Positions 1 through 64,000 of a stretch of DNA of 64,000 bases are shown in pieces. The stretch is from Hymenobacter taeanensis (GTDB taxonomy: Bacteria > Bacteroidota > Bacteroidia > Cytophagales > Hymenobacteraceae). The first letter of the stretch is position 1; every line of letters begins with the position of its first letter. The position numbers and the translations under genes are program-made. The stretch covers positions 4,815,663-4,879,662 of the forward strand of contig NZ_CP053538.1 in NCBI RefSeq assembly GCF_013137895.1, in the 5' to 3' direction. The notes under the pieces are model-generated. The model was not told the origin of the DNA. It saw only the letters and a program-made list of their open reading frames with translations, and searched no databases.

Positions 1-1
1 G

Positions 2-1471
2 CCCAACAGCTACTTTCTGTATACTGCTACCGGGAATACCGTAGGCCTGTCGGGGCGTACGTATGGCAAGCTGGAAATCAACACGAACCGCACCCTCACA
101 ATCAGCACGTACTCCACCAATCCGTCTATCATTCAGTCTGATCTTATTATTACGGCCGGCGTAGTGACAATCAACACCAGCAACGTGGAGCTGCGAGGTA
201 ATCTGTTGATTAATGGCGGTAGCCTGGTTTTCAACCAAGATGCGAACAACAACGCGCTGGCTCTAACGCTTAATGGCACGGCAGCCCAGCGCATTGGCGG
301 TACTGCAGCTGGCTCGCTCACGCTGCCTTCCAACACGACGCTGGCCCTCAACAACGCGGCCGGCCTGACACTGGAAAGGCCGGTGGTAGCCAATGGCCCG
401 GTTACTCTTTCTCAGGGTCTGCTTTCAACCAGCAGCACAAACCGCCTTACTCTAGGTCCGGTTGCCAGTATCTCTGGTTCGGCCAGCAGCTTTGTTCAGG
501 GGCCGCTGGTACGGCAGTCGAGCACTACGGGAGCACTATTCTTCCCCATTGGTAAAGGCACTATATACCGGCCCCTGACCCTCAACGTCACGACTGCTCC
601 AGCTGGCACTACTGCATACATAGCTGAGCAGCAAGAAGGCCGGCCCTCCGACCAGAACATGCTGGACGACTTACGGCGGGTTTCCTCCATCCGATATTAC
701 AGTCTCACTTCTAGCCCAGCGCCAGCCGCCGGCACGTTTGCTGGCAACATTGCGCTAAGCTTCGGGTCCGATGATCGGGTTGCTGATCCTAACATGGCCA
801 GCTTTGTAATAGCGAGAAGCACCGGAGCCGGCTGGAACAATTTGGGGCACCTAACCAACTCAACCAGTGCGCTTACTTCTAATAGCCTCAATAGCTTAGG
901 CGACTTTGCCCTGGGCAGCACCGAACCCAATCAGAACCCGTTGCCGGTATCGCTCACAAGTTTCAGTGGCAGTCACCAACCCAATGGCGTGGTGTTGCGC
1001 TGGGCAACGGCCAGTGAGAAGCAGAATGCCTATTTTGAGGTGGAGCGGCAGGTAGCCGGGCAGCCTTTCCGGGCCCTAGGCCAGGTAGCGGGCAAAGGCT
1101 CAAGTACCACGCCTGCTGAGTATAGCTATTCAGATAACGCACCCGTACCGGGCGTGGTGTACTATCGCCTCCGCCAGGTAGACGCCAATGGCACAGCCAC
1201 TTATTCCAGTGTTGCTGCTGTACTTGTTCCCGAGCAGCCATTGCAGATTTCTCTCTACCCGAACCCGGCCATTCGCCAGCTCAACCTGACAGGCTCCGCT
1301 AATGACGCTCAATACCGGGTGCTTAATGAACAAGGTACTGTGCTGCTCATCGGTTGGGTTGCTGCTGGGCAGAGCATCAATGTGGAGAGCTTACGGCCCG
1401 GCTTATACCGGCTGGAAATAGTAGCGGGCCGCCGTCGTACGGTCCGGGCTTTTGTGCGCAGCCGTGAGTAA
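2..1471 (+). CDS. T9SS type A sorting domain protein (5' end outside window)
   Basis: The frame is open from base 2, so the start lies upstream; 489 residues are visible. The first ~290 residues are Ser/Thr/Asn/Gly-rich and look like beta-strand repeats of a large surface or adhesin-like protein. Near residue 310 comes the module PLPVSLTSFSG...LRWATASE, a fibronectin-like segment that often precedes the sorting domain in this group and recurs in the protein at 4093-6303. The last ~75 residues (LYPNPAIRQLNL through GLYRLEIVAG) form a type A C-terminal domain, which directs export through the outer membrane by the type IX system and is normally removed by the PorU sortase. The function of the passenger part cannot be told from the visible sequence. 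A strong terminator follows 55 bp after the stop. Confidence 0.88.
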   Translation, partial: PNSYFLYTATGNTVGLSGRTYGKLEINTNRTLTISTYSTNPSIIQSDLIITAGVVTINTSNVELRGNLLINGGSLVFNQDANNNALALTLNGTAAQRIGGTAAGSLTLPSNTTLALNNAAGLTLERPVVANGPVTLSQGLLSTSSTNRLTLGPVASISGSASSFVQGPLVRQSSTTGALFFPIGKGTIYRPLTLNVTTAPAGTTAYIAEQQEGRPSDQNMLDDLRRVSSIRYYSLTSSPAPAAGTFAGNIALSFGSDDRVADPNMASFVIARSTGAGWNNLGHLTNSTSALTSNSLNSLGDFALGSTEPNQNPLPVSLTSFSGSHQPNGVVLRWATASEKQNAYFEVERQVAGQPFRALGQVAGKGSSTTPAEYSYSDNAPVPGVVYYRLRQVDANGTATYSSVAAVLVPEQPLQISLYPNPAIRQLNLTGSANDAQYRVLNEQGTVLLIGWVAAGQSINVESLRPGLYRLEIVAGRRRTVRAFVRSRE

Positions 1472-1525
1472 CAGTCCGGTTTTGCCTGCCGGAGTAAAGG
1501 ACCTGGCCTAGCATCATGATACACT

Positions 1526-1575
1526 AAAAAGCAACAACCCCGCCGGGTGGAACACCGGCGGGGTTGTTGCTTTTT
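1526..1575. terminator. Bidirectional intrinsic terminator
   Basis: A 21-bp perfect inverted repeat (1526-1546 with 1555-1575) around an 8-nt loop, GC-rich in the centre and flanked by A5 on the left and T5 on the right. It lies between two convergent genes and can serve both. Confidence 0.92.
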
Positions 1576-1591
1576 AAGCTACGTCAGCTAA

Positions 1592-3394
1592 TTATAGGTT
1601 CTTCAACCAAGCCTCACGCAAAGCTAGTTGCGCTGGAGTAGCCGCCGGATCTTGCGTGAAAACGTAGCGCTTCACCTCTTCCGTGCTGCCTAGCTTTACC
1701 TGCACCGTTTGCTCTTGCCCGTTACGGCTGATCACGAAGGGCACTACAGTGCCTGGCTCACGGGTTGGAATTTGTCGTAGCACGGATCCAATGTTGGTGC
1801 GGGCTCCATCAATGGCAAGCAGTTTATCTCCCTCCTTAATACCAGCGGCCTGCAATGGGCCACCTGCTTTGGTGAAGTAAACACTGGTCTCGCGGGCCTC
1901 CAGGCCTATAGGGCCTAGTGTGGCAATCTGCTTACCCGTGGGCATTGCTTTTTGGTAGCGCACTCCTATTTTGGAGTAATACTCCTGTAGCGGCAGTGGC
2001 TCCGCATTTTTCACGTAGCGCTGGAAGAAATCACCTATTTCGGGATAAGTCATCTTGGTGAAATCCTCGAAGAAGTTTTTCTCACTGATGGGCTTGTTAG
2101 GACCATAATTCTTGGCCAGTTCCAGCAACACATCGCGCAGGCCGCGCTTACCGTCGCTCAGCTCCAACAGGCGCAGATCTAGCAGGCCTGCCGTGAGGGC
2201 GCCACGCTGGTAGATGTTGCCATACTGCCGCTGGCCCTCATCACTGAACGAGTTGAGCCCGAGGCGGCTGAGACTGTACGTTGTGTCGGCGCGGGTACGG
2301 TCGTAGGTTACCTTATCATGCAGCATGCTCAGGTAATCATCTAGCGGCACCAACCCACCCCGCAGCTGCATCATGTGTGAGGCCCACTCGGTAGTGCCTT
2401 CGTAGAGCCACAAATGCTCGGAGCCCGTTGGCTGTACAAAATTAAAGTGCTCAATAATCTCAGAGTGGATATTGAGTGGCGTCATTACGTGAAAAAACTC
2501 ATGCGCAGCAATATCCACCACACCTTGCGCCGTTTGGGGGGTCAGGGCCATTTCGGGTAGCACATACTCAGAGCTATAGGAGTGTTCCCAAGCACCAGCC
2601 GACTTATCGGCAAAATGGTACAGGAAGGCATAGCGCTTCACTGGCAGTTGACCTCCGAAGAACGACTGGGCGGCATTAAGCATCTTTTGCATGTAGCCTA
2701 GCAGGGGCTCGGCCTGCACTTTATCAGTGGCCGAATAGCAGTACAAGGCTACATCGGCATTGCCTAGCTTCGTGTGCGCCTCCGTGAGGCGGCCCAGAAT
2801 GATGGGCGAATCTACGGCATGATCGTAGTCGTCCAGGTGATAGAAGCCCTGAGCATCGGGCACCAGTACCGACCCGGCTTTCCAATCAGTGGGGTACTGC
2901 AACTTGATTCGCAAAGGCTTATCCTGCATCCCTTGGGGGTAGCCGAACAAGGTCTGGCCATTCAGCAGGGCGTGGTCGGTTTCCAGCGAGGAGCCACACA
3001 TCCGGTAAATATTATGCTCCTTAACGGGCGTATCCCAGGTTTCGGCAATGGTATATCGGATTTCGCTGGTCTTATCAGGCCGCGACAACTGCCATTGGTT
3101 GGTGGACAGCTGCTTTACCTCCAAAGGCTTGCCCTTGCTATCAAAAGCCTGAAAGTTACTCACGTAGCGCCCCATATCCATTACCTGATAGGTGCCCGGT
3201 GCCGTGGCCGCAAACTGGTAAATAGCTTGGTCTTTTTTAAGCTTTGGCAACTCCAGTTTTACCTGGAAGGCATTGCTGTTGGCCGCCGGATCCATGGTAA
3301 CGGTGTAAGTCAGCTCACGTGGAGCTTTAGCAAGAGTAGGGGCGGCAGTAGCGAGCAAGGCTGCCAGCGCAGCCGAGCGGAAGAGTGATGTCAT
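1592..3394 (-). CDS. M61 family metallopeptidase with PDZ domain
   Basis: 600 residues. The N-terminus is a signal peptide ending near ATAAPTLAKA, so the enzyme is exported. An N-terminal beta-sandwich domain (about residues 30-190) precedes the thermolysin-like catalytic domain. The zinc motif HEFFH is near residue 297, followed by the downstream Glu region WLYEGTTEW. A PDZ domain occupies about residues 490-570 (the stretch LGPIGLEARETSVYF onward). This order is that of the M61 glycyl aminopeptidase family, which cleaves N-terminal Gly or Ala residues. It is a single gene convergent with the T9SS protein at its 3' side and divergent from a small HMA-like gene. A near-consensus promoter box (TAGTTTCG, 7 of 8) lies at 3465-3472. 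The exact substrate is unknown. Confidence 0.9.
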   Translation of the reverse strand: MTSLFRSAALAALLATAAPTLAKAPRELTYTVTMDPAANSNAFQVKLELPKLKKDQAIYQFAATAPGTYQVMDMGRYVSNFQAFDSKGKPLEVKQLSTNQWQLSRPDKTSEIRYTIAETWDTPVKEHNIYRMCGSSLETDHALLNGQTLFGYPQGMQDKPLRIKLQYPTDWKAGSVLVPDAQGFYHLDDYDHAVDSPIILGRLTEAHTKLGNADVALYCYSATDKVQAEPLLGYMQKMLNAAQSFFGGQLPVKRYAFLYHFADKSAGAWEHSYSSEYVLPEMALTPQTAQGVVDIAAHEFFHVMTPLNIHSEIIEHFNFVQPTGSEHLWLYEGTTEWASHMMQLRGGLVPLDDYLSMLHDKVTYDRTRADTTYSLSRLGLNSFSDEGQRQYGNIYQRGALTAGLLDLRLLELSDGKRGLRDVLLELAKNYGPNKPISEKNFFEDFTKMTYPEIGDFFQRYVKNAEPLPLQEYYSKIGVRYQKAMPTGKQIATLGPIGLEARETSVYFTKAGGPLQAAGIKEGDKLLAIDGARTNIGSVLRQIPTREPGTVVPFVISRNGQEQTVQVKLGSTEEVKRYVFTQDPAATPAQLALREAWLKNL

Positions 3395-3631
3395 TCGGAG
3401 TAAATACTGATTTATGAGAGTGGGCTACTGACGCGCAATCTGATGGCCGGTTGCGCCCGTCTCACGAAACTATGTATTCGTTCTCACTTATGCGCGGCAC
3501 TGGCCTAGCGGTGTACAGCCTATACTTTTCCGCAATTGCTTGTTAAACTTACCGTAACTCGCTTGCGCTAATGCAGTACATACAAAACACGGGCTCCTTA
3601 TTGGCCACTCACCTCCTACCATACCTCACTC

Positions 3632-3889
3632 ATGACTGAAGCAGCCCCCGACACCAACCCGACCCAATTACTGCGCTACCTGCTGCAGATTGCGGGCCTC
3701 ACCGATGCCGAAAGTATTGGGCAGGTGCGCCAAGTGCTTACTGGCCTAGGCCTATTAGTAGACCGGATTGAAGCTGGCGAGGCAGAAGTTGCCGTTGCAG
3801 CCGCTGCTAACCCAGGCCCTGAAGGCATCCGGGCGGCGCTGGAATCTGCTGGCTACTCGGTGCAGAATATCACCGCCGAAAGCAGCTAA
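3632..3889 (+). CDS. Small HMA-like protein without metal-binding cysteines
   Basis: 85 residues, acidic, with no signal peptide and no cysteine. The C-terminal half (about residues 32-80) has the alternating pattern of a heavy-metal-associated ferredoxin-like fold: a strand VDRIEAGEAEVAV, a helix GPEGIRAALESAGY and a strand SVQNI. The N-terminal half adds two short helices (TQLLRYLLQIAGL and ESIGQVRQVLTGL). HMA domains bind Cu(I) or Zn through a CxxC in the first loop; here that loop has none, so a metal role is unlikely and a protein-interaction role is more plausible. The match is by pattern only, so the family assignment is tentative. It is divergently transcribed from the M61 peptidase, and a box TACTTTTC (7 of 8) is seen at 3523-3530. 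Confidence 0.6.
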   Translation: MTEAAPDTNPTQLLRYLLQIAGLTDAESIGQVRQVLTGLGLLVDRIEAGEAEVAVAAAANPGPEGIRAALESAGYSVQNITAESS

Positions 3890-4020
3890 CGCCTCTCTCT
3901 ACTCCAAACCCAGGTATCTTATTTGTTTCTGCAGTGACGCTAGGCCTGTTCAATAGGCTACTACTATATAGGCCTAGCACCATTGCAGGTCAACTGCACA
4001 CAGCTTTTGACAAAAAATAA

Positions 4021-4069
4021 CGCCTCCCAGAAAGCCGCACTATATAAACGCAAAGCTTACCGGGAGGCG
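4021..4069. terminator. Probable terminator between convergent genes
   Basis: The inverted repeat CGCCTCCC (4021-4028) and GGGAGGCG (4062-4069) closes a 33-nt loop. On the minus strand it is followed by T-rich sequence (complement of ACAAAAAATAA), so it best serves the beta-helix gene. The loop is long, which lowers confidence. Confidence 0.5.
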
Positions 4070-4092
4070 TAACTATATTCTAATTTCTTCTT

Positions 4093-6303
4093 CTACTGAT
4101 GCAGTAGCTTGGTTATAACCCGGGAGGCGCCTTGCTGCACGGTCAGGCTATATACTCCCAGAGGTAATTGTGCCACTTCTGGCAATGTGATGGTTGAGGC
4201 ACCTTTGCTTACTTCCACTGAGCGAGTAAGCACATTCCGGCCCATGGCATCAGTGCAGATAACAATGGCTTTGCCTGCTTCAGGGCTCTGAATTTGCATA
4301 CTCAGCTCACCAACAAAGGGGTTTGGCCACGCTTGCATTGCTAAGGTAGCAGCACCACTAATAGCTACTGTTTTAACTGATGAGTACGAAGCTTTACCAG
4401 ATAGGTCAACCTGCATCAAGCGATAGTAAACAATTGAACCCGTGTAGCTGGTTAGAGCATCCTGCCAGAAATATGTGCTGGTTTGGGTGGTTGTGCCTTT
4501 ACCCTTCACTGTGGCAATACGGTTAAACATCCGTCCGTCAGTGCTGGCCTCTACCTCAAACCGGTCGTTTTGCAATTCCGAAGCAGTGTTCCAACGCAGG
4601 ATAGCCTTGTTGCCCTGCCGCTCGGCAGTAAACGATACTAGCTCAACGGGCAAAGGGGCAACTTTGGTTTCTGATTCACTGGCCCCCAGGTTACCAGACA
4701 CGCCCGGAGCTGGAGTTGCCGATCCGAAAAAGTCGCGGGAGCCTGGTGTCAGATTAAACTCTTTATCCAAGTTCAACCCACTACCAATAGCAGCTGAGCT
4801 AGGCTGTAGTTTATACGCATCCCAAGAGGTCAGCAGACGCCGATTACCACTTGAAGTGTTCAGGTCTCCACCCTGTCCGGCGCGCACGAAAGCAGGGTCT
4901 AAACTTACACCTACCGTGCGACTGCCCACCATTTCCTGTTGGGTAGCGGTACGCCAATCATCGAGATTACTAAATGAAGACGAGCCCCAGGTAATGTTAA
5001 GCGGCTTACCAGTGCCCCAATAGCAATTACTCTGCAACACGATACCCGTCGTAGAAACCGACTTGACTTGTGGCACGCCAGAGGTGGTCTGGAAAATATT
5101 GTTGCGTACCGTAATCCCGCTAACTCCATTGCTCATCAAATAAAAGGCTTTAGCCTCAGAGCCATCTGCCGAAGGCGTCAGGTACACAGTATTATTGTGA
5201 ATTGCAGCCGTTTGAATGCCGCCATTATCTCCGGAAGACCACACCATAATGGCGCCCTGGCCAAAACGACGAGCATCATTTTCGCTGATGTTGTAGCGAA
5301 CGGTAAGGTCGTGCATGGGGGGCGCTCCGTTAAACTGAGCCAGCAAATAACCCGCTCCATCGTTATCGTGAGAGTAGTTGTACTGCATTACAGAGTTAGT
5401 GCAACCACCATCTAAGTCAAAGCCACCTCCATCATGCGCAATGCCTGAGCGATTATGGTGCGACTCACACTCCTGTATAACCAGATTATTACACACCCAG
5501 CCCCAGATACCAACCGGACCACCATTGGGGTTATTATTTAGCCAGCCATTGTTGTAGGCTTCGCAGTGTTCGATTACAGCACCATCAACACTTGACAAGA
5601 CGATGCCGCTGCCAGTATTGGTGGTAGTTATTTCTGAGCGCCCAGCATTGTTGTAAGCCTTGCAATCTGCTACGTACCAATTTTTATGGCAAATATTCGG
5701 ATAAGAGCCATAAGAGAAAATTCCAGCCTCACCATTGTCATGGGCTAAGCAGTTTGTAATGCGCACATCATTATAGCCACTGGAAGCAAATGAGCTTCCA
5801 ATCAGGATACCCATTTTAAGGTACCCACTCACATCAAGGCTATCCAGGATGAGATGCGATAAGTGCTCATCGGCTAACTCCGCAGAGAATATTACTCCCG
5901 AGTTATTTGTAGACGTACGACCGGAGCCTACAAACTTTAACCGACGTAGTTCTATTCCCCCTGCGTCTGGAGAATAGAATGCGTAGTTATTACCACTACC
6001 AATAGTAGCCATGCCTTGCCCATATGAGCTTATAATAATTGGAGCGGTATCAGTCCCCTTACTCTGAAACCACAGGGAGCCAGTGAAGGTCTCGCCAGCT
6101 TCGAACAAGATCCGGTCACCGGGCTTAAAGCTGGAATTATTCACCTGCTCTATGGTTTTCCAGGCAGATGTTACAGAAGTGCCATTATTAGCATCGTCAC
6201 CCGCTGAACTTATATAGTACGTTGTAGCTAAAGCTGACGAAGCATTCGCCAGAAGAGACACAAATACAAATGATAAGAGTACAAGTTTCAAGCGCATCGT
6301 CAA
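4093..6303 (-). CDS. Secreted right-handed beta-helix protein with T9SS type A sorting domain
   Basis: 736 residues. It has a clear signal peptide (hydrophobic residues about 5-26). Mature residues start TTYYISSAGDDANNGT, the typical opening of pectate-lyase-like or DUF1565-type parallel beta-helix proteins. About residues 60-480 show repeated short strands rich in Asn and Asp, with phrases such as SGIVLSSVDGAVIEHCEAYNN, as in polysaccharide lyases, epimerases and glycan-binding surface proteins. Residues ~555-650 are the fibronectin-like PLPVELVSFTAE...LRWNTASE module, and the last ~80 are a type A sorting domain. No lyase active site can be pinned down by eye. Its neighbours are a GH2-like lipoprotein and a cellulose-synthase-like enzyme, so a role on an extracellular polysaccharide is a fair inference. 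The gene is richer in A+T than most of the window. Confidence 0.85.
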   Translation of the reverse strand: MTMRLKLVLLSFVFVSLLANASSALATTYYISSAGDDANNGTSVTSAWKTIEQVNNSSFKPGDRILFEAGETFTGSLWFQSKGTDTAPIIISSYGQGMATIGSGNNYAFYSPDAGGIELRRLKFVGSGRTSTNNSGVIFSAELADEHLSHLILDSLDVSGYLKMGILIGSSFASSGYNDVRITNCLAHDNGEAGIFSYGSYPNICHKNWYVADCKAYNNAGRSEITTTNTGSGIVLSSVDGAVIEHCEAYNNGWLNNNPNGGPVGIWGWVCNNLVIQECESHHNRSGIAHDGGGFDLDGGCTNSVMQYNYSHDNDGAGYLLAQFNGAPPMHDLTVRYNISENDARRFGQGAIMVWSSGDNGGIQTAAIHNNTVYLTPSADGSEAKAFYLMSNGVSGITVRNNIFQTTSGVPQVKSVSTTGIVLQSNCYWGTGKPLNITWGSSSFSNLDDWRTATQQEMVGSRTVGVSLDPAFVRAGQGGDLNTSSGNRRLLTSWDAYKLQPSSAAIGSGLNLDKEFNLTPGSRDFFGSATPAPGVSGNLGASESETKVAPLPVELVSFTAERQGNKAILRWNTASELQNDRFEVEASTDGRMFNRIATVKGKGTTTQTSTYFWQDALTSYTGSIVYYRLMQVDLSGKASYSSVKTVAISGAATLAMQAWPNPFVGELSMQIQSPEAGKAIVICTDAMGRNVLTRSVEVSKGASTITLPEVAQLPLGVYSLTVQQGASRVITKLLHQ

Positions 6304-6671
6304 AGGCTTTGGTTCGACAATGCAATACTATATAAATAGGATAAATATAAAAATATAAACGTTTTTTAAAGAACTATAACTGTTATAAGCTTGATGACAT
6401 CCTTAATAGTGCAAATCCCAAAACGCTGAACAGCAAACATGTATTAGGAAAAGCATACTTTCACAAGTGGTAATTATATAAATTAAGGAAAGGACGAAAT
6501 GAGCAGATAAAAATAGCATTATAATCGTTTTTAGACTTTATGTTTTCGCAGTAAAACCATATCTATAATCATACTTAATTAACAGAAAGCCTCGCTCCTC
6601 TCAGTACACCGGAGACGAGGCTGATCTTAAGAGCAACAGGGTTTGTGTGATGTAGTAGTTTAGTTGCTGGC
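6304..6671. other. AT-rich intergenic region
   Basis: 368 bp between two minus-strand genes. It is strongly AT-rich and holds no reading frame with coding-like codon use. The only structure I see is the hairpin at 6588-6622; the rest presumably holds the promoter of the beta-helix gene. Confidence 0.6.
6588..6622 (-). terminator. Probable terminator of the GH2-like gene
   Basis: AGCCTCG (6588-6594) pairs with CGAGGCT (6616-6622), with partial extension inward. On the minus strand it is followed by a short T-rich stretch (TTTCTGTT). It lies 50 bp downstream of the glycoside hydrolase gene. Confidence 0.5.
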
Positions 6672-7997
6672 CTATTTCACCAGAAATGGCAAGCTAGCGG
6701 TAGCAGCACTTCCTTTGCCATCGCGCACAGTGGCTGATAGCCTATAAGCTCCTATTTTCTCTGGAGTCTTGAGAATTACTTTAAGCCCTCGAGCCTTTAG
6801 TATACAGTGCTCAATAGGCACAGTCTCCCCCTCTTTTTCGAACTTAACTTCGGGAGCTACTTGCCAAGTAGCCTGCAACAAATCATTTTCAGGATCAGAA
6901 GCTACTAACTCAAATCCGTATTCTGCATTAGGCCGAAGCTGCTCGGAATAGGCCAACCGCCCGTTCCTTCTTATTTCTTGAATTTCAGGCGATAAATTAA
7001 TGGGTGGGGTTCCAGTCCAGAGTTCCTGGAGGGCATCAACTGTCGCCGTCTTTTCTCCCGTGGGAGTGAATAAACTAAACCAAGTAGCAGTGTATTCAAA
7101 CTTATTGCCCCAGTAGAAGGCATAACTACCCAGGCATTCCCGAGGATTGCCTAGAATGGAGCGTTTATATCTCTCACGGGTGAATTGCGCTTTTTGCGTG
7201 CTTGTTTGTTCTTTTGAAGCACCCCATACTGTTTTAGGTGACTCCCAATAGCCCCTTGCTCCAAATTCAGTTACCAGATACGGTCCTTCCCAGTCCTGCG
7301 CCTTAAGTCGTTGAGGCAGTGATATTAGGTTACCAAAAGCGTTAATGCTTATAAAATCCAGATCAGGGCACAAGCGCTTCACCCGATTTAAGTTTTCTAA
7401 TGTACTAGTAAGGGTAGTAGTAACCGGATGATAAGGATCTAGCTCATGTATCATGCGAGCCACATCATTTATGGCGCGGTAAAGTTGAGGATTCGCAGAC
7501 TCGTAGTTAATCTCGTTACCAACTGACCAACCCAGTAGCGCAGGGTGGTGCCGATAACGAAGAACCTGTTGGCGAAGCCTCGCTTTCTGCCTCTCAACCT
7601 CGCCATTATTATAATAGTCGAATTTTTTGGATTCATGCACCATCCATAGGCCTAGCAATACTGTTAATCCTTGACGGTTTGCCTCGTCTAATCGGTCATC
7701 AGCATAGTCGCCGGACCACAAGCGTACAGAATTGGCACCGGCAGCTTTAAGCTTGTCGTAATGCTCTAGGCCTGCTCCTCCTTTGACGAAGTAAGGTTTG
7801 CCAGCGCGTTGTAATAGATAGCCCTGCGCTGTATGCACCAAGTGCACCGGAACCACTCCGGCCGGAATTTGTGCTGGTGGATTTTCTTCTTGCTGCGGTG
7901 TACACGCCCCTACTAAAACCGTAGCACAACTGCTAATTACCCCTGCCAGCAGCCACCGTTGCAGCCCCTTTACCAAGTCACTTGTCCAAAAGATCAT
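6672..7997 (-). CDS. GH2/GH5-like TIM-barrel glycoside hydrolase, predicted lipoprotein
   Basis: 441 residues. The N-terminus has a hydrophobic stretch ending in the lipobox-like VGAC (Cys32), so the protein is probably lipid-anchored. A TIM barrel spans about residues 60-330. The segment GWSVGNEIN gives the Asn-Glu pair of the acid/base residue (about residue 165), and LVTEFGARGY gives the nucleophile Glu (about residue 243); this is the pattern of the GH-A clan, closest to the catalytic domain of GH2. Residues ~345-440 form a beta-sandwich. The substrate cannot be read from sequence. It is divergent (154 bp apart) from the GT2/GH26-like fusion gene, which suggests both act on the same extracellular glucan or related polymer, for trimming or turnover. 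Base composition is lower in GC than that of the core genes. Confidence 0.82.
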   Translation of the reverse strand: MIFWTSDLVKGLQRWLLAGVISSCATVLVGACTPQQEENPPAQIPAGVVPVHLVHTAQGYLLQRAGKPYFVKGGAGLEHYDKLKAAGANSVRLWSGDYADDRLDEANRQGLTVLLGLWMVHESKKFDYYNNGEVERQKARLRQQVLRYRHHPALLGWSVGNEINYESANPQLYRAINDVARMIHELDPYHPVTTTLTSTLENLNRVKRLCPDLDFISINAFGNLISLPQRLKAQDWEGPYLVTEFGARGYWESPKTVWGASKEQTSTQKAQFTRERYKRSILGNPRECLGSYAFYWGNKFEYTATWFSLFTPTGEKTATVDALQELWTGTPPINLSPEIQEIRRNGRLAYSEQLRPNAEYGFELVASDPENDLLQATWQVAPEVKFEKEGETVPIEHCILKARGLKVILKTPEKIGAYRLSATVRDGKGSAATASLPFLVK

Positions 7998-8151
7998 GCA
8001 TAGAATGCGTAAAGGCCAAAATGGCCTAATACGAGTCTCGGGGGCTTTTTATCAATATAGTGTAATTATAAATTAATATTATTTAAAAAAAGAACTTTTC
8101 GCATGCCCGGTTGCTTGTACCATACATTATAGCAGGCAGAAAAGAGCTAGC

Positions 8152-10644
8152 ATGCAAATATCTGGTCAAGAGGCAGTTGCACATTCACTGAATCGCGCAG
8201 TAGAGCAGGCACCTGGTGGTAAAGCAGTCAGATTAAGCAAAGTCGGTATTCAGCTTAAGGAAGCGGCTGGTGTATCACAGATGCGGGTGCTGGTGACTTT
8301 GGGCGTTATAAGCCTACTCTACTTCCTCGTATGGTTTGCTACAGCGGAGCCGATTGGTTACGCCCCTCTCTTTTGGTTGCTGACTTTTTCTTTAGGGTTT
8401 AAGCTTCTGCGTATGCTTCACGAGTGGTATCACTACGTGAACGTGACCGAGCCCTTACCTCCTACAGGGCACATGCCTTTGTTTACGGTGGATATCCTCA
8501 CCACATCATGCCCCGGCGAGCCACATGCCATGGTGGTGCAAACGCTGGAGGCTATGCAAGCCGTTACGTATCCGCATACCAGCTACCTCTGTGATGAAGG
8601 CAATGACCCATACCTACGTGCTGTTTGTGAGCAACTAGGAGTGATACACGTCACACGTGAAGTCAAAATCAACGCGAAGGCGGGCAACATAAACCACGCC
8701 CTTAAACAGGCTACTGGTGAGCTATGCGTTGTGCTTGACCCCGACCATGTGCCTGCTCCTGATTTCCTGGATCACGTAGTTCCTTTTTTTAGCAACTCAA
8801 AAGTGGGCTACGTACAAGTAGTACAGGCTTACGGAAACCAGCAGGAAAGCCTGGTGGCTAAGGGCGCAGCCGAGCAGACGTATCATTTCTATGGCCCGCT
8901 TATGATGGGCATGAACAGTTATAACACAGCTCAAGCTATTGGCGCCAACTGTACGTTTCGCCGAGCAGCTCTAGACTCTATTGGTGGGCATGCTGCCGGC
9001 TTAACAGAAGATATGCACACAGCTATGCAGCTGCATGCGGCGGGCTGGCAATCAGTATACGTACCGCGTGTTCTGAGCCGAGGATTGGTGCCATCCACCT
9101 TAGGAGCCTTTTACTCTCAGCAGCTAAAGTGGGCCCGAGGAGCTTTTGAATTGCTTTTCGTGGTGTATCCGCGGTTGTTCCGGCAATTCTCTTGGCGGCA
9201 ACGGCTACACTATGCCATCCTTCCGTTGTACTTTCTTTCGGGCCTGATTACCTTAATTGATCTGGCAGTGCCAATCTACTCGTTGGCCTTTTCTGTGTAT
9301 CCCTGGCATATCTCGCTGCCTGCTTTTGTGCTACACTTAGCGCCTTTACTAGGCATTGGTTTGTTGATTCGCTATAAAGCACAGCGCTGGCTTCGTGACC
9401 CTTCTGAGAGAGGCTTGCATTTAGCGGGTGGCTTTTTGAGGGTTGGTACGTGGTGGGTATATCTGCTCGGGCTGGTATATACATTCCTACGGGTGCGGGT
9501 GCCTTATATCCCTACCCCTAAAGAGGGAAATTATGAGAACGAGCTCAGGATTTGTCTGCCCAATATTTTTGCAATAGCTGCGTGTGCTATTGCAGTTAAA
9601 TTTGCCGGCTACGTTGACTGGAGCCCCTATTCGCGCTTAATGGCTTTTCTGGCTACGGTTAATGCTGCTATACTACTGGTGGCGGTGGTTATGGGCCAGC
9701 ACGTTTGGGCGCGTACTATCATGACCGATCTGGAGTCGCAGTTCATGCGCAGGCTGCTTTCCCCTTTCAAGCGCCTCCTGTTGGGAATGACCCTGCGCAT
9801 AGAATCAGGAGCTATTTCTCTGGCAGCTGCCAGTATAGTCATTATGGGGCTCACAGATTCCGCCTTGTATATCCAGTCGGGCTTGACGTATCCTGCCTCT
9901 TATGCTTGGCTGCAGAATGGAGATGAACCGTTGCGCGTAGGCACGCAACTCAACCATCCGTATACTACCGTACCGGTACAGTTCGCTTCTCTGCAGAACT
10001 CTAAGCTTCTGGCTTATATCTATCCAGACCACGTTACTGACGTGGCGGCTTTAACACTGGAGGATAAGTTGCCAACCTCAGCTATACTCACTTTGCAACA
10101 CCAGGGTACAACTCCCCTGCTTACGTGGCAGGCTGATTCTTCGGTGGCCAACTGGCGGGCCCTAGCTCAGGCACTGCGCAAGGTGCGGCAGCCTGTTTTG
10201 CTGCGTCCTATCCTGCGGGCTACTTCACCAGTGGCCTACAGAGCAACTTGGCTCGCATTAACGAATGAGTTTAAAGCCTGTGGAGCTAACAACGTGCTGT
10301 GGGCCTGGACCCCACCCTCGCCTGCAGCTCTGCAAGCCTATTTTCCAGGGCAGGATAAAGTGAACTGGATAGCTCTGCCTTACTCATCTAACCATACTGC
10401 AAGCAATACGTCGGTTACGTATATGGCCTACCGCCACCAACTAGCCAAGAATATGGCCTTGCACACCAAGCCCGTTATGCTGTTCATGCAGGACGATGTG
10501 CCGGATCAAAAACGTGTATTACGTCAGATACAGGAGCAGTACCCTGAAGTGAAGGTCGTACTTTTTCAGGAAGAAACCCGGCGTAAGTCAGTGCCGCTGC
10601 TATCTGCCAGAAAGTCCCGCGCCTTGTTCTCGAGTGCCAATTAG
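8152..10644 (+). CDS. Cellulose-synthase-like GT2 fused to a degenerate GH26-like domain
   Basis: 830 residues. Two membrane helices lie at about 42-90, followed by a cytosolic GT2 domain with the processive-synthase motifs: CDEGND (~146), VLDPDH (DxD, ~196), TED (~283) and QQLKW (~322), where the usual QxxRW has Lys for Arg. Further helices lie at about 355-480 and 525-590. After the last helix, residues ~600-830 resemble GH26: GTQLNHPY, QPVLLRPI, GANNVLWAW, and FPGQDKVNWIALPY. The GH26 acid/base motif (RPxHE) is replaced by RPILRA, and no nucleophile Glu is seen near KPVMLFMQDD, so this domain should be inactive and may bind glycan outside the membrane. The likely role is synthesis and export of a beta-linked polysaccharide. 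No PilZ domain or BcsB-type partner is nearby. The start at the ATG at 8152 is the first in frame. Confidence 0.87.
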   Translation: MQISGQEAVAHSLNRAVEQAPGGKAVRLSKVGIQLKEAAGVSQMRVLVTLGVISLLYFLVWFATAEPIGYAPLFWLLTFSLGFKLLRMLHEWYHYVNVTEPLPPTGHMPLFTVDILTTSCPGEPHAMVVQTLEAMQAVTYPHTSYLCDEGNDPYLRAVCEQLGVIHVTREVKINAKAGNINHALKQATGELCVVLDPDHVPAPDFLDHVVPFFSNSKVGYVQVVQAYGNQQESLVAKGAAEQTYHFYGPLMMGMNSYNTAQAIGANCTFRRAALDSIGGHAAGLTEDMHTAMQLHAAGWQSVYVPRVLSRGLVPSTLGAFYSQQLKWARGAFELLFVVYPRLFRQFSWRQRLHYAILPLYFLSGLITLIDLAVPIYSLAFSVYPWHISLPAFVLHLAPLLGIGLLIRYKAQRWLRDPSERGLHLAGGFLRVGTWWVYLLGLVYTFLRVRVPYIPTPKEGNYENELRICLPNIFAIAACAIAVKFAGYVDWSPYSRLMAFLATVNAAILLVAVVMGQHVWARTIMTDLESQFMRRLLSPFKRLLLGMTLRIESGAISLAAASIVIMGLTDSALYIQSGLTYPASYAWLQNGDEPLRVGTQLNHPYTTVPVQFASLQNSKLLAYIYPDHVTDVAALTLEDKLPTSAILTLQHQGTTPLLTWQADSSVANWRALAQALRKVRQPVLLRPILRATSPVAYRATWLALTNEFKACGANNVLWAWTPPSPAALQAYFPGQDKVNWIALPYSSNHTASNTSVTYMAYRHQLAKNMALHTKPVMLFMQDDVPDQKRVLRQIQEQYPEVKVVLFQEETRRKSVPLLSARKSRALFSSAN

Positions 10645-10875
10645 GGCTTCACAGCAGGCCTCATTACCCTGTAACAACGGGCAGGTTTACCCTTTGCAAA
10701 ATGCACAGTTCAGTAGTTAAGCAAAGGGAAACACCCAAGAAGCTTCTGCGTATTTATAACCAGGGTAAAAAAGGAGGTAAATACGGTAGCTTTTTCACTG
10801 ATAGTTACTGAGTTTAGTTCGTAGAACTACCCAGTAAATTCGCAGAAAGCTTATCTGCTAAAAATAACTCCACCC

Positions 10876-11160
10876 GTGAGTAAGTCCTGCACGCTGCGCG
10901 CATATGCTGAACCTGATGGGCCCATAGTGTGCCTGATTCTGGTTACGCATTCTCGCAGCGAAACTGATCTTTCGGAGATTGAGCTTCCGTATCTGCTTTG
11001 GCAATCTATGGGTACCCGGGCAGCGGCCGCCATGATAGCGCAGCTCTATTGCTGGAGCCAACCCGAAGTAGTGCGGCAGCTGGGCCGAGTTACTATCCGG
11101 CGCAGTATTACCAACCTGTTGCAATTACACCAGCGCGAATTCCGTAGCAACCTACCGTAG
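10876..11160 (+). CDS. Hypothetical protein
   Basis: 94 residues from a GTG start at 10876. Codon use (G/C-rich third positions, few rare codons) resembles its neighbours, which argues for a real gene. The sequence has a beta-rich first half (VCLILVTHS...IELPYLLW) and a helical second half ending in RRSITNLLQLHQREF. I recognise no family and see no signal peptide or membrane segment. It follows the GT2 fusion gene by 231 bp. It could be a small cytoplasmic binding protein; no function is assigned. Confidence 0.5.
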   Translation: MSKSCTLRAYAEPDGPIVCLILVTHSRSETDLSEIELPYLLWQSMGTRAAAAMIAQLYCWSQPEVVRQLGRVTIRRSITNLLQLHQREFRSNLP

Positions 11161-11321
11161 GCAGATTACAGCTACAGCCCAGTATATTACTTACATAAAA
11201 CCAGCATTTTACGCTGAAAAACTCCGTATAAATTCGGGAGCATTTTTTAACAGGAGTTTGTTTAATCGGCCATCGGCACCAAGCCTGCCACTCGCTCTAA
11301 ACTACTTGCCTGTTGAAAACA

Positions 11322-11630
11322 ATGCTTACGTTTACCCCACCTGCAACCCTGGAGTTACACCTTGTACCCGCTGGTCGTCGGCTAGATTTCCCTACCCCTG
11401 CCGGGCAGTTCGCATACGTATACCGCCGCGGCCGTAACCAGGTGTGGCAGTGCGTAGCCCGAAATGCCTGCAGCCCCTACCTTGATCGTGCTGCTACCAG
11501 TTCAGGCGTTATATATGACTATATGGTGCAATACCTGGACTGTATGGGCAATGTCATCCATAAAACGCCGGTTGTACGGGCCACACCTGCCAGCCTGCCC
11601 GCCAGTCCTAGTTGGGTTAGTCTTCGCTAG
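11322..11630 (+). CDS. Hypothetical small protein with fibronectin-III-like pattern
   Basis: 102 residues from the ATG at 11322 (a TTG three codons upstream is the alternative). The spacing of hydrophobic and aromatic residues, FAYVYRRGRNQVWQCVA, then SPYLDRAA, then IYDYMVQYLDCMGNV, follows the strand pattern of a fibronectin type III or similar Ig-like fold. There is no signal peptide, which is unusual for such a domain on its own. Codon use looks coding. It may be a solitary interaction domain. Function is unknown, and it is not clearly in an operon with the gene 160 bp upstream. Confidence 0.5.
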   Translation: MLTFTPPATLELHLVPAGRRLDFPTPAGQFAYVYRRGRNQVWQCVARNACSPYLDRAATSSGVIYDYMVQYLDCMGNVIHKTPVVRATPASLPASPSWVSLR

Positions 11631-11851
11631 ACCACTCTCACAGTCTTCTCCAGAGCTTGTCCCTTATCGGCCCCACCTAGTTAACAGCTCCGAGAAGCCG
11701 TTTGCTGGTTGGCTGCCGAGGTGAGTTTGTGATTGAAAAGAAGACCAGGGCGTATAGAAAATATAACCTGAATTAGGCAGTACCAAACCTTATTGGATTG
11801 GTTTGATTTCATATTTGCCGCTTATACAAGTTTAAGCGCGCTGCTTTCTTC

Positions 11852-13153
11852 ATGCCTTCCTACGATATTCTTCTTATTGGGGCCGGTGCCGCCGGCTTGG
11901 TAGCCGCCAGAACTCTTGCCCAGGCCGGCCAACGCATAGCCATTCTTGAAGCTCGTACCCGTGCGGGAGGGCGCATTCACACCTTCGCTGACGCTGGCTT
12001 TACGGGTCCTACTGAAGGAGGCGCTGAATTTCTGCACGGCGACGTAGCATATTCCCGAGAGCTGCTTCGGGCCGCTGGCATTAGCACCCATGACACCAGC
12101 GGCAAGAACTACGAAGCCTCCGGGGGCAAGGCACAGGTTGCGGCAGGGTTCTTTGTGGAAGACATGCCTTTACTATTGCAAAAGCTGCAGGCACTGGAGC
12201 ATGATGTACCTCTGGCAGAGTTTCTGGAACAACAATTTCCGGATGAGAAGTACCGCGCATTGCGTGATACCGTTACTCGCTTTGCGGAGGGGTATGATGC
12301 GGCTGATGCCCGCCGGGCCAGTTCCTTTGCTCTACGCGAGGAGTGGGCGGGCAACGGCGCCGAAGATTCTCCCCGCCCCGAGGGGGGCTACGGGAAATTG
12401 ATAGCGTGGCTGGTGCAAGAAATAGAAGCGGCCGCTGGCGTCCTGCATTTCTCAACTGTAGTAGAAGAGGTCAGGTGGCAAGCAGGCCATGTAGAAGTAG
12501 TTTGCCGGGGTGGCAGCACCTTTACAGCCGCTAAAGTAGTACTTACGCTACCCCTCGGCGTGCTTCAAGCAGAAGCCGGAACACTTGGCCACGTGCGCTT
12601 TACTCCCGAGCTGCCAGCTTATAGAGCGGCTGCTACGGCGCTGGGTGTTGGCCCGGTAATCAAATTTCTGTTAGAATTTGAGGAGGGCTTCTGGCAGGAA
12701 CCATCTGCAGATGTAGGCCAGCCTATGCCCAACATGGGCTTCCTTTTCTCGGATGCTGCCGTGCCTACGTGGTGGAGTCAGCTTCCCGATTCTCGGCCTT
12801 TGCTTACCGGCTGGGTGGCAGGCCCAGCTGCCGCCGCTCTCCGGGAAACCGCCGATGCTGAGTTGCTCACACTGGCCCTCAATACCTTGGCCTACGTATT
12901 TGGCTCTACTACCAGTTTTCTGCGCCGCCACCTACGCGCCCACCGCGTAGTGAACTGGGGAGCCGACCCATTTGCGCGAGGGGCCTATGCGTATGCCACA
13001 GTAAGTGCTGCAGCTGCCCATGAAGTGCTCAACCACCCCGTTGACAATACCTTGTTTTTTGCGGGCGAAGGCCTCTACCAAGGGGCTCACACTGGCACCG
13101 TTGAAGCGGCCTTAGTTAGTGGAGTAGATGCTGCAAAAAGAGTTTTAAGCTAG
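11852..13153 (+). CDS. FAD-dependent amine oxidase (flavin monoamine oxidase family)
   Basis: 433 residues. The N-terminus is a Rossmann FAD-binding motif, GAGAAG at about residues 9-14, followed by the ADP-ribose-binding Glu (ILEAR) and the GGRIHT motif typical of the amine oxidase family. The C-terminal FAD motif FFAGEGLYQGAHTGTVEAA is at about 405-425. The middle region (residues ~60-390) forms the substrate domain. Members oxidise primary or secondary amines, including polyamines, to aldehydes with release of H2O2 and NH3. No signal peptide is present, so it should be cytoplasmic. It stands alone; a near-consensus promoter box (CATATTTG, 7 of 8) lies at 11810-11817, ~35 bp before the ATG. 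The exact substrate is not clear. Confidence 0.9.
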   Translation: MPSYDILLIGAGAAGLVAARTLAQAGQRIAILEARTRAGGRIHTFADAGFTGPTEGGAEFLHGDVAYSRELLRAAGISTHDTSGKNYEASGGKAQVAAGFFVEDMPLLLQKLQALEHDVPLAEFLEQQFPDEKYRALRDTVTRFAEGYDAADARRASSFALREEWAGNGAEDSPRPEGGYGKLIAWLVQEIEAAAGVLHFSTVVEEVRWQAGHVEVVCRGGSTFTAAKVVLTLPLGVLQAEAGTLGHVRFTPELPAYRAAATALGVGPVIKFLLEFEEGFWQEPSADVGQPMPNMGFLFSDAAVPTWWSQLPDSRPLLTGWVAGPAAAALRETADAELLTLALNTLAYVFGSTTSFLRRHLRAHRVVNWGADPFARGAYAYATVSAAAAHEVLNHPVDNTLFFAGEGLYQGAHTGTVEAALVSGVDAAKRVLS

Positions 13154-13398
13154 TAGTTTGCAGTAAATCTTAGCTCTACCAGGTATGCCTTTCCGCCTGC
13201 TAGTCATTTCTCCACCTGTGTTTCAGGAAGCGGCGAAATCTCTCCTCCCATAACTGTTTTATGCCAGCTACCGAGCCGGAGCATTTTTGCCTTTCTCCTC
13301 AGCCTAGATAATGTATTGGGCCACCGCTAACAGTCGTTGCTTACACGTCTACACTTAACCCGTAGGGCTGGCATTTGAGGTCTGCATAACCTCAAGTC

Positions 13399-13444
13399 AA
13401 AAAAGGGCGGAGAAGCTACGGCCGCCAAACCTGCTTCCCCGCCC
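13399..13444 (-). terminator. Intrinsic terminator downstream of asnA
   Basis: The stem GGGCGGAGAAGC (13405-13416) pairs with GCTTCCCCGCCC (13433-13444) with one mismatch. On the minus strand it is followed by T6 (complement of 13399-13404). It lies 28 bp beyond the asnA stop. The rest of the 318-bp gap 13154-13471 shows nothing else. Confidence 0.82.
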
Positions 13445-13471
13445 CTGCTGCACTGGGCAGCTATCTTTGGC

Positions 13472-14479
13472 TTACAACAGGCCTATCCCACTGCCGGCCA
13501 TTTCCTCGCGCACTGAGTCAGACCAGATGCTTACCTGCACCTCGCCAATATGCCCTTTGCGCAGCATAAACATGCACACCCGGCTCTGCCCAATGCCGCC
13601 CCCAATGCTCTGGGGCAGCTCATCCTTCAGCAGACGCGAGTGAAACGACAGTTCCTGCCGATCCGCGCAGCCGCGCAGGGCCAACTGGCGTACCAGAGCG
13701 TGCTTATCAACCCGAATGCCCATAGAGGAAACCTCAAAGGAGGTTTGCAACACCGGGTGCCAAAGCAGAATGTCGCCGTTCAAGCCACGGTATCCCTCTG
13801 CGGTTTCAGTGCTCCAGTCGTCGTAGTCGGGGGCGCGGCCGTCGTGGGGCTCTCCGTGGCTCAGCTCCCCGCCAATGCCCATCAGAAATACGGCGCCGTA
13901 TTGCTTCACGGCCTCATGTTCGCGCTCTTTGGGTGAGAGCGTAGGGTACTGCCTGAGCAGATCCTCAGCGTGCAGGAACGTGATGCGGCCGGGCAGCACA
14001 GGTGTAATTTCCGGATATTCAGCAGCAATGCGTGCCTCCGTGGTGCGCAGAGCCTCGTAAATGCGCTCTACCGTGGCTTGCAGAAACTCTACCGTGCGCT
14101 GCTCCCGCTGAATGTGCTTTTCCCAGTCCCACTGATCAACGTAGATGGAGTGAATAGGCGAGTAATCCTCATCGGGACGCAGGGCGCGCATGTCGGTCAG
14201 CAGGCCACGGCCGGCTTCAATACCAAGTTCCTGCAGGCGCACCCGCTTCCACTTCGCCAGCGAATGCACTACCACGGCCCGGCGCTCATCCAGCGCTTTA
14301 ATCGGGAAGCCAACCGGGCGCTCAATGCCGTTCAGGTCGTCGTTGATGCCGGTACCATCAAGCACGGCAATCGGCGACGACACTTTACTGAGCTGCAATT
14401 GTGAAGACAACTCTTTAGCAAATACCTCCTTCACAAAGCTGATGGCTTCTTCGGTTTTTAATAATTCCTGCGCAGTCAT
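13472..14479 (-). CDS. asnA: Aspartate-ammonia ligase (asparagine synthetase A)
   Basis: 335 residues from the ATG at 14479, close to the ~330 of E. coli AsnA. The frame extends 18 codons further upstream, but the family N-terminus (helix ISFVKEVFAKEL) fits the 14479 start. AsnA joins aspartate and ammonia to asparagine using ATP, through an aspartyl-AMP intermediate, and has the class II aminoacyl-tRNA synthetase fold. Family blocks visible in order are VVHSLAKWKR, MRALRPDEDYSPIHSIYVDQWDWE, GAVFLMGIGGELS, RAPDYDDWST, LNGDILLWHPVL, SSMGIRVD and SIGGGIGQSR. The gene is preceded by a 163-nt leader after an intrinsic terminator and, upstream of that, by an Asn-rich mini-ORF. I infer control by asparagine supply through transcription attenuation. 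Confidence 0.96.
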   Translation of the reverse strand: MTAQELLKTEEAISFVKEVFAKELSSQLQLSKVSSPIAVLDGTGINDDLNGIERPVGFPIKALDERRAVVVHSLAKWKRVRLQELGIEAGRGLLTDMRALRPDEDYSPIHSIYVDQWDWEKHIQREQRTVEFLQATVERIYEALRTTEARIAAEYPEITPVLPGRITFLHAEDLLRQYPTLSPKEREHEAVKQYGAVFLMGIGGELSHGEPHDGRAPDYDDWSTETAEGYRGLNGDILLWHPVLQTSFEVSSMGIRVDKHALVRQLALRGCADRQELSFHSRLLKDELPQSIGGGIGQSRVCMFMLRKGHIGEVQVSIWSDSVREEMAGSGIGLL

Positions 14480-14642
14480 GGCAATTATTTTTTTATGGTT
14501 TTTGGAAAGATTTTTATTTTCGAAAAGGCACACGAATTTCCTCCTCCCTGCCGGGAGTTTTTTTATGATTGGCTACTTGGCCACACGTGATACTTACTGT
14601 TCTGTTCCGGCTACCGACAAGGTTATCCAGCGCAGCAGGCAC

Positions 14643-14672
14643 AAAAAAAGCCTTCCAACAGGTGGAAGGCTT
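14643..14672 (-). terminator. Intrinsic terminator in the asnA leader (attenuator hairpin)
   Basis: A 10-bp perfect stem, AAGCCTTCCA (minus strand, 14672-14663) and TGGAAGGCTT (14657-14648), closes a 5-nt loop and runs straight into T7 (14649-14643). It lies between the leader peptide stop (14698) and the asnA start (14479), so it would cut off asnA transcription unless disrupted. An 8-bp hairpin with a 3-nt loop (14679-14697) sits just before it. Confidence 0.9.
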
Positions 14673-14727
14673 AAAAAGAAAATCAGTTTCTGATTTTTCA
14701 GTTCTCCAAAGGAGCAATAGCCTTCCA
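14663..14727 (-). promoter_or_regulatory. Predicted antiterminator pairing in the asnA leader RNA
   Basis: The RNA segment UGGAAGGCU at 14727-14719, inside the leader peptide's Trp-Lys-Ala codons, is an exact copy of the first nine bases of the terminator's 3' arm. It can therefore form a perfect 9-bp helix with the terminator's 5' arm (AGCCUUCCA, 14671-14663). If this forms, the terminator cannot. A ribosome paused on the Asn codons just upstream (14769-14737) would leave the segment free; a ribosome moving on would cover it. A further hairpin (14749-14730, 8 pairs with one U-G) sits within the Asn codons. The pairing is seen in sequence; the mechanism is inferred. Confidence 0.75.
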
Positions 14728-14784
14728 GTCCCGAATATTATTATTCGAGTTATTATTCTGGAGATTATTGCGGAAATGACGCAT
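14698..14784 (-). CDS. Asn-rich leader peptide of asnA (28 aa, attenuation)
   Basis: A 28-codon frame from the ATG at 14784 to TGA at 14698. The peptide opens MRHFR and then has eight Asn in the eleven residues 6-16 (NNLQNNNSNNN), followed by IRDWKAIAPLEN, so nine of 28 residues are Asn and the last codon before the stop is also Asn. It is far too short and biased for an enzyme. Leader peptides of amino acid biosynthetic operons (trp, his, leu, thr in proteobacteria) are likewise rich in the amino acid the operon makes. Here the downstream gene makes asparagine. It is followed at once by competing terminator and antiterminator RNA structures. I regard it as the sensor of charged tRNA-Asn. Confidence is limited only by lack of comparative data. 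Confidence 0.82.
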   Translation of the reverse strand: MRHFRNNLQNNNSNNNIRDWKAIAPLEN

Positions 14785-14815
14785 TATTGAGGTCTGTATT
14801 TCTGTCAGATGTATG

Positions 14816-14823
14816 CAAGTATA
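14816..14823 (-). promoter_or_regulatory. Candidate -7 box of the asnA leader transcript
   Basis: On the minus strand TATACTTG matches the Bacteroidota TAnnTTTG box at 7 of 8 positions, with TTAG (3 of 4 for the -33 TTTG) 20 nt upstream. Transcription would start about 25 nt before the leader peptide ATG. Confidence 0.45.
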
Positions 14824-14978
14824 AACGGAGCCAATTATTAATCCTAATAATTTATAAAAATTATTTTGTTACCCCTGCTAAGCAAGCTACACATTACCTT
14901 TTAGGTCACTATTATAGTAATAAGCCATAACGGCTGAGTACGGAGCTACACGGCCAGAGTATTTTGCATGGTGCCAAC

Positions 14979-15707
14979 CTATAGCTCCGCTTGCTCGCCT
15001 CCGGTCAAGGATTCGCGCACTTCCCGCACGGCTCCAGCTACGGCGGTGGGTACCACCACATCGGGTTGCAGCAGGCGTAACAGGCGCTGGTATTTGGCCC
15101 GGCCTTCGGCCAGCATGTGGGGGGGCACCTCAAATACAAACAACTCAAATGGCTCTACCTTTTGCACTCCTACCAACAGGAAACGGTCAGCACGCAGGGC
15201 ATCGGCGTAGAAAGCAGCCTGCCGGTCGTAGTCGTAGCCACTGCACTGCGCCACAAAGTGACTGTAATCGCGGGCCAAGGTGGTTTTGAAGTCTACGATG
15301 GTGTACGGCTCACCGGGCTGCTCAATAACCAAGTCTGCCCGGAGCTTGCAAAGCGTACCGGTGTCAGGTTCCGTAAAGATGCAGCTGGGCTCTGGCGTAC
15401 CTATTTCCAGCAACCTGTTCACCTCCGGGTTCAGCTTTACCCCATCCACCATCCACCAAATCAGGGTGTCGTTGATACCGGGTAAACCTGGCTCATACAA
15501 GTCGGGCTCTAGCAGCGCCGTGTGAAATGCCGTGCCCAGGCCTAACGCCCCAGAGGAGGAAGTAACCGGACGCGGCGGACGCCCATACAGCGCATCGCGC
15601 AGCCGCGAAAGATCAGAATTGGCAATAGCCGGCAACGCCCGGTAATCATCGTATGGAATGCGCAGCAGATCAGGCCGCGGGGTGGCAGTAGGAGTAGAAT
15701 CAATCAC
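14979..15707 (-). CDS. RecE/exonuclease VIII-like PD-(D/E)XK nuclease
   Basis: 242 residues. The order of motifs is that of the PDDEXK-like exodeoxyribonuclease 8 group: an N-terminal NSDLSRLR helix, then GTAFHTALLEP with His62, then KLRADLVI (Asp125), VDFKTT (Asp139 and Lys141) and the helix DRQAAFYADAL (Gln163 and Tyr167). These residues would bind Mg2+ and cleave DNA. Family members are usually phage or prophage recombination exonucleases that pair with a RecT-type annealing protein; no such partner or other phage gene is visible here. The enzyme is at the short end of the family. It is transcribed toward asnA, 195 bp from the leader peptide, with no clear terminator between. A lone domesticated phage gene is the best guess. 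Confidence 0.78.
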   Translation of the reverse strand: MIDSTPTATPRPDLLRIPYDDYRALPAIANSDLSRLRDALYGRPPRPVTSSSGALGLGTAFHTALLEPDLYEPGLPGINDTLIWWMVDGVKLNPEVNRLLEIGTPEPSCIFTEPDTGTLCKLRADLVIEQPGEPYTIVDFKTTLARDYSHFVAQCSGYDYDRQAAFYADALRADRFLLVGVQKVEPFELFVFEVPPHMLAEGRAKYQRLLRLLQPDVVVPTAVAGAVREVRESLTGGEQAEL

Positions 15708-16058
15708 GCAACTAGAACAGCAGAGCCTATAAAAAGGCTCCGAAAAAAGAGAAAGGCAGGCTTTGAATCAGGAGTATACGAATTTTCCGCAGAAGTGCCG
15801 CTCCTTACTCCATGCCATGCCCCATGTCTCTCCCCCATAATTCATCCAACTGACCTAGGCCAGTAGTTGTATTGAGTAGGATGCCAAGTACACATCAGCT
15901 GCTGCCCTAATGCCTCCTATTGTATGTGGTAGGCCACTCACATACCCTCCAGCTACCGGCAACTCGCGTAAAATGAGAACCCCCGCTCCCTGCCTCCGAT
16001 CAGGATATCGGAGCAGGGAGCGGGGGTTCGGATGTAGAGCTCTGCGGAGCCGGGTAAG
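15708..16058. other. Intergenic region
   Basis: 351 bp upstream of the nuclease gene and downstream of the modular glycoside hydrolase. Besides the large hairpin at 15977-16029 I see no gene or RNA. It contains several copies of the TAGGCC/GGCCTA word discussed in the findings. Confidence 0.6.
15977..16029. terminator. Long terminator hairpin
   Basis: A near-perfect 23-bp inverted repeat (15977-16000 with 16007-16029, one bulged C) around a 6-nt loop, with stem core CCCCCGCTCCCTGC. It lies 30 bp downstream of the glycoside hydrolase stop on the minus strand. The T-tract is poor, but the stem is very strong. Confidence 0.75.
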
Positions 16059-19000
16059 TTACTTAGCTACTACTATGCGCTGGTTAAGAACTTCCGCTTC
16101 AGTAGTCAAACGCAAGATGTAGGTACCCGTGGGCAAGCTAGCGGCCTTCAGGAGAGCCTGGCGGCTTGCACCTGCTTCCATTCTACCAGTATAGAGCTGC
16201 TGCAAACGACGGCCCTGCATATCGAAGATTTCTACCGTTGCAGTGCCGGCTGTTGCCAGAGTAAACTCCACTACACTCTCATACGTGACAGGCATTGGGA
16301 AAGCCACGAGCTCCGTTTTGACAGCGCCCATACTCACCTTCTGCTCTGGCATGCCAGATAAGGTAGCATTAGATGAGCCGTTGGCTGTGAGGCTGGCACC
16401 CGGGATGAAAGGCGACAAGTAACGTCCGGGAATCGGGCCTTCCATGGCACCGCTGGGCAGTTGCCATGCCACTGATACGTAGTCGTCGCCAACCTGCTCT
16501 TTGTGCAGTGCCTCAACGTAGTAACGACGGCCGGCTACGAGGGCTACTGGGGCCGACTGCTGCGAAGCATACCTGTTCCATACTCGCCAGCCCGTGGCAC
16601 CGTTTGCGTAGGCAATGCGCTTTTTCTTGGCTGGATCATCGTCGGAGCTGATATACAGCTCGCTGGCTTCATCACCAGCAATCCAGAAGATATAGTTGCC
16701 CGTTTGTGGAGCGCAGATATACCCCCGAATACGAGCACCATAGTTGTTGCCAACTTTCCGGTCGCTCTCAAATATAGTGAGTTGGCTGGTGCTGGTAGGC
16801 ACGTTCTGCAGCGGAATGGTACTGATGTTTTTGCCCCCTACGCTATTCCACTGCTCCCGCAAAATAGTACCCGTAGCCGAACAAACTATCGGCGCTGGAG
16901 CTGGGGTAGGTGTTGGGGTGGGCGTAGGAGTCGGTGTTGGCGTTGGAACCGGAGTGGGTGTTGGAGTGGGCGTGGTAGGGGTTGGCGCAGTGGTAGTGCC
17001 CGAGGCCACTACAAACAGCGGCGTCTCTGTTACCTGCAAGGTCAGCTGCCCATTTTGCAACGTTACTCGCTGCGGCGTCATGGATTGCGCACCGCTGGTT
17101 GGGCGGTACACATCGGCGTACGTAGCAGCGCCTAGGTTCAACACGTATTGAGCCGTGCGGCCTTTCTCATCCGGTACCACCAGCGCATAGGCTGAAGCTC
17201 CATTCAGCTCGTAACGGTCTACAATGGGGTCAGCATTCAGCGTCTCTTTAAAGGTATACTCCCCCAGCAATTGGTTGGCTTGGTTGAGAAACTGAGTAGC
17301 CAGGCGGGGAGTACGGTCGGCGTTGGTCAGGCCCATAGTAGCAAACTGCTGCGAGTTACCTGGGTTGTCGTCGTAGAGCTGGTAGAAGAAGTTGCGCTCA
17401 ATACCCAAGCGGGCGTACATAAGCGAAGTCCGTAGCGTCCAGTCGGCTTGCGTTTCCACAATAGAGCGGTTGCCGATGGCAATTGCTTTGAGGGGGCTAC
17501 CCTGATTGGTATCAAAGCCAGTCTCCGTGACCCACACAGGCATGCTGCCGGCATAGTCGCGGGCCATTTGCATGAAGCTTTGCCCAATTATTGCGGCACC
17601 CGAAATTTCAGGAGCCTGACCGCGGGTAGAAGTACCCGTTTGAGAGCAGTTATCGTTGTTGGAATATACGTGGTAGTTAATCACGTCCCAGCAGAGGTTC
17701 ACGCTACCATCGGCCTTGTAGCCCCGGTTTTGCTTACACCACTCAATCATCCCTTTCACATAGTTAGGGTCTGGAGCGGCTAGGCCTGCCATCACCACCT
17801 GCATGTTGGGGTCAGCATTCTTTACACCTACGCCGGGGCCCATCGTGTTTTTGTGGCCATCGTAGTAAGCTGAAAGGTTAGCAGCATATTGAGCTGGGTT
17901 CTGATTAGCCTTAGCTCCTTTCCACCACTTGTCGCGCTCATTATCGCACTCCATGTACTGAATCAGGTTAAGGCCAATTTTCACTTGGTTCACACCATCA
18001 CCCGTCCAGCGGGGCGTGCTGTTTACGCTAAGCAGGCTAGGGTTTACGTTACGGTTGCTGCCGTAGCGGGCTGCAAACTGAAAGGCCAGCTTGGCCTGCT
18101 CAATATATGAGCTTGGCTTACCGAAATCATTGCCATAGCGCACCGGCACGTTTTCGCTGTCGCGTTCAGTAGAAGGCCAAGAAGCGAGCATCCAGGTAGG
18201 AACCGTTTTGATGCAAGCCAGTACTTCTACTCCTTCTGCTTTCAGGCGAGTGTACATTTCATCATAGCCCCACCCGCCGTTGTAGCTTGGGCTGAAGGTG
18301 TAGCTGCCTTCCTTGGCTTCCAGCCGCTCCCAGTCGAGATAATGACGGATACCATTGAATTTCTTCACGGCCGGCAGACGCGTAGCATCTACTTCCCAAG
18401 GGCGGTTAGGATCTTCTAAGTCCCATTCAAAGGCATTTACCCCAAATTGTTGCTTCAGCTTCCGCTCCCGAGCAATACCATTGGTTTGAGTAGGTACTGG
18501 GGCAATAACAGGAACGGGCTGCACCGTAATAGGCTGCACTACATTCGTAGCGGTCGTGAAGTAGCCATTAGCTGCCTGTGAGGCCGTGATGGAAGCGGCA
18601 CCAACACCTACCGCCGTTGCCATCCATTTACCTGTGCTGTTTGACACAGATACTACTCCCGGGTTAGAGGAGGCAAACACGATGGGGGCCCCCGTGTTAT
18701 TGCTGGTTGCGGTTAGTTCAAAAGGAGCAACCCCAATTGTTTTAGTACCTAAAACCCCAAAATTGATTACCGACTGAACCAGCGTAGGAGCAATAGTAGT
18801 TGGGGCCGCTAATGAGCCAGTGGCCTGCCCATATACCTGAACCTTCTGCGGAATGTTGTTGCCGATCTTGTGTACGATGATAGCATCGGCCGGAACGGCA
18901 GGGCTAACCGGCATCGTCACCCATTCCAGATATTTTTCACCGGTAAATTTCCCTAATAGCACTTTCTGTGTACCGTAAAGGGCATAAATAGAGGCCGGAT

Positions 19001-19293
19001 TATCCGTAAAAACGCCCTGATAATCATAAAGGCGGATTTGCGTAACGTTTGTTTGCCGATCTAACTTAAGCGTAACATCAATGTACTGCGAGTTAATTGG
19101 CATCCATACTTCCGAGACTAAGCTACTCAAGTCATCGTTTAACCAAGGCGAGTAATCCTGACCGGTGAAAACACTGGGAGCAATTGAAGTAATAGCAACT
19201 CGGGAGGCTGTTTGCTGACCATTAGTAGTAACAGCCCAGAAAAAAACTTACCAGGTAGGCAAGCAGTGAAATTCGCTTAAACGGGTTTGCCAT
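16059..19293 (-). pseudogene. Modular T9SS glycoside hydrolase (Ig-like, TIM barrel, PA14), frameshifted near the N-terminus
   Basis: The main frame runs from a TTG at 19130 (1023 residues) but lacks a signal peptide. A signal peptide begins in another frame at the ATG at 19293 (MANPFKRISLLAYLVSFF). The two frames join if the run of seven T (minus strand, 19246-19240) is read as six, giving ...SFFWAVTTNGQ and an open frame throughout. Domains in order (1023-aa numbering): discoidin-like (~1-110), Big_2-type Ig-like (~115-205), a TIM barrel of GH39-like type (~225-640) with MECDNE and VWVTETGF as likely acid/base and nucleophile Glu, a Pro-Thr linker (~715-750), a PA14 domain (~755-900) and a type A T9SS domain (~945-1023). 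It is probably a secreted polysaccharide-degrading enzyme. The shift may be a real mutation, polymerase slippage or a sequencing error. Confidence 0.8.
16890..16992 (-). repeat. Short tandem repeat encoding a Pro-Thr linker
   Basis: Imperfect 6-nt units (minus strand CC-ACN-CC-type codons) encode an alternating PTPTPT linker between the catalytic barrel and the PA14 domain. Such linkers are flexible spacers and may vary in length by replication slippage. Confidence 0.75.
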
Positions 19294-20550
19294 TAGTGAA
19301 TGGTTAGGTGTTGGGGCACGAAAGCGCTGCAGCTCCAGCTAGTGGGGTTGCGAATCACTGATTCGAGCGTAGGTTGTTTGAATTGCGTGGTTTGAGCTGC
19401 TACCCTAAAAGTGCAATTGCGTAGCTATAGGCCACGTGTAGCAGTACTTGTAGCGCATACACGGCTCAACAGCGTATGAGAACAGTTCTCCTTGCGTCTT
19501 TTAGAGCAAATAACTGGTATTCAGGCAGCTTTTGGTTGTCAGGCTGTTTCCGAGCTTGGCTCGGGCTTCTTTCTCTCTCCCTCCCTTTTGATCTGCCTCT
19601 ACCGAGGCGATAAATGCCCTAATGCGCACTTAGGTCATTTATCTTGAAGCGCAGTACTCTGATTTTGAGCAAGTAACCTACTTAAGCCAATAAGAAAGTA
19701 TGGCAGTGGTTTATCACTCAGTAAGCTTGGCTACATAGTGACCATTTGCACTATTTCACCTTATCTCAACTGAACCAGACAAGCCAAATATTGAACTATT
19801 AATATCGGCCAGCCTCTGCACAAAGATATATAAAAGTACTAACGCAAGAACAGGGCAATTAAAAATTATTACAAATAGCCATATAATAACCCTTTATAAG
19901 CTCGTATAAGCTGGTTTTACCGTAATAATATGTTCATATGGCCACACTGGCACTCTTGTTAAATATAATTTTTACAACAATTCATATACTTATTAATTTT
20001 CTATGATATTGAATTTCCAATATAGCACAGTTAATACATGTTTGCAGCAAATGAGAACTCCGGTATAATCTTAAAAACTAGCTTACCTGCTTATAATGCG
20101 CTTTTAATAACCATGTTAGAATATTTATAATTATCGTGCATTTAATGACCAACTGCGATTAATAATGTAATTAGCTTATGTTCAGACAACTATAATATAA
20201 GTAGATACATTAATCACATTTGGGTCGCAAACCAGTGTTTTAAGTGGATTACCGTGATATGCATAACATTCAATTAGGTTATGCTAATGCACTGAATATA
20301 GTATGCTTGCAGTGTATCTAGTTACCTTCTTAAATTCTAACTTAAGTACGCCTAATTATACCTAACCTCTCCAACTCATTTGCAAGTCTTGAGCTGTAAG
20401 GTTTTATAATCCAACGGAGAAACTGAGGTAAGTGCTTGCCGCTAAGGTGGCCCAGCTGAGCTGTCTGCCTATTCCTATAAAGCTGAAGGCCACAGCATGG
20501 GCAGTGGCCTTCGGGAGAAAAGAGAATACGTAAAGTGGTATTATTTAGAG
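19294..20550. other. 1.26-kb gene-free, AT-rich region
   Basis: No frame with coding-like composition is found on either strand. The first ~350 bp have normal base composition and presumably hold the promoter of the glycoside hydrolase. About 19780-20400 is strongly AT-rich with many ATAAT/TTATA words. The hairpin at 20485-20512 belongs to the SDR gene. I see no tRNA, repeat array or integrase remnant. Confidence 0.6.
20485..20512 (-). terminator. Probable terminator of the SDR gene
   Basis: GAAGGCCAC (20485-20493) pairs with GTGGCCTTC (20504-20512) around a 10-nt loop, 38 bp beyond the stop of the minus-strand dehydrogenase gene. The following T-tract is weak. Confidence 0.55.
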
Positions 20551-21369
20551 CTATCCGTTGGAGGCAAACCCAGGATACAGTGTCATTCCTCCATCAGCAA
20601 ACAACGTAGTTCCTGTTACATAGTCTGATTCATCGGAAGCGAGCCATACGGCTACTTTACCAATGTCTGCTGGCTCACCAATGCGCCCGTAGGGAATTAG
20701 GGTAAGTAATTTTTCAGCGGCTTCAGGCGTCTCCCAGGCTTCATTGTTGATAGGCGTTTTGATAGCGCCAGGCCCAATGCTGTTGACCCGTATTTTATGT
20801 GGAGCTAGCTCTTGCGCTATACTTTTCATAAGTAGCATAATGCCTCCCTTACTGGTGGCATAGTTCACGTGACCAGCCCAGGGAATGACTTCATGTACTG
20901 AGCTCATGCAAATAATCTTGCCGGTAGCAGTTGAAACTTCTGGCTGAGGCCCTCGCCGGATGAACTCCCGTGCTGCTTCCCGCGCGCACAAGAACTGCCC
21001 AGTAAGGTTTACGGCTAGCACTTTATTCCACTGCTCGAGCGTCATGTCTAGGAAGGAAGCATCTTCCTGAATACCGGAGTTGTTCACCAAAATGTGCAGA
21101 GTTCCAAATTGCTCTCTGATTTGCTGAAACATGCTTAGCACGTCCTCTTCGTGGCTTACGTCGCACTCAATGGCAAGGGCCTTCCCTCCTGCCTTCTCAA
21201 TTTGCTCCACCACCTCTTTGGCCCCATCTGGGCTGTGGGCATAATTTACTATTACAGTAGCTCCTTCAGCAGCCAAGGCCAAGCATACGCCCGCCCCAAT
21301 ACCAGAGCTACCGCCCGTAACAAGAGCAATTTGATTACGCAACCGTTGATTAGATGCAAGAGTAGTCAT
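20551..21369 (-). CDS. SDR family oxidoreductase (glucose 1-dehydrogenase-like)
   Basis: 272 residues from the ATG at 21369; the frame extends 35 codons further, but those residues do not fit the family. The NAD(P)-binding motif TGGSSGIGAG is near residue 17, the NNSG motif near 98, and the catalytic Ser-Tyr-Lys set is seen as CMSSVHE, then YATSKGG (YxxxK) near 170. The C-terminal DYVTGTTLFADGGMTLYPG is typical of the glucose 1-dehydrogenase-like classical SDRs, which are tetrameric NAD(P)-dependent dehydrogenases. The true substrate in this organism is uncertain, since the family is broad. It is monocistronic with its own terminator, and two tRNA-Lys genes lie just upstream on the same strand. 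Confidence 0.9.
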   Translation of the reverse strand: MTTLASNQRLRNQIALVTGGSSGIGAGVCLALAAEGATVIVNYAHSPDGAKEVVEQIEKAGGKALAIECDVSHEEDVLSMFQQIREQFGTLHILVNNSGIQEDASFLDMTLEQWNKVLAVNLTGQFLCAREAAREFIRRGPQPEVSTATGKIICMSSVHEVIPWAGHVNYATSKGGIMLLMKSIAQELAPHKIRVNSIGPGAIKTPINNEAWETPEAAEKLLTLIPYGRIGEPADIGKVAVWLASDESDYVTGTTLFADGGMTLYPGFASNG

Positions 21370-21641
21370 TGTTCGCAGAAACATTAAGGCTAAGTCCTTA
21401 GACTGCGTGCGGCAACTCTTGGTTACAAGAAAATACCAACTGCCTTGGTTGCTGCATGACAACTCAACCGCCATACGTGCATCTTCCCCCCTTCTGCCGC
21501 AGCAGGCCAGTACTACCGTTTCTCCTATGTATGCTGCTTACTCCTTCCAGTATATTAAGATGCTAGCTGCAGGTTTGCTTTGCGGGCAATAGCAAGCCCA
21601 TAAATGCCTCTGGCATTCTGTGGAGCCCGATGTTGAGCCAT

Positions 21642-21673
21642 AAAAAAAGCCCCTGACGCGTGTCAGGGGCTTT
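21642..21673 (-). terminator. Terminator of tRNA-Lys copy 1
   Basis: A 12-bp perfect stem (21646-21657 with 21662-21673), core GCCCCTGAC, and a 4-nt loop, followed on the minus strand by T7. It begins 6 bp past the tRNA 3' end. Confidence 0.93.
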
Positions 21674-21679
21674 CTTGAG

Positions 21680-21752
21680 TGATCCCGCTGGGATTCGAAC
21701 CCAGGACCCATACATTAAAAGTGTATTGCTCTACCAGCTGAGCTACAGAATC
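21680..21752 (-). tRNA. tRNA-Lys (anticodon TTT), copy 1
   Basis: 73 nt. On the minus strand the acceptor stem GATTCTG pairs with CGGGATC (with G-U pairs) and the discriminator is A. The D arm GCTCAGCTGGTAGAGC, the anticodon arm ATACA-CTTTTAA-TGTAT and the T arm CTGGG-TTCGAAT-CCCAG are all complete. The loop gives anticodon TTT, read as lysine. CCA is not encoded. A perfect promoter lies upstream and a terminator directly downstream. Confidence 0.97.
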
Positions 21753-22160
21753 GTTTCCCTTTTCGGTGTTGCTCTCCGTGGAAGGGATGGCAAAAGTAGA
21801 AGGTCAAGTTCGTTTGTGCAAGTACTCGATTATATTTCCTGCCTGAAGTTACGCTTCAGGTTGATCTTTTGGCCAGATAAAAACCTCACAAACAGAAGCT
21901 ACGGGTGCCCGAAAAAAAAATGAAAATATTTATCTCAACAAGAGTCTTGGCCAGGTATTAGGCGTGTTTCAGGGTGATTAGGCTAACTGAAGGACTTGCT
22001 CCAAGCCCCATCTTCTATTGACTTGCGCTTACCAGTAGATAGTCAGTTGATGGATGGTTGTACTCTCTGTTGTGGTGTCGACTAGTTAGCAGGAGAAACG
22101 CATGCACTGGGTGTTCAGAGGCCGCTTTCTATTTTAGCGTAATGCTTTACAGTTTTGAGC
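21753..22160. other. Spacer between the two tRNA-Lys modules
   Basis: 408 bp. It holds the promoter of copy 1 (21791-21821) and otherwise shows no gene, hairpin or third tRNA. Confidence 0.6.
21791..21821 (-). promoter_or_regulatory. Promoter of tRNA-Lys copy 1
   Basis: On the minus strand the -7 box TACTTTTG (21798-21791) is a perfect TAnnTTTG, and TTG (21821-21819) lies 20 nt upstream as the -33 element. The predicted transcript starts about 34 nt before the tRNA. Confidence 0.8.
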
Positions 22161-22162
22161 AT

Positions 22163-22194
22163 AAAAAAAGCCCCTGACGCGTGTCAGGGGCTTT
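22163..22194 (-). terminator. Terminator of tRNA-Lys copy 2
   Basis: Same 12-bp stem and T7 tract as copy 1, beginning 6 bp past the tRNA. Confidence 0.93.
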
Positions 22195-22200
22195 CTTGAG

Positions 22201-22273
22201 TGATCCCGCTGGGATTCGAACCCAGGACCCATACATTAAAAGTGTATTGCTCTACCAGCTGAGCTACAGAATC
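22201..22273 (-). tRNA. tRNA-Lys (anticodon TTT), copy 2
   Basis: Sequence identical to copy 1 over all 73 nt, including the anticodon loop CTTTTAA. It has its own promoter and terminator, so the two genes are transcribed separately. Confidence 0.97.
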
Positions 22274-22315
22274 GTTTTCTTTGCAATTGGCGAACGTTTT
22301 TCGCTGATTGTGGCA

Positions 22316-22347
22316 CAAAAGTAGTGGGCTACTTTATATACTCCAAA
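22316..22347 (-). promoter_or_regulatory. Promoter of tRNA-Lys copy 2
   Basis: A perfect Bacteroidota promoter on the minus strand: TTTG (22347-22344), a 20-nt spacer, then TACTTTTG (22323-22316). It is about 38 nt upstream of the tRNA. It abuts the start of the divergent BatE-like gene. Confidence 0.87.
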
Positions 22348-22351
22348 CGTT

Positions 22352-23080
22352 TTGCAAAAAACCCGCGCTATTTTTTTCTGCATTTTTATCACACTTTGGA
22401 CCTTGTGTTGTCAATCTATTCAGGCACAATCGGTTACTCCAGCGTTAAAAAAAGCAGATTCTTTGTTTGAAGCGGGGCAAGCTGGCCCTGCTTTTCAACA
22501 ATACCGGCTAGTAAGGGAGCAACAGGAGCAACAATCGGCGCGGCAGCTGCTTCGGATGGCGTACGTGCAGGAGGGCCTGGGCCACTATCCGGCAGCGCTC
22601 TACTACCTCAGTGTTGCTCAAAACTGGTACCCACGGCAGGCCACCTGGCGCAAAATGGTTGCCTTGGCTCAAGCTAATCGCTTAACTGGCTACCCTGATA
22701 CATGGCGTCAAAATTTAGCCATCACATTTCAGCGCTATTACAACCGGCTGTTGCAGGCTTTATTAGTGGTAGCAGTGATAGCAGGCACACTGTTGCTCGT
22801 ACGCCGACGCACGGCTGGCAAGGTGTGGTGGGGCCTATACGCCCTATATCTGGTAGGAATTGGTATTTTCCTGAACTTGCTCGCTCCTGCCCGAATAGGC
22901 CTAGTGGCTCGGCCGCATGCGGCGCTCATGGCGGGACCCTCAGCTGGAGCAGCCTGGCTGACCACCGCCGCCGCTGGCGACCGATTTGAGGTACAAGGCC
23001 AGCAAGACATCTGGTACCGGGTGAAATGGCAAGGTCAGGATGCGTACATCAGGCGGCCCGATTTACTGCTGGTGCAATAA
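22352..23080 (+). CDS. BatE-like TPR and SH3-domain membrane protein
   Basis: 242 residues from a TTG start at 22352; no ATG is available before the signal peptide (IFFCIFITLWTLCCQSIQAQ), so the TTG is needed. Residues ~28-105 are TPR-like helical repeats (KKADSLFEAGQAGPAFQQY, then YVQEGLGHYPAALYYLSVA). Two membrane helices lie at about 130-150 and 155-180. Residues ~185-242 are a bacterial SH3-like domain (ARPHAALMAGPS..., then WYRVKWQGQDAYI). This order matches BatE of the Bacteroides aerotolerance (Bat) group, but no batA-D genes are nearby, so it is an orphan and its role is uncertain. Its start codon is 5 bp from the divergent tRNA-Lys promoter. Confidence 0.78.
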   Translation: MQKTRAIFFCIFITLWTLCCQSIQAQSVTPALKKADSLFEAGQAGPAFQQYRLVREQQEQQSARQLLRMAYVQEGLGHYPAALYYLSVAQNWYPRQATWRKMVALAQANRLTGYPDTWRQNLAITFQRYYNRLLQALLVVAVIAGTLLLVRRRTAGKVWWGLYALYLVGIGIFLNLLAPARIGLVARPHAALMAGPSAGAAWLTTAAAGDRFEVQGQQDIWYRVKWQGQDAYIRRPDLLLVQ

Positions 23081-23140
23081 CCCGGTAAGCAAAATCCCCC
23101 GCAGAAGCCAAGGCCTCTGCGGGGGATTTTGCTTACCGGG
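23081..23140. terminator. Bidirectional terminator
   Basis: A 25-bp perfect inverted repeat (23081-23105 with 23116-23140) around a 10-nt loop. It starts at the base after the stop codon of the BatE-like gene and ends 7 bp before the stop of the convergent SDR gene. An internal CCCCCGCAGA stem is followed by ATTTTG. Confidence 0.92.
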
Positions 23141-23147
23141 AGGAACT

Positions 23148-23954
23148 CTACACATTGAAGTCGGGCTCCTCTTTACGAAAGTGGTTTAGCACCAGCTTAT
23201 CGGTAAGGCCCGGCAGCCACTTGTTTAAGAATACCGTGAGCTTGCCCTGCCCGGTTAGCACCAAGTCGCGGCGGCGGTGACGTACGGCCTCCACCAAATG
23301 AGCGGCTACCTCCTCGCTACTCATCATTTTCTGCTCATTGCGCGGAGACTCACCCTGCTGAGAGCCATCAGCAGCCAGGGCCGTGTTTCGAATATTTGAA
23401 GCCGTAAACCCAGGGCAGGCCAGGAGCACGTGCACGCCTTGTGGCAGCAACTCAGTACGGAGCGCTTCCAGAAAGCCATGCATGGCAAACTTAGAAGCAG
23501 AGTATCCGGTGCGCCCGGGTAGCCCGCGATACCCGGCAATGCTGCTAATGCCCACAATAGAACCCTTGGCTTTTGTAATGTGCGGCAAAGCGAACTTGGT
23601 GGTGTAAACCGTACCAAAAAAGTTTGTTTGCATCAGGCGCTCAATTACTGCCAGATCAGCATCACGAAACAGAGCCCGCATACTAATGCCGGCGTTATTT
23701 ATCAGTACATCAAGGCGGCCAAATGCGGCCACTGCCTCCTCTACTGCCCGCTGGGCTTCGGCCTGCACGCCAACATCGGCGCGCACAGTGTGGTGGCTAA
23801 TGTTGAGGCGCGCCAGTTCCTGAGCGGTTTCCTGCAAACGAAGCTCGTTGCGGCCGGTAACTACCACGTGAGCTCCGGCCTGACCGAAAGCAAGGGCCGT
23901 AGCCCGGCCAATTCCGGAAGTACCGCCCGTAATGAGTACTACTTTATCTTTCAT
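23148..23954 (-). CDS. SDR family oxidoreductase (DltE-like)
   Basis: 268 residues. The motif TGGTSGIGRA is near residue 9, NNAG near 90, GISSIAGYRG near 138 and the catalytic YSASKFA (YxxxK) near 154. The C-terminal tail RKEEPDF and the pattern HGFLEALRTELLPQGVHVLLACPGF are typical of the DltE-like or DHRS-type short-chain dehydrogenases, with NADP as the probable cofactor. The substrate is unknown, perhaps a lipid or a xenobiotic carbonyl. It is monocistronic, with a perfect TAGTTTTG box ~42 bp upstream of the ATG and a shared terminator downstream. Confidence 0.9.
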   Translation of the reverse strand: MKDKVVLITGGTSGIGRATALAFGQAGAHVVVTGRNELRLQETAQELARLNISHHTVRADVGVQAEAQRAVEEAVAAFGRLDVLINNAGISMRALFRDADLAVIERLMQTNFFGTVYTTKFALPHITKAKGSIVGISSIAGYRGLPGRTGYSASKFAMHGFLEALRTELLPQGVHVLLACPGFTASNIRNTALAADGSQQGESPRNEQKMMSSEEVAAHLVEAVRHRRRDLVLTGQGKLTVFLNKWLPGLTDKLVLNHFRKEEPDFNV

Positions 23955-23995
23955 GAGGGGAAGGTTGGTGACTAACTCATCGGCCTGAGAGGGCG

Positions 23996-24003
23996 CAAAA
24001 CTA
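23996..24003 (-). promoter_or_regulatory. -7 box of the SDR gene
   Basis: Minus-strand TAGTTTTG, 8 of 8 to TAnnTTTG, ending 41 nt before the ATG at 23954. No clear TTTG is seen at the -33 position. Confidence 0.6.
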
Positions 24004-24168
24004 CGGTAAATATCCGCAGTGTATTGGGGGAAGTAGCCACTCCATCCATTCTTTTACCCGTGGAAAAGAACTGCTCTGCACCTTGAATTAACATGCAAGA
24101 AAACTGTATTTTGCACGTGCTTGCTCACCGCCTTCAGCGCTTCTATTTCGCACCTCTACTGTCCTTCT

Positions 24169-26403
24169 ATGCCCCCACTTTTACCCGCGCGCGGAAGCGT
24201 ACTGAGTCGGTGTTTGCCCTTGGCATTTCTCTTTACTTGTCTGGTTCCGGTCAGTGCCTTTGCCCAGTGCCCACCTACCCCTAGTGCCTGCACTCCGGGT
24301 CCAGCGCTGCCTACCAATGCGGTGTTTGGTATGGGCATTTTCAACGTTACACTTGGCGGCATCAATAATAGCACGCTGGGGGGTAATGAAGGCTACAAGG
24401 ATTATTCCTGTACCCAAACAGCCGCGTTAGTGGTTGGCGCAGATGCGCCAATTAGTATCAGAACCAATTCAAACGCCGATGAAAACGTACGGGTATGGAT
24501 TGATTTAAACAACGATGGCACTTTCAATGCCACTACGGAGCTGGTATTCAGCTCTAACAACCTCCGGACGCATACGGGCACCATCCGGTTGCCCACGGGT
24601 ACGGTTACAGGGGTACGCCTGCGCTTGCGGGTAGCCTCCGATTATAGCAACTCTCCCATACCCACACCTTGCTCTTCCCCGCAGTATTCACAAACGGAGG
24701 ATTACTCGGTACTTGCCAGTGCCAGCTTTGCGGCCCCGGTTGCTGAGTTTACTGGGGTTCCGGTCCAGCCGTGCTCCAGCATGGTGCAATTCACTGATCA
24801 GAGCCAAAATGTGCCCACCAGCTGGCTGTGGAATTTTGGTGATGGCACCACCAGCACCCTGCAAAACCCCAGCCACCAGTATACCAGTGGCGGCACCTTC
24901 ACGGTGACGTTAACGGCTACTAACAGCTCTGGCAGCAGCACCCGCACTCGTCTTAATTTCATCACCCTGGATGGTGCCGTGCCGGTAGCAGCAGTTTGTA
25001 CACCCCAGACTCTGGCGTATTGCTGCAACTATGGTATTACCCAAGTTGAACTAGGTCCCCTCATGAAGACCTCCAGCAATGGACAGGCTGGTTATGAGGA
25101 TTTTACGTGTGTCAGCAAAACCAGCCTAACAGTTGGTAACCGGTACCCAATACGCATCACCACTAACCCCACCTCTGCCCAGGATACCCGCGTATGGCTG
25201 GACCTAAACAATGATGGTGCGTTTGCCACAACAGAATTAATTTACCAGGCGCTAAACACCACCAACCCGAGCGGCACCATCCTCATTTCCAACGCTACGG
25301 CGCTGAACCAGCCGCTACGGCTGCGGGTGGTTTCCGACTATGTAGGCTCACCCTTCACTGCCTGTGGGGGCGTGCAGTACGGGCAGGCTGAAGACTACAC
25401 AGTAACGCTACAAGCCAATACCAGCGCGCCTACGGCTGATTTTTCTTCGGATTTCGTGGCCGGCTCCTGCCAAACCACCGTGCGTTTCACTGATCAGAGC
25501 CAGAATGTGCCCACCAGCTGGCTGTGGAATTTTGGTGATGGCACCACCAGCACCCTGCAAAACCCTAGTCATACCTACTCCGCCTCAGGCAGTTATGCGG
25601 TTTCTCTGACCTCTACCAATGCTTTTGGCACCCAGACAAAAACGGTAGCGAACTACGCGCTTGTGTCGTTGCCTTGCCTGCAGTACTGCACCTCAACGGG
25701 TCAAAACCAGAATTTCTGGATTACCAATGTGGCGCTAACTACCTCCAACGCCACAGTATTCAGTAATACCTCGGGCGCTGATGCCAGTGGCTACGGGAAC
25801 TACGTCAGCCAGCAGGTGCCCCTTAAACTAGGCCAGACCTCCACACTGAGCGTTTCGGGGAGCATTAACTTTCAGCGTTATACTTCGGTCTGGATTGACT
25901 GGAACCGGGATGGCGTGTTTGCTTCCAGCGAGTTAGTGGCTTCTGCATCTGGCACTAACCCTACTTCCGTTTCTTTAACGGTGCCCAATCAGGCAGCCCT
26001 GGTGGGGTTCACTCGTATGCGCATAGTGGCTCGTTTAAATGCCAACCAAGCCACTGCCTGCCTGACCAACCAAGCCAACTCTGAAACCGAAGACTACACG
26101 GTAGTTATATCTTCAGCAGTAACGGCCACCGCTGCGGCACAGGCGCTAACAGGCCTAGAAGTATTTCCTAACCCAGCCAGTTCCAACCAAGTGCACCTGC
26201 GCCTGCCAGACGCCACAGCTGCCGGCCAGTACACGGTGCATGTAGAGGATGTGGTGGGTGCGCTGGTACTCAAAACTACTGTGCGGCTACAGCCAGCGCA
26301 AGACGCGGTATTGGACATACAGAGCTTACCCGCGGGAGTGTACATGGTGCGTCTGCAGGGGCCGGCTGGCCGCACTACTGTGCGCCGCCTTGTACGCCAT
26401 TAA
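24169..26403 (+). CDS. Secreted GEVED and PKD domain protein with T9SS type A sorting domain
   Basis: 744 residues from the ATG at 24169, chosen because it gives a proper signal peptide ending SAFAQ; a TTG at 24121 is in frame. Three GEVED-type domains are seen, each with the pattern VWIDLNNDG...E...SEDYTV: about residues 40-180, 285-425 and 510-665. PKD domains separate them (about 195-275 and 440-515), each with SWLWNFGDGTTST. The last ~80 residues are a type A sorting domain (VFPNPASSNQVHLRL to GVYMVRLQG). These proteins are surface or secreted adhesins or scaffolds, not known enzymes. The two PKD units are almost identical in DNA over 80 bp. It is followed by the gene for a larger type B cargo protein. 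Confidence 0.9.
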   Translation: MPPLLPARGSVLSRCLPLAFLFTCLVPVSAFAQCPPTPSACTPGPALPTNAVFGMGIFNVTLGGINNSTLGGNEGYKDYSCTQTAALVVGADAPISIRTNSNADENVRVWIDLNNDGTFNATTELVFSSNNLRTHTGTIRLPTGTVTGVRLRLRVASDYSNSPIPTPCSSPQYSQTEDYSVLASASFAAPVAEFTGVPVQPCSSMVQFTDQSQNVPTSWLWNFGDGTTSTLQNPSHQYTSGGTFTVTLTATNSSGSSTRTRLNFITLDGAVPVAAVCTPQTLAYCCNYGITQVELGPLMKTSSNGQAGYEDFTCVSKTSLTVGNRYPIRITTNPTSAQDTRVWLDLNNDGAFATTELIYQALNTTNPSGTILISNATALNQPLRLRVVSDYVGSPFTACGGVQYGQAEDYTVTLQANTSAPTADFSSDFVAGSCQTTVRFTDQSQNVPTSWLWNFGDGTTSTLQNPSHTYSASGSYAVSLTSTNAFGTQTKTVANYALVSLPCLQYCTSTGQNQNFWITNVALTTSNATVFSNTSGADASGYGNYVSQQVPLKLGQTSTLSVSGSINFQRYTSVWIDWNRDGVFASSELVASASGTNPTSVSLTVPNQAALVGFTRMRIVARLNANQATACLTNQANSETEDYTVVISSAVTATAAAQALTGLEVFPNPASSNQVHLRLPDATAAGQYTVHVEDVVGALVLKTTVRLQPAQDAVLDIQSLPAGVYMVRLQGPAGRTTVRRLVRH
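24790..24869 (+). repeat. 80-bp direct repeat within a PKD domain, copy 1
   Basis: 79 of 80 bp identical to 25486-25565. It encodes the core of a PKD domain (FTDQSQNVPTSWLWNFGDG and the following residues). Confidence 0.9.
25486..25565 (+). repeat. 80-bp direct repeat within a PKD domain, copy 2
   Basis: Differs from copy 1 by one silent change (CAA to CAG). Flanking sequence has diverged, so the block looks recently copied or converted. Confidence 0.9.
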
Positions 26404-26498
26404 GCTTTAACCCTTTCTAGCTCCTTCTGAACTTCAATGCTCCTGACGGTTTTGGCCGGCAGCTACAGGCCTACCCTCCATTCGTTTTCTTTAATTTT

Positions 26499-29400
26499 AT
26501 GCGTACAGCTTTACTCCGTAGCTGCCTGCTTTTGTTTTTGTGGGTAGTGGCAGGAGCCTTACCCGCTATGGCTACTCACTTATTAGGGGGTGAGATGAGT
26601 TACCGGTATCTGGATGCCACTGGCCCGAGCAATGCGCCCTACCGGTACCGGGTAACGGTGCTTATTTACGTGAATGCTGACCCAGCTACCTCTCAGGTGC
26701 CCAATGGCCGCCCTTCCATAGATGTGGGCTTTTACAACAAGTCGCAGAGTGGGAATCTTATTTCCCGGGTTTCGCTGCCGCTCAGCAGCAATTCCATTGT
26801 CACGCCCACTCAACCCGGCGGGTGCACTACGCCGGGCACTCAGTCGCTGGTAGTGCGGCTGTGCCGGTATGAAGCTACCGTGAACCTGCCCATTTCCTTT
26901 GATGGGTACTATGCCGTGTATAGCGACGGCAACCGAAATGCGGGCATTACCAACCTGCTGAACTCAGAACAGTATGCGCAGCAGATTTACGTGGAGATGG
27001 CCCCTCCTCTGCTGCCAAACTCCTCTCCTACTTTTTCAGACACCGCTGTAGCTGTAATCTGCCAGGGCGACACCACCCTCCTCGTTAACAACGCTGTTGA
27101 CCCGGATGGTGACCGACTCATCTACTCCTTTAGCCGGCCCTACGGTGGCACCCAAGCGGGTGGGGGCGCTACGTTGCCCAACATCTTTCAGGGAAACCCG
27201 CCTGTTGTGCCTTACAACGCAGGCTACAGCCAAACCAACCCATTTGGTCCCGGCCCGGGCAGCTATGCCTTTTTAAATGCCAGCACTGGCTTGAGCCGCT
27301 ACGCGGCTCCGCGCTTAGGAGCCTATGTAGTAGCTGTGGAGGTGAAAGAATACCGCACTATCAATGGCAAGGAGGTGCTAATTGGCTCAACCCGCCGCGA
27401 GATACAACTGGTTGTGAGAACCTGCCCAGCGAACAATGCCCCTGTGTTTACAGCGGCCCCTCAAACCACGCATGTATACACCGTGCAGGAAGGCCAGCCC
27501 GTAAATTTCAACTTATCAGCCACAGACCCCGATGGCAACCCCATCAACCTGAAGGCAACCAGTGTGCTGCTGGATGGTTCTGGCGGCTATGATGCCACCT
27601 TTGGGGGCAACCCCGGCACGGTGGTACCGGGCAACCCTACCGGCAGCGCGACCATTCAGGGCACGGGCGGACGCGTAAATGCGCAGTTTGTGTTTAACAC
27701 GCGCTGCGGCAATGCCCGGACTACCCCTTATGATGTAGTTGTTACAGCCACGGATGTGGCTTGTGGGGCGAAAAGTGTGGCTGATGTCTTTCAGATTTAT
27801 GTTACGAAAGCAGCTGGCCCAAATCGCATTATCGGCGACACAATTATCTGCGACCGGAGCCAAACATTAATTTATACTGTCGGCGGCCCTGGCGCCTATA
27901 GCTACCTATGGTCGATCCGCGGCGGCGCCATCCAGGGGGGTAACACGGGAGCCGCAGTGCAAGTGGTGTGGGGCACAACCGGCGTTGGGCGCTTAGTACT
28001 ACGTGGGGTATCGGCCTTCGGCTGCACCTCTGATTCTGTAGTCCGAAACATTGACCTGCGGCCTGCCGGAGCGCTGGCTGTATCGCCGGGAGTGAGCGTT
28101 TGCCCTGGCAGCGCCACTACCCTCACGGCAACCGGCGGCACCACCTACACCTGGACGGGCGGGGGGCAAACCTTTACAGGGCCCAGCATTACGGTTTCGC
28201 CGGCCCAAACCACCACCTACACCGTTACTACTTCCGATGGCGTGTGCACTGCCTCGCGCCAAACTACCGTGACTGTAAACCCTGCGGCCCTGGCTAACAC
28301 GGGCACAGACCAAACGGCTTGCCCCGGTAGCTCGGTTACCCTGGGTGCCGCAGCGTTGCCGGGCTATACGTATCTATGGAGCCCGGCACCTGGCCTGAGC
28401 AGTACTGCATCAGCCCAGCCAGTATTCACTATTCCGGCAACCGCTACGGCCGGACAGGTTTACACGTTTACGCTCACGGCCACTACCGCTCAAGGGTGCT
28501 CGGCAACTGGGACGGTACGAGTTACCGTAAACCCACCCGCAATTGCCAACGCCGGCCCAAACGCGGCAGTATGCGACGGGCAGCGCGTAACGCTGGGCAC
28601 ACCGGCACTGCCAGGCTATACGTATCAGTGGAGTTCAGCAAATGGTCTCAGCAGCACCTCAGTGGCGCAACCAGTATTCACGGCTACTAACCGCACGCAG
28701 GCTCCTGTAACCTTCACCTTTGTGCTTACGGCCAGCGCCGCTCAAACCTGTGCAGCTACCAGCACCGTAACTGTTACCGTTAATCCGCGCCCCGAGGCAG
28801 ATAGCATTCAAGGTAGCCAATCAGTGTGTCCTACTATTCAGGGAGTGGCCTACGCCATCAAGAACCCGCGTGCCACGGCTTACCAGTGGCTTGTGACGGG
28901 GGGCACTATTGCCAGCGGGCAGGGCAGCAGTGCCATCACCGTTAACTGGGGAGCAGCTACTACAACGGGCTCAGTAAAGGTATTCCGGCTAAATGCCCAA
29001 GGTTGCTCCTCCGACACCGTAACGCTGCCCGTACGCGTGAATCAGCAGCTGACTACTCAGAAGCCCACGGGCCCGCTGCAGGTCTGCCAGGGAGATGGCC
29101 CCTTCACGTACCAAACCAGCTACACCAACGGCTCAACCTACGCCTGGCAGATACTTGGAGGCACACAGGTGAGCACCAATCAGGCTTCGGTGCTAGTGAA
29201 CTGGACCCGTACCGGCCTGGTGAAGCTGGTTGTAACGGAGTCGAGCAACCCGGCGGGGGGGCGCTGCTTCGGGCAGAGCGATACATTGTACGTTAATGTG
29301 CTGCCTTCGCCCGCTACTACTCTGGCCATTGCTGGCCCCAGCCGCATTTGCGCGGGCAGCGGCACAATCAGCTTCTCGCTGCCGGGTGCGGCTACTTCTA

Positions 29401-30623
29401 CTTATGCCTTTGCGTTGAATGGAGCCGTGCTTACAGGCACGGGCAATACCATAACCCTACCTACTCCGGCGGTTAGCGCTACGCCTTATACCGTAACCAT
29501 TCGGGAAACGAATGCGAATGGCTGCGTAGGCCAGCCTTGCACTAAAACTTTCCTGGTAGTACCACCCCTAGCCATTACGGGGCCACCCAGCTACTGCCCT
29601 GAGGCGCGCACCGGACTGGCCTACGCGGCGACTGCAGTAGTTGGGGGTAATTACCAATGGACGATTACGGGCGGCACCATTACCAGTGGCCAAGGAACCA
29701 GCGCCGTGCGGGTTGATATACCAGCGGGCTCAACCAACGCCACCCTTTCCGTGACGGAAACCACCGGTGCCAGCTGCGCCGCAACGCTCACCATTCGGCC
29801 AGATAACGCAACGGTAGCCCTTAACTCGGCCTCAGTAGAGTTAGGCGACGACCGCAAGATCACGCTGGCTCTAAACGTGCCCAATACTACCGGCAACGGC
29901 AACCGGGTGCAGATTTTGCGCCGCGACGCGGGCAGTACCAGCGCGTATAGCAACGTGGGCAATACCGCTAACACCGCCACCACGTTCACTGATAACGCGG
30001 TAGATGCTGATGCCAAAGCCTACCAGTACCGCATTGACCTGGTTAATGCCTGCGGCACCGTGCTCAACAGCCAGGAACATACCACCATCTTGGCTAAAGC
30101 CACGGCCACCCAAAGCACGGGCGGCCGCGATGTAGGCGAGGCACAGGTTACCTGGTCGGCTTACCAAGGCTTCAGCGTGAAGGAATACCGCGTACTCCGC
30201 TCAGCAGATAATGGCTCCGCCGAACTCATTGCTACTGTACCGGCCACTACGTTACAGTTTGCGTTGCCTTCAAGCACCGTTGGGTTCAACCAGTGCTTCC
30301 GGGTGCAGGCCGTTAGTACTGACGCTACACCGCGCACCTCTAACTCCAACGATGCTTGCGTGAACTTCGCTAACCCGCTAGCTTTCTACAACATCATCAC
30401 GCCCAATGGCGACGGCAAAAACGATGTTCTGACCATCGACAACGTAGCCCTGTATCCCAGCAACACACTCACCATCTTCAACCGCTGGGGTAAAGAAGTG
30501 TATTCTGCAACTAACTACCGTAACACATTTGGTGGGCAGGATCAGGGGGCTGGTATGTATTACTATCTGTTCAAACTGCAAGATGGCACTACGTACAAAG
30601 GGTGGTTTGAAATAGCCAAGTAA
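26499..30623 (+). CDS. Giant Ig-like repeat protein with T9SS type B (gliding-type) sorting domain
   Basis: 1374 residues. The signal peptide ends near ALPAMA and is followed by THLLGGEMSYRYL, the usual start of large Bacteroidota PKD-like surface proteins. Residues ~330-1080 are a string of Ig or PKD-like beta domains with repeated phrases such as ALPGYTYLWS (twice) and TVTVNP. A fibronectin-like region follows (~1110-1280). The last ~85 residues (FYNIITPNGDGKNDVL, then LTIFNRWGKEVY, then GMYYYLFKL) are the gliding-motility-associated C-terminal domain, a type B T9SS signal. Such cargo is held on the cell surface and can act in adhesion or gliding; no catalytic motif is visible. It is likely co-expressed with the GEVED protein 95 bp upstream, and a terminator follows. 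Confidence 0.92.
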   Translation: MRTALLRSCLLLFLWVVAGALPAMATHLLGGEMSYRYLDATGPSNAPYRYRVTVLIYVNADPATSQVPNGRPSIDVGFYNKSQSGNLISRVSLPLSSNSIVTPTQPGGCTTPGTQSLVVRLCRYEATVNLPISFDGYYAVYSDGNRNAGITNLLNSEQYAQQIYVEMAPPLLPNSSPTFSDTAVAVICQGDTTLLVNNAVDPDGDRLIYSFSRPYGGTQAGGGATLPNIFQGNPPVVPYNAGYSQTNPFGPGPGSYAFLNASTGLSRYAAPRLGAYVVAVEVKEYRTINGKEVLIGSTRREIQLVVRTCPANNAPVFTAAPQTTHVYTVQEGQPVNFNLSATDPDGNPINLKATSVLLDGSGGYDATFGGNPGTVVPGNPTGSATIQGTGGRVNAQFVFNTRCGNARTTPYDVVVTATDVACGAKSVADVFQIYVTKAAGPNRIIGDTIICDRSQTLIYTVGGPGAYSYLWSIRGGAIQGGNTGAAVQVVWGTTGVGRLVLRGVSAFGCTSDSVVRNIDLRPAGALAVSPGVSVCPGSATTLTATGGTTYTWTGGGQTFTGPSITVSPAQTTTYTVTTSDGVCTASRQTTVTVNPAALANTGTDQTACPGSSVTLGAAALPGYTYLWSPAPGLSSTASAQPVFTIPATATAGQVYTFTLTATTAQGCSATGTVRVTVNPPAIANAGPNAAVCDGQRVTLGTPALPGYTYQWSSANGLSSTSVAQPVFTATNRTQAPVTFTFVLTASAAQTCAATSTVTVTVNPRPEADSIQGSQSVCPTIQGVAYAIKNPRATAYQWLVTGGTIASGQGSSAITVNWGAATTTGSVKVFRLNAQGCSSDTVTLPVRVNQQLTTQKPTGPLQVCQGDGPFTYQTSYTNGSTYAWQILGGTQVSTNQASVLVNWTRTGLVKLVVTESSNPAGGRCFGQSDTLYVNVLPSPATTLAIAGPSRICAGSGTISFSLPGAATSTYAFALNGAVLTGTGNTITLPTPAVSATPYTVTIRETNANGCVGQPCTKTFLVVPPLAITGPPSYCPEARTGLAYAATAVVGGNYQWTITGGTITSGQGTSAVRVDIPAGSTNATLSVTETTGASCAATLTIRPDNATVALNSASVELGDDRKITLALNVPNTTGNGNRVQILRRDAGSTSAYSNVGNTANTATTFTDNAVDADAKAYQYRIDLVNACGTVLNSQEHTTILAKATATQSTGGRDVGEAQVTWSAYQGFSVKEYRVLRSADNGSAELIATVPATTLQFALPSSTVGFNQCFRVQAVSTDATPRTSNSNDACVNFANPLAFYNIITPNGDGKNDVLTIDNVALYPSNTLTIFNRWGKEVYSATNYRNTFGGQDQGAGMYYYLFKLQDGTTYKGWFEIAK

Positions 30624-30642
30624 GCCGCAATAACCTACCGGC

Positions 30643-30679
30643 AGGCGCCGTTCGGCAGTAGCCGGGCGGCGCCTTTTTT
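30643..30679 (+). terminator. Intrinsic terminator
   Basis: AGGCGCCG (30643-30650) pairs with CGGCGCCT (30667-30674), followed by T6. It lies 20 bp after the stop of the type B cargo gene. Confidence 0.85.
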
Positions 30680-30710
30680 ATTCTCTACCAGCTGTTGTGT
30701 TATCTAGTTT

Positions 30711-33071
30711 ATGCGGGTACCTTTTCTACTATTACTGCTCGTCATTTTACCCTTCGCTGTATTGGCCCAGGCTCGCCTCAATTTGAACTTTGAGCCGGAG
30801 GTGAACCGCCATCAGCCCCTACTACTGTGGCTAAGTCGCTACAATGGAACGGGTGCGCAGGAAGCTCAACTACTTAGGGTAGATACGGTAGCTAAAGCGG
30901 CTAGTGGTCGGGGCAGCCTGCTTGTTGATGCCAGCCGGTTTGATGAGCCCGTGAATGGGGCTTTTTATACCAGCATCACGCCCGCAGATTCTATGCGAGG
31001 CCAAACAGTAACCATCAGCGCCGGCCTGCGCACAGAAGGGTTTACGGGTAAAGCATTCCTATACGCCTACGCCCAATCGGCAACCATCGGAGAAAATGGA
31101 GAAAGCCTGGCCAGCAATGATAACTTCAACTCGCCGCCCCCACCAGTTAGCTCTGGATGGCAGCGGGTTCAAATCCAGCTACCCGTTCCAACTGCCACAA
31201 CAAACCTGCTCTTTGGCCTACGGTTTCAGGGCCAAGGCAAGGTATGGCTCGATGATGTGCGAGTAGAATGGGGCAACGGACAGCGCTACCATGATCAACT
31301 CCTACCCGGCACTGAGCCATTGGTGCTTACTGCTGCCGCCCGCCGCCCCAACTGGGATTTTGAGCAACCTAGGCCACTCCTTCCCGATCCACGTTATCTG
31401 GCCCTGTCCGACTCCGTAACTCCGGCCCACCACGGCCGCCGCAGTTTGCATCTCAAGCCAACCGCCGGCGCTGTTGCGCCCTATGCCTACCTGGGCCAGG
31501 TGCCGCTTGACACGGCACTGCGTGGCAAAACGCTGGTGGTGCAAGGGTACCTCCGTGGGGCAACATCTCCGGTAGCCTCCTTTTATTATACCCTCCTGAT
31601 TGAGGACAACCGCACGGGCCAGCGCCGCGGTGCACGAAGCTTACTCCGGGAATTACCGCTACACACTGCCGCCGCCGCCCCTGCGGAGTGGAGGGCATTC
31701 AGCGTGTCGATACCCATTACCTGGAACCAGGACTTCTCTCAACTGGCGCTTGGGGTACACCTAGGCAACACGGGCGAGCTGTGGGTTGATGACCTGCGCC
31801 TACTGATGGATGGCAAGCCTTACACCCCTCCCACCGATGCTGCTGCCGTACCGTTGCCTACTGCCGCGGAGCTGGCTTGGCTCCGGCAGGCGGCCGTGCC
31901 TCTGCGCACCGCGGCCCCCGACGGTGGCGACGTAAAAGACCTAGCCGCTTTTGGGGCCCTGACTGGCAAAGCGCAAATTATAGCGCTGGGCGAAGTGACC
32001 CATGGCTCTCGGGAAGTAGCTCAGCTTCGGCACCGCCTTACGCGCTACCTGGTTGAGCAACAGGGCGTCAGGAGCCTAATGCTGGAAGCTGATATGGGAG
32101 CCTGCTTAGTCCTGAACGAGTACGTGTAAACCGGGCGAGGCAACCCGCGCCAGCTCCTGAGCCAGTTGGGCCCCTACAACTCTGCTGAAACCCTGGCGCT
32201 GATACAATGGCTGCGGACCTATAATGAGCGAGCTACTACTAAGGTGCAGGTATGAGGCCTAGAATGCCAACGCCCGGCCGAGGTAGTGGCCTGGCTGCGG
32301 CAACTCTTGCCGCAACGCGCGCCCGTACTGCAGGCTCTGCTAAAACAGCTGGTTGTGCAACTGCAAGAACTACCCAGCGCTGGTATTCGCCTGAACCCAT
32401 TTACTGCACCAAGTACCACAGAGCCACGCCTGCAGGCAGTGCGAAACATCATCGGACAAATTCGCCTGGGGGTTGATGAGCGCAACCGCCTGCGGGGTGC
32501 TTCTGAGTTTACCCTAACGGATGCCGCCATCCAGCACCAGCTGTTGCAGATGCTAGACCAGTACGCCACCTTCCAAACCTTAGACTCTGACCTGAGCTCT
32601 GCCTACCGGGCTGCTAGCTTAGCCGAGAACATTTACTGGTGCCGCAGCCAACAGCAGGGCGGTAAGCTGCTTGTGTTGGCGCATAACAATGTAGTAGCGG
32701 CTACTGGCACTACAGCCCAGCTGTTGCGCGCTACGTACGGGCCCGAGTACGTAACGCTGGGCACGGCCTTCGCCACGGGTAGTTTCCTGACTGACAATGG
32801 ATTTGGAGGGAAACCAACCGTTACACCCGCAGTGGCTGCCATGCCTGGTAGCTACGAGTACTATTTCCAAACGGCCAAACTACCTCTCTCCTACCTCGAT
32901 CTTCGTGCCCCTGCGCTCCTGCCCGGTACCCAGTGGCTTTACCAAAACCTGCTGTTGCGCGATGTAGGCCACTCGCCCACTCCCTCCACTTTCCTCCGCC
33001 ACGAGATCAGGCGAGAATTTGATGCCCTGCTATTCATTCCGGTTTCTACTCCCTTACAGGCTGTGCCCTAG
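30711..33071 (+). pseudogene. Erythromycin-esterase-family protein broken by two in-frame stop codons
   Basis: A single reading frame runs from the ATG at 30711 to 33071, interrupted by TAA at 32127-32129 and TGA at 32253-32255. Translation through both keeps the family sequence: ...LNEYV-stop-TGRGNPRQLL... and ...TKVQV-stop-GLECQ..., where Leu (TTA) and Trp (TGG) are the likely ancestral codons. The N-terminus is a signal peptide (LLLLLVILPFAVLAQ), then two beta-sandwich regions (~25-185 and ~210-365), then the esterase domain from IIALGEVTHGSREVAQLRHR, with the Glu and His of the active site. Near the C-terminal end the motif AHNxH reads AHNNV, so a usual His is missing as well. It is probably inactive. 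Readthrough of two stops is unlikely. The family hydrolyses macrolide lactones in some members; most have unknown substrates. Confidence 0.8.
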
Positions 33072-33153
33072 TCCAGTGCTAACTGGCCTAGAAGCCACCC
33101 AGCGGGCCAGATACAAATCCGTAAAATCGGGGAAATCCGTCTCAATCCGTGAT

Positions 33154-33161
33154 TACCTTTG
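33154..33161 (+). promoter_or_regulatory. -7 box of rlmD, 5 nt before the start codon
   Basis: TACCTTTG, 8 of 8 to TAnnTTTG. Only 5 nt separate it from the GTG at 33167, so the transcript would begin at or next to the start codon. Confidence 0.6.
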
Positions 33162-33166
33162 CGTTT

Positions 33167-34576
33167 GTGAGGAAATCAGTAAAGAACATCCCGGCGGAGC
33201 TGCTCCGCGAAGTTGAAATCACCGACATGGTGGCCGAAGGCAAATGCCTGGTGCGCCGCGAGAACCTGGTCATTTTTGTGACACAGGTAGCCCCCGGCGA
33301 CGTAGTAGACCTGCGCGTAACCAAGGCCAAGAAGAACTTTCTGGAAGCCGTACCCACTAAGTTTCATAAGTATTCGGAGCTGCGCGTGACGCCGTTCTGC
33401 GAGCATTTTGGTACTTGCGGAGGTTGTAAGTGGCAGCATCTAGCCTACGAAACCCAGCTTAAGTTCAAGCACCAGCAGGTAGCCGACACGCTGCAGCGCA
33501 TTGGCAAAGTGGCCCTGCCCGAAATTCTGCCCATTCAGGCCTCGCCCGACCAAACGTATTACCGCAACAAGCTAGAGTACACGTTCAGCCACAACGGCTG
33601 GCTTACGAATGAGCAGATTGCCAGCGGCCACAATTACGAGCGTCGCGTGCTGGGCTTCCACACCCCGGCCCGTTTCGATAAGATCCTCGACATCAACCAC
33701 TGCTGGTTGCAGCCCGACCCCAGCAACCAGATCCGCCTGGCGGTGCGCGACTATGCCCTAGAGCATGACCTGCCCTTTAACAACCTGGTTACGCAGGAAG
33801 GCTTCCTACGCAACCTCATCATCCGTACGACCAACTCTGGTGACCTGATGGTGATTTTGCAGTGCTACTACGCCCACGACGCGTTGCTGCCGTTGCTGGA
33901 TTATATCTACGAGCGGTTTCCGCAAATCACCTCACTCAACTACGTGCTCAACGACAAGGGCAATGAAACCTTCCACGACTTGGAGGTGGTGTGCTACAAG
34001 GGCGAGCCGTACATACATGAGGAGATGGAAGGCTTGCGCTTCCGCGTGGGGCCAAAGTCGTTCTACCAGACGAACTCTGAAGGGGCCTACAACCTATACA
34101 AGATTACGCGCGAGTTTGCTCAGCTGACGGGCTCAGAACTGGTGTATGACCTGTATACCGGCGCTGGCACCATTGCCAACTTTGTGGCGCGGCAGGCCAA
34201 GCACGTAGTAGGCGTGGAGTATGTAGAGTCAGCGGTGAAGGATGCCTACATCAACTCCGAAATCAACGGCACAACGAACACCGAGTTCTACGCCGGCGAC
34301 ATGAAAGACGTGCTCAACGCCGAGTTCATTGCCAAGCACGGCCGCCCCGACGTTATCATTACCGACCCACCTCGCGCCGGCATGCACCCCGACGTAATAG
34401 CTCGCCTGCTCGAAATGCGCGCGCCCCGCATCGTGTACGTCAGCTGCAACCCCGGCACCCAAGCCCGCGACCTGGAGCTACTGGATGAGGCCTACAAAGT
34501 GGTGAAAGTGCAGCCCGTAGATATGTTCCCGCATACCCACCACGTGGAGAACGTGGTGTTGCTGGAGCTACGCTAA
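33167..34576 (+). CDS. rlmD: 23S rRNA (uracil-1939-C5)-methyltransferase
   Basis: 469 residues from the GTG at 33167; an in-frame GTG at 33149 would lie upstream of the predicted transcription start, so the later one is preferred. RlmD/RumA methylates U1939 of 23S rRNA with SAM. An N-terminal TRAM-like domain (about 10-70) is followed by the Fe-S cysteines in CEHFGTCGGCKWQH (near residue 80). The SAM-binding YDLYTGAGTIANF is near 325, and the catalytic region DPPRAGMHPDV plus YVSCNPGTQARDL (with the nucleophile Cys) is near 405-435. The last Cys of the iron-sulfur site is not easily placed by eye. RlmC or TrmA relatives are possible, but the single copy and domain set favour RlmD. A small membrane protein gene follows 5 bp after the stop. 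Confidence 0.9.
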   Translation: MRKSVKNIPAELLREVEITDMVAEGKCLVRRENLVIFVTQVAPGDVVDLRVTKAKKNFLEAVPTKFHKYSELRVTPFCEHFGTCGGCKWQHLAYETQLKFKHQQVADTLQRIGKVALPEILPIQASPDQTYYRNKLEYTFSHNGWLTNEQIASGHNYERRVLGFHTPARFDKILDINHCWLQPDPSNQIRLAVRDYALEHDLPFNNLVTQEGFLRNLIIRTTNSGDLMVILQCYYAHDALLPLLDYIYERFPQITSLNYVLNDKGNETFHDLEVVCYKGEPYIHEEMEGLRFRVGPKSFYQTNSEGAYNLYKITREFAQLTGSELVYDLYTGAGTIANFVARQAKHVVGVEYVESAVKDAYINSEINGTTNTEFYAGDMKDVLNAEFIAKHGRPDVIITDPPRAGMHPDVIARLLEMRAPRIVYVSCNPGTQARDLELLDEAYKVVKVQPVDMFPHTHHVENVVLLELR

Positions 34577-34581
34577 GCAGG

Positions 34582-34998
34582 ATGAAGAGCTATACTCTAG
34601 CATCTACTATTGCTTTACTAGTAGGCTGGAGTATAGCTATACTTTTCCATGGCATGTTTTCAGTAGTAACAGGAGGCAGTTTGGAAAGTGCTGATACTAT
34701 TGTTGTAGCGTTTTGGTCATTCCTGTTCATGATGCTGGCGAATGGGCTCTTCGTTCAATGGCCAGAGAAATACATTAGCCGGTACTGTCTTTCACATACT
34801 CGACTTAACTTCTTACTTGCCGCAGTAACTTATGCAATAGCATGCTTCTTCACATTGATTGGCTGGCTTTTCCTAAGCACTGAATTTTGGGTAGTTTATA
34901 TAGATGCGGCACTTATTGGCCTAGGATATGGCTTTTGCTTTCCACGTTTCTGGAAGCGGCCTATTTCTAAAAATGCTACACCAACGCCTCTAATCTGA
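34582..34998 (+). CDS. Small four-helix membrane protein, unknown function
   Basis: 138 residues with four predicted membrane helices at about 5-28, 36-58, 76-100 and 106-125. No family is recognised. It starts 5 bp after rlmD and is probably co-transcribed with it. Its codon use is clearly richer in A and T than that of rlmD and the acyltransferase (for example CTA, ACT, GCA, TAT), which suggests separate origin or weak expression. The C-terminal tail is basic (PRFWKRPISKNATPTPLI). Function unknown. Confidence 0.7.
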   Translation: MKSYTLASTIALLVGWSIAILFHGMFSVVTGGSLESADTIVVAFWSFLFMMLANGLFVQWPEKYISRYCLSHTRLNFLLAAVTYAIACFFTLIGWLFLSTEFWVVYIDAALIGLGYGFCFPRFWKRPISKNATPTPLI

Positions 34999-35056
34999 AC
35001 GGCAGCATTACCTACTAGACCTCCCTATACTGCCCGACTTTTATCCATCTTGCTTC

Positions 35057-36343
35057 ATGCGAAGAATTGAGTACCTCGATAGTGTCCGCGGACTCGCTGC
35101 TTTTGCGGTGGTTATTTATCACTTCACTGGCTGGCGGTGGGCCGAGACGATGGAATTCAAACTGGGTGCCATCGTGTTTAACGGCGCCGACGCCGTATCT
35201 CTGTTCTTCGTGCTGAGTGGGCTGGTGCTTTCCTGGAAGTACTTCCACCCTGATGAGTCATTGGCCATAAATGCCGCGCATTACCGCCCCTACGTTATAA
35301 ACCGAGTGGTGCGGTTGTACCTGCCGTTTTTAGCTGCATTGACGGTGTATTATGTATACGGCCACCGCCATGACCCTCTGCGGCAGTTAGTAACTGAGTT
35401 TCTCAAAAACACCTACCATTGGTTTGAGGAGGCGTTGCTGGTGCGGGGCAAGCACGACATTTACGGCCCCGGTTGGACACTAGAGGTGGAAATGGCAGCT
35501 TCGCTGTTTGTACCGTTTCTGGCGTTGCTGCTTCGCCACAGCCGGCAGTTGTTTGTGGGGCTTATGTTGGCTGTGTTATTCATTGGTTCAGGCCTGATCT
35601 TCTGGGGCATCCAACACTTTTGCTTAGGCATGCTCCTAGCCTACTTTTTCCGTCAGATAGAGGCCTACGATATGCGGCAAGCCTCCTGGTATCGGTACCG
35701 CTACCTCGTGTACATTGCCGTACTCGCGCTGTTTTCCATCCGGCATATCACTCGCATCTACCCTATCGGTGACATTGGCAATTACTGGATGGGCATTTTC
35801 AGGCTGGATTTGTTTCACTTCACTGGCCTAGCGTCGGCGCTCATGCTGGCCTTTATAATTAACAGGCCGCAGCTACAGCGTTGGCTTACGGTCCGGCCGC
35901 TGCTATTTCTGGGGCGCATCTCGTATAGTGTGTACTTAGTACACTGGTTCTTTGTGGCCTACGTGATGGACCACTGGAACAAACTTACGGTTCACCTTCC
36001 CGGCCCTACTCAATCTTTTTGGGGTATGCTTGGCCTTACGGTTGTCAGCACCCTTCTTACCGCAACAGTGTTCAATGTGCTGGTAGAGCGGCCGGCTATC
36101 CGGTTGGGGCGTAAGCTCTCTGACCGTCTTACCCCCGAGCTTTGCGCATCCAGCACGCTTCTTAACTCTGCTCCCCTATGGACTACACCAACGACCCCGA
36201 ACTCAACGGCAAATATCTCGGCACCATTACCAAAGACTTTGCGGCCGTTTCTGATACGCTCAGCGAAGCGTCCTCCCAGATCCGCAAGCGGGACATTTCA
36301 AAGTACCCCATTTTTGTTTTTGCTCGCCAAGAGGTGCCGCTAG
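35057..36343 (+). CDS. Acyltransferase family membrane protein (OafA/YrhL type)
   Basis: 428 residues. It opens RRIEYLDSVRGLAAFAVVIYHF, the first helix and catalytic-His region of the acyltransferase 3 family, which transfers acetyl or other acyl groups to sugars of exported glycans. The phrase DAVSLFFVLSGLVLSWKYF and about ten membrane helices to residue ~350 fit the family. It ends the domain at LVERPAIRLGR. The following ~65 residues are rich in Ser, Thr, Pro and Arg with no family resemblance. The final 166 nt overlap the next gene in another frame, so I think the original stop codon was lost and the tail is not conserved. The substrate is unknown. Confidence 0.85.
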   Translation: MRRIEYLDSVRGLAAFAVVIYHFTGWRWAETMEFKLGAIVFNGADAVSLFFVLSGLVLSWKYFHPDESLAINAAHYRPYVINRVVRLYLPFLAALTVYYVYGHRHDPLRQLVTEFLKNTYHWFEEALLVRGKHDIYGPGWTLEVEMAASLFVPFLALLLRHSRQLFVGLMLAVLFIGSGLIFWGIQHFCLGMLLAYFFRQIEAYDMRQASWYRYRYLVYIAVLALFSIRHITRIYPIGDIGNYWMGIFRLDLFHFTGLASALMLAFIINRPQLQRWLTVRPLLFLGRISYSVYLVHWFFVAYVMDHWNKLTVHLPGPTQSFWGMLGLTVVSTLLTATVFNVLVERPAIRLGRKLSDRLTPELCASSTLLNSAPLWTTPTTPNSTANISAPLPKTLRPFLIRSAKRPPRSASGTFQSTPFLFLLAKRCR

Positions 36344-36552
36344 GTGGCCTGTTGATTAACGCCGATGAAGCTAACCTGGAGTGGCACGTTTTTGCCAGCT
36401 ACTTGGAGCTGTTCGTGCAGCAGGGCATCGTAGGTCAGGAGGGCATTGAGGCCTTCCAGAGTACTTACCGCGACGCGGATGAGTATTGCTGCCTGTTTGT
36501 GCTCGATGAGGAATTCACCAACTTCGTGTACATCCCCTACCCGGAAGATTAG
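36178..36552 (+). CDS. Conserved hypothetical cytoplasmic protein
   Basis: 124 residues, acidic. No signal peptide or membrane helix. The pattern is alpha/beta: a helix TKDFAAVSDTLSEASSQIRKR, strands YPIFVFAR and GGLLINADEANLEWHVFAS, helices and a final strand FVYIPYPED. I recall similar ~120-residue proteins in Hymenobacter and relatives but know no function. Codon use is strongly coding, more so than that of the overlapping tail of the acyltransferase. It is followed by a 27-bp terminator hairpin. Confidence 0.78.
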   Translation: MDYTNDPELNGKYLGTITKDFAAVSDTLSEASSQIRKRDISKYPIFVFARQEVPLGGLLINADEANLEWHVFASYLELFVQQGIVGQEGIEAFQSTYRDADEYCCLFVLDEEFTNFVYIPYPED

Positions 36553-36601
36553 GGTCATTGCGAGTGAAACGAAGCAAGGTTCCCTTCTCAAAGCGCGAAC
36601 C

Positions 36602-36660
36602 GTCAACAGAACAAAAGCCCTTACCTCCCGTGCGGAGGTAAGGGCTTTTGTTCTGTTGAC
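36602..36660. terminator. Bidirectional terminator
   Basis: A 27-bp perfect inverted repeat (36602-36628 with 36634-36660) around a 5-nt loop, with core AAAAGCCCTTACCTCC and a TTTTG tail. It lies between convergent genes. Confidence 0.92.
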
Positions 36661-36725
36661 GCTTGCTAACCGCGAGAAGAATAGAATAGATTACTTCGCT
36701 TGGCTCACACTGGCGGTTTCGTTGA

Positions 36726-37757
36726 TTACTCGAAGTGCTGGAATCCCTGCGCGCGAAGCGGTACGGGCTGGCCAGCTTTCGTGATAAGATTAGCGCCTTC
36801 GCTCTTGTCCACCATGTGTCCGATGATGGTGATATCGGGGTGGTTTTTGAGCTTATCGTGAGCAGACAACGGCACGGTGAAGAGCAGTTCGTAGTCCTCG
36901 CCGCCGTTGAGCATGCACATAATGGGGTCGAGGTTAAACTCCTCGGCTACTTCCAGCGTGGGGTTGGCAATGGGCAGATTTTCGGTGAAGATGCGGGCCC
37001 CTGTACCACTGGCCTGGCAGAGGTGCAGTACCTCGGAGGCCAGCCCATCCGAAATATCAATCATGCTGGTGGGCGTCACGCCTAGGTCGCGCAGCTCATG
37101 AATTACGTCCATGCGGGCTTCCGGACGGAGCTGGCGCTGCAGCACGTAGGGGTATTTTTCCAGCTCCGGTTGCGTTTCCGGGTCGGCTTGCCAGGCTTGC
37201 TTTTCCCGCTCCAGAATCTGTAACCCCAGGAATGCACCGCCCAAGTCGCCGGTTACGCAGATGAGGTCGTTGTGGTGGGCACCACTGCGGCGCACAGCTT
37301 TGCCGGCCTCAACCTGGCCTAGCGCCGTGATACCGATGGTGAGCCCTCCGCGGCTGGCAGTGGTGTCGCCGCCTACTAGGTCCACGTTATAGGCTTCACA
37401 GGCCAGGCGCATCCCATCATACAGTTCTTCCACGGCTTCCACTGAAAACCGGGCCCCTACGCTTAGCGCCACCACAATTTGGGTGGGCATGGCATTCATG
37501 GCGGCAATGTCAGACACGTTTACGGCCACTGCCTTGTACCCCAGGTGCTTGAGTGGGCAGAACGTCAGGTCGAAGTGCACGCCTTCTACCAGCAAATCAG
37601 TGCTGATAACAACTTCCTGTCCGGCTGGGGGCGCGAGAATGGCGGCGTCGTCGCCGATGCCCAACACCGTGCTGGGCTGATTGAGAGTAATTGTATTCTG
37701 AATTCGGCGAATCAAACCAAATTCACCTAGTTTATTGAGAGGGGTGATATCACTCAT
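36726..37757 (-). CDS. thiL: Thiamine-phosphate kinase
   Basis: 343 residues from the ATG at 37757 (30 further codons upstream in frame do not fit the family). ThiL phosphorylates thiamine monophosphate to thiamine diphosphate with ATP. Typical features in order are LGEFGLIRRI, GIGDDAA (~34), STDLLVEGVHFD, AVNVSDIAAMNAMP, ALSVG, VGGDTTASRG, TGDLGGAFLGL, MIDISDGLASEVLHL (~215) and MLNGGEDYELLFTV (~265). The Asp-rich motifs bind Mg and ATP. No other thiamine gene or TPP riboswitch is seen nearby, so it stands alone. A perfect TACCTTTG box lies ~58 bp upstream. Confidence 0.95.
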   Translation of the reverse strand: MSDITPLNKLGEFGLIRRIQNTITLNQPSTVLGIGDDAAILAPPAGQEVVISTDLLVEGVHFDLTFCPLKHLGYKAVAVNVSDIAAMNAMPTQIVVALSVGARFSVEAVEELYDGMRLACEAYNVDLVGGDTTASRGGLTIGITALGQVEAGKAVRRSGAHHNDLICVTGDLGGAFLGLQILEREKQAWQADPETQPELEKYPYVLQRQLRPEARMDVIHELRDLGVTPTSMIDISDGLASEVLHLCQASGTGARIFTENLPIANPTLEVAEEFNLDPIMCMLNGGEDYELLFTVPLSAHDKLKNHPDITIIGHMVDKSEGANLITKAGQPVPLRAQGFQHFE

Positions 37758-37815
37758 GCTGGAAAGCTTAAGATGCGGAATTGAGGAGGCAAGCAGTAGG
37801 CCACCTAATGGGCAG

Positions 37816-37823
37816 CAAAGGTA
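37816..37823 (-). promoter_or_regulatory. -7 box of thiL
   Basis: Minus-strand TACCTTTG, 8 of 8 to TAnnTTTG, ending 58 nt before the ATG. No clear -33 TTTG. Confidence 0.55.
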
Positions 37824-38045
37824 CAACGGTGGCCTATAGTGATGCACTATGTAGCTCTACGCTGTGAGTGTGCCCTATAGGTTAGGCCTACACTATGCCC
37901 TCCAACCCTCAGCCTGCCAACTTAGTTTATGCGTAGAACTCAGTGCCTTACCTATTGCGCTATTTCTTGTAGAATTACTATTGGTGGATTGATTGTTTTT
38001 GCCAAGATTTTCGTTGGCATCTTGCTGCAACTTCACTTCGTTTGT

Positions 38046-38630
38046 ATGAAAAACATTATCTGGCTTTTGGTAGCCTTGGTTATGGCAACCACTAGTTGTA
38101 ACCGCAAACCCAAAGCTATTGATCCGGCTTCCAAGGAAGCGGTAAAAACGCAGGTCAATATTCTGCGCGACTCCGTGCGTGACCGGTGGTCAGAAATGGT
38201 GACCAGCGACGACGATAAAATCCGGAACGTGCAACAGGTGCTAGTGGCTCTCGAAGCACAGCCCGGCACCGACCGCGCTCAGCTGGAAGGCCTGCAACGC
38301 GCCACGGCCCGGCTGAAGGACCGGCGCTACACTCAGGAATCCATGGCCGAGTCGGCGCGGATTGATGCTTACGATTCCGCTCAGGACTCCTTGTTGCAGA
38401 TTGTTTACCGCATTGCCCTACCCACCGATCGTCAGCCAACGGAATCTGTTAAAGCCCTCACCGATAAAATTCAGGATGCAGATGGCCAGTTAGTTGGGTT
38501 CAGGGTGCGCTACGACCAAGCTGCCACGCGCCTCAACAACTACCTGCAGGTACACACCGCTGAACTTGACCAACTAGGTGGCCAATACAGTAAACTGAAA
38601 CCATTACCGCTGTTTACTCTGCAGGAATAG
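38046..38630 (+). CDS. Predicted lipoprotein, unknown function
   Basis: 194 residues from the ATG at 38046, chosen because it gives a lipoprotein signal (KNIIWLLVALVMATTSC, with Cys19 as the lipid site); the frame is open 39 codons further upstream. The mature part is almost all helix with long heptad-like stretches (KTQVNILRDSVRDRW, then QLEGLQRATARLKDR, then ALTDKIQDADGQLVG), suggesting a coiled coil or helical bundle on the inner face of the envelope. No family is recognised. A strong terminator follows, so it is a single gene. Confidence 0.75.
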   Translation: MKNIIWLLVALVMATTSCNRKPKAIDPASKEAVKTQVNILRDSVRDRWSEMVTSDDDKIRNVQQVLVALEAQPGTDRAQLEGLQRATARLKDRRYTQESMAESARIDAYDSAQDSLLQIVYRIALPTDRQPTESVKALTDKIQDADGQLVGFRVRYDQAATRLNNYLQVHTAELDQLGGQYSKLKPLPLFTLQE

Positions 38631-38655
38631 CCTGCGTGGTTGCCCCTTCATCAGT

Positions 38656-38686
38656 AGATCCGACGAACTACGTCGGATCTTTTTTT
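38656..38686 (+). terminator. Intrinsic terminator
   Basis: AGATCCGACG (38656-38665) pairs with CGTCGGATCT (38671-38680) around a 5-nt loop, followed by T7. It is 25 bp after the lipoprotein gene. Confidence 0.92.
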
Positions 38687-38833
38687 GCTTGGTACTCAGC
38701 GGTTCGCGAAAAGCCCCATCCCCCATGCAACCTTCTGGGCTACTTCCTGCTCATTCACCTATTAGTCCACAATCCTACTCCTTCCATCATTCCTATCCAG
38801 CTGTTTTTACTCAGAGCATGTGCTATGCTATAG

Positions 38834-38865
38834 AAAAAGGCGACCGGTTTATCGGTCGCCTTTTT
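38834..38865. terminator. Bidirectional terminator
   Basis: AAAAAGGCGACCG (38834-38846) pairs with CGGTCGCCTTTTT (38853-38865) around a 6-nt loop. It lies just downstream of the minus-strand M3 peptidase. Confidence 0.88.
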
Positions 38866-38891
38866 CATTGCTTTAAGGCAAGCTAAGTGGC

Positions 38892-40637
38892 CTAGAGGCG
38901 GGTCATTTCCTCGTGCACGAAGTCGGCCAAGGTGCGCAGGTACGTGGTTGAGAAATCGAAACGGATACCTGCCGCGGCATAGATCTCGCCAATCGGAGCA
39001 GTATAGCCTAACGCCAAAGCACGCTTATAAGCCTCAAGACCCTCTTGTGGGTTTTGGCGGTAGTTGCGCCACACCGCAATAGCGCCCAATTGAGCCATGG
39101 CGTACTCAATGTAGTAGAACGGCACCTCATAGAGGTGCAGCTGCTTCTGCCACAAATACGGTTTGAAGTTTTCCAGGCCTTTCCAGCTCACGGTGCGCTG
39201 GTTAAACTCATCAAAAATCTCTGTCCAGCGCTGGTGGCGTTCTTCCTCCGAGTGCTGCGGGTGCTCATACACCCAATGCTGAAACTTATCGATAGTGGCT
39301 ACCCAGGGGAAGGTTTCCAGCACACTCTCTAAATGAGTTTTCTTGGCCCGGCGCAGCTCATCGGGGTCAGTGAAGAACACATCCCATTGGTCCATGCTCA
39401 TCAGCTCCATGCTCATAGAAGCCAGCTCTGCTACTTCAGATGGCGGGTGCTTATCAGCTGACAGTGGCAAGCGGCGCGTCAGGAAGCTGTGTACAGCGTG
39501 GCCTCCTTCGTGCAACATAGTTACTACATCACGCAGAGAGCTAGTGGCGTTCATGAAAATGAACGGTACACCGGTTTCATCAAGCGGATAGTTATAGCCG
39601 CCGGGAGCTTTCCCCTTCCGGGATTCCAGGTCGAGGTGGCCCATCTGACGCATGGTGCGTAGGCAGTCCCCTAAGAAGGGGTCGAGGTTCTGGAATACCG
39701 TAATGGTCTTCTCCAGCAGTTCTGCACCCGTTTCAAAGGGCCGCAAGGGGGCCTTGCCCGATACGTCTACATCCAGGTCCCAGGGGCGCAGCTCAGGCAG
39801 GTTTAAATCTTGGCGGCGCTCCAAGTCAATATCATCAATCAGAGGCACCACGGTTTCCCTGATGGCCTGGTGAAAGTCAAAACAGTCCTGAGGAGTGTAG
39901 TCGAAGCGGCCAAGGGCCGCGAACATGTAGTCGCGGAAGTTGGCGAAGCCGGCATTGAGAGCCATCTGATGACGCAACCCAATCAGTTCCGTGAACAGGG
40001 CATCAAGGGGCTTTGCATCTTGCAGCCGGCGCGCCTGAATAGCCCGCCAGGCTTCTTCACGCACTGCTCTATCCGTATTTTTCAGACGATCAGCTGCGCG
40101 GGGCAAAGTGATTTCCTCCCCATCCAGGGTCACCGTCATGGCCCCTACTGTGGCGGCATATTGCTGCTGCTTGGTGCTGGTTTCGGTTTTGAGAGGAATA
40201 TTCTCAGAACGGTAGATTTCCAGCGCCTGGCGCACTGAGCGAATAAACACCCGGTACTGCGCCGGATCTAGTTCGGGCAGGTACGCAGAGGCTATCAGTT
40301 TCTCGTTCAGAGCATGATCATAGGGCGCCACGTGGGGCTCAATCTCACTTACAAAGTACTGGAAGGCCTCAGCCCGCGCCTGCTCCTGCGTATCGCAGGT
40401 CATGCGGATGTAGCGCCAGGCCAGATCTTCACTCAACGCCGACTCCAGCTCTGAGCGGTCTAACAGCCAGCGCTCCAGCCCCTGCCCTGAGTCAATGGTC
40501 CGGTCGCGCAACTCAACGAAATATGGTTCAATTGCGGCCCAGTCGGTCACGGTAAACGACTCGGGCAGGTACTGCCGGGGCGGACGCTGCGTGTCGGTAG
40601 CCAAGTCGGCAGCAGTAGTGTCAGAAGTTGGTATCAT
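38892..40637 (-). CDS. M3 family oligoendopeptidase (PepF-like)
   Basis: 581 residues. The zinc site HEGGHAVH is near residue 377, inside MLHEGGHAVHSFLTRR, and the downstream Glu comes with SEVAELASMSMELMS (~400). The N-terminal helical lobe (about 20-320) and the absence of a signal peptide fit the M3B group of cytoplasmic oligopeptidases, which cleave peptides of roughly 6-20 residues. It likely takes part in peptide recycling. Length is near the usual ~570-600. It is transcribed in the same direction as the PaaE-type reductase upstream (69 bp gap), so they may share a transcript, though their jobs do not suggest it. Confidence 0.93.
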   Translation of the reverse strand: MIPTSDTTAADLATDTQRPPRQYLPESFTVTDWAAIEPYFVELRDRTIDSGQGLERWLLDRSELESALSEDLAWRYIRMTCDTQEQARAEAFQYFVSEIEPHVAPYDHALNEKLIASAYLPELDPAQYRVFIRSVRQALEIYRSENIPLKTETSTKQQQYAATVGAMTVTLDGEEITLPRAADRLKNTDRAVREEAWRAIQARRLQDAKPLDALFTELIGLRHQMALNAGFANFRDYMFAALGRFDYTPQDCFDFHQAIRETVVPLIDDIDLERRQDLNLPELRPWDLDVDVSGKAPLRPFETGAELLEKTITVFQNLDPFLGDCLRTMRQMGHLDLESRKGKAPGGYNYPLDETGVPFIFMNATSSLRDVVTMLHEGGHAVHSFLTRRLPLSADKHPPSEVAELASMSMELMSMDQWDVFFTDPDELRRAKKTHLESVLETFPWVATIDKFQHWVYEHPQHSEEERHQRWTEIFDEFNQRTVSWKGLENFKPYLWQKQLHLYEVPFYYIEYAMAQLGAIAVWRNYRQNPQEGLEAYKRALALGYTAPIGEIYAAAGIRFDFSTTYLRTLADFVHEEMTRL

Positions 40638-40706
40638 AGAAAGGTTCTGTACGCGAAAACTTGGGGAACAGATTAGAAAAAGCCAACTACAGTGGCCTAC
40701 TTCCTG

Positions 40707-41816
40707 CTAATCAATTTCAATCACCACATCGCTCGTAAGGGGGTGGCCTACGCAGGTGAGCACGTAGCCCTGGCTGATTTCCCGGTCTGATAGGCCCTCG
40801 CGCTCATCCAGGTGTACTTTACCCGACAGGCATTTGCCGCGACAGGCGGTGCACAGGCCTGCTTGGCAGGAATAAGGCAGGTCAATATCCTGATCGAGGG
40901 CCGCCTCCAGAATGGTCTGGTTGGGCTCTACTTCAATCTTATATTCTGAGCCCTCATAGTTGATAGTTACCGTGCGGGCTACGCTTTGGCCCTCGTCGTC
41001 TGCCGTTGATACATCACCGTGGCCATTAGGCTGGGCGGCCGTGGCTTCGGCGGTATCGGCGGCGGCCACAAAACTTTCGCGGCGGATGCGGCTGGCCGGT
41101 ACTCCCAGCAGCTCCAGGGCAGCTTTTGCTTCCGTCATTAAGCCTTCTGGTCCGCACAGATAGTAGTCTGCCTGTTCGGCCGGAAACTGGTGGCGCTGCT
41201 CCAGAATACGCAGAAGCATGGTGCGGTTAAGGCGGCCCGTGTGTTGGTGCGCCGCAACCGGGCCCGTGGGCTGGCTATACACGTGCTCCACCTGAAAACG
41301 GTTGGGGTATTGCTGCTCCAAACGGCGCAGTTGCTCCCGAAAAATCACCGACTCTTCGTTGCGGTTACCGTAAATCAGGAGTACGTAGCTCTTGGGCTCC
41401 TCTTGTAATACAGCCTTCAGCATGCTCATGAGAGGCGTGATACCTGACCCGGCTCCTACCAATACAAAAGAGCGAGCGGAGTTAGCAGCAGGCTTCAGGG
41501 TAAAGTTGCCAATGGGCGCCATCACTTCCATCTGCTGGCCTACGCGCACCGTATCAAGCAGGTAATTGCTCATCAGCCCGCCCGGCACCCGCTTTACTGT
41601 TACGGCCAGCCGGGGCGCCTCACCGGGGGTGCTGCTCAGAGAATACGCCCGGCGCTCCTTCTTCCCGCCGGGGCCGCAAGGTAAAATAAGGGTCAGAAAC
41701 TGGCCAGGCTCGCAAGTCACGGGCTGGCGGTCTGGGCGTTCAAAGTGGATGGTAACGGCGTCGGAGGTTTCCTGGGTGAGCTCGACTACGTTTAGCGTGA
41801 GGTACTGACTGCTCAT
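40707..41816 (-). CDS. FNR-type reductase with C-terminal 2Fe-2S ferredoxin domain (PaaE-like)
   Basis: 369 residues from the ATG at 41816 (the frame is open 16 codons further). An FAD-binding beta-barrel (about 5-110, with RAYSLSS near 60) is followed by the NAD(P)-binding domain (about 115-245, with VGAGSGITPLMSML and the CGPEG motif) and a plant-type ferredoxin domain (about 275-369), whose cysteines are in SCQAGLCTACRGKC with a distal Cys near LTCVG. This is the order of PaaE, the reductase of the phenylacetyl-CoA epoxidase, and of related multi-component oxygenase reductases. No paaABCD genes are present nearby, so the electron acceptor is not known; a desaturase or another oxygenase are alternatives. 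Confidence 0.87.
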   Translation of the reverse strand: MSSQYLTLNVVELTQETSDAVTIHFERPDRQPVTCEPGQFLTLILPCGPGGKKERRAYSLSSTPGEAPRLAVTVKRVPGGLMSNYLLDTVRVGQQMEVMAPIGNFTLKPAANSARSFVLVGAGSGITPLMSMLKAVLQEEPKSYVLLIYGNRNEESVIFREQLRRLEQQYPNRFQVEHVYSQPTGPVAAHQHTGRLNRTMLLRILEQRHQFPAEQADYYLCGPEGLMTEAKAALELLGVPASRIRRESFVAAADTAEATAAQPNGHGDVSTADDEGQSVARTVTINYEGSEYKIEVEPNQTILEAALDQDIDLPYSCQAGLCTACRGKCLSGKVHLDEREGLSDREISQGYVLTCVGHPLTSDVVIEID

Positions 41817-42035
41817 AGGGTGGTACGGGTACTGGAAATCGGGAGATGGGGAAACTAGTAACAATGAAGGTGGCCTAGGGTTGGCCTGCTACGCAAAGTA
41901 CGGGATTCTGTGCCGGATAGCTTAGCTTGCGCCGGACTTCAACGGAGTGTAAAATCTTGCGTTGGAGGAGTGGCCCCGGTGCTTCATGCTACGCGCTAGG
42001 CCACTTTGGCAGTCTGTTCATCTCTTTCCCACTTT

Positions 42036-42725
42036 ATGCTAGCTCAAATTCTGGAAACTCATCAGCACGAATTTGCCGCCGTGCTGCCCGTTGACCTCAA
42101 TGCCCCCGATGTAGCCCGCCTTGATTTCACGGCAGCCAACCCGTTGCTCCAGAATGCCAACCTGCGCGATACTGCCGCCTTTGAAGAGCTGGTGAGCCAG
42201 CTGCTTGCAGCTCAACATGCGCACATTGGCGTGGGCGGCTACCTCGAGAACCGGGTTATTTACCGCCGCAGCGGCTTGTTTGGCGCGCCCGATCCGGCGG
42301 TGCCTTCCCGCTCGCTCCACCTGGGCGTAGATGTGTGGCTCCGCGCTGGCACCCCCGTACTGGCGCCGCTTGATGCCGTGGTACACAGCGTGCAGGACAA
42401 CGATAACTTCGGCGACTACGGCCCCACCGTAATTCTGGAGCACCAGCTCGAGGACACGACTTTTTATACCCTGTATGGCCATCTTACCCGCCGCGAAACC
42501 CTGTTGCTGCGCCCTGGTATGGCCATTGAAAAAGGCGAAGTATTTACGGAAGTAGGTCCGGCCCCTGAAAACGGTGACTGGCCCCCGCACCTGCACTTTC
42601 AGGTTATCAGTGATATGCTGGGGCTAACGGGGGACTTCCCCGGCGTAGCCCTCCCTGCAGAGCGGGATAAATGGGCCGCTCTCTGCCCCGACCCAAACCT
42701 GATTTTGCAGAGCCAGTGGCTTTAG
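42036..42725 (+). CDS. M23 family (peptidoglycan DD-) metallopeptidase
   Basis: 229 residues from the ATG at 42036; ten more codons upstream are open. The LytM-type zinc site appears as HLGVDV (~95, His and Asp) and HLHFQV (~190, HxH), with the fourth His in TLYGHL (~145). Gly-rich turns and strands fit the family fold. No signal peptide is seen, which is unusual for a cell-wall hydrolase, so it may act on another substrate or be exported by an unclear path. Similar cytoplasmic-looking M23 domains occur in Bacteroidota alone or fused to aminotransferase-like enzymes. It is a single gene with a strong terminator. Confidence 0.83.
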   Translation: MLAQILETHQHEFAAVLPVDLNAPDVARLDFTAANPLLQNANLRDTAAFEELVSQLLAAQHAHIGVGGYLENRVIYRRSGLFGAPDPAVPSRSLHLGVDVWLRAGTPVLAPLDAVVHSVQDNDNFGDYGPTVILEHQLEDTTFYTLYGHLTRRETLLLRPGMAIEKGEVFTEVGPAPENGDWPPHLHFQVISDMLGLTGDFPGVALPAERDKWAALCPDPNLILQSQWL

Positions 42726-42778
42726 GCCAGGTACACATGCAGCAAGCCTAGAGCAGCCACCTTAGTATGTGACAAACA

Positions 42779-42810
42779 AAAAGGCCCCGCACAGTAGTGC
42801 GGGGCCTTTT
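42779..42810. terminator. Bidirectional terminator
   Basis: AAAAGGCCCCGCAC (42779-42792) pairs with GTGCGGGGCCTTTT (42797-42810) around a 4-nt loop, between convergent genes. Confidence 0.93.
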
Positions 42811-42830
42811 GCTTAGCTCTGGTAAAGCGC

Positions 42831-45800
42831 TTATTGCTTCACAAAGCGGCCAAAGTAAACTTGCTGGGCGCTGGTAGCGCGCACCAGGTACATGCCAGCT
42901 TTGAGAGATCCTACACGCTGGCTGAGCTGCTGCGTGAGCAGCTCAGCGCGGCCAGTACCCACAAACACCACCCGACCATCGGTAGAGGTTACGTTCAGGG
43001 TCAGCTCTCCTACCTGCGTAGGCAGCTGCAGGCTCAGGGTATTGTGCACCGGGTTGGGGCTGATGGACAGCTGCTGCGCCAGACGAGCCGACTTAGTTGA
43101 AGTAACCGTGCCGAACACGTACCGGGTTTGCACTGGGTAGTGGTCAGAAGTAGTGTTGGCATAGTTCGGAATCAGAGCAGCGAGGCTAGTCTGAATTTCG
43201 GCCGAACCGGTCAGGTAGTTAGCAGCCAGTTCGTTTGAAGCCACGGCGTGGTCAATTACGTCGTTGTAGCTCACCGTCGACTTCTTCTTGGCCAAGCTCA
43301 GGGGCAATGTGAGTGCCTGGTAGTTGGCGGCATCATCTACGAACGCCTTATACGAAGACTCCGTAGTGGGAGCACCAGCGGTGATAGTCTCGTCGAGGTC
43401 GTCGTTATAGTCGCCCACAATCACAAACTTGGTGGTGGGGTAATCGGCATCAAGCTTAGCCTTCAGAGCCGTAGCACCCGCTTTCCGGCGGTTATAGGCA
43501 TCAACTACCGGGCTGGTGTTGGCTTTAGCGTGAATCAATACTACCAGCATGTGGTTGGTGGTGCCGTTCAGCTCCACATCAGCCTCCATGGAATAAGGGT
43601 AACGGCCCGACGACCAATCGGAATAAGCCGCGCAGTTGGTTGCCTGGTTATCACACTCCAGCAGCACCTTGAAGGTGGGGTTCTTGATAACGCTGGTACG
43701 GTACACGAATACCAGCTTCTGCGCCGTGGCATAGAAGGAGTTATTCCCGGCCGAGCTTCCGCCCGATGCGGCCGGCGACACCATGTAGCGGTAGCCACCC
43801 AACTGGCGCACAACCGTACCCAAACGCACCGTATCAACTACCTCAGCCAGCGCAAAAATGTCGGCGTTGAGGTTAGTGAGCATGGTTTTTACGTTCTCCT
43901 GCTGCAGAGCCTTGTCTTGGGGACCCAGGCCTGCCTGCGAGCCAAACCACTCAATGTTCCAACTTACTACTTCCAACGTGTTAGCCACGTTGTAGGTGTT
44001 GCCGGTAGCATCAATGGTGAGGGAAGTTGCGCCTGTGCTGGCCACCGTGAGGGTGCTGCTGTAGCTGGTGCTGGCCTGCGTGGGGCTGAAGCGGACAGCA
44101 ATTGTTTTGGGGGTACTACTGGCTTCAATAGCGTCGAAGCTTATAGAGTTGCTGAAAGCGGTACCATCCTTCGACAGCTGAAAAACTGGGTTAGAGGAGG
44201 TAATGGTGGCGGCGGCCGTCAGGTCGCGTAGGGTTACGTTCAGCGTTTGGGTGGTTACCGTGTTAGGAGCGCGGTAGCCAAAGGCCAGTGTAGAGGTGTT
44301 TACTGCCAGCGATGGCGGCGGCGCAGTGGTAGAGTTGCGCACACGAATGTCATCCAGCGTCCAGCGCGCGGCTTCATCAGTAGTAGAGTTATACACGAAA
44401 GCCACGTACAGCGTAGCCGACTTGAAAGCCGACAGGTCTACGTTGTCCGTCAGCGTCCAGGTGTCGGAGCCAATAGCCGGGAAGGCGGCATCAACGGTTG
44501 TCCAGGTTACGCCGGCGGCGTTGGGGCTGCCGGTACCGGAATAGTTTGTGGAAACTTTCAGCTGCAGCGGGGCACCACTGAAGGCCACGCGGCTGTAGAA
44601 CGACAGCAGCGGATAGGCAAAAGAAGACGTATTCAGCGCCGGCGAAATCAGCCAGTCTTCGTTGAGCACGCTGGAACCAGAAAAGCCGTTGATCTGCAGG
44701 CCGTTGGGCTTAGAGGCTTTGCCGGTAGCATCATTAGCATCGCGCCCGAAGGTGGTGCACCCCCAGGTTTGAGCACCCGTTACGCTAAACTGCGTCCAGC
44801 CTTCCGACGGAGAGCCCGTGCAGTTATCAAAGCTGAAGAGCAGGTTGTTGGGGTCGAAGGCGGTACCCGAAACGGCAACCGTCTGGTTTACTCCACCGGG
44901 GGTAGTGTGCGTGATGTTGCCAGAAGCAGCCCCAATAGCCGTGGGGGTGTAGCGCACATATACTGGCTTGGCAGTAGCCAGTTCAGCCGGGGTGAAAGTG
45001 ATTGTAGAGCTGAAAGCGGTGTTGTCCTTCGAAACCGTAAAGCTGGCGGGAGCCGTAACGGTCACATCGCCCGTGAGGTTTACGGCGCTGATCTGGTAGT
45101 TCTGCGAAGCAGAAGCCGTATTGATCAGCTGGCTGGCAAACGTGAGAGGTGTAGTCGGCACCGAGATGGCTGGGTCAGTGGCCGATACGGTATTCCAGGT
45201 CAGCGAAAAGTCGTCGATGGCCGTAGTAGGCCGGCTGCCTGAACCCGTAGAATTGGCCAAAGCTACAATCCGAATCCATACTTTCTCGCTCTTGTTGTTG
45301 AGCGCGTTTTCGAAGTCGACTGTAATAGGCGTATTGCTGAATGAGGTGTTACCTAAGCTAGTGCCTGAGCCAATGGTCTGGAAGTTGGTGGGGTTCTCAC
45401 CAGTGCCATAATCTACGCGCCACGCAGTAGTACGAGCGGAAGTATTATCCAGCGACTGAAGCTTAAAGGAAAGCGAAAAGCTGGTTTTGTTAGTGGTGTT
45501 AACAGCCTGAAAAACAAAAGCAGCTCCGGGGTCTCCGAAACTGCCCGTCTGGCGTACGCCCAGGGCGCGGTCAGTAGATGCGTCTTGTGCGGCAGCATCA
45601 GCAGCAGCCGTTAAGCCATCAGCGGAAGCATAATTGCTAAACCGCCCCGATGTGTTCGCCCAGGGCGTCTTGGCAGTTGTGAGGGCCACTTCAGTGCCGA
45701 GAGCAGTAGCTGTAGCGCCCGTACGAACGGAGAAGCCAACAGGCAATGCTGTACCGATACCGTCGAAATCTTGGGTATAGGAGCTGTTTTGAAGCGTTAC

Positions 45801-45878
45801 CTGCGCCATAGCCCCCGTACTGAGGCCCAGAGCCATCAGAGCCGGAAGCAAACGCTGTAAACTGTACTTGTTCATCAT
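42831..45878 (-). CDS. Secreted endonuclease/exonuclease/phosphatase-fold protein with T9SS type A domain
   Basis: 1015 residues from the ATG at 45878 (a second ATG is the next codon), giving the signal peptide LPALMALGLSTGAMAQ. Residues ~30-240 and ~350-530 are beta-sandwich regions (the second resembling a choice-of-anchor J domain), and Ig-like domains fall at about 240-340 and 525-620. An EEP domain covers about 630-910: VVSWNIEWFG (Asn and metal-binding region), ADIFALAEVVD (Glu), VIHAKAN, VIVGDYNDDLDE (Asp and Asn) and TSDHYPV (Asp-His). All expected catalytic motifs are present, so it should be an active nuclease or phosphatase outside the cell. The last ~80 residues are a type A sorting domain. 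It may degrade extracellular DNA. A perfect TACTTTTG promoter box lies ~45 bp upstream. Confidence 0.9.
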   Translation of the reverse strand: MMNKYSLQRLLPALMALGLSTGAMAQVTLQNSSYTQDFDGIGTALPVGFSVRTGATATALGTEVALTTAKTPWANTSGRFSNYASADGLTAAADAAAQDASTDRALGVRQTGSFGDPGAAFVFQAVNTTNKTSFSLSFKLQSLDNTSARTTAWRVDYGTGENPTNFQTIGSGTSLGNTSFSNTPITVDFENALNNKSEKVWIRIVALANSTGSGSRPTTAIDDFSLTWNTVSATDPAISVPTTPLTFASQLINTASASQNYQISAVNLTGDVTVTAPASFTVSKDNTAFSSTITFTPAELATAKPVYVRYTPTAIGAASGNITHTTPGGVNQTVAVSGTAFDPNNLLFSFDNCTGSPSEGWTQFSVTGAQTWGCTTFGRDANDATGKASKPNGLQINGFSGSSVLNEDWLISPALNTSSFAYPLLSFYSRVAFSGAPLQLKVSTNYSGTGSPNAAGVTWTTVDAAFPAIGSDTWTLTDNVDLSAFKSATLYVAFVYNSTTDEAARWTLDDIRVRNSTTAPPPSLAVNTSTLAFGYRAPNTVTTQTLNVTLRDLTAAATITSSNPVFQLSKDGTAFSNSISFDAIEASSTPKTIAVRFSPTQASTSYSSTLTVASTGATSLTIDATGNTYNVANTLEVVSWNIEWFGSQAGLGPQDKALQQENVKTMLTNLNADIFALAEVVDTVRLGTVVRQLGGYRYMVSPAASGGSSAGNNSFYATAQKLVFVYRTSVIKNPTFKVLLECDNQATNCAAYSDWSSGRYPYSMEADVELNGTTNHMLVVLIHAKANTSPVVDAYNRRKAGATALKAKLDADYPTTKFVIVGDYNDDLDETITAGAPTTESSYKAFVDDAANYQALTLPLSLAKKKSTVSYNDVIDHAVASNELAANYLTGSAEIQTSLAALIPNYANTTSDHYPVQTRYVFGTVTSTKSARLAQQLSISPNPVHNTLSLQLPTQVGELTLNVTSTDGRVVFVGTGRAELLTQQLSQRVGSLKAGMYLVRATSAQQVYFGRFVKQ

Positions 45879-45922
45879 ATAATGAATGAAAAGGTGGAGG
45901 AAGGTTAAGCGGATGTAAAGTA

Positions 45923-45930
45923 CAAAAGTA
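45923..45930 (-). promoter_or_regulatory. -7 box of the secreted EEP protein gene
   Basis: Minus-strand TACTTTTG, 8 of 8 to TAnnTTTG, ending 44 nt before the ATG at 45878. Confidence 0.6.
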
Positions 45931-45979
45931 CCCGCAGCAATTCGCTGCAATGTTACCGTTGTGTTAACAAAAAAATCAT

Positions 45980-46023
45980 AAAGGAGCCCTCATAGTACAA
46001 TTCTTGTAACATGAGGGCTCCTT
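45980..46023 (-). terminator. Intrinsic terminator of the permease gene
   Basis: AAAGGAGCCCTCAT (45980-45993) pairs with ATGAGGGCTCCTTT (46011-46024) around a 17-nt loop, with a T7 run (complement of 45969-45975) a few bases downstream on the minus strand. It is 44 bp after the permease gene. Confidence 0.75.
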
Positions 46024-46067
46024 TACAGGCATAGTATGCCGGGTTGAGATGTGGACTTTTACCTTGC

Positions 46068-47279
46068 TTAGTCGAACTTGATAGCGGTTACCGGCTTAAT
46101 ACGCGAGATGAGATACGTGGGAATAAGTACGGCCAGCAACGATGTAAGAAAAGTAGCCGCGTTCAACACCACAATAATAAATGGGTCCCAGTACACGGGC
46201 ACGCGGTCCATATAGTAGTTCTCGGGGTCAAGCGGAATGGGGTGGAAAAAGTACTGAATGGCACAGAACCCCAGGCCTACCAGGTTGCCGTACAGCATGC
46301 CGCGCAAGGTGAGGCTCAAGCCCCGGAAGAAAAACATGCTCCTGATCTGGTTGTCGGTAGCCCCAATGGCCTTAAGCACCCCAATCATATTGGTGCGCTC
46401 CAGAATCATGATAAAGATGGTAGCCACCATATTAAACGTAGCTACGAAAATGATCAGAATCAGGAAGATGACCACGTTGCGATTCAGCAGTTGCAGCCAG
46501 TCGAAGAGCTGGGCATACTGGTCGGTAATCTTATCCAGCTTCAGGTCGTAGCGCAGGTTTTCATACAGCGTATCGGCCACGGGGTCGAGGCGGTTGAAGT
46601 CTTTCAGCACTACTTCTACACCTCCCACCAGCGTATCGGGCCAGGAGTACAGCTCCTGCACCTGGCGTAAATCACCGATAACGTATACCTCATCAAACTC
46701 GTCTAGGCCAGTCTGATAGATGCCGCTTACCGTAAAGCGCCGGACGCGGGGCGGGTTCTGAATGAAGTAGAACAGGGCTTTGTCGCCGGGCTTGAGGCGC
46801 AGCTTGTCGGCCACTTTCCGCGAGAGCATAATATCGTTGCTGGCCGAATCAGGAAACGACAGAAACTTGCCCTCGACCAGGTTCTGGCGCATGGGTGAGG
46901 GCCCCGACTTCTCATCAATGCCCTTGAGCACCACGCCCAGCACTTCCTCTTTGGTTTTGATGATGGCGGCCTTACGGGCAAATGGCTGCAAGGATTTCAC
47001 CTGCGGATTACTCTTCAGCTCCTGCAACAGCTGCGGCGTGGCAATGGGCGCCACCTGCAGAGAATTGTTGGTATCGTACTTGCTGATCTGCAAGTGCGCG
47101 CCAAAAGAGAATATCTTGCTCTGAATCTCGTTGCGGAAGCCTTCCAGAATGGCAAACGACACCACCATCACAGCAAGCCCCATGGCAATGCTGATGATGG
47201 CTATCTTTGTCACCGACGAGGTGAAAGAACCGGAGTCGGCCCCGTCAATCTTACCAGATATGTACTTCGATACGTTCAC
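46068..47279 (-). CDS. ABC transporter permease, FtsX/LolC-E type
   Basis: 403 residues. One membrane helix at the N-terminus (about 25-50, IAIISIAMGLAVMVVSFAILEGF), a large periplasmic domain (about 50-265) and three helices (about 270-300, 320-345, 365-395) make the four-helix FtsX/MacB layout. The sequence start SKYISGK and the phrase MVATIFIMILERTNMIGVLKAIGA are typical of LolC/LolE, which extract lipoproteins from the inner membrane with the ATPase LolD. No ATPase gene is adjacent; in Bacteroidota lolD is often elsewhere. It is divergent from the NamZ-type gene (51 bp apart). The lipoprotein role is inferred from family resemblance. Confidence 0.88.
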   Translation of the reverse strand: MNVSKYISGKIDGADSGSFTSSVTKIAIISIAMGLAVMVVSFAILEGFRNEIQSKIFSFGAHLQISKYDTNNSLQVAPIATPQLLQELKSNPQVKSLQPFARKAAIIKTKEEVLGVVLKGIDEKSGPSPMRQNLVEGKFLSFPDSASNDIMLSRKVADKLRLKPGDKALFYFIQNPPRVRRFTVSGIYQTGLDEFDEVYVIGDLRQVQELYSWPDTLVGGVEVVLKDFNRLDPVADTLYENLRYDLKLDKITDQYAQLFDWLQLLNRNVVIFLILIIFVATFNMVATIFIMILERTNMIGVLKAIGATDNQIRSMFFFRGLSLTLRGMLYGNLVGLGFCAIQYFFHPIPLDPENYYMDRVPVYWDPFIIVVLNAATFLTSLLAVLIPTYLISRIKPVTAIKFD

Positions 47280-47330
47280 TGGCGTAAAGCTACGTGAACC
47301 CGACCAGTTTTCCAGCCTCGTCTCCCGCCC

Positions 47331-48566
47331 ATGTTTCCAGCCTTTTCCACCGGCCTGCTAGGCCTCTCGCTCCTGCTCTCTGATTGTGCCCGCCCGGTAG
47401 CCACGGCCACACCGGCCGCTCCTGCTACTTCGGTTACAACTCTACCCGCAACTGTGGCGCCTGCACCCAAGCAAGCCTTGCGCGTGGGAGCTGAGCAGTT
47501 TGACCGTTACCTGCCGCTGCTGAAGGGCAAACGCGTGGGCTTGGTGGTTAACCAAACGGCGCGCGTAGGCCAGGCATTTTTAGTGGATACCCTGCTGGCT
47601 AAGGGGGTGGGGGTAAAAGTGATTTTTGGGCCGGAGCACGGTTTCCGGGGCGAAGCTGCGGATGGGGCTACTATTAAAGATGGTAAGGACTCCCGCAGTG
47701 GCCTACCGGCGCTTAGCCTTTACGGCGCCACCAAAAAGCCTACCCCCGAAATGCTCAAGGATGTAGATGTGCTGGTGTTTGACATTCAGGATGTGGGCAC
47801 GCGCTTCTACACCTTCATCAGCACCATGCACTACGTGATGGAAGCCGCCGCGGAGCAAGGGAAAGAAGTTATTATTCTCGACCGGCCCAACCCCAATGGC
47901 TGGTACGTAGATGGCCCCGTTATGGAGCCCCAGCACAAGTCGTTTGTGGGCATGCACCCTATTCCGGTGGTGCACGGCCTAACGGTGGGGGAGCTGGCCC
48001 GAATGATAAATGGGGAGAAGTGGCTGGCGGGCGGCAAACAGTGCCGCCTCACCGTGGTGCCCGTGCAGGGCTATACCCATGCCACCCGCTACGAGCTGCC
48101 CGTGCGCCCTTCCCCCAACCTGCCCAATGCCCATTCGGTAGCCTTGTACCCCAGCATTTGCCTCTTTGAGGGCACTGATGTAAGCGTGGGCCGCGGCACC
48201 GACTCGCCTTTTGAAGTAATTGGGGCCCCTACCCAGCCTGCTACCCGCCCCTACCGCTTTACCCCCAGGCCCAACACTGGCTCGCCTACCCCGCCCCAAA
48301 ACGGCAAGGTTTGCTATGGCCAGGATTTGCGCCAAACCGGCAACGATGTAGGGTTCAGCCTGAAATATTTGTTAGACTTCTACCAGCAGAGCACCGATAA
48401 GGAGCACTTCTTCGGCAAGTACTTTGAGCAGCTCACAGGCACGCGCAGCCTGCGCGAGCAGGTAATTGCCGGCAAGTCAGAGCAGGAAATCCGTAACTCA
48501 TGGGAGCCGGCGCTAGGCCAGTATAAGGCCATGCGCAAGAAATATTTGCTCTACCCTGAAGCATAG
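47331..48566 (+). CDS. Exo-beta-N-acetylmuramidase NamZ family (DUF1343) lipoprotein
   Basis: 411 residues. A hydrophobic N-terminus ends in LLSDC, a lipoprotein-like site, followed by an Ala/Thr/Pro-rich linker to residue ~50. The DUF1343 domain fills the rest: GKRVGLVVNQTA (~65), IFGPEHGFRGEA (~105), VDVLVFDIQDVGTRFYTF (~145), ILDRPNPNG, NLPNAHSVALYPSICLFEGTDVSVGRGTDSPFE. NamZ enzymes remove N-acetylmuramic acid from the non-reducing ends of peptidoglycan fragments, so this protein would work in cell-wall recycling in the periplasm. The conserved Glu residues EGTDVS and EHG are present. No other muropeptide gene is near. It shares a 51-bp divergent region with the permease. Confidence 0.88.
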   Translation: MFPAFSTGLLGLSLLLSDCARPVATATPAAPATSVTTLPATVAPAPKQALRVGAEQFDRYLPLLKGKRVGLVVNQTARVGQAFLVDTLLAKGVGVKVIFGPEHGFRGEAADGATIKDGKDSRSGLPALSLYGATKKPTPEMLKDVDVLVFDIQDVGTRFYTFISTMHYVMEAAAEQGKEVIILDRPNPNGWYVDGPVMEPQHKSFVGMHPIPVVHGLTVGELARMINGEKWLAGGKQCRLTVVPVQGYTHATRYELPVRPSPNLPNAHSVALYPSICLFEGTDVSVGRGTDSPFEVIGAPTQPATRPYRFTPRPNTGSPTPPQNGKVCYGQDLRQTGNDVGFSLKYLLDFYQQSTDKEHFFGKYFEQLTGTRSLREQVIAGKSEQEIRNSWEPALGQYKAMRKKYLLYPEA

Positions 48567-48681
48567 CCACCGGCTGCTACGCCCTGGTAAATAAGAGCCT
48601 GGCCCCATCTGAACCCATACCTTCAGGCCGCCTAGTTCAGGTAGGGCTAGGCCTTTTTCTGCTTTCAGGATATCCGTTGTA

Positions 48682-48689
48682 TACTTTTG
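48682..48689 (+). promoter_or_regulatory. -7 box of fmt, 5 nt before the start codon
   Basis: TACTTTTG, 8 of 8 to TAnnTTTG, with TCTG (3 of 4 for TTTG) 20 nt upstream. Five nt separate it from the ATG at 48695, pointing to a leaderless fmt mRNA. Confidence 0.7.
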
Positions 48690-48694
48690 CTCCC

Positions 48695-49672
48695 ATGACA
48701 ACACCTACCCCTGCTGCACCACTCCGCGTTATTTTCATGGGTACGCCTGAGTTTGCCGTGCCCACCCTCCAGGCCCTGCTTTCTTGGGCGGGCTGCCAGG
48801 TAGTAGCCGTACTTACAGCTCCCGATAAGCCCGCGGGCCGCGGACGCCAGCTAGCGGAATCGGCGGTGAAGCAGGCCGCAGTGCAGCACGGCTTACCAGT
48901 GTTGCAACCTACCAACCTCAAAGACCAGGCGTTTCAGGCTGAGCTACTGGCCTACGCCGCCGACCTGCAGGTGGTGGTGGCCTTCCGAATGCTGCCCGAG
49001 GCAGTCTGGAATATGCCTCGCCTCGGCTCCATAAACATTCATGCCTCATTGCTGCCCCAGTACCGCGGCGCGGCGCCAATCAACTGGGCGCTCATTCACG
49101 GCGACACCCAAACGGGCGTAACGTCCTTCTTCCTGCGCCACGAGATTGACACCGGCGACCTGATTTACCAGGATGTAGTAAACATTGTGCCCGAGGATGA
49201 TTTTGGCTCTCTGTATGAGAAGCTGAAAGCGGCCGGAGCGGCGCTGGCGCTGCGCTCGGTGCAGGCCATTGCGGCGGGTACCGCGCCCAGCTTGCCTCAG
49301 CCAGAACTGCCTGATTTGCGCCCCGCCCCCAAACTGCAAAAAGAGCTCGGCCGCCTCGATTTCACGCAACCGGCTCCGGCACTGGCCAACCTGGTGCGGG
49401 GCCTCTCCCCCATCCCTACTGCCTTTACCCAGCTGCCCGATGGCCGCACCCTCAAAGTATTTAAAGCTCAACCACTTGATGATGAAGATGCCAGCGGCCC
49501 CGATACCGGCGTGCCCGGCACCTGGTTTACTGATGGCCGCACGTACCTGCGCGTGCAGACTGCTGATGGCCTGCTAGACTTGCTGGATGTGCAGCTGGAG
49601 GGGAAAAAGCGCATGAACACCCCTGACTTTCTGCGCGGCTTCAACGCCAGCCTTCTCAAAACAAACCTGTAG
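48695..49672 (+). CDS. fmt: Methionyl-tRNA formyltransferase
   Basis: 325 residues from the ATG at 48695; a TTG at 48677 lies upstream of the promoter box and is rejected. Fmt transfers a formyl group from 10-formyl-tetrahydrofolate to Met-tRNA for translation initiation. The N-terminal Rossmann domain has VIFMGTPEFAVP, then APDKPAGRGR, NIHASLLPQYRGAAPINWALIHGD (with the catalytic Asn-His set) and LRHEIDTGDLI. A C-terminal OB-like domain spans about 215-325. Length is near the usual ~310-320. It is followed 38 bp later by folA, a sensible pairing since both use folates. It appears to have its own, possibly leaderless, promoter. Confidence 0.97.
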   Translation: MTTPTPAAPLRVIFMGTPEFAVPTLQALLSWAGCQVVAVLTAPDKPAGRGRQLAESAVKQAAVQHGLPVLQPTNLKDQAFQAELLAYAADLQVVVAFRMLPEAVWNMPRLGSINIHASLLPQYRGAAPINWALIHGDTQTGVTSFFLRHEIDTGDLIYQDVVNIVPEDDFGSLYEKLKAAGAALALRSVQAIAAGTAPSLPQPELPDLRPAPKLQKELGRLDFTQPAPALANLVRGLSPIPTAFTQLPDGRTLKVFKAQPLDDEDASGPDTGVPGTWFTDGRTYLRVQTADGLLDLLDVQLEGKKRMNTPDFLRGFNASLLKTNL

Positions 49673-49710
49673 GCTACTTCTTCCGCACTTGCTCACCACG
49701 CACCATACAC

Positions 49711-50196
49711 ATGACCGGTTTAGTAGTAGCTGTAGCTCAAAACGGAGTAATTGGGGGCGACAACCGCCTGTTGTGGCATTTGCCGCTTGATCTGAAGCAT
49801 TTTAAAGAACTCACTCAGGGGCACCCCATCGTGATGGGCCGACGCACTTACGAGAGCATTGGCCGCCCCTTACCCAACCGCACAAATATTATAGTCACCA
49901 GGCAGCCCAACTGGCAGGCTCCGGGTTGCGAGGTGGCCTACTCCGTACCTCAGGCCTTAGAAATGGCGCGGGCCCTGGATGAGCAGGTGATGGTAATTGG
50001 GGGTGGCGAAATCTACCGCCAGGCGCTACCCGCCGCCGAAGTGGTATACCTGACGGAAGTGCACCACGACTTTGAAGGCGACGTAACCTTCCCGGAACTC
50101 TCGCCCGTTGAATGGCGCGAAGAAACCCGCGAGCGGCACGAGCCCGACGAGAAGCACGCCTACCCTTTCAGCTTCGTAACCCTCCGGCGCAGATAA
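49711..50196 (+). CDS. folA: Dihydrofolate reductase
   Basis: 161 residues, the usual bacterial length. The enzyme reduces dihydrofolate to tetrahydrofolate with NADPH. Motifs in order are VAVAQNGVIGGDNRLLWHLPLDLKHFKELT (substrate site, with Asp27-like acid), VMGRRTYESIGRPLPNRTNIIVTR (NADPH site), VIGGGEIYRQALP (glycine-rich NADPH loop) and YLTEVHHDFEGDVTFPE. It follows fmt at 38 bp on the same strand and probably shares its transcript. The 123 bp before the terminator hold nothing further. Confidence 0.97.
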   Translation: MTGLVVAVAQNGVIGGDNRLLWHLPLDLKHFKELTQGHPIVMGRRTYESIGRPLPNRTNIIVTRQPNWQAPGCEVAYSVPQALEMARALDEQVMVIGGGEIYRQALPAAEVVYLTEVHHDFEGDVTFPELSPVEWREETRERHEPDEKHAYPFSFVTLRRR

Positions 50197-50319
50197 TTGA
50201 CGCATAGCTTTCTCCGTTCTCTACCAGTAAGTACAATGCTGCGCTGGGCCAGCCAACGTCCAGTTACAGGACAAGAGCAGTGCAGGTGCATAATGGCCTA
50301 GCAGGTGGTTGAAACTGAA

Positions 50320-50363
50320 CAACAGCAAAGAGGCAGCCCGTATAGGCTGCCTCTTTGCTGTTG
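50320..50363. terminator. Bidirectional terminator
   Basis: A 19-bp perfect inverted repeat (50320-50338 with 50345-50363) around a 6-nt loop, core AAGAGGCAGCC. It is between the convergent folA and porU2-like genes. Confidence 0.9.
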
Positions 50364-50376
50364 CATGCAGGATAGA

Positions 50377-53300
50377 TTATCGCAGAAGCACGAGCTTACC
50401 CCACCCCTGTTTGAAGGCCTTGTCGGCGGAGGTGGCGCGGTGCTCGAAGGTGTTCTGCGGGTCATCGAGTACCATGCGGTAGAGGTAGGTGCCGTTGGCT
50501 AACCGGTCACCGAATTCGTCGGTGCCATCCCAGGCGTAGTCCGTCATGTTATTGCCAATACGCAGGGCACCCATCTCGCTCATCATAATTTCGCGCACCA
50601 CGCGCCCGGTTAAGGACATGATTTGAATTTTCATGTTGCGCGGCACTTCGCTGCCCGTGATGGTAAAAACGAACTTCGCCTTGCTGGTAATCGGGTTAGG
50701 GTAGGGAAATACGTTGGAAATGCCCGCGGTAGTAATTACCTCAAACGTAATACGGTAGGGCTCTGAGCCTGCCAGCTTACCCGAACCATCTTTGCCCTGC
50801 ACCTCCAAAGTATAGATGCCATCTTTCAGCGGGGCAGTTTTGCCGAGTTGCACTTCCAAACGAGCCAGCCCCTGGGAAGAATCAGCGGCAAATACTACGT
50901 TGGCCGCATTCAGATCAAGCGGCACGGAAGTAGTTCCGCCCGGGCTGGTAAGGAACAGACTGAATGCCGTCCGGTCTTTGATGGGGCGCAAACGGTCCTG
51001 GTCGCGGAGCTGCACCGTAATAAGGGGCTTCGCCGATACGATGTCGCCGTTTAACAGATGCCGGCCATCGAAGGCCACATCCAGCACGGGTGGGGTGTCC
51101 TGGTCGTCTACCTGGAAGGCAGGTATCCCTTGCTCGTTGTTGAAGTAGTACAGTTCCGGCTGCCGGTTAGGGCTCAGGGGTTGATTGGGGTTTAGCACCA
51201 CCTGGCCCGACATATTCCCGAACAAGTCCCGAATATCCAGCTCTACCTGGTACGTGCGCTGGGTGTGGGCAGTCAGCGGGGCGCCGGGCAGCTTAATGAA
51301 TTTCTCACGCACGCCATTATTATCGTTACGCACTAAGATGTAGGCTGCTAGTGGCGCGGCAAAGTCGAAGTCGGCTACGTTTTGAAAGGTAACTGGCACG
51401 GTGATTTTGCCTTGCTGAGCCGCTTGTTGCGCTAGGGTTGCTCCTGACAGGGCTACTGCCTGCGGGCGTACCACGCCTTCTGGCACGCCCTCGTAGGTAA
51501 CGAGCCACTGCTTGAGTTGCGGCGCTGGCCCATTGCTCGTCACTACAGCCTGCAACTGCAGATAAGGATACGTAGTAGCCGAGATGGCGCTCAGGTCGAG
51601 CGTGCGGCTTGTCACGTTCTGGTTTAGCACTACAGCATTATTGGAGGCATCAATACCAATCAAGCGGAGAGTATAGCTCCCGCCGCCACCCGTGCGGATA
51701 GTATGGAACAGCGTTTCCCACTTACGAGCCGGCCCAATGCGGGTAGAGGTAATAGTAGCCTGCTGACTACCGGCGTCAAATACCCATTGTCCGCCGGGGG
51801 CCGTTACGCTTACGCCCGCCTTTTCATCGCGCTGGAACTGGCCTACGTGGCTCTGCGACCAGCCACCAGTGTTGCGACCATTAATAACCCGGAAAGAACT
51901 AGTGGCCCACCCGGCTTCTTCCCCCTGTTGGGGCGCATGGAAGCGCAGGCGCCAGTACCAAACCACACTGTCGCGGCTGGCTTGCGTTGGTACAGTTACG
52001 TTCCACTCCGGCACCATTACAGCGCCGAACGTCGTGCGCTGCACTAAGGGGCTGTTGAAAGTCTGAACAGTGTCAAGCTCCATATCATACTCCCGGCTTG
52101 TAGTGGTAGCCAAGTTGCTCTGGCCTACCAGGCGCACAGTGCGCGAACCAACAATACCAAACTCCGGCGGACTGAGGGCCGTTACCCCGCCCGTCAGGAA
52201 CGTGTAAGTAGCCGTACCGCTGTTGTTGTCTTCGCGCAGCTCATCAATCAGGTTACGGGGGTCCACTTCCGCCAGGAAAGTATTCTGCCCTGATATATCC
52301 CCCAGGTTGGTATTCGGGATGATGAGGGAGTAGGTAGTATCGCGGCGGGCCTGTGGCACCGAGAAGATGGGCAGAGTTAGCGTAGTGGTGCCAAAGGTGC
52401 GGGTAACCTTAATTTCCAGGGGGCCGGTTTGCACCCGGCCGGGGTTAGCCACGCGCACCTGCACCTGAAACTCAGGGGAGTTGATAGGCACGATGGTGGG
52501 AGCTACCTGCACACTGGTCACCTGAAAATCTGGCTTGAGTGGAGCAAACAGCTTCAGAGCCGGGTCGCCGGCCCAGATGGTGTTCATGAGCATAGCCGTG
52601 GTGGCATTAGGGGCGGTGTTAGTACCCTGCAACCGCCGAATTGCTTCCTGTTGCACTACAGCAATTGGCTTACCATACCACTGCTGATCAGCAAATAACA
52701 GCTTCACCATTTCAGTGTGCAGTTCCTGCAGGTCATAGGCAAAGCCCAGATCGGATTCGCCCATGAACCCAATGAAACCCTTATCGGCGGCTAGCAGGTA
52801 CTTCTCGCCCCCGAAAGGCACAATAAAGTTGAAGGAGTTACCGGCTGCGCAGCCGCTTACATACATAACCGGATACTTGCCCTTGTTAGCAATACCGTTG
52901 GCGGCGTTATCGGGGTCAGGAATTTCCCAGTTTAGATTTGCCTGAGAGCCGTGGCCGAAATAAGAGATGAAGGATACGCCCGCATTCAAATCAGGCGCCC
53001 ACGGAATAGGCACCCCTCCTGGCGACACACCCGGGAAATCTGCGCGCAAGTAGTGCTTCACTACCCGCCCCGCAAATGGGGGCTTCACTACGTAGGCCTC
53101 ATACTGCCGCACAAAAGAGGCAAACAGTTCCCGCTCGGGCGCGTCATTCCCCCCGGACATGTGTAGCACGTTCTTGCGCCAATCAGCGTATCCCGCCGAC
53201 TCGTGCTCTTTCAGCTTGTTGAGATAGTTTACTACCTGCTGAGGCGTTTGCGCAGATATGCGGCCGGTGGCCATACGCGGTACGTAGCTATTGCTCTGCC

Positions 53301-54945
53301 AGTTGGCAGTAAAGAAAATATCAGAAATGGCGCGGGTACTGGCCGGCACCAGGTTCCGGACCGGGTTATTGCCAGAGCAGTCACCATATAGCTGAGGATA
53401 CTGCCGGTGGTAAGCGGCTCCGCCCGGTACTGATCCGCACCCGCTGGCTTCGGCAATACCAAGGCCTTTGCCTAGCAATAGCAACGACATAGGTCGGGTA
53501 TTACCCGCCAGCATCCATTGCGCAAACTGCCGGATTGCCAAGGATGACTTCTCGCCGTAGTGAAACTGGTCGTAGAGTTGATCGGAGGTTACCACCAGGG
53601 TATCATGGCTTCCTCCGGCCGCCGAAGCACGGTACTCCGCATAAGCGCGCACCGGGTTATTCACGCTACCCGCGGGGCGCATAAGCACCTGGTGAGATAT
53701 AATCAAAAAGTTGTGCGCGGCGGGAGTAATCTGCCGGAACTGCACCCGCTTTCCGGCCTGGGGTACTAGGGGGCGGTCGGCGTCGGCAAGCATCAGCGAA
53801 CGAGCACGCCCGTCGGCCCTCGGGAAAACATAGCCGCGTCGGTTAACTCCTAAAACCTGCCCCTCAATGCGTTGCACGTTAAATGGGTCAGTTACATCAT
53901 ACCCTCGCACCGAAGCCGGGATAGAGTCTAAAGTATAGTAGGCTGGCCCACTTAAGGTAGAGTCGCTGGCGAATAGCACCTGGGAGCGGCGCAGCCGCCA
54001 CCGGGGGTTCTGGGAGAAAGAAAGCCGGGTGTAGGCCACCCGGGCAATGTCGCCGCGCGAGCTACCCGTAGCAGTTTGCTTCACTTGAATCTGGACCTGC
54101 CCGGTTGCATTGCGGTCAGATGCCAGCAACGCATACGACTGACGCCGGTAGTCAAAGTCGGAGTAGCTCAGGGTGCCCAGCAGGCGGGCGCCGCCAGGAG
54201 CTAGCACATACACCTCGGAGCGGTGCGCCCCTGTGGTTTTGCCCACTACCTGTATATCTACCTGCGGCACCTGACCCGAAGCAGCCACTGCCCAGACTGA
54301 GTCAAACGTTATTGTGTACCCATTACCCCCAAACTCATCACTGAAAAAGCCTTCACCTCGCTCAGCCCAGGGCTGGTACACGTTGGTTTCGTCGTTTACT
54401 ACGTTGGAGCGGAATGATTCTACCCGCAGGTGTTGCTGCCGCCATGAAGCGTGCGGCGTAGCCCCCGCCACATTCGACTCCGCCATGCGCTTTCCATTCG
54501 CTACGGTGCTCCATGTGAGGAAGTACGAAGCGGTATCAGTGAAGAAGCTGTAATAGGGCTGGGCCTGATCTTGGGCGTTGCGGAACATGCCGCGGTCCAG
54601 AGCGGCATCATTCCGCTGCCCAAAGAACTCTACGAAGGTGGTAGGATCTAGGGTAGTTTGGTTACCACCCACATAAATGGCTACTTCCTTACCCCGGCGC
54701 CACAGCTGCAGCCGCTGCGGACTTACGCCGCTGGCACCCGCCTGCAGGAGGTACTGGTAGTTAAGCTGATAGAGGCCAGTACGCGCTACCTTAATCTTGT
54801 AATACTGTTGGCCAGGCACAATCCACTCGTTGCCGTACGGCCCTGATTGTGCCTGCGCTGCTGTGCCACCAAGCAGCAGGAAAGCTGCCAGAATAGCTAC
54901 CCACCGGGTTAGGGCCAGCTTTTGTAAATGGTAAGGTTGTTTCAT
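50377..54945 (-). CDS. Type IX secretion system C25-type sortase, PorU2-like
   Basis: 1522 residues with signal peptide (VAILAAFLLLGGTAAQAQ). The C25 (gingipain-type) peptidase core lies at about 440-800. The His is in FISYFGHGSQANLNWE (~655) and the nucleophile Cys in YPVMYVSGCAAGNSF (~700). The N-terminal third and the region ~830-1400 are beta-sandwich domains, including a CARDB-like one. The C-terminus (PYPNPITSKAKFVFTI, then WDGTDEFGDRLANGTYLYRM) is a FlgD-like domain that may be a sorting signal. PorU cuts off the C-terminal signal of T9SS cargo at the outer membrane. At 1522 residues this is longer than P. gingivalis PorU (~1150), and its partner at 55017-56114 looks like PorV2, so the PorU2 paralogue is the better call. 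It is co-transcribed with it (71-bp gap). Confidence 0.87.
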   Translation of the reverse strand: MKQPYHLQKLALTRWVAILAAFLLLGGTAAQAQSGPYGNEWIVPGQQYYKIKVARTGLYQLNYQYLLQAGASGVSPQRLQLWRRGKEVAIYVGGNQTTLDPTTFVEFFGQRNDAALDRGMFRNAQDQAQPYYSFFTDTASYFLTWSTVANGKRMAESNVAGATPHASWRQQHLRVESFRSNVVNDETNVYQPWAERGEGFFSDEFGGNGYTITFDSVWAVAASGQVPQVDIQVVGKTTGAHRSEVYVLAPGGARLLGTLSYSDFDYRRQSYALLASDRNATGQVQIQVKQTATGSSRGDIARVAYTRLSFSQNPRWRLRRSQVLFASDSTLSGPAYYTLDSIPASVRGYDVTDPFNVQRIEGQVLGVNRRGYVFPRADGRARSLMLADADRPLVPQAGKRVQFRQITPAAHNFLIISHQVLMRPAGSVNNPVRAYAEYRASAAGGSHDTLVVTSDQLYDQFHYGEKSSLAIRQFAQWMLAGNTRPMSLLLLGKGLGIAEASGCGSVPGGAAYHRQYPQLYGDCSGNNPVRNLVPASTRAISDIFFTANWQSNSYVPRMATGRISAQTPQQVVNYLNKLKEHESAGYADWRKNVLHMSGGNDAPERELFASFVRQYEAYVVKPPFAGRVVKHYLRADFPGVSPGGVPIPWAPDLNAGVSFISYFGHGSQANLNWEIPDPDNAANGIANKGKYPVMYVSGCAAGNSFNFIVPFGGEKYLLAADKGFIGFMGESDLGFAYDLQELHTEMVKLLFADQQWYGKPIAVVQQEAIRRLQGTNTAPNATTAMLMNTIWAGDPALKLFAPLKPDFQVTSVQVAPTIVPINSPEFQVQVRVANPGRVQTGPLEIKVTRTFGTTTLTLPIFSVPQARRDTTYSLIIPNTNLGDISGQNTFLAEVDPRNLIDELREDNNSGTATYTFLTGGVTALSPPEFGIVGSRTVRLVGQSNLATTTSREYDMELDTVQTFNSPLVQRTTFGAVMVPEWNVTVPTQASRDSVVWYWRLRFHAPQQGEEAGWATSSFRVINGRNTGGWSQSHVGQFQRDEKAGVSVTAPGGQWVFDAGSQQATITSTRIGPARKWETLFHTIRTGGGGSYTLRLIGIDASNNAVVLNQNVTSRTLDLSAISATTYPYLQLQAVVTSNGPAPQLKQWLVTYEGVPEGVVRPQAVALSGATLAQQAAQQGKITVPVTFQNVADFDFAAPLAAYILVRNDNNGVREKFIKLPGAPLTAHTQRTYQVELDIRDLFGNMSGQVVLNPNQPLSPNRQPELYYFNNEQGIPAFQVDDQDTPPVLDVAFDGRHLLNGDIVSAKPLITVQLRDQDRLRPIKDRTAFSLFLTSPGGTTSVPLDLNAANVVFAADSSQGLARLEVQLGKTAPLKDGIYTLEVQGKDGSGKLAGSEPYRITFEVITTAGISNVFPYPNPITSKAKFVFTITGSEVPRNMKIQIMSLTGRVVREIMMSEMGALRIGNNMTDYAWDGTDEFGDRLANGTYLYRMVLDDPQNTFEHRATSADKAFKQGWGKLVLLR

Positions 54946-55016
54946 ATAGTATACCCTGGAATGCTGAAACTGGGCAAGAGAGGCCTCGCTAGGCCACTCC
55001 TTTTCAGTCCGGTCCC

Positions 55017-56114
55017 TTATTTAAATCCGTAGCCGAGAGAAACAATGATGGAATTAGCCTGAGAACGTTCTCCGAGTTTTTCAACTGCCAGCCGGGAGAG
55101 GGCCATATCGAGGCGTAGGCCACTCAGGGCTACTCCTACGCCCAGGCTGGGCTGTGCCTTCCACTCTTCCTTCCCCGTGAAGCTTTTGATCTGCTGGAAG
55201 TTGCCAACGCCTCCGCGTAAAAACACCAAGTTATTGTAGCCAACCTCTAAGCCTGCTCTGGGGTCAATGCTCACGGCACTACCGGAAATAAGCGTATTCC
55301 GCTTGCCATCGGTGGTGGCTTCCAGATCTACGGCGGCTAAAGCGGTAAATTGCCCAGGCAGCTTTACCGTGCGGCCTACTCCCAGTACCAAGCGGGGCAA
55401 CGTAATTTCAGTACTGTTTCTCGGAATTTCGTCGATAGTAATAGCTGAGCCCTTGAACTTATCCGCATCTACCGACCAGGCATTAAACGTAGTGGTAATG
55501 TCGCGGGCCATGAGCCCCAAGCGCCAGTTTCCGCGGTTGTACTGCACGCCTGCATCTACCCCAAAGCCCCAGGCGTTGGCAAATTCGCCCACATTGCGGT
55601 AAATAACTTTGGCGTTGGCCCCCACCTGCAGGCCTTCAATGTTCGCTACTTTATAGGCGTACGACAGCAACACAGCGTAATCAGCCACGGAGAAGTACCG
55701 GATCCGGTCGTACTGAATGTAACCGTACTCATTAACTAAGTCGCGGGTATCGGCAATATCATCTACCCCTAAGCGGATGAGGCTGACCCCAATGGCACTT
55801 TTCTCGTCCAGGGGCATAGAGAAGGCTGCGTAGTCATTCTTCACGATACCGGAGAATAACTCAGAGTGCATGAGCACTGCATCGTACTTATGCTTCTGGC
55901 CTAGCAGGCCCGCGGGGTTCCAGTAGCCAGCTGTGGCATCTTCGGCGAGACTAGCCTGCACTTTGCCCATGCCCAAGGCCCGGCCCCCTACCCCAATATT
56001 GAGAAACTCATTGCTGTATTTAGGGGTCTTGGTCTGCGCCAGCGCCGGAGAAAGAACTCCCACGCTGAGGCCTGCGCCCAGTAGCAGGGCGGCACTTCGG
56101 GTAAAGTGAGGCAT
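55017..56114 (-). CDS. PorV/PorQ family outer membrane protein, PorV2-like
   Basis: 365 residues from the ATG at 56114, giving a signal peptide ending SPALAQ; 16 further codons are open upstream. The mature part starts with YSNEFLNIGVGGRALGMGKVQASLAEDATAGYWNPAGL, the signature of PorV/PorQ and FadL-like barrels, then alternating beta strands to the end (QANSIIVSLGYGFK). PorV shuttles substrates to the PorU sortase at the outer membrane. The pairing with a PorU-like gene directly downstream is the usual porV-porU order. A near-consensus promoter box (AATATTTG, 7 of 8) is at 56125-56132. Confidence 0.88.
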   Translation of the reverse strand: MPHFTRSAALLLGAGLSVGVLSPALAQTKTPKYSNEFLNIGVGGRALGMGKVQASLAEDATAGYWNPAGLLGQKHKYDAVLMHSELFSGIVKNDYAAFSMPLDEKSAIGVSLIRLGVDDIADTRDLVNEYGYIQYDRIRYFSVADYAVLLSYAYKVANIEGLQVGANAKVIYRNVGEFANAWGFGVDAGVQYNRGNWRLGLMARDITTTFNAWSVDADKFKGSAITIDEIPRNSTEITLPRLVLGVGRTVKLPGQFTALAAVDLEATTDGKRNTLISGSAVSIDPRAGLEVGYNNLVFLRGGVGNFQQIKSFTGKEEWKAQPSLGVGVALSGLRLDMALSRLAVEKLGERSQANSIIVSLGYGFK

Positions 56115-56522
56115 AGAGGTTAAAACAAATATTCTGATAAAGAGGGGAAGACGCAGCAGCAACGCAAGATACTCATTAATAGTGCGTGGCTGCGCTTATT
56201 GCTCCGTTGTGGCTGATTCACAGCTAGTAAAAAACCACCTTAAAGTTCTATTGAGCTAGTAGCCTTATAGTGCTTTAGCTATAGAGCAGTAAGTTACTGT
56301 GTAGTGTCATAATGAATACTTGAGCCACTACACAGGTGCGCTATACCCCTTCCCCATGGTTTGTAACTGTTCAGTAGCAAGCAGTAGTATGCACATACAG
56401 GTGGCCTAGGGCACTTTTTTTATGTCCGACGTGAAACCTAAAATTATTTTCAACAGTACCTTGCGTTACATAGTACCTTTTCATATCTTCGACTCATTCT
56501 TCACCGATATCTGCCTCAGCCC
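56115..56522. other. Divergent intergenic region of porV2 and the PadR gene
   Basis: 408 bp. It holds the near-consensus box of porV2 on the left and the palindromic operator and promoter of the PadR gene on the right (56455-56481). No gene is seen in between. Confidence 0.6.
56455..56477 (+). promoter_or_regulatory. Candidate PadR operator overlapping the promoter
   Basis: An imperfect 23-bp palindrome with outer halves AGTACCTTG and CATAGTACC, that is two GTAC cores 13 bp apart. It overlaps TACCTTTT (56474-56481), a 7-of-8 match to the -7 box, 46 bp before the PadR ATG. Binding there would block RNA polymerase, so autorepression is likely. Confidence 0.6.
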
Positions 56523-56888
56523 ATGAAAGTCGAGAACACCCAAGTGCAGATGCGGAAGGGCATCCTGGAGTTCTGCATTCTGGAAATCATTGCCCGCGGA
56601 GAGGTGTATGCGTCAGACATGCTGGAGGAGCTTACCGCTGCCCGCATGATTGTGGTCGAGGGGACGCTCTACCCACTCCTGACGCGCCTCAAAAACGCGA
56701 GCTTGTTAGATTACACCTGGAAAGAGTCTACCAGTGGGCCGCCCCGCAAGTACTACACCCTCACCGAAGCCGGCCAGGAGTTCCTGCATCAGCTTCGTCT
56801 CACCTGGGAGGAAGTACAGGATTCCATCCGTATCATCCGCCAGAAGCCTCACTCCAATGGTAGCGCCCCCGCGGAAACGCTGCTGTAA
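56523..56888 (+). CDS. PadR family transcriptional regulator
   Basis: 121 residues. The winged-helix domain covers about 12-95 with the PadR signature ILEFCILEIIARGEVYASDMLEEL, then IVVEGTLYPLLTRLKNASLLDY (recognition helix region) and the wing SGPPRKYYTLTEAG. The C-terminus is a short dimerisation helix. It lies 48 bp ahead of a PspC-domain gene; PadR-PspC pairs are common in Bacteroidota, and the regulator is expected to repress the pair in response to an envelope or small-molecule signal. A candidate operator lies upstream. The effector is not known. Confidence 0.93.
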   Translation: MKVENTQVQMRKGILEFCILEIIARGEVYASDMLEELTAARMIVVEGTLYPLLTRLKNASLLDYTWKESTSGPPRKYYTLTEAGQEFLHQLRLTWEEVQDSIRIIRQKPHSNGSAPAETLL

Positions 56889-56936
56889 GCAGCCCCGCCC
56901 GCTCCCTAGTTTTTCCCGAATAGTTGCAGCACTGAG

Positions 56937-59576
56937 ATGAAAAAGAACATCAGCATCAACCTTCAGGGCATGATCTTCCACATTGAGGAAGATGGCTACG
57001 AAGTGCTCGGCCGTTACCTGGCGGAAGTGAAAGCCCACTTCAGTGGCTACCGCGGCCACGAGGAAATCGTCGCCGACATCGAGAGCCGCATTGCCGAGCT
57101 CTTCGCTGCCCGCCTGTCCGGCGTTAAGCAAGTCATCACCCTGGAAGACGTGGAGGCCATGACGGCCAAAATGGGCCGGGTAAGCGACTTCCAGAGCGCC
57201 GACGAAGCCGAAGACGACGAGGAAATCCTCGCCGAAGCCGTAGCCAGCGGCACTGCCCAGGGCACCTACACCGGTTCCAGAAGCTCTACCGGCGGCTACT
57301 CTAACCACTCTGGCCGCGCTACTACCGATAGTGGCACCTCCACGGCGCCTCCCCTAGAGGAGCCTGGCACCAAACGCCTGTACCGGGATATGGCTCACCG
57401 CAAAATTGCGGGCGTAGCCGCTGGCCTAGGCCAGTACTTCTCTGTAAACCCCCTGTGGATTCGGCTGGGCTTCCTGGCGTTGTTCATCATCCTGCCCATT
57501 GCCCTAGACAACAGCCGCCTAGATGATATAGCGGGCAATTTTGCAGGGTTTGCGTTCCTCAGCTACATCGTTCTGTGGATAGTACTGCCCAAGCGGTATG
57601 ACGCCACTATTACTGAGGCAGACGCTGTGTTCAAGAAGCTTTACCGCGATACTGACAATGGTAAAGTTGGTGGTGTATCAGCTGGCCTGGCCGCCTACTT
57701 CCGCGTGGATGTAGTCCTGATCCGGATTCTGTTCATTGTAGGCCTGTTTGCGGGTGGGTTTGCCTTGCCGCTCTACATTATCCTGTGGATTCTCTTGCCG
57801 GAGGCGAAAACCGCCTCCGACAAGCTCCGCATGCGCGGCGACGCCGTAACCCTATCGGCCCTCGACAACAACATCCGCAATAATCCTTATGCGGCAGGTT
57901 CTGAAGCCGGCGCGGTGAACAACCGGCCCGTAGGTACTTTCCTGGAGAACTCCTTCGACAACGTTCGGCCCTTGATTAACTCAATAGGCTCCTTGATTCG
58001 GGTGTTTGCAGGTGGCATACTGGCCATCACGGGCTTTGGAATGCTCTTGGCAGTAACCATTGGCCTGGGAATAGGCCTGGGCATTATTTCCGCCTCCGAT
58101 GGGCTTGACTATGGCCCGTTGCAGCCCTTCCTGCTCTTCAATGATATTTCGCCCTGGGCAGTGCTGTCTTTCTTCCTGGCCACTGGCATTCCAGCCCTGG
58201 CCCTCATGCTGGCGGGTATTGGTCTGCTGCTGCACCGCTCAGTGCTTTCGCGCACCGCTTGGCTGTCGTTGCTGGGTCTGTGGCTGCTGGGCGTAGTTGG
58301 TAGCTCAGTGGCGGGTATCCGGTTGGGCCGGGAGTTTCAGCGTGAGTCTGAAGTAACCCAAACTGTTACCCTCGGTGGTCTTACCCGTCCCCAACTGGTG
58401 CTAGAGCGTCGGCAGTTGGAAGACGACAAGTGGCTGGATTTGGATATTGTGGGTATTGATAGTGCCCAGGCCCCGCGCGTAGAGCGTATTATCTCGGCCA
58501 AAGGCGCTACGGATTCATTGGCCCGCCGTACTGCCGCTACCTCTACCCTGCACAACCTGCGAGTTCTCAACGACTCCACACTCAGCGTAGACGACCACTT
58601 TACCTACAAGCCCAATGCCCGCTTCCGCGACCAGCACATGCAGCTGCGCCTGCTGATGCCCCGCGACCGTAAGTTCCGCATGTCGGAGACGTTTGCTGAC
58701 TGGCTGAGCGATGACGACTTTATGAATGAGCGCCCCCCGTATCACCCAGAGAGGTTTGTGTACCGCATGAACGGCAACAAAGTGGAGTGCCTCAACTGCA
58801 CGGAGTCTGACCTGCGTGGGGGTGCCAACTCCGACAACGAGGAAGATGAGGACTACGAAAACGGGCGTGAAGATTCTGACATGAACCTTAGCTTCGGCAG
58901 CGTAGAGCCCATCAATACCGATGAAAACTCCTACGGCTCAGAGCGGCAGCGCTTCGACGAGACCAACTTCGACCACGTAAGTGTAGTAGGTGGCTATCAT
59001 GTGCTGGTGCGTCAGAGCAGCAGCTACAGCGTGCGGGCAGCAGGAGACGGCCGGGCTCTGCGCGACATTAAAGTGGAGCGCGATGGCCGGGAAATTACCA
59101 TCAGTCCCCGCAACCGCGATTTGTTCGACTCAAAAAGAGGCGATGAAGACGAGGTACTGCTCATCATTGAAACGCCTGAGCTCAACGACTTGAGCCTAGT
59201 GGGTGGCACCAAGGCCCAAGTAGAAGGCTTCAACACGGGTAACCTGCGCGTGCAGCAGGCCGGCGGCAGCCAGCTGCGGTTCCGCGGCAATCTGAAGGAG
59301 CTTAAGCTCGAATTGGCTGGCGGTTGTCAGACGGCACTGCAAGGCAGCGCCGACAACCTGGAAATCAGCGGTACTGGCGCCTGCGAAGTTGCCGGCGCTG
59401 AGTTTACTGCCCGCCGCGCCGATGTTGATGCAATTGGAGCCAGCAAGGTACGCCTGCACGTCTCTGATGAGCTTGATGCCAATGCCGTTGGTGCCAGCCT
59501 GATTGAGTACAGCGGCCGCCCCGGCAGCGTACACCGGGAAGCAATTGGGGCAGCAGCTATTCGGGCTGTTGACTAA
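56937..59576 (+). CDS. PspC-domain membrane protein with C-terminal adhesin-like (DUF2807/head GIN) domain
   Basis: 879 residues. An N-terminal region (1-85, with EEIVADIESRIAELFAARL) is followed by two PspC domains (about 145-210 and 230-290), each with GKVGGVSAGLAAYFRVD-type sequence and one or two membrane helices. More helices lie at about 340-460. After a long periplasmic linker with acidic stretches (EEDEDYENG), the C-terminal ~190 residues form a beta-helix of DUF2807 type (LSLVGGTKAQVEGF, then VDAIGASKVRLHV). PspC proteins belong to the phage-shock envelope-stress response, and DUF2807 beta-helices bind unknown surface ligands. It follows the PadR gene and is probably under its control. 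A strong-coding, GC-rich gene. Confidence 0.9.
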   Translation: MKKNISINLQGMIFHIEEDGYEVLGRYLAEVKAHFSGYRGHEEIVADIESRIAELFAARLSGVKQVITLEDVEAMTAKMGRVSDFQSADEAEDDEEILAEAVASGTAQGTYTGSRSSTGGYSNHSGRATTDSGTSTAPPLEEPGTKRLYRDMAHRKIAGVAAGLGQYFSVNPLWIRLGFLALFIILPIALDNSRLDDIAGNFAGFAFLSYIVLWIVLPKRYDATITEADAVFKKLYRDTDNGKVGGVSAGLAAYFRVDVVLIRILFIVGLFAGGFALPLYIILWILLPEAKTASDKLRMRGDAVTLSALDNNIRNNPYAAGSEAGAVNNRPVGTFLENSFDNVRPLINSIGSLIRVFAGGILAITGFGMLLAVTIGLGIGLGIISASDGLDYGPLQPFLLFNDISPWAVLSFFLATGIPALALMLAGIGLLLHRSVLSRTAWLSLLGLWLLGVVGSSVAGIRLGREFQRESEVTQTVTLGGLTRPQLVLERRQLEDDKWLDLDIVGIDSAQAPRVERIISAKGATDSLARRTAATSTLHNLRVLNDSTLSVDDHFTYKPNARFRDQHMQLRLLMPRDRKFRMSETFADWLSDDDFMNERPPYHPERFVYRMNGNKVECLNCTESDLRGGANSDNEEDEDYENGREDSDMNLSFGSVEPINTDENSYGSERQRFDETNFDHVSVVGGYHVLVRQSSSYSVRAAGDGRALRDIKVERDGREITISPRNRDLFDSKRGDEDEVLLIIETPELNDLSLVGGTKAQVEGFNTGNLRVQQAGGSQLRFRGNLKELKLELAGGCQTALQGSADNLEISGTGACEVAGAEFTARRADVDAIGASKVRLHVSDELDANAVGASLIEYSGRPGSVHREAIGAAAIRAVD

Positions 59577-59591
59577 GCTAAGGGCTCTTTT

Positions 59592-59620
59592 GTGGCTAGG
59601 CCTGGTTATTGCCTAGCCAC
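59592..59620 (+). terminator. Possible terminator hairpin
   Basis: GTGGCTAGGC (59592-59601) pairs with GCCTAGCCAC (59611-59620) around a 9-nt loop, 15 bp after the PspC gene. There is no T-tract, so it may be a weak terminator or a processing structure. Confidence 0.5.
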
Positions 59621-59828
59621 TAAGCCTCTGCCACTTATCAGCAGCCTTTCCTAACCGTTTCTTGGCGGCTACTTGTAACCCTTAAAAGCTTCATGCGTTT
59701 CACATCTAAAGCCGACGATATTTCTTTCGCATTTCAATAAAGTCTAAAGCAACCGTTTGCTACCTGCTAGCATCTGTGCTGTAAAGACAAGACTTAGGGG
59801 TCTAACTAGTGAGTGAAAGGTGAGACCC

Positions 59829-59882
59829 GGAGGAAGCTATCAGCCTACCCCCTGCTGCAACAGGATGGCTATAGCTTCCTCC
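59829..59882. other. Long hairpin in the intergenic region
   Basis: GGAGGAAGCTAT (59829-59840) pairs with ATAGCTTCCTCC (59871-59882), with four more inner pairs (AGCC with GGCT). The 354 bp from 59577 to 59931 have no gene; this hairpin could end a small RNA or be an unrelated structure. Confidence 0.45.
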
Positions 59883-59931
59883 ATTAGTTTTCCAGCAATA
59901 CAAACCCAAGCAGTGCTACTGCCTGAGTTCT

Positions 59932-59988
59932 AAAACGGCCGACGCCCGGCCCGAGACATTATAGCTCGGGTCAGGCGTTGGCCGTTTT
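59932..59988 (-). terminator. Terminator of the cca gene
   Basis: AAAACGGCC (59932-59940) pairs with GGCCGTTTT (59980-59988), and an inner stem adds CCCGAG with CTCGGG. On the minus strand it is followed by T4. It is 30 bp beyond the cca stop. Confidence 0.8.
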
Positions 59989-60018
59989 AACGTTTGTTCT
60001 TTGCAGGCGAGAAACGGC

Positions 60019-61437
60019 CTAGGCCTGTGCTGCAGTTAGTCCTTTGCGCTGGCCAAGCTCTAGTAGCAGCGCAAACGCTTCCCCATACTCGTTACGAACC
60101 TTGCCATCGAGAATAGCTTCCAGCAGCGCTTCTTTCAGCTCACCTACAGTCCGTGAAGGCGTTAGGTTGAAGGTTGACATGATAATCTCTCCTGTAATAA
60201 CGGGCTTGAAGTTACGCAGGTGGTCCTTCTCCTCCACTTCCTTTAGCTTTTGCTCTACCACATCAAAATTGCGGAGGTAGCGAGCCACTCGTTGGTGGTC
60301 TTTGCTGGTAATATCAGCACGGCACAGCAGCATCAGCCGGTCAATGTCTTCGCCGGCCTCAAATAGCAGGCGACGCACAGCCGAATCGGTTACTATCTCT
60401 TTCACCAGGGCAATGGGCCGCAAGTGTAGGCGCACCAGCTTCTGTACCTGACGCATCTCTTCGCCCAGCGGCAGCTTTAGATCCGTGAAAATGTTAGGCA
60501 CCCAGCGGGCTCCTTTGTCTTCGTGGCCGTGAAACGTCCAGCCCACGCGCTTGTCGTAGCGCTTGGTGGCGGGTTTGGCAATATCATGCAGAATAGCCGC
60601 CCAGCGCAGCCATAAGTCGCCGCCCGCCGCTACCACGTTGTCAAGCACTTGCAGGGTGTGGTAAAAGTTGTCTTTATGGGCGTGCTGCCCTACCTTCTCT
60701 ACCCCGTGCAACTGAGCCATTTTCGGGAAGATGAGCTGCAGTAGGCCACTCTGAAACAAGAGCTTGAAGCCATAGCTAGGCTTGGGAGCCATAATAATCT
60801 TATTCAGCTCCACGGTAATCCGCTCCTGCGACACAATCTTGATGCGGTCCTTATTACGTGCAATGGCATCGTAAGTGTCCGGCTCAATATCAAAGTTGAG
60901 CTGCGTGGCAAACCGCACCGCCCGCATCATACGCAGCGGATCATCGGAGAAGGTAATATCGGGGTCAAGGGGGGTGCGGATGATACGGCGCTGCAAGTCG
61001 CCCATGCCATCGTAGCGGTCAACCAGGGCCCCAAAATCATCAGGGTTGAGGCTTAATCCTAATGAATTTATGGTAAAGTCGCGGCGGGCCAAGTCTTCCT
61101 CTAGTGTACCTGGCTCTACTTCCGGCTTGCGGCTTTCGGCGCGGTAGCTCTCCTTGCGCGCCCCCACAAACTCCAGCTCAATCTCCGGGGTAGGTAGCAT
61201 AGCCGTCCCGAAGTTCTTAAATACCGTAACGCGGGGCCGGTTTGGCAGCCTCTTGCCAACTGCCTGCGCCAGCTGAATACCATCGCCCACGCACACCACA
61301 TCCACGTCCTTACTTTGGCGCTCTAGGGCCAGGTCCCGCACATAGCCACCAATCACGTACGCCGGATACTGTAGTTCACCGGCTGCTTCGGCAATCGTTC
61401 GGAACAAGGGCAAATCGGGCAGTTGCGGGGTTTTCAT
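60019..61437 (-). CDS. CCA tRNA nucleotidyltransferase / poly(A) polymerase family
   Basis: 472 residues. Motifs are YVIGGYVRDL (nucleotide-binding, ~28), KDVDVVCVGDG (the DxD of the catalytic metal, ~40), RRDFTINSLGL (~120), LRMMRAVRFATQL (~165) and the HD domain seen in RWAAILHDIAKPATKR (~285) and HEDKGAR (~308). The enzyme adds CCA to the 3' end of tRNAs; both tRNA-Lys genes in this window lack an encoded CCA, so it is needed for them. A family member that only polyadenylates cannot be ruled out. A perfect TACCTTTG box ends 18 nt before the ATG. Confidence 0.9.
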   Translation of the reverse strand: MKTPQLPDLPLFRTIAEAAGELQYPAYVIGGYVRDLALERQSKDVDVVCVGDGIQLAQAVGKRLPNRPRVTVFKNFGTAMLPTPEIELEFVGARKESYRAESRKPEVEPGTLEEDLARRDFTINSLGLSLNPDDFGALVDRYDGMGDLQRRIIRTPLDPDITFSDDPLRMMRAVRFATQLNFDIEPDTYDAIARNKDRIKIVSQERITVELNKIIMAPKPSYGFKLLFQSGLLQLIFPKMAQLHGVEKVGQHAHKDNFYHTLQVLDNVVAAGGDLWLRWAAILHDIAKPATKRYDKRVGWTFHGHEDKGARWVPNIFTDLKLPLGEEMRQVQKLVRLHLRPIALVKEIVTDSAVRRLLFEAGEDIDRLMLLCRADITSKDHQRVARYLRNFDVVEQKLKEVEEKDHLRNFKPVITGEIIMSTFNLTPSRTVGELKEALLEAILDGKVRNEYGEAFALLLELGQRKGLTAAQA

Positions 61438-61455
61438 GCGTGCTGAGTTAGGCTA

Positions 61456-61463
61456 CAAAGGTA
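61456..61463 (-). promoter_or_regulatory. -7 box of the cca-like gene
   Basis: Minus-strand TACCTTTG, 8 of 8 to TAnnTTTG, ending 18 nt before the ATG at 61437. Confidence 0.6.
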
Positions 61464-61592
61464 GCTACTAGCCGTTAGCAGCGCCCAACGGCTTTCTACA
61501 ACCCGCGGTATTATCCTTTCAATGGTCTATACTAGTAGCCTAGCATAGGCTTGTCATGGGGGTATAAGAGGCCTACTCCTTCAGCTCAGCCT

Positions 61593-62174
61593 TTAGTCCC
61601 GCAATATTTCCAGGCCACCATCTGGCAGCAGCCTTACCACTCGTGAGGGCTGCGCCCGCGTGGTATCTTCCTGCCGCCACCGCACCACATAATCAACTCC
61701 ACGCACTATCTGCGGGTTTACCTCTGCATATATGGCTGGCGAAGGTTCTCCGCTCAGGTTGGCAGATGTTGACACTAACCCGTGCCCCAGCCGGCGTAGC
61801 ACTTTCTGACAGAACTCGTCATTCTGCACAATGCGCAGCCCTACCGTACCATCAGGCGCCAGCAGGTTGGGCGCCACCCGGTGCCCAGCGGGCACTACAT
61901 AGGTGGTAGGCCGCTGCTGAGCAGCCAGTAGTTCCGGTAAATTAGCCGGCACAGCGGCGGCATATCGGGCAAACATTTGCTCGTCGGCCACCAATACAAT
62001 GGCTGCTTTCTCTGCGGGGCGGTTTTTCAGCTCATATATTTTCTTGACGGCCTCCGGCACTTCTGCATCGCATCCCAGCCCCCACACCGTATCAGTGGGG
62101 TAGAGTATAACTTGTTGCAGTAGCAAAGCATCAACGGCTGCCTCCACTTCCTCCCGGAAAAATTTCGTTGTCAT
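61593..62174 (-). CDS. tsaC: L-threonylcarbamoyladenylate synthase (Sua5/YrdC/TsaC family)
   Basis: 193 residues, a single-domain YrdC-type protein. It makes threonylcarbamoyl-AMP from threonine, bicarbonate and ATP for the t6A modification at position 37 of ANN-decoding tRNAs, including the tRNA-Lys genes in this window. Family features in order are LYPTDTVWGLGCDA (~25), IYELKNRP (~44), AIVLVADEQM, TYVVPAGHRV, GTVGLRIVQNDEFC and LVSTSANLSGEPSP. No C-terminal Sua5 domain is present, so it is the short TsaC form. A perfect TAAATTTG box ends 5 nt before the ATG, suggesting a leaderless transcript. Confidence 0.93.
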   Translation of the reverse strand: MTTKFFREEVEAAVDALLLQQVILYPTDTVWGLGCDAEVPEAVKKIYELKNRPAEKAAIVLVADEQMFARYAAAVPANLPELLAAQQRPTTYVVPAGHRVAPNLLAPDGTVGLRIVQNDEFCQKVLRRLGHGLVSTSANLSGEPSPAIYAEVNPQIVRGVDYVVRWRQEDTTRAQPSRVVRLLPDGGLEILRD

Positions 62175-62179
62175 AGCGG

Positions 62180-62187
62180 CAAATTTA
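62180..62187 (-). promoter_or_regulatory. -7 box of tsaC, 5 nt before the start codon
   Basis: Minus-strand TAAATTTG, 8 of 8 to TAnnTTTG. Five nt separate it from the ATG at 62174. Same spacing as in fmt and rlmD. Confidence 0.65.
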
Positions 62188-62293
62188 GGTGATCTAGTAG
62201 TGGATAATTATGGCCGCAGTCATGCCAGTAAGTATGGTTTAGCTTCTAGGCCGCTCCCTGAGCAGGTTAAAGCCTACTCTCCTAATAGTGAGC

Positions 62294-62695
62294 TTAAACC
62301 GATTGGCACAGCTCTACCAAAACCCCGCCGGCACTTTTGGGGTGAATGAAGCAGACCAGTTTATTATCAGCGCCAGGCTTTGGCTCCTCATTCAGTAGCA
62401 CAAAGCCTTCAGACCGCAGCCGTTGCATTTCAGCCCTGATGTCAGCAACCTCAAATGCCACGTGGTGAATGCCTTCCGGCTTCTTCTCTAAATACCGCGT
62501 GATAGCGCTTTCGGGCGAGGTTCCAGCCAAGAGCTCAATTTTGGAGCCACCTACTTGAAAGAACACAGTATCTACGGCCTCACTGGCCACGTGTTCGCGC
62601 TTATAGGGCTCCTGGCCTAGCAGAGTTGTGTAAAGAGCCGTGGCGGCTTCCAGGTCTTTTACGGCTAGTCCTAGGTGTTCGAGGTTCACGAGCAT
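62294..62695 (-). CDS. mce: Methylmalonyl-CoA epimerase
   Basis: 133 residues, typical for the family. It is a VOC (glyoxalase-fold) protein with two beta-alpha-beta-beta-beta modules. Metal-binding residues can be placed as His8 (NLEHLGLAV), Gln47 in VFFQVGG, His78 ([10 protein letters not shown]) and Glu129 (LVELCQ). The enzyme interconverts (2R)- and (2S)-methylmalonyl-CoA in propionate metabolism, linking to methylmalonyl-CoA mutase and succinyl-CoA. A general VOC enzyme is possible, but motifs IHHVAFEV and [11 protein letters not shown] fit the epimerase well. It is divergent from iscS. Confidence 0.92.
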
Positions 62696-62748
62696 ATGCG
62701 GGGGAAAAACCAGCGACGCCCGATAGCGCGGCTTGTTTGGATTTGTTC

Positions 62749-62756
62749 TACTTTTG
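62749..62756 (+). promoter_or_regulatory. -7 box of iscS
   Basis: TACTTTTG, 8 of 8 to TAnnTTTG, ending 79 nt before the iscS ATG. No clear -33 TTTG at 20 nt. Confidence 0.55.
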
Positions 62757-62835
62757 TGCAGGCAAAGTAAAACCAGTTTCCTGGTTTTCGTGTTCTACCT
62801 GCGAACGATTCTCCGCTGAAACTGACCCCCGAGCC

Positions 62836-64000
62836 ATGCTCAAGCTACCTATTTACCTCGACAACAACGCAACCACTCCTCTCGACCCCCGGGTACTGGA
62901 GGCTATGATGCCGTACCTGACCGAGGTGTTCGGCAACGCCGCTTCCCGTAATCACCCCTTCGGCTGGGCCGCCGAAGAAGCAGTTGATTACGCTCGTGAG
63001 CAAATTGCCGGGCTAATCAAGTGTGATCCTAAAGAAATCATCTTCACCTCGGGTGCTACCGAGTCGGACAACCTGGGTATTAAAGGGGTGTTTGAGATGT
63101 ACGCCCAGAAGGGTAACCACATCATCACGGCTACCACTGAGCACAAAGCCGTTCTCGATACGTGCAAACACATTGAGAAGCTGGGTGGCCGCGTAACCTA
63201 TCTTCCCGTTGATGCTGACGGCCTCATCAGCCTTGCTGAACTGGAAGCGGCCATGACGCCCGAGACCATTCTGGTTACCATCATGTATGGTAATAACGAG
63301 ACGGGTACCATTCAGCCCATCCGTGAAATTGCTGCTATTGCCCACAAGCATGGTGCTCTGTTCATGACCGATGGTACCCAGGCAGTTGGTAAAATTCCGG
63401 TGGATGTAATTGCCGATGGTATCGACCTGATGGCTTTTACGGCCCACAAAATGTACGGCCCCAAAGGTGTTGGTGCCCTCTACGTGCGTCGTAAAAACCC
63501 ACGGGTTAAGGTAACTGCTCAAATGGATGGTGGTGGCCACGAGCGTGGCATGCGCTCTGGTACCCTCAACGTGCCTGGTATTGTAGGCCTGGGTAAGGCT
63601 TGTGAGCTTTGCAAGCTGGAGATGGAAGCTGATACGCAGCGCCTCTCCGCCATGCGTGACCGTCTGGAGCGTGAACTCCTGACCTTGGAAGAAAGTTACG
63701 TAAACGGTTCAAGCGAGCACCGCCTGCCTCACGTGGCCAACATCTCTTTCAAATATGTTGAAGGCGAAGGCCTGATGATGGGTGTGAAAGATCTGGCCGT
63801 GTCATCCGGCTCGGCTTGTACTTCAGCTTCTCTCGAGCCTTCTTACGTACTCAAAGCCCTGGGCCTCAGCGATGACCTCGCCCATAGCTCTCTTCGTTTT
63901 GGCTTGTCTCGCTTCACCACCGACGAACAAATCAATTACGCCATCAACCACGTAAAAGAAGCCGTAACCAAGCTACGCGAAATGTCGCCGCTGTGGGAGA
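62836..64000 (+). CDS. iscS: Cysteine desulfurase IscS (3' end outside window)
   Basis: 388 residues are visible from the ATG at 62836 and the frame is still open at the window end; family length is ~404. The enzyme removes sulfur from cysteine as a persulfide for Fe-S clusters, tRNA thiolation and other sulfur transfer. Visible features are [23 protein letters not shown], the PLP-phosphate His in [26 protein letters not shown], the PLP-Lys in [10 protein letters not shown] (~205) and the active-site Cys in [13 protein letters not shown] (~333), which is in the IscS-type loop. It is a class I desulfurase. The next genes (often iscU and iscA) are beyond the window. Confidence 0.97.

Follow-up and report, generated by a model that had tools for sequence, protein, structure and literature searches.

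A probable asparagine-responsive leader-peptide attenuator upstream of asnA in Hymenobacter taeanensis and its relatives

The asnA gene of Hymenobacter taeanensis is very probably controlled by ribosome-mediated transcription attenuation, in which asparagine would be sensed through the supply of charged tRNA-Asn to a short Asn-rich leader ORF. The elements on which this reading rests were located on the minus strand of the window, by which we mean the whole stretch of 64,000 nucleotides analysed here. Leader-peptide attenuation had been proposed in the initial annotation of this DNA, and comparison of sequences among relatives supports the proposal by three features: the conservation of the ORF and the terminator, the pairing of a copy of the terminator 3' arm that is maintained across reading frames, and a nearly fixed distance between the Asn codons and that copy.

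The leader ORF (MRHFRNNLQNNNSNNNIRDWKAIAPLEN; 14698..14784, minus strand), identified by ORF calling and translation and kept in relatives, consists of 28 codons, nine of which specify Asn (positions 6, 7, 10, 11, 12, 14, 15, 16, and 28); the extent given to it in the initial annotation and the placement of eight of the nine Asn codons within codons 6–16 were exact to the base. Among the 723 short ORFs of the 64-kb window (20–60 amino acids, six frames), it was alone in having eight Asn within 11 codons, the runner-up having five per 11 codons and 344 having none. The Asn-run pattern AAYAAYAAYNNNAAYAAY was matched at a single place in the genome (4,879,662 bases), which is the leader, and the reversed control was matched nowhere. 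A DNA pattern of five Asn codons, searched for in 80 genomes of the family, was uninformative, because its matches were about as numerous as those of the reversed control in several genera. Every one of the 63 distinct leaders compared among relatives, as described below, carried 6–11 Asn codons, with a median of eight. AAT made up 381 of the 494 Asn codons in these leaders, compared with 243 of 717 in 28 long ORFs of the window, a preference that the low G+C content of the leaders may explain as well as regulation does. The gene that follows on the same strand (13472..14482) and is presumed to be regulated was confirmed to be asnA, encoding aspartate–ammonia ligase, by matches to PF03590 (E 3.8e-100) and TIGR00669 (407 bits, with a cut-off of 292.8), so that 9 of 28 codons of an ORF preceding asnA specify the amino acid that the gene product makes. 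AsnRS is also encoded in the genome, and tRNA-Asn can therefore be charged with free Asn.

The terminator scan also found the 10-bp intrinsic terminator that had been claimed to precede asnA. It has stem arms AAGCCTTCCA and TGGAAGGCTT (14648..14672, minus strand), a CCUGU loop, and a T run reaching approximately 14643, and it lies between the ORF and the gene. Terminator-like sites numbered four in 2.4 kb compared with 2.9 in shuffled sequences, and the terminator alone is therefore not significant. Within the ORF, sequence identity revealed a putative antiterminator strand, UGGAAGGCU (14719..14727, minus strand), which, as had been claimed, is an exact copy of nine bases in the 3' arm of the terminator and a perfect complement of the 5' arm, providing an alternative helix that excludes the terminator. 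To assess this helix at each locus, a p value was obtained from 100 dinucleotide shuffles of the sequence upstream, with a threshold of 0.05. The p value was 0.01 in this window and at or below 0.05 in 55 of the 63 leaders, compared with 1 of 28 control terminators, drawn from 23 loci, that precede asnA genes having no leader. No copy was found at p 0.05 in the other eight leaders (L035, L036, L041, L044, L047, L051, L077, and L115).

The distribution of the leader was examined at the best 80 of 301 confirmed loci of an AsnA search. An Asn-rich ORF and a terminator, whose absence from close relatives would have spoken against the proposal, were both present at 42 of 42 Hymenobacteraceae loci (L001–L042, Solirubrum included; L016 and L024 judged by eye) among these best 80. 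They were also present at 14 of the 38 loci from outside the family (L043, L044, L046, L047, L049, L050, L051, L058, L061, L064, L065, L072, L074, and L077), all of which are MAGs titled Bacteroidales, Flavobacteriales, Flammeovirgaceae, and the like. The terminator started approximately 185–230 nt 5' of the AsnA match, with the exception of L065, in which it was much nearer the gene. The leader was not recognised at the other 24 of these 80 loci, including every Sphingobacterium, Agriterribacter, and Membranihabitans locus. In wider genome samples, it was present at 4 of 22 asnA places for the phylum, 6 of 24 for the class, and 14 of 24 for the order, counts that are not additive because the samples overlap (G000, G072, G166, and others); in the order sample, the leader accompanied 14 of 14 asnA places in the family of H. 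taeanensis and 0 of 10 in other families. Many asnA genes of the phylum are hence without such a leader. Within the genus, asnA was patchy, being present in 11 genomes and missing from at least 20 of those listed, and homologues of asparagine synthase B were matched in 61 of 61 genus genomes, 60 of them above the family cut-off.

An AsnA tree was built by a quick method from 96 of 124 distinct proteins, after thinning had removed two thirds of those leader-bearing rows that are numbered up to L041. All 38 leader-bearing rows in the tree fell within a clade of 66 rows (SH-aLRT 97), together with 28 leaderless rows, and the leader label required 5 changes, compared with 30 for shuffled labels. 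The placement of L096, which is on a very long branch, was unsure.

For comparison of the leaders in sequence, 65 loci passed the filter, and two of them were dropped as doubtful: L066, a Rhinopithecimicrobium locus with four Asn (L084 has the same ORF), and L093. The remaining 63 distinct leaders formed alignment A1, which was unforced and from which L016, L024, and L082, with leaders recognised by eye outside the filter, are absent. The alignment of asnA upstream regions, which had been suggested as a check in the initial annotation, indicated that the short Asn-rich ORF is conserved and that the terminator stem covaries. In the terminator, 93.8% of cells were paired, a percentage that none of 500 column shuffles reached; 20 cells were changed on both sides compared with 4.9 in shuffles (0 of 500), and the doubly changed pairs were reached by 23 of 500. 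Four T columns 3' of the stem were invariant. In the helix between the copy and the 5' arm, 91.3% of cells were paired, which decreased to 36–61% when the copy was slid by one to three columns; 14 cells were changed on both sides, a count that 1 of 500 shuffles attained (shuffled value, 6.0), and 3 of 500 attained the covariation score. The control for the antiterminator is weaker than that for the terminator, in that 36 of 500 column shuffles attained its percentage paired, 91 its doubly changed pairs, and 126 its further pair types. The copy and both arms of the terminator change in concert, as demonstrated by variants such as GGAAAGG/CCTTTCC and GAGAGGC/GCCTCTC.

The spacing of these elements was nearly constant on one side of the copy. 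In the 63 leaders, the last Asn codon lay 15.6 ± 1.6 nt before the anchor base (15 or 16 in 52 leaders; range, 9–20) and the start codon 60.0 ± 3.4 nt before the copy, compared with 22.2 ± 10.7 nt from the copy to the stop codon. The anchor base was in frame 1 in 47 leaders, frame 0 in 15, and frame 2 in 1, and the copy is translated as WKAI, REAI, RKAI, GRLL, GKVI, or ERLF depending on the leader; WKAI, REAI, GRLL, and GKVI are one RNA read differently because the anchor base falls in different frames. The edge of a stalled ribosome reaches approximately 12 nt past the first base of the A-site codon. In most species, a ribosome on the last Asn codon would hence end just short of the copy, as judged from these distances. 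In this window, the anchor base is 13 nt from codon 16, 16 nt from codon 15, and 19 nt from codon 14, the 13-nt spacing being due to one codon fewer between the Asn run and the copy than in most relatives in A1. A ribosome at codon 16 may just touch the copy, and ribosomes at codons 14 and 15 would end short of it, so that the 13-nt spacing leaves the odds of attenuation unchanged, because the earlier Asn codons would still free the copy.

On the other side of the copy, the initial annotation had cautioned that a ribosome at the stop codon may clear it, and this is a real concern here, since the stop codon begins 27 nt past the first base of the copy. The stop codon lay within 18 nt past the anchor base in 27 of the 63 leaders (before the anchor in two), so that there the copy should remain covered by a ribosome that is terminating. 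In the remaining 36 leaders, including that of the window, in which the loop from the copy to the 5' arm is 46 nt, a ribosome parked in the loop would delay the pairing of the copy with the arm, presumably for long enough.

The region directly 5' of the copy is predicted to fold into an 8-bp hairpin, designated P1 (14730..14749, minus strand), which has Asn codons 14–16 in its 5' arm and loop and does not include the copy. The z score of P1 was below −1 in 60 of 63 leaders, with a mean of −3.25. The pairs of P1 were counted on per-sequence folds, which favour pairing, because the alignment of the P1 region alone set the 3' arm out of register. In these folds, the base preceding the last Asn run formed a G:C pair in 53 of the 63 leaders, C:G in 3, and T:A in 2, and was unpaired in 5. 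Where the first Asn codon of this run ended in T, that base was opposite A in 47 leaders, opposite G in 1, and unpaired in 6; where the codon ended in C (AAC), the C was opposite G in 8 of 9 and unpaired in 1 of 9. The pairing of P1 thus appears to be kept by compensatory changes, partly via synonymous Asn codons. Because the copy is outside P1, this hairpin is not a protector of the trp 1:2 type, and a classic trp-type attenuator was rejected on the ground that the control-codon region does not pair with the antiterminator strand. P1 is a candidate pause hairpin, and its likely role would be that of a pause element melted by the ribosome.

The predicted folds of the RNA differed between the cut and the full-length forms. 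With the RNA truncated directly after the 5' arm and the last Asn codon occupied by a ribosome, the copy paired with the arm in 63 of 63 leaders; without a ribosome, it did so in 46 of 63, compared with 4.3% when the sequence before the arm was shuffled. In the full RNA at equilibrium, the terminator formed in all 63 leaders with the copy covered and likewise in all 63 without a ribosome, and in 59 of 63 it still formed when a ribosome occupied the last Asn codon, the window being among the 4 exceptions. Equilibrium folding consequently fails to account for the switch, which must be kinetic, since the terminator is favoured at equilibrium despite the stalled ribosome. The antiterminator would prevail by forming first. 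An untranslated leader may read through according to these folds, which is opposite to E. coli trp.

Upstream of the ORF, an element resembling a −7 box, TATACTTG (14816..14823, minus strand), was found by pattern match and is the likely promoter of the leader transcript; the Bacteroidota −7 consensus is TAnnTTTG. Of the 63 leaders, 36 had a TA..[TC]TTG box 5–60 nt 5' of their start, compared with 2.8 expected from mononucleotide shuffles, and the exact pattern was missing from the other 27. A sigma-70 scan, which covers promoters of the sigma-70 type, found none on the minus strand here. A transcription start downstream of 14643 is disfavoured by the presence of this promoter-like box directly 5' of the leader. 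Smaller predicted folds on the minus strand include a hairpin CUCC-UUU-GGAG in the antiterminator loop (14704..14714) and a hairpin AAAAUCAG-AAA-CUGAUUUU between the stop codon and the terminator (14679..14697), repeats like which are visible in the Hymenobacter rows of A1. A second conserved element (14565–14520, minus strand) was observed between the terminator and asnA and aligned over 44 rows (A3). It consists of an A run, a hairpin CUCCC/GGGAG with a stem that varies among Hymenobacter groups, and then conserved GUGUGCC or AUUGCC; it had no Rfam match in the scanned loci of the window and relatives, and its opposite strand is terminator-like in this window.

From these elements, the following sequence of events may be proposed. 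Transcription would begin just 5' of the leader ORF, which would be translated as it is made. When Asn-tRNA is scarce, the ribosome would stall while one of the Asn codons in the run occupies its A site, with its leading edge short of UGGAAGGCU (codons 6–15 here, codon 16 being borderline); the free strand would then pair with the terminator 5' arm once that is made, and RNA polymerase would continue into asnA. When Asn-tRNA is plentiful, the ribosome would pass the Asn run and cover the copy or occupy the loop between the copy and the arm, so that the copy would be kept from the arm, the terminator would form, and transcription would stop at approximately 14643. Points against attenuation include the equilibrium folds, the weaker shuffle control of the antiterminator, the eight leaders without a copy at p 0.05, the 13-nt spacing and the position of the stop codon in this window, the lack of a 1:2 protector, the pairing of copy and arm in 46 of 63 truncated RNAs that carry no ribosome, the many leaderless asnA genes of the phylum, and the occurrence of the leader without asnA in two genomes, as described below.

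Direct sensing of tRNA or a metabolite by the RNA, as by a T-box or a riboswitch, with the Asn-rich frame being incidental, would fit the existence of a terminator/antiterminator pair and further predicted hairpins; it is highly improbable, given that no T-box or riboswitch family was matched at the gathering score in the window or the loci of eight relatives, and that the distance from the Asn codons to the copy is nearly fixed despite the shifting frame of the copy, the Asn codons surviving synonymous changes. The best sub-threshold match at the site was Phe_leader (E 0.14; 23.7 bits, compared with 55), and the only matches at the gathering score in the whole window were two tRNA genes, none being at the leader. 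A pair of tRNA-Lys(TTT) genes was observed on the minus strand at 21679–21752 and 22200–22273, approximately 450 nt apart and with equal Rfam scores. It is just as improbable that the leader controls the translation of asnA or the stability of its mRNA rather than termination: an extra hairpin conserved in Hymenobacteraceae between the terminator and the asnA start would suit such control, and the four invariant T columns past the stem in the 63 leaders, the covariation of the terminator stem, and the distance of 165 nt from the terminator end to the asnA start in this window argue for termination.

The association of the leader with asnA was evaluated by use of RNA model R1, which gave 39 strong matches (E < 1e-17) in 150 genomes of the family. 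Among the 37 strong matches examined (G1013 and G1017 being outside these), asnA was present at the locus in 35 and absent in 2, namely, G842 and G938 (loci L207 and L208), in which tblastn found no trace of asnA. These two genomes keep the DUF3799-like neighbour, the leader, the terminator, the stretch after asnA, and the amine oxidase gene. Their leaders carry six Asn codons compared with the A1 median of eight. That the ORF encodes a small Asn-rich protein with a function of its own, in a separate transcription unit ended by the terminator, for which the retention of leader and terminator in these asnA-less genomes would speak, is the least probable of the explanations, because the part after the Asn codons varies in frame, sequence, and length (ORFs of 15–37 codons) while the copy stays complementary, and because of the near-constant company of asnA.

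In addition to its strong matches, R1 gave matches with weak E values in the 150 family genomes and in 325 genomes of the class, most of which were ordinary terminators, and we used the strong matches and those with a recognisable leader. Weaker matches included Thr/Ile-rich ORFs before aspartate kinase/homoserine dehydrogenase (thrA-like) genes (L211 and L213, with L210 by eye), a His-rich ORF before hisG (L231), and a Phe-rich ORF before a prephenate-dehydratase-like gene (L242; 163.8 bits, below the cut-off of 219), gene-family tests being run on L211, L231, and L242. The thrA-like gene of H. taeanensis itself (L223) is also preceded by a Thr/Ile-rich frame, ...PVIITGTTVTTTR*, read by eye. 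In view of these Thr/Ile-, His-, and Phe-rich leader ORFs, leader-peptide attenuation looks common in these bacteria, asparagine being one more case.

A tandem form was found at 14 loci (L043, L044, L046, L047, L049, L050, L051, L058, L061, L064, L072, L074, L077, and L116), where a second Asn-rich ORF (e.g., LNNNNLPP) and a second terminator lie between the first terminator and asnA. In all 14, proline follows within five codons of the last Asn of the second ORF, with Pro-Pro in 10, the prolines being placed directly at the putative antiterminator strand. A second attenuator helix was located by script near the expected place, 12–18 nt past the last Asn codon, in 10 of the 14, with p of 0.07 or less in 6 of these 10; in L043, L046, L049, and L116, the reported second helix was elsewhere, and a short copy was recognised by eye in L043 and L046. 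Some of the tandem loci (L116 and L046) branch early in the leader clade, where tree support is low, which suggests that Hymenobacteraceae lost the second attenuator. In the second ORF, a slow Pro-Pro or Pro-stop step could hold a well-supplied ribosome over the antiterminator strand, so that the terminator would form reliably, and a starved ribosome would stand a few codons upstream, leaving that strand free. We know of no proline brake of such a kind in other attenuators. It is a tentative and rather doubtful possibility that the double switch is ancestral, Hymenobacteraceae keeping the first part, and that the proline brake in the second makes the off state very low and the response to asparagine steep.

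Bacteroid-trp RNA (RF01692) is an attenuation-type leader. It is tabulated in PMC2864571, and leader attenuators have been suspected before amino-acid operons of Flavobacterium psychrophilum (PMC9723704), both being of the attenuation type and from the same phylum as the asnA leader; neither main text mentions asparagine, nor does that of PMC2864571 mention asnA. The trp and his leader attenuators, in the model described in PMC1183508, share with the asnA leader a short ORF enriched in codons for the amino acid that the downstream genes make, an intrinsic terminator, a mutually exclusive antiterminator, and, as proposed here, control by ribosome position, whereas the asnA leader would use Asn as the control codon, has its antiterminator strand inside the ORF, and leaves that strand unpaired by the control-codon hairpin. 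Salmonella mgtCBR has tandem attenuators answering ATP and proline and resembles the tandem form of the relatives in having two short ORFs and two attenuators per leader, one ORF being rich in proline codons; its two signals differ, whereas both ORFs of the tandem asnA leaders carry runs of Asn codons (PMC3641672). The S. aureus sORF7, an upstream ORF with an unusual abundance of Asn that has been put forward as a leader-peptide candidate, shares the richness in Asn, but its downstream gene is without known function and no link to asnA is made in the available part of PMC13009471. In the parts available of PMC2965389, PMC2864571, PMC7366714, PMC9723704, PMC4833913, PMC10219788, PMC8632094, PMC1183508, PMC13009471, and PMC1262725, asparagine codons are not linked to asnA, and no description of an asparagine-reading attenuator before asnA was found in the open-access literature searched, most subscription journals being outside this scope. 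What appears to be new here is hence the amino acid, asparagine, the type of attenuation itself being well known, and the tandem version with prolines might be a new variant.

If the proposed attenuation is true, leader-peptide attenuation would be extended to the sensing of asparagine, and the Bacteroidota would gain a compact switch some 180 nt long. The tandem version would be unusual in having two attenuators in series that read the same signal twice. Furthermore, the nearly fixed spacing between the last Asn codon and the antiterminator strand under a shifting reading frame would represent a natural ruler of the reach of a stalled ribosome.
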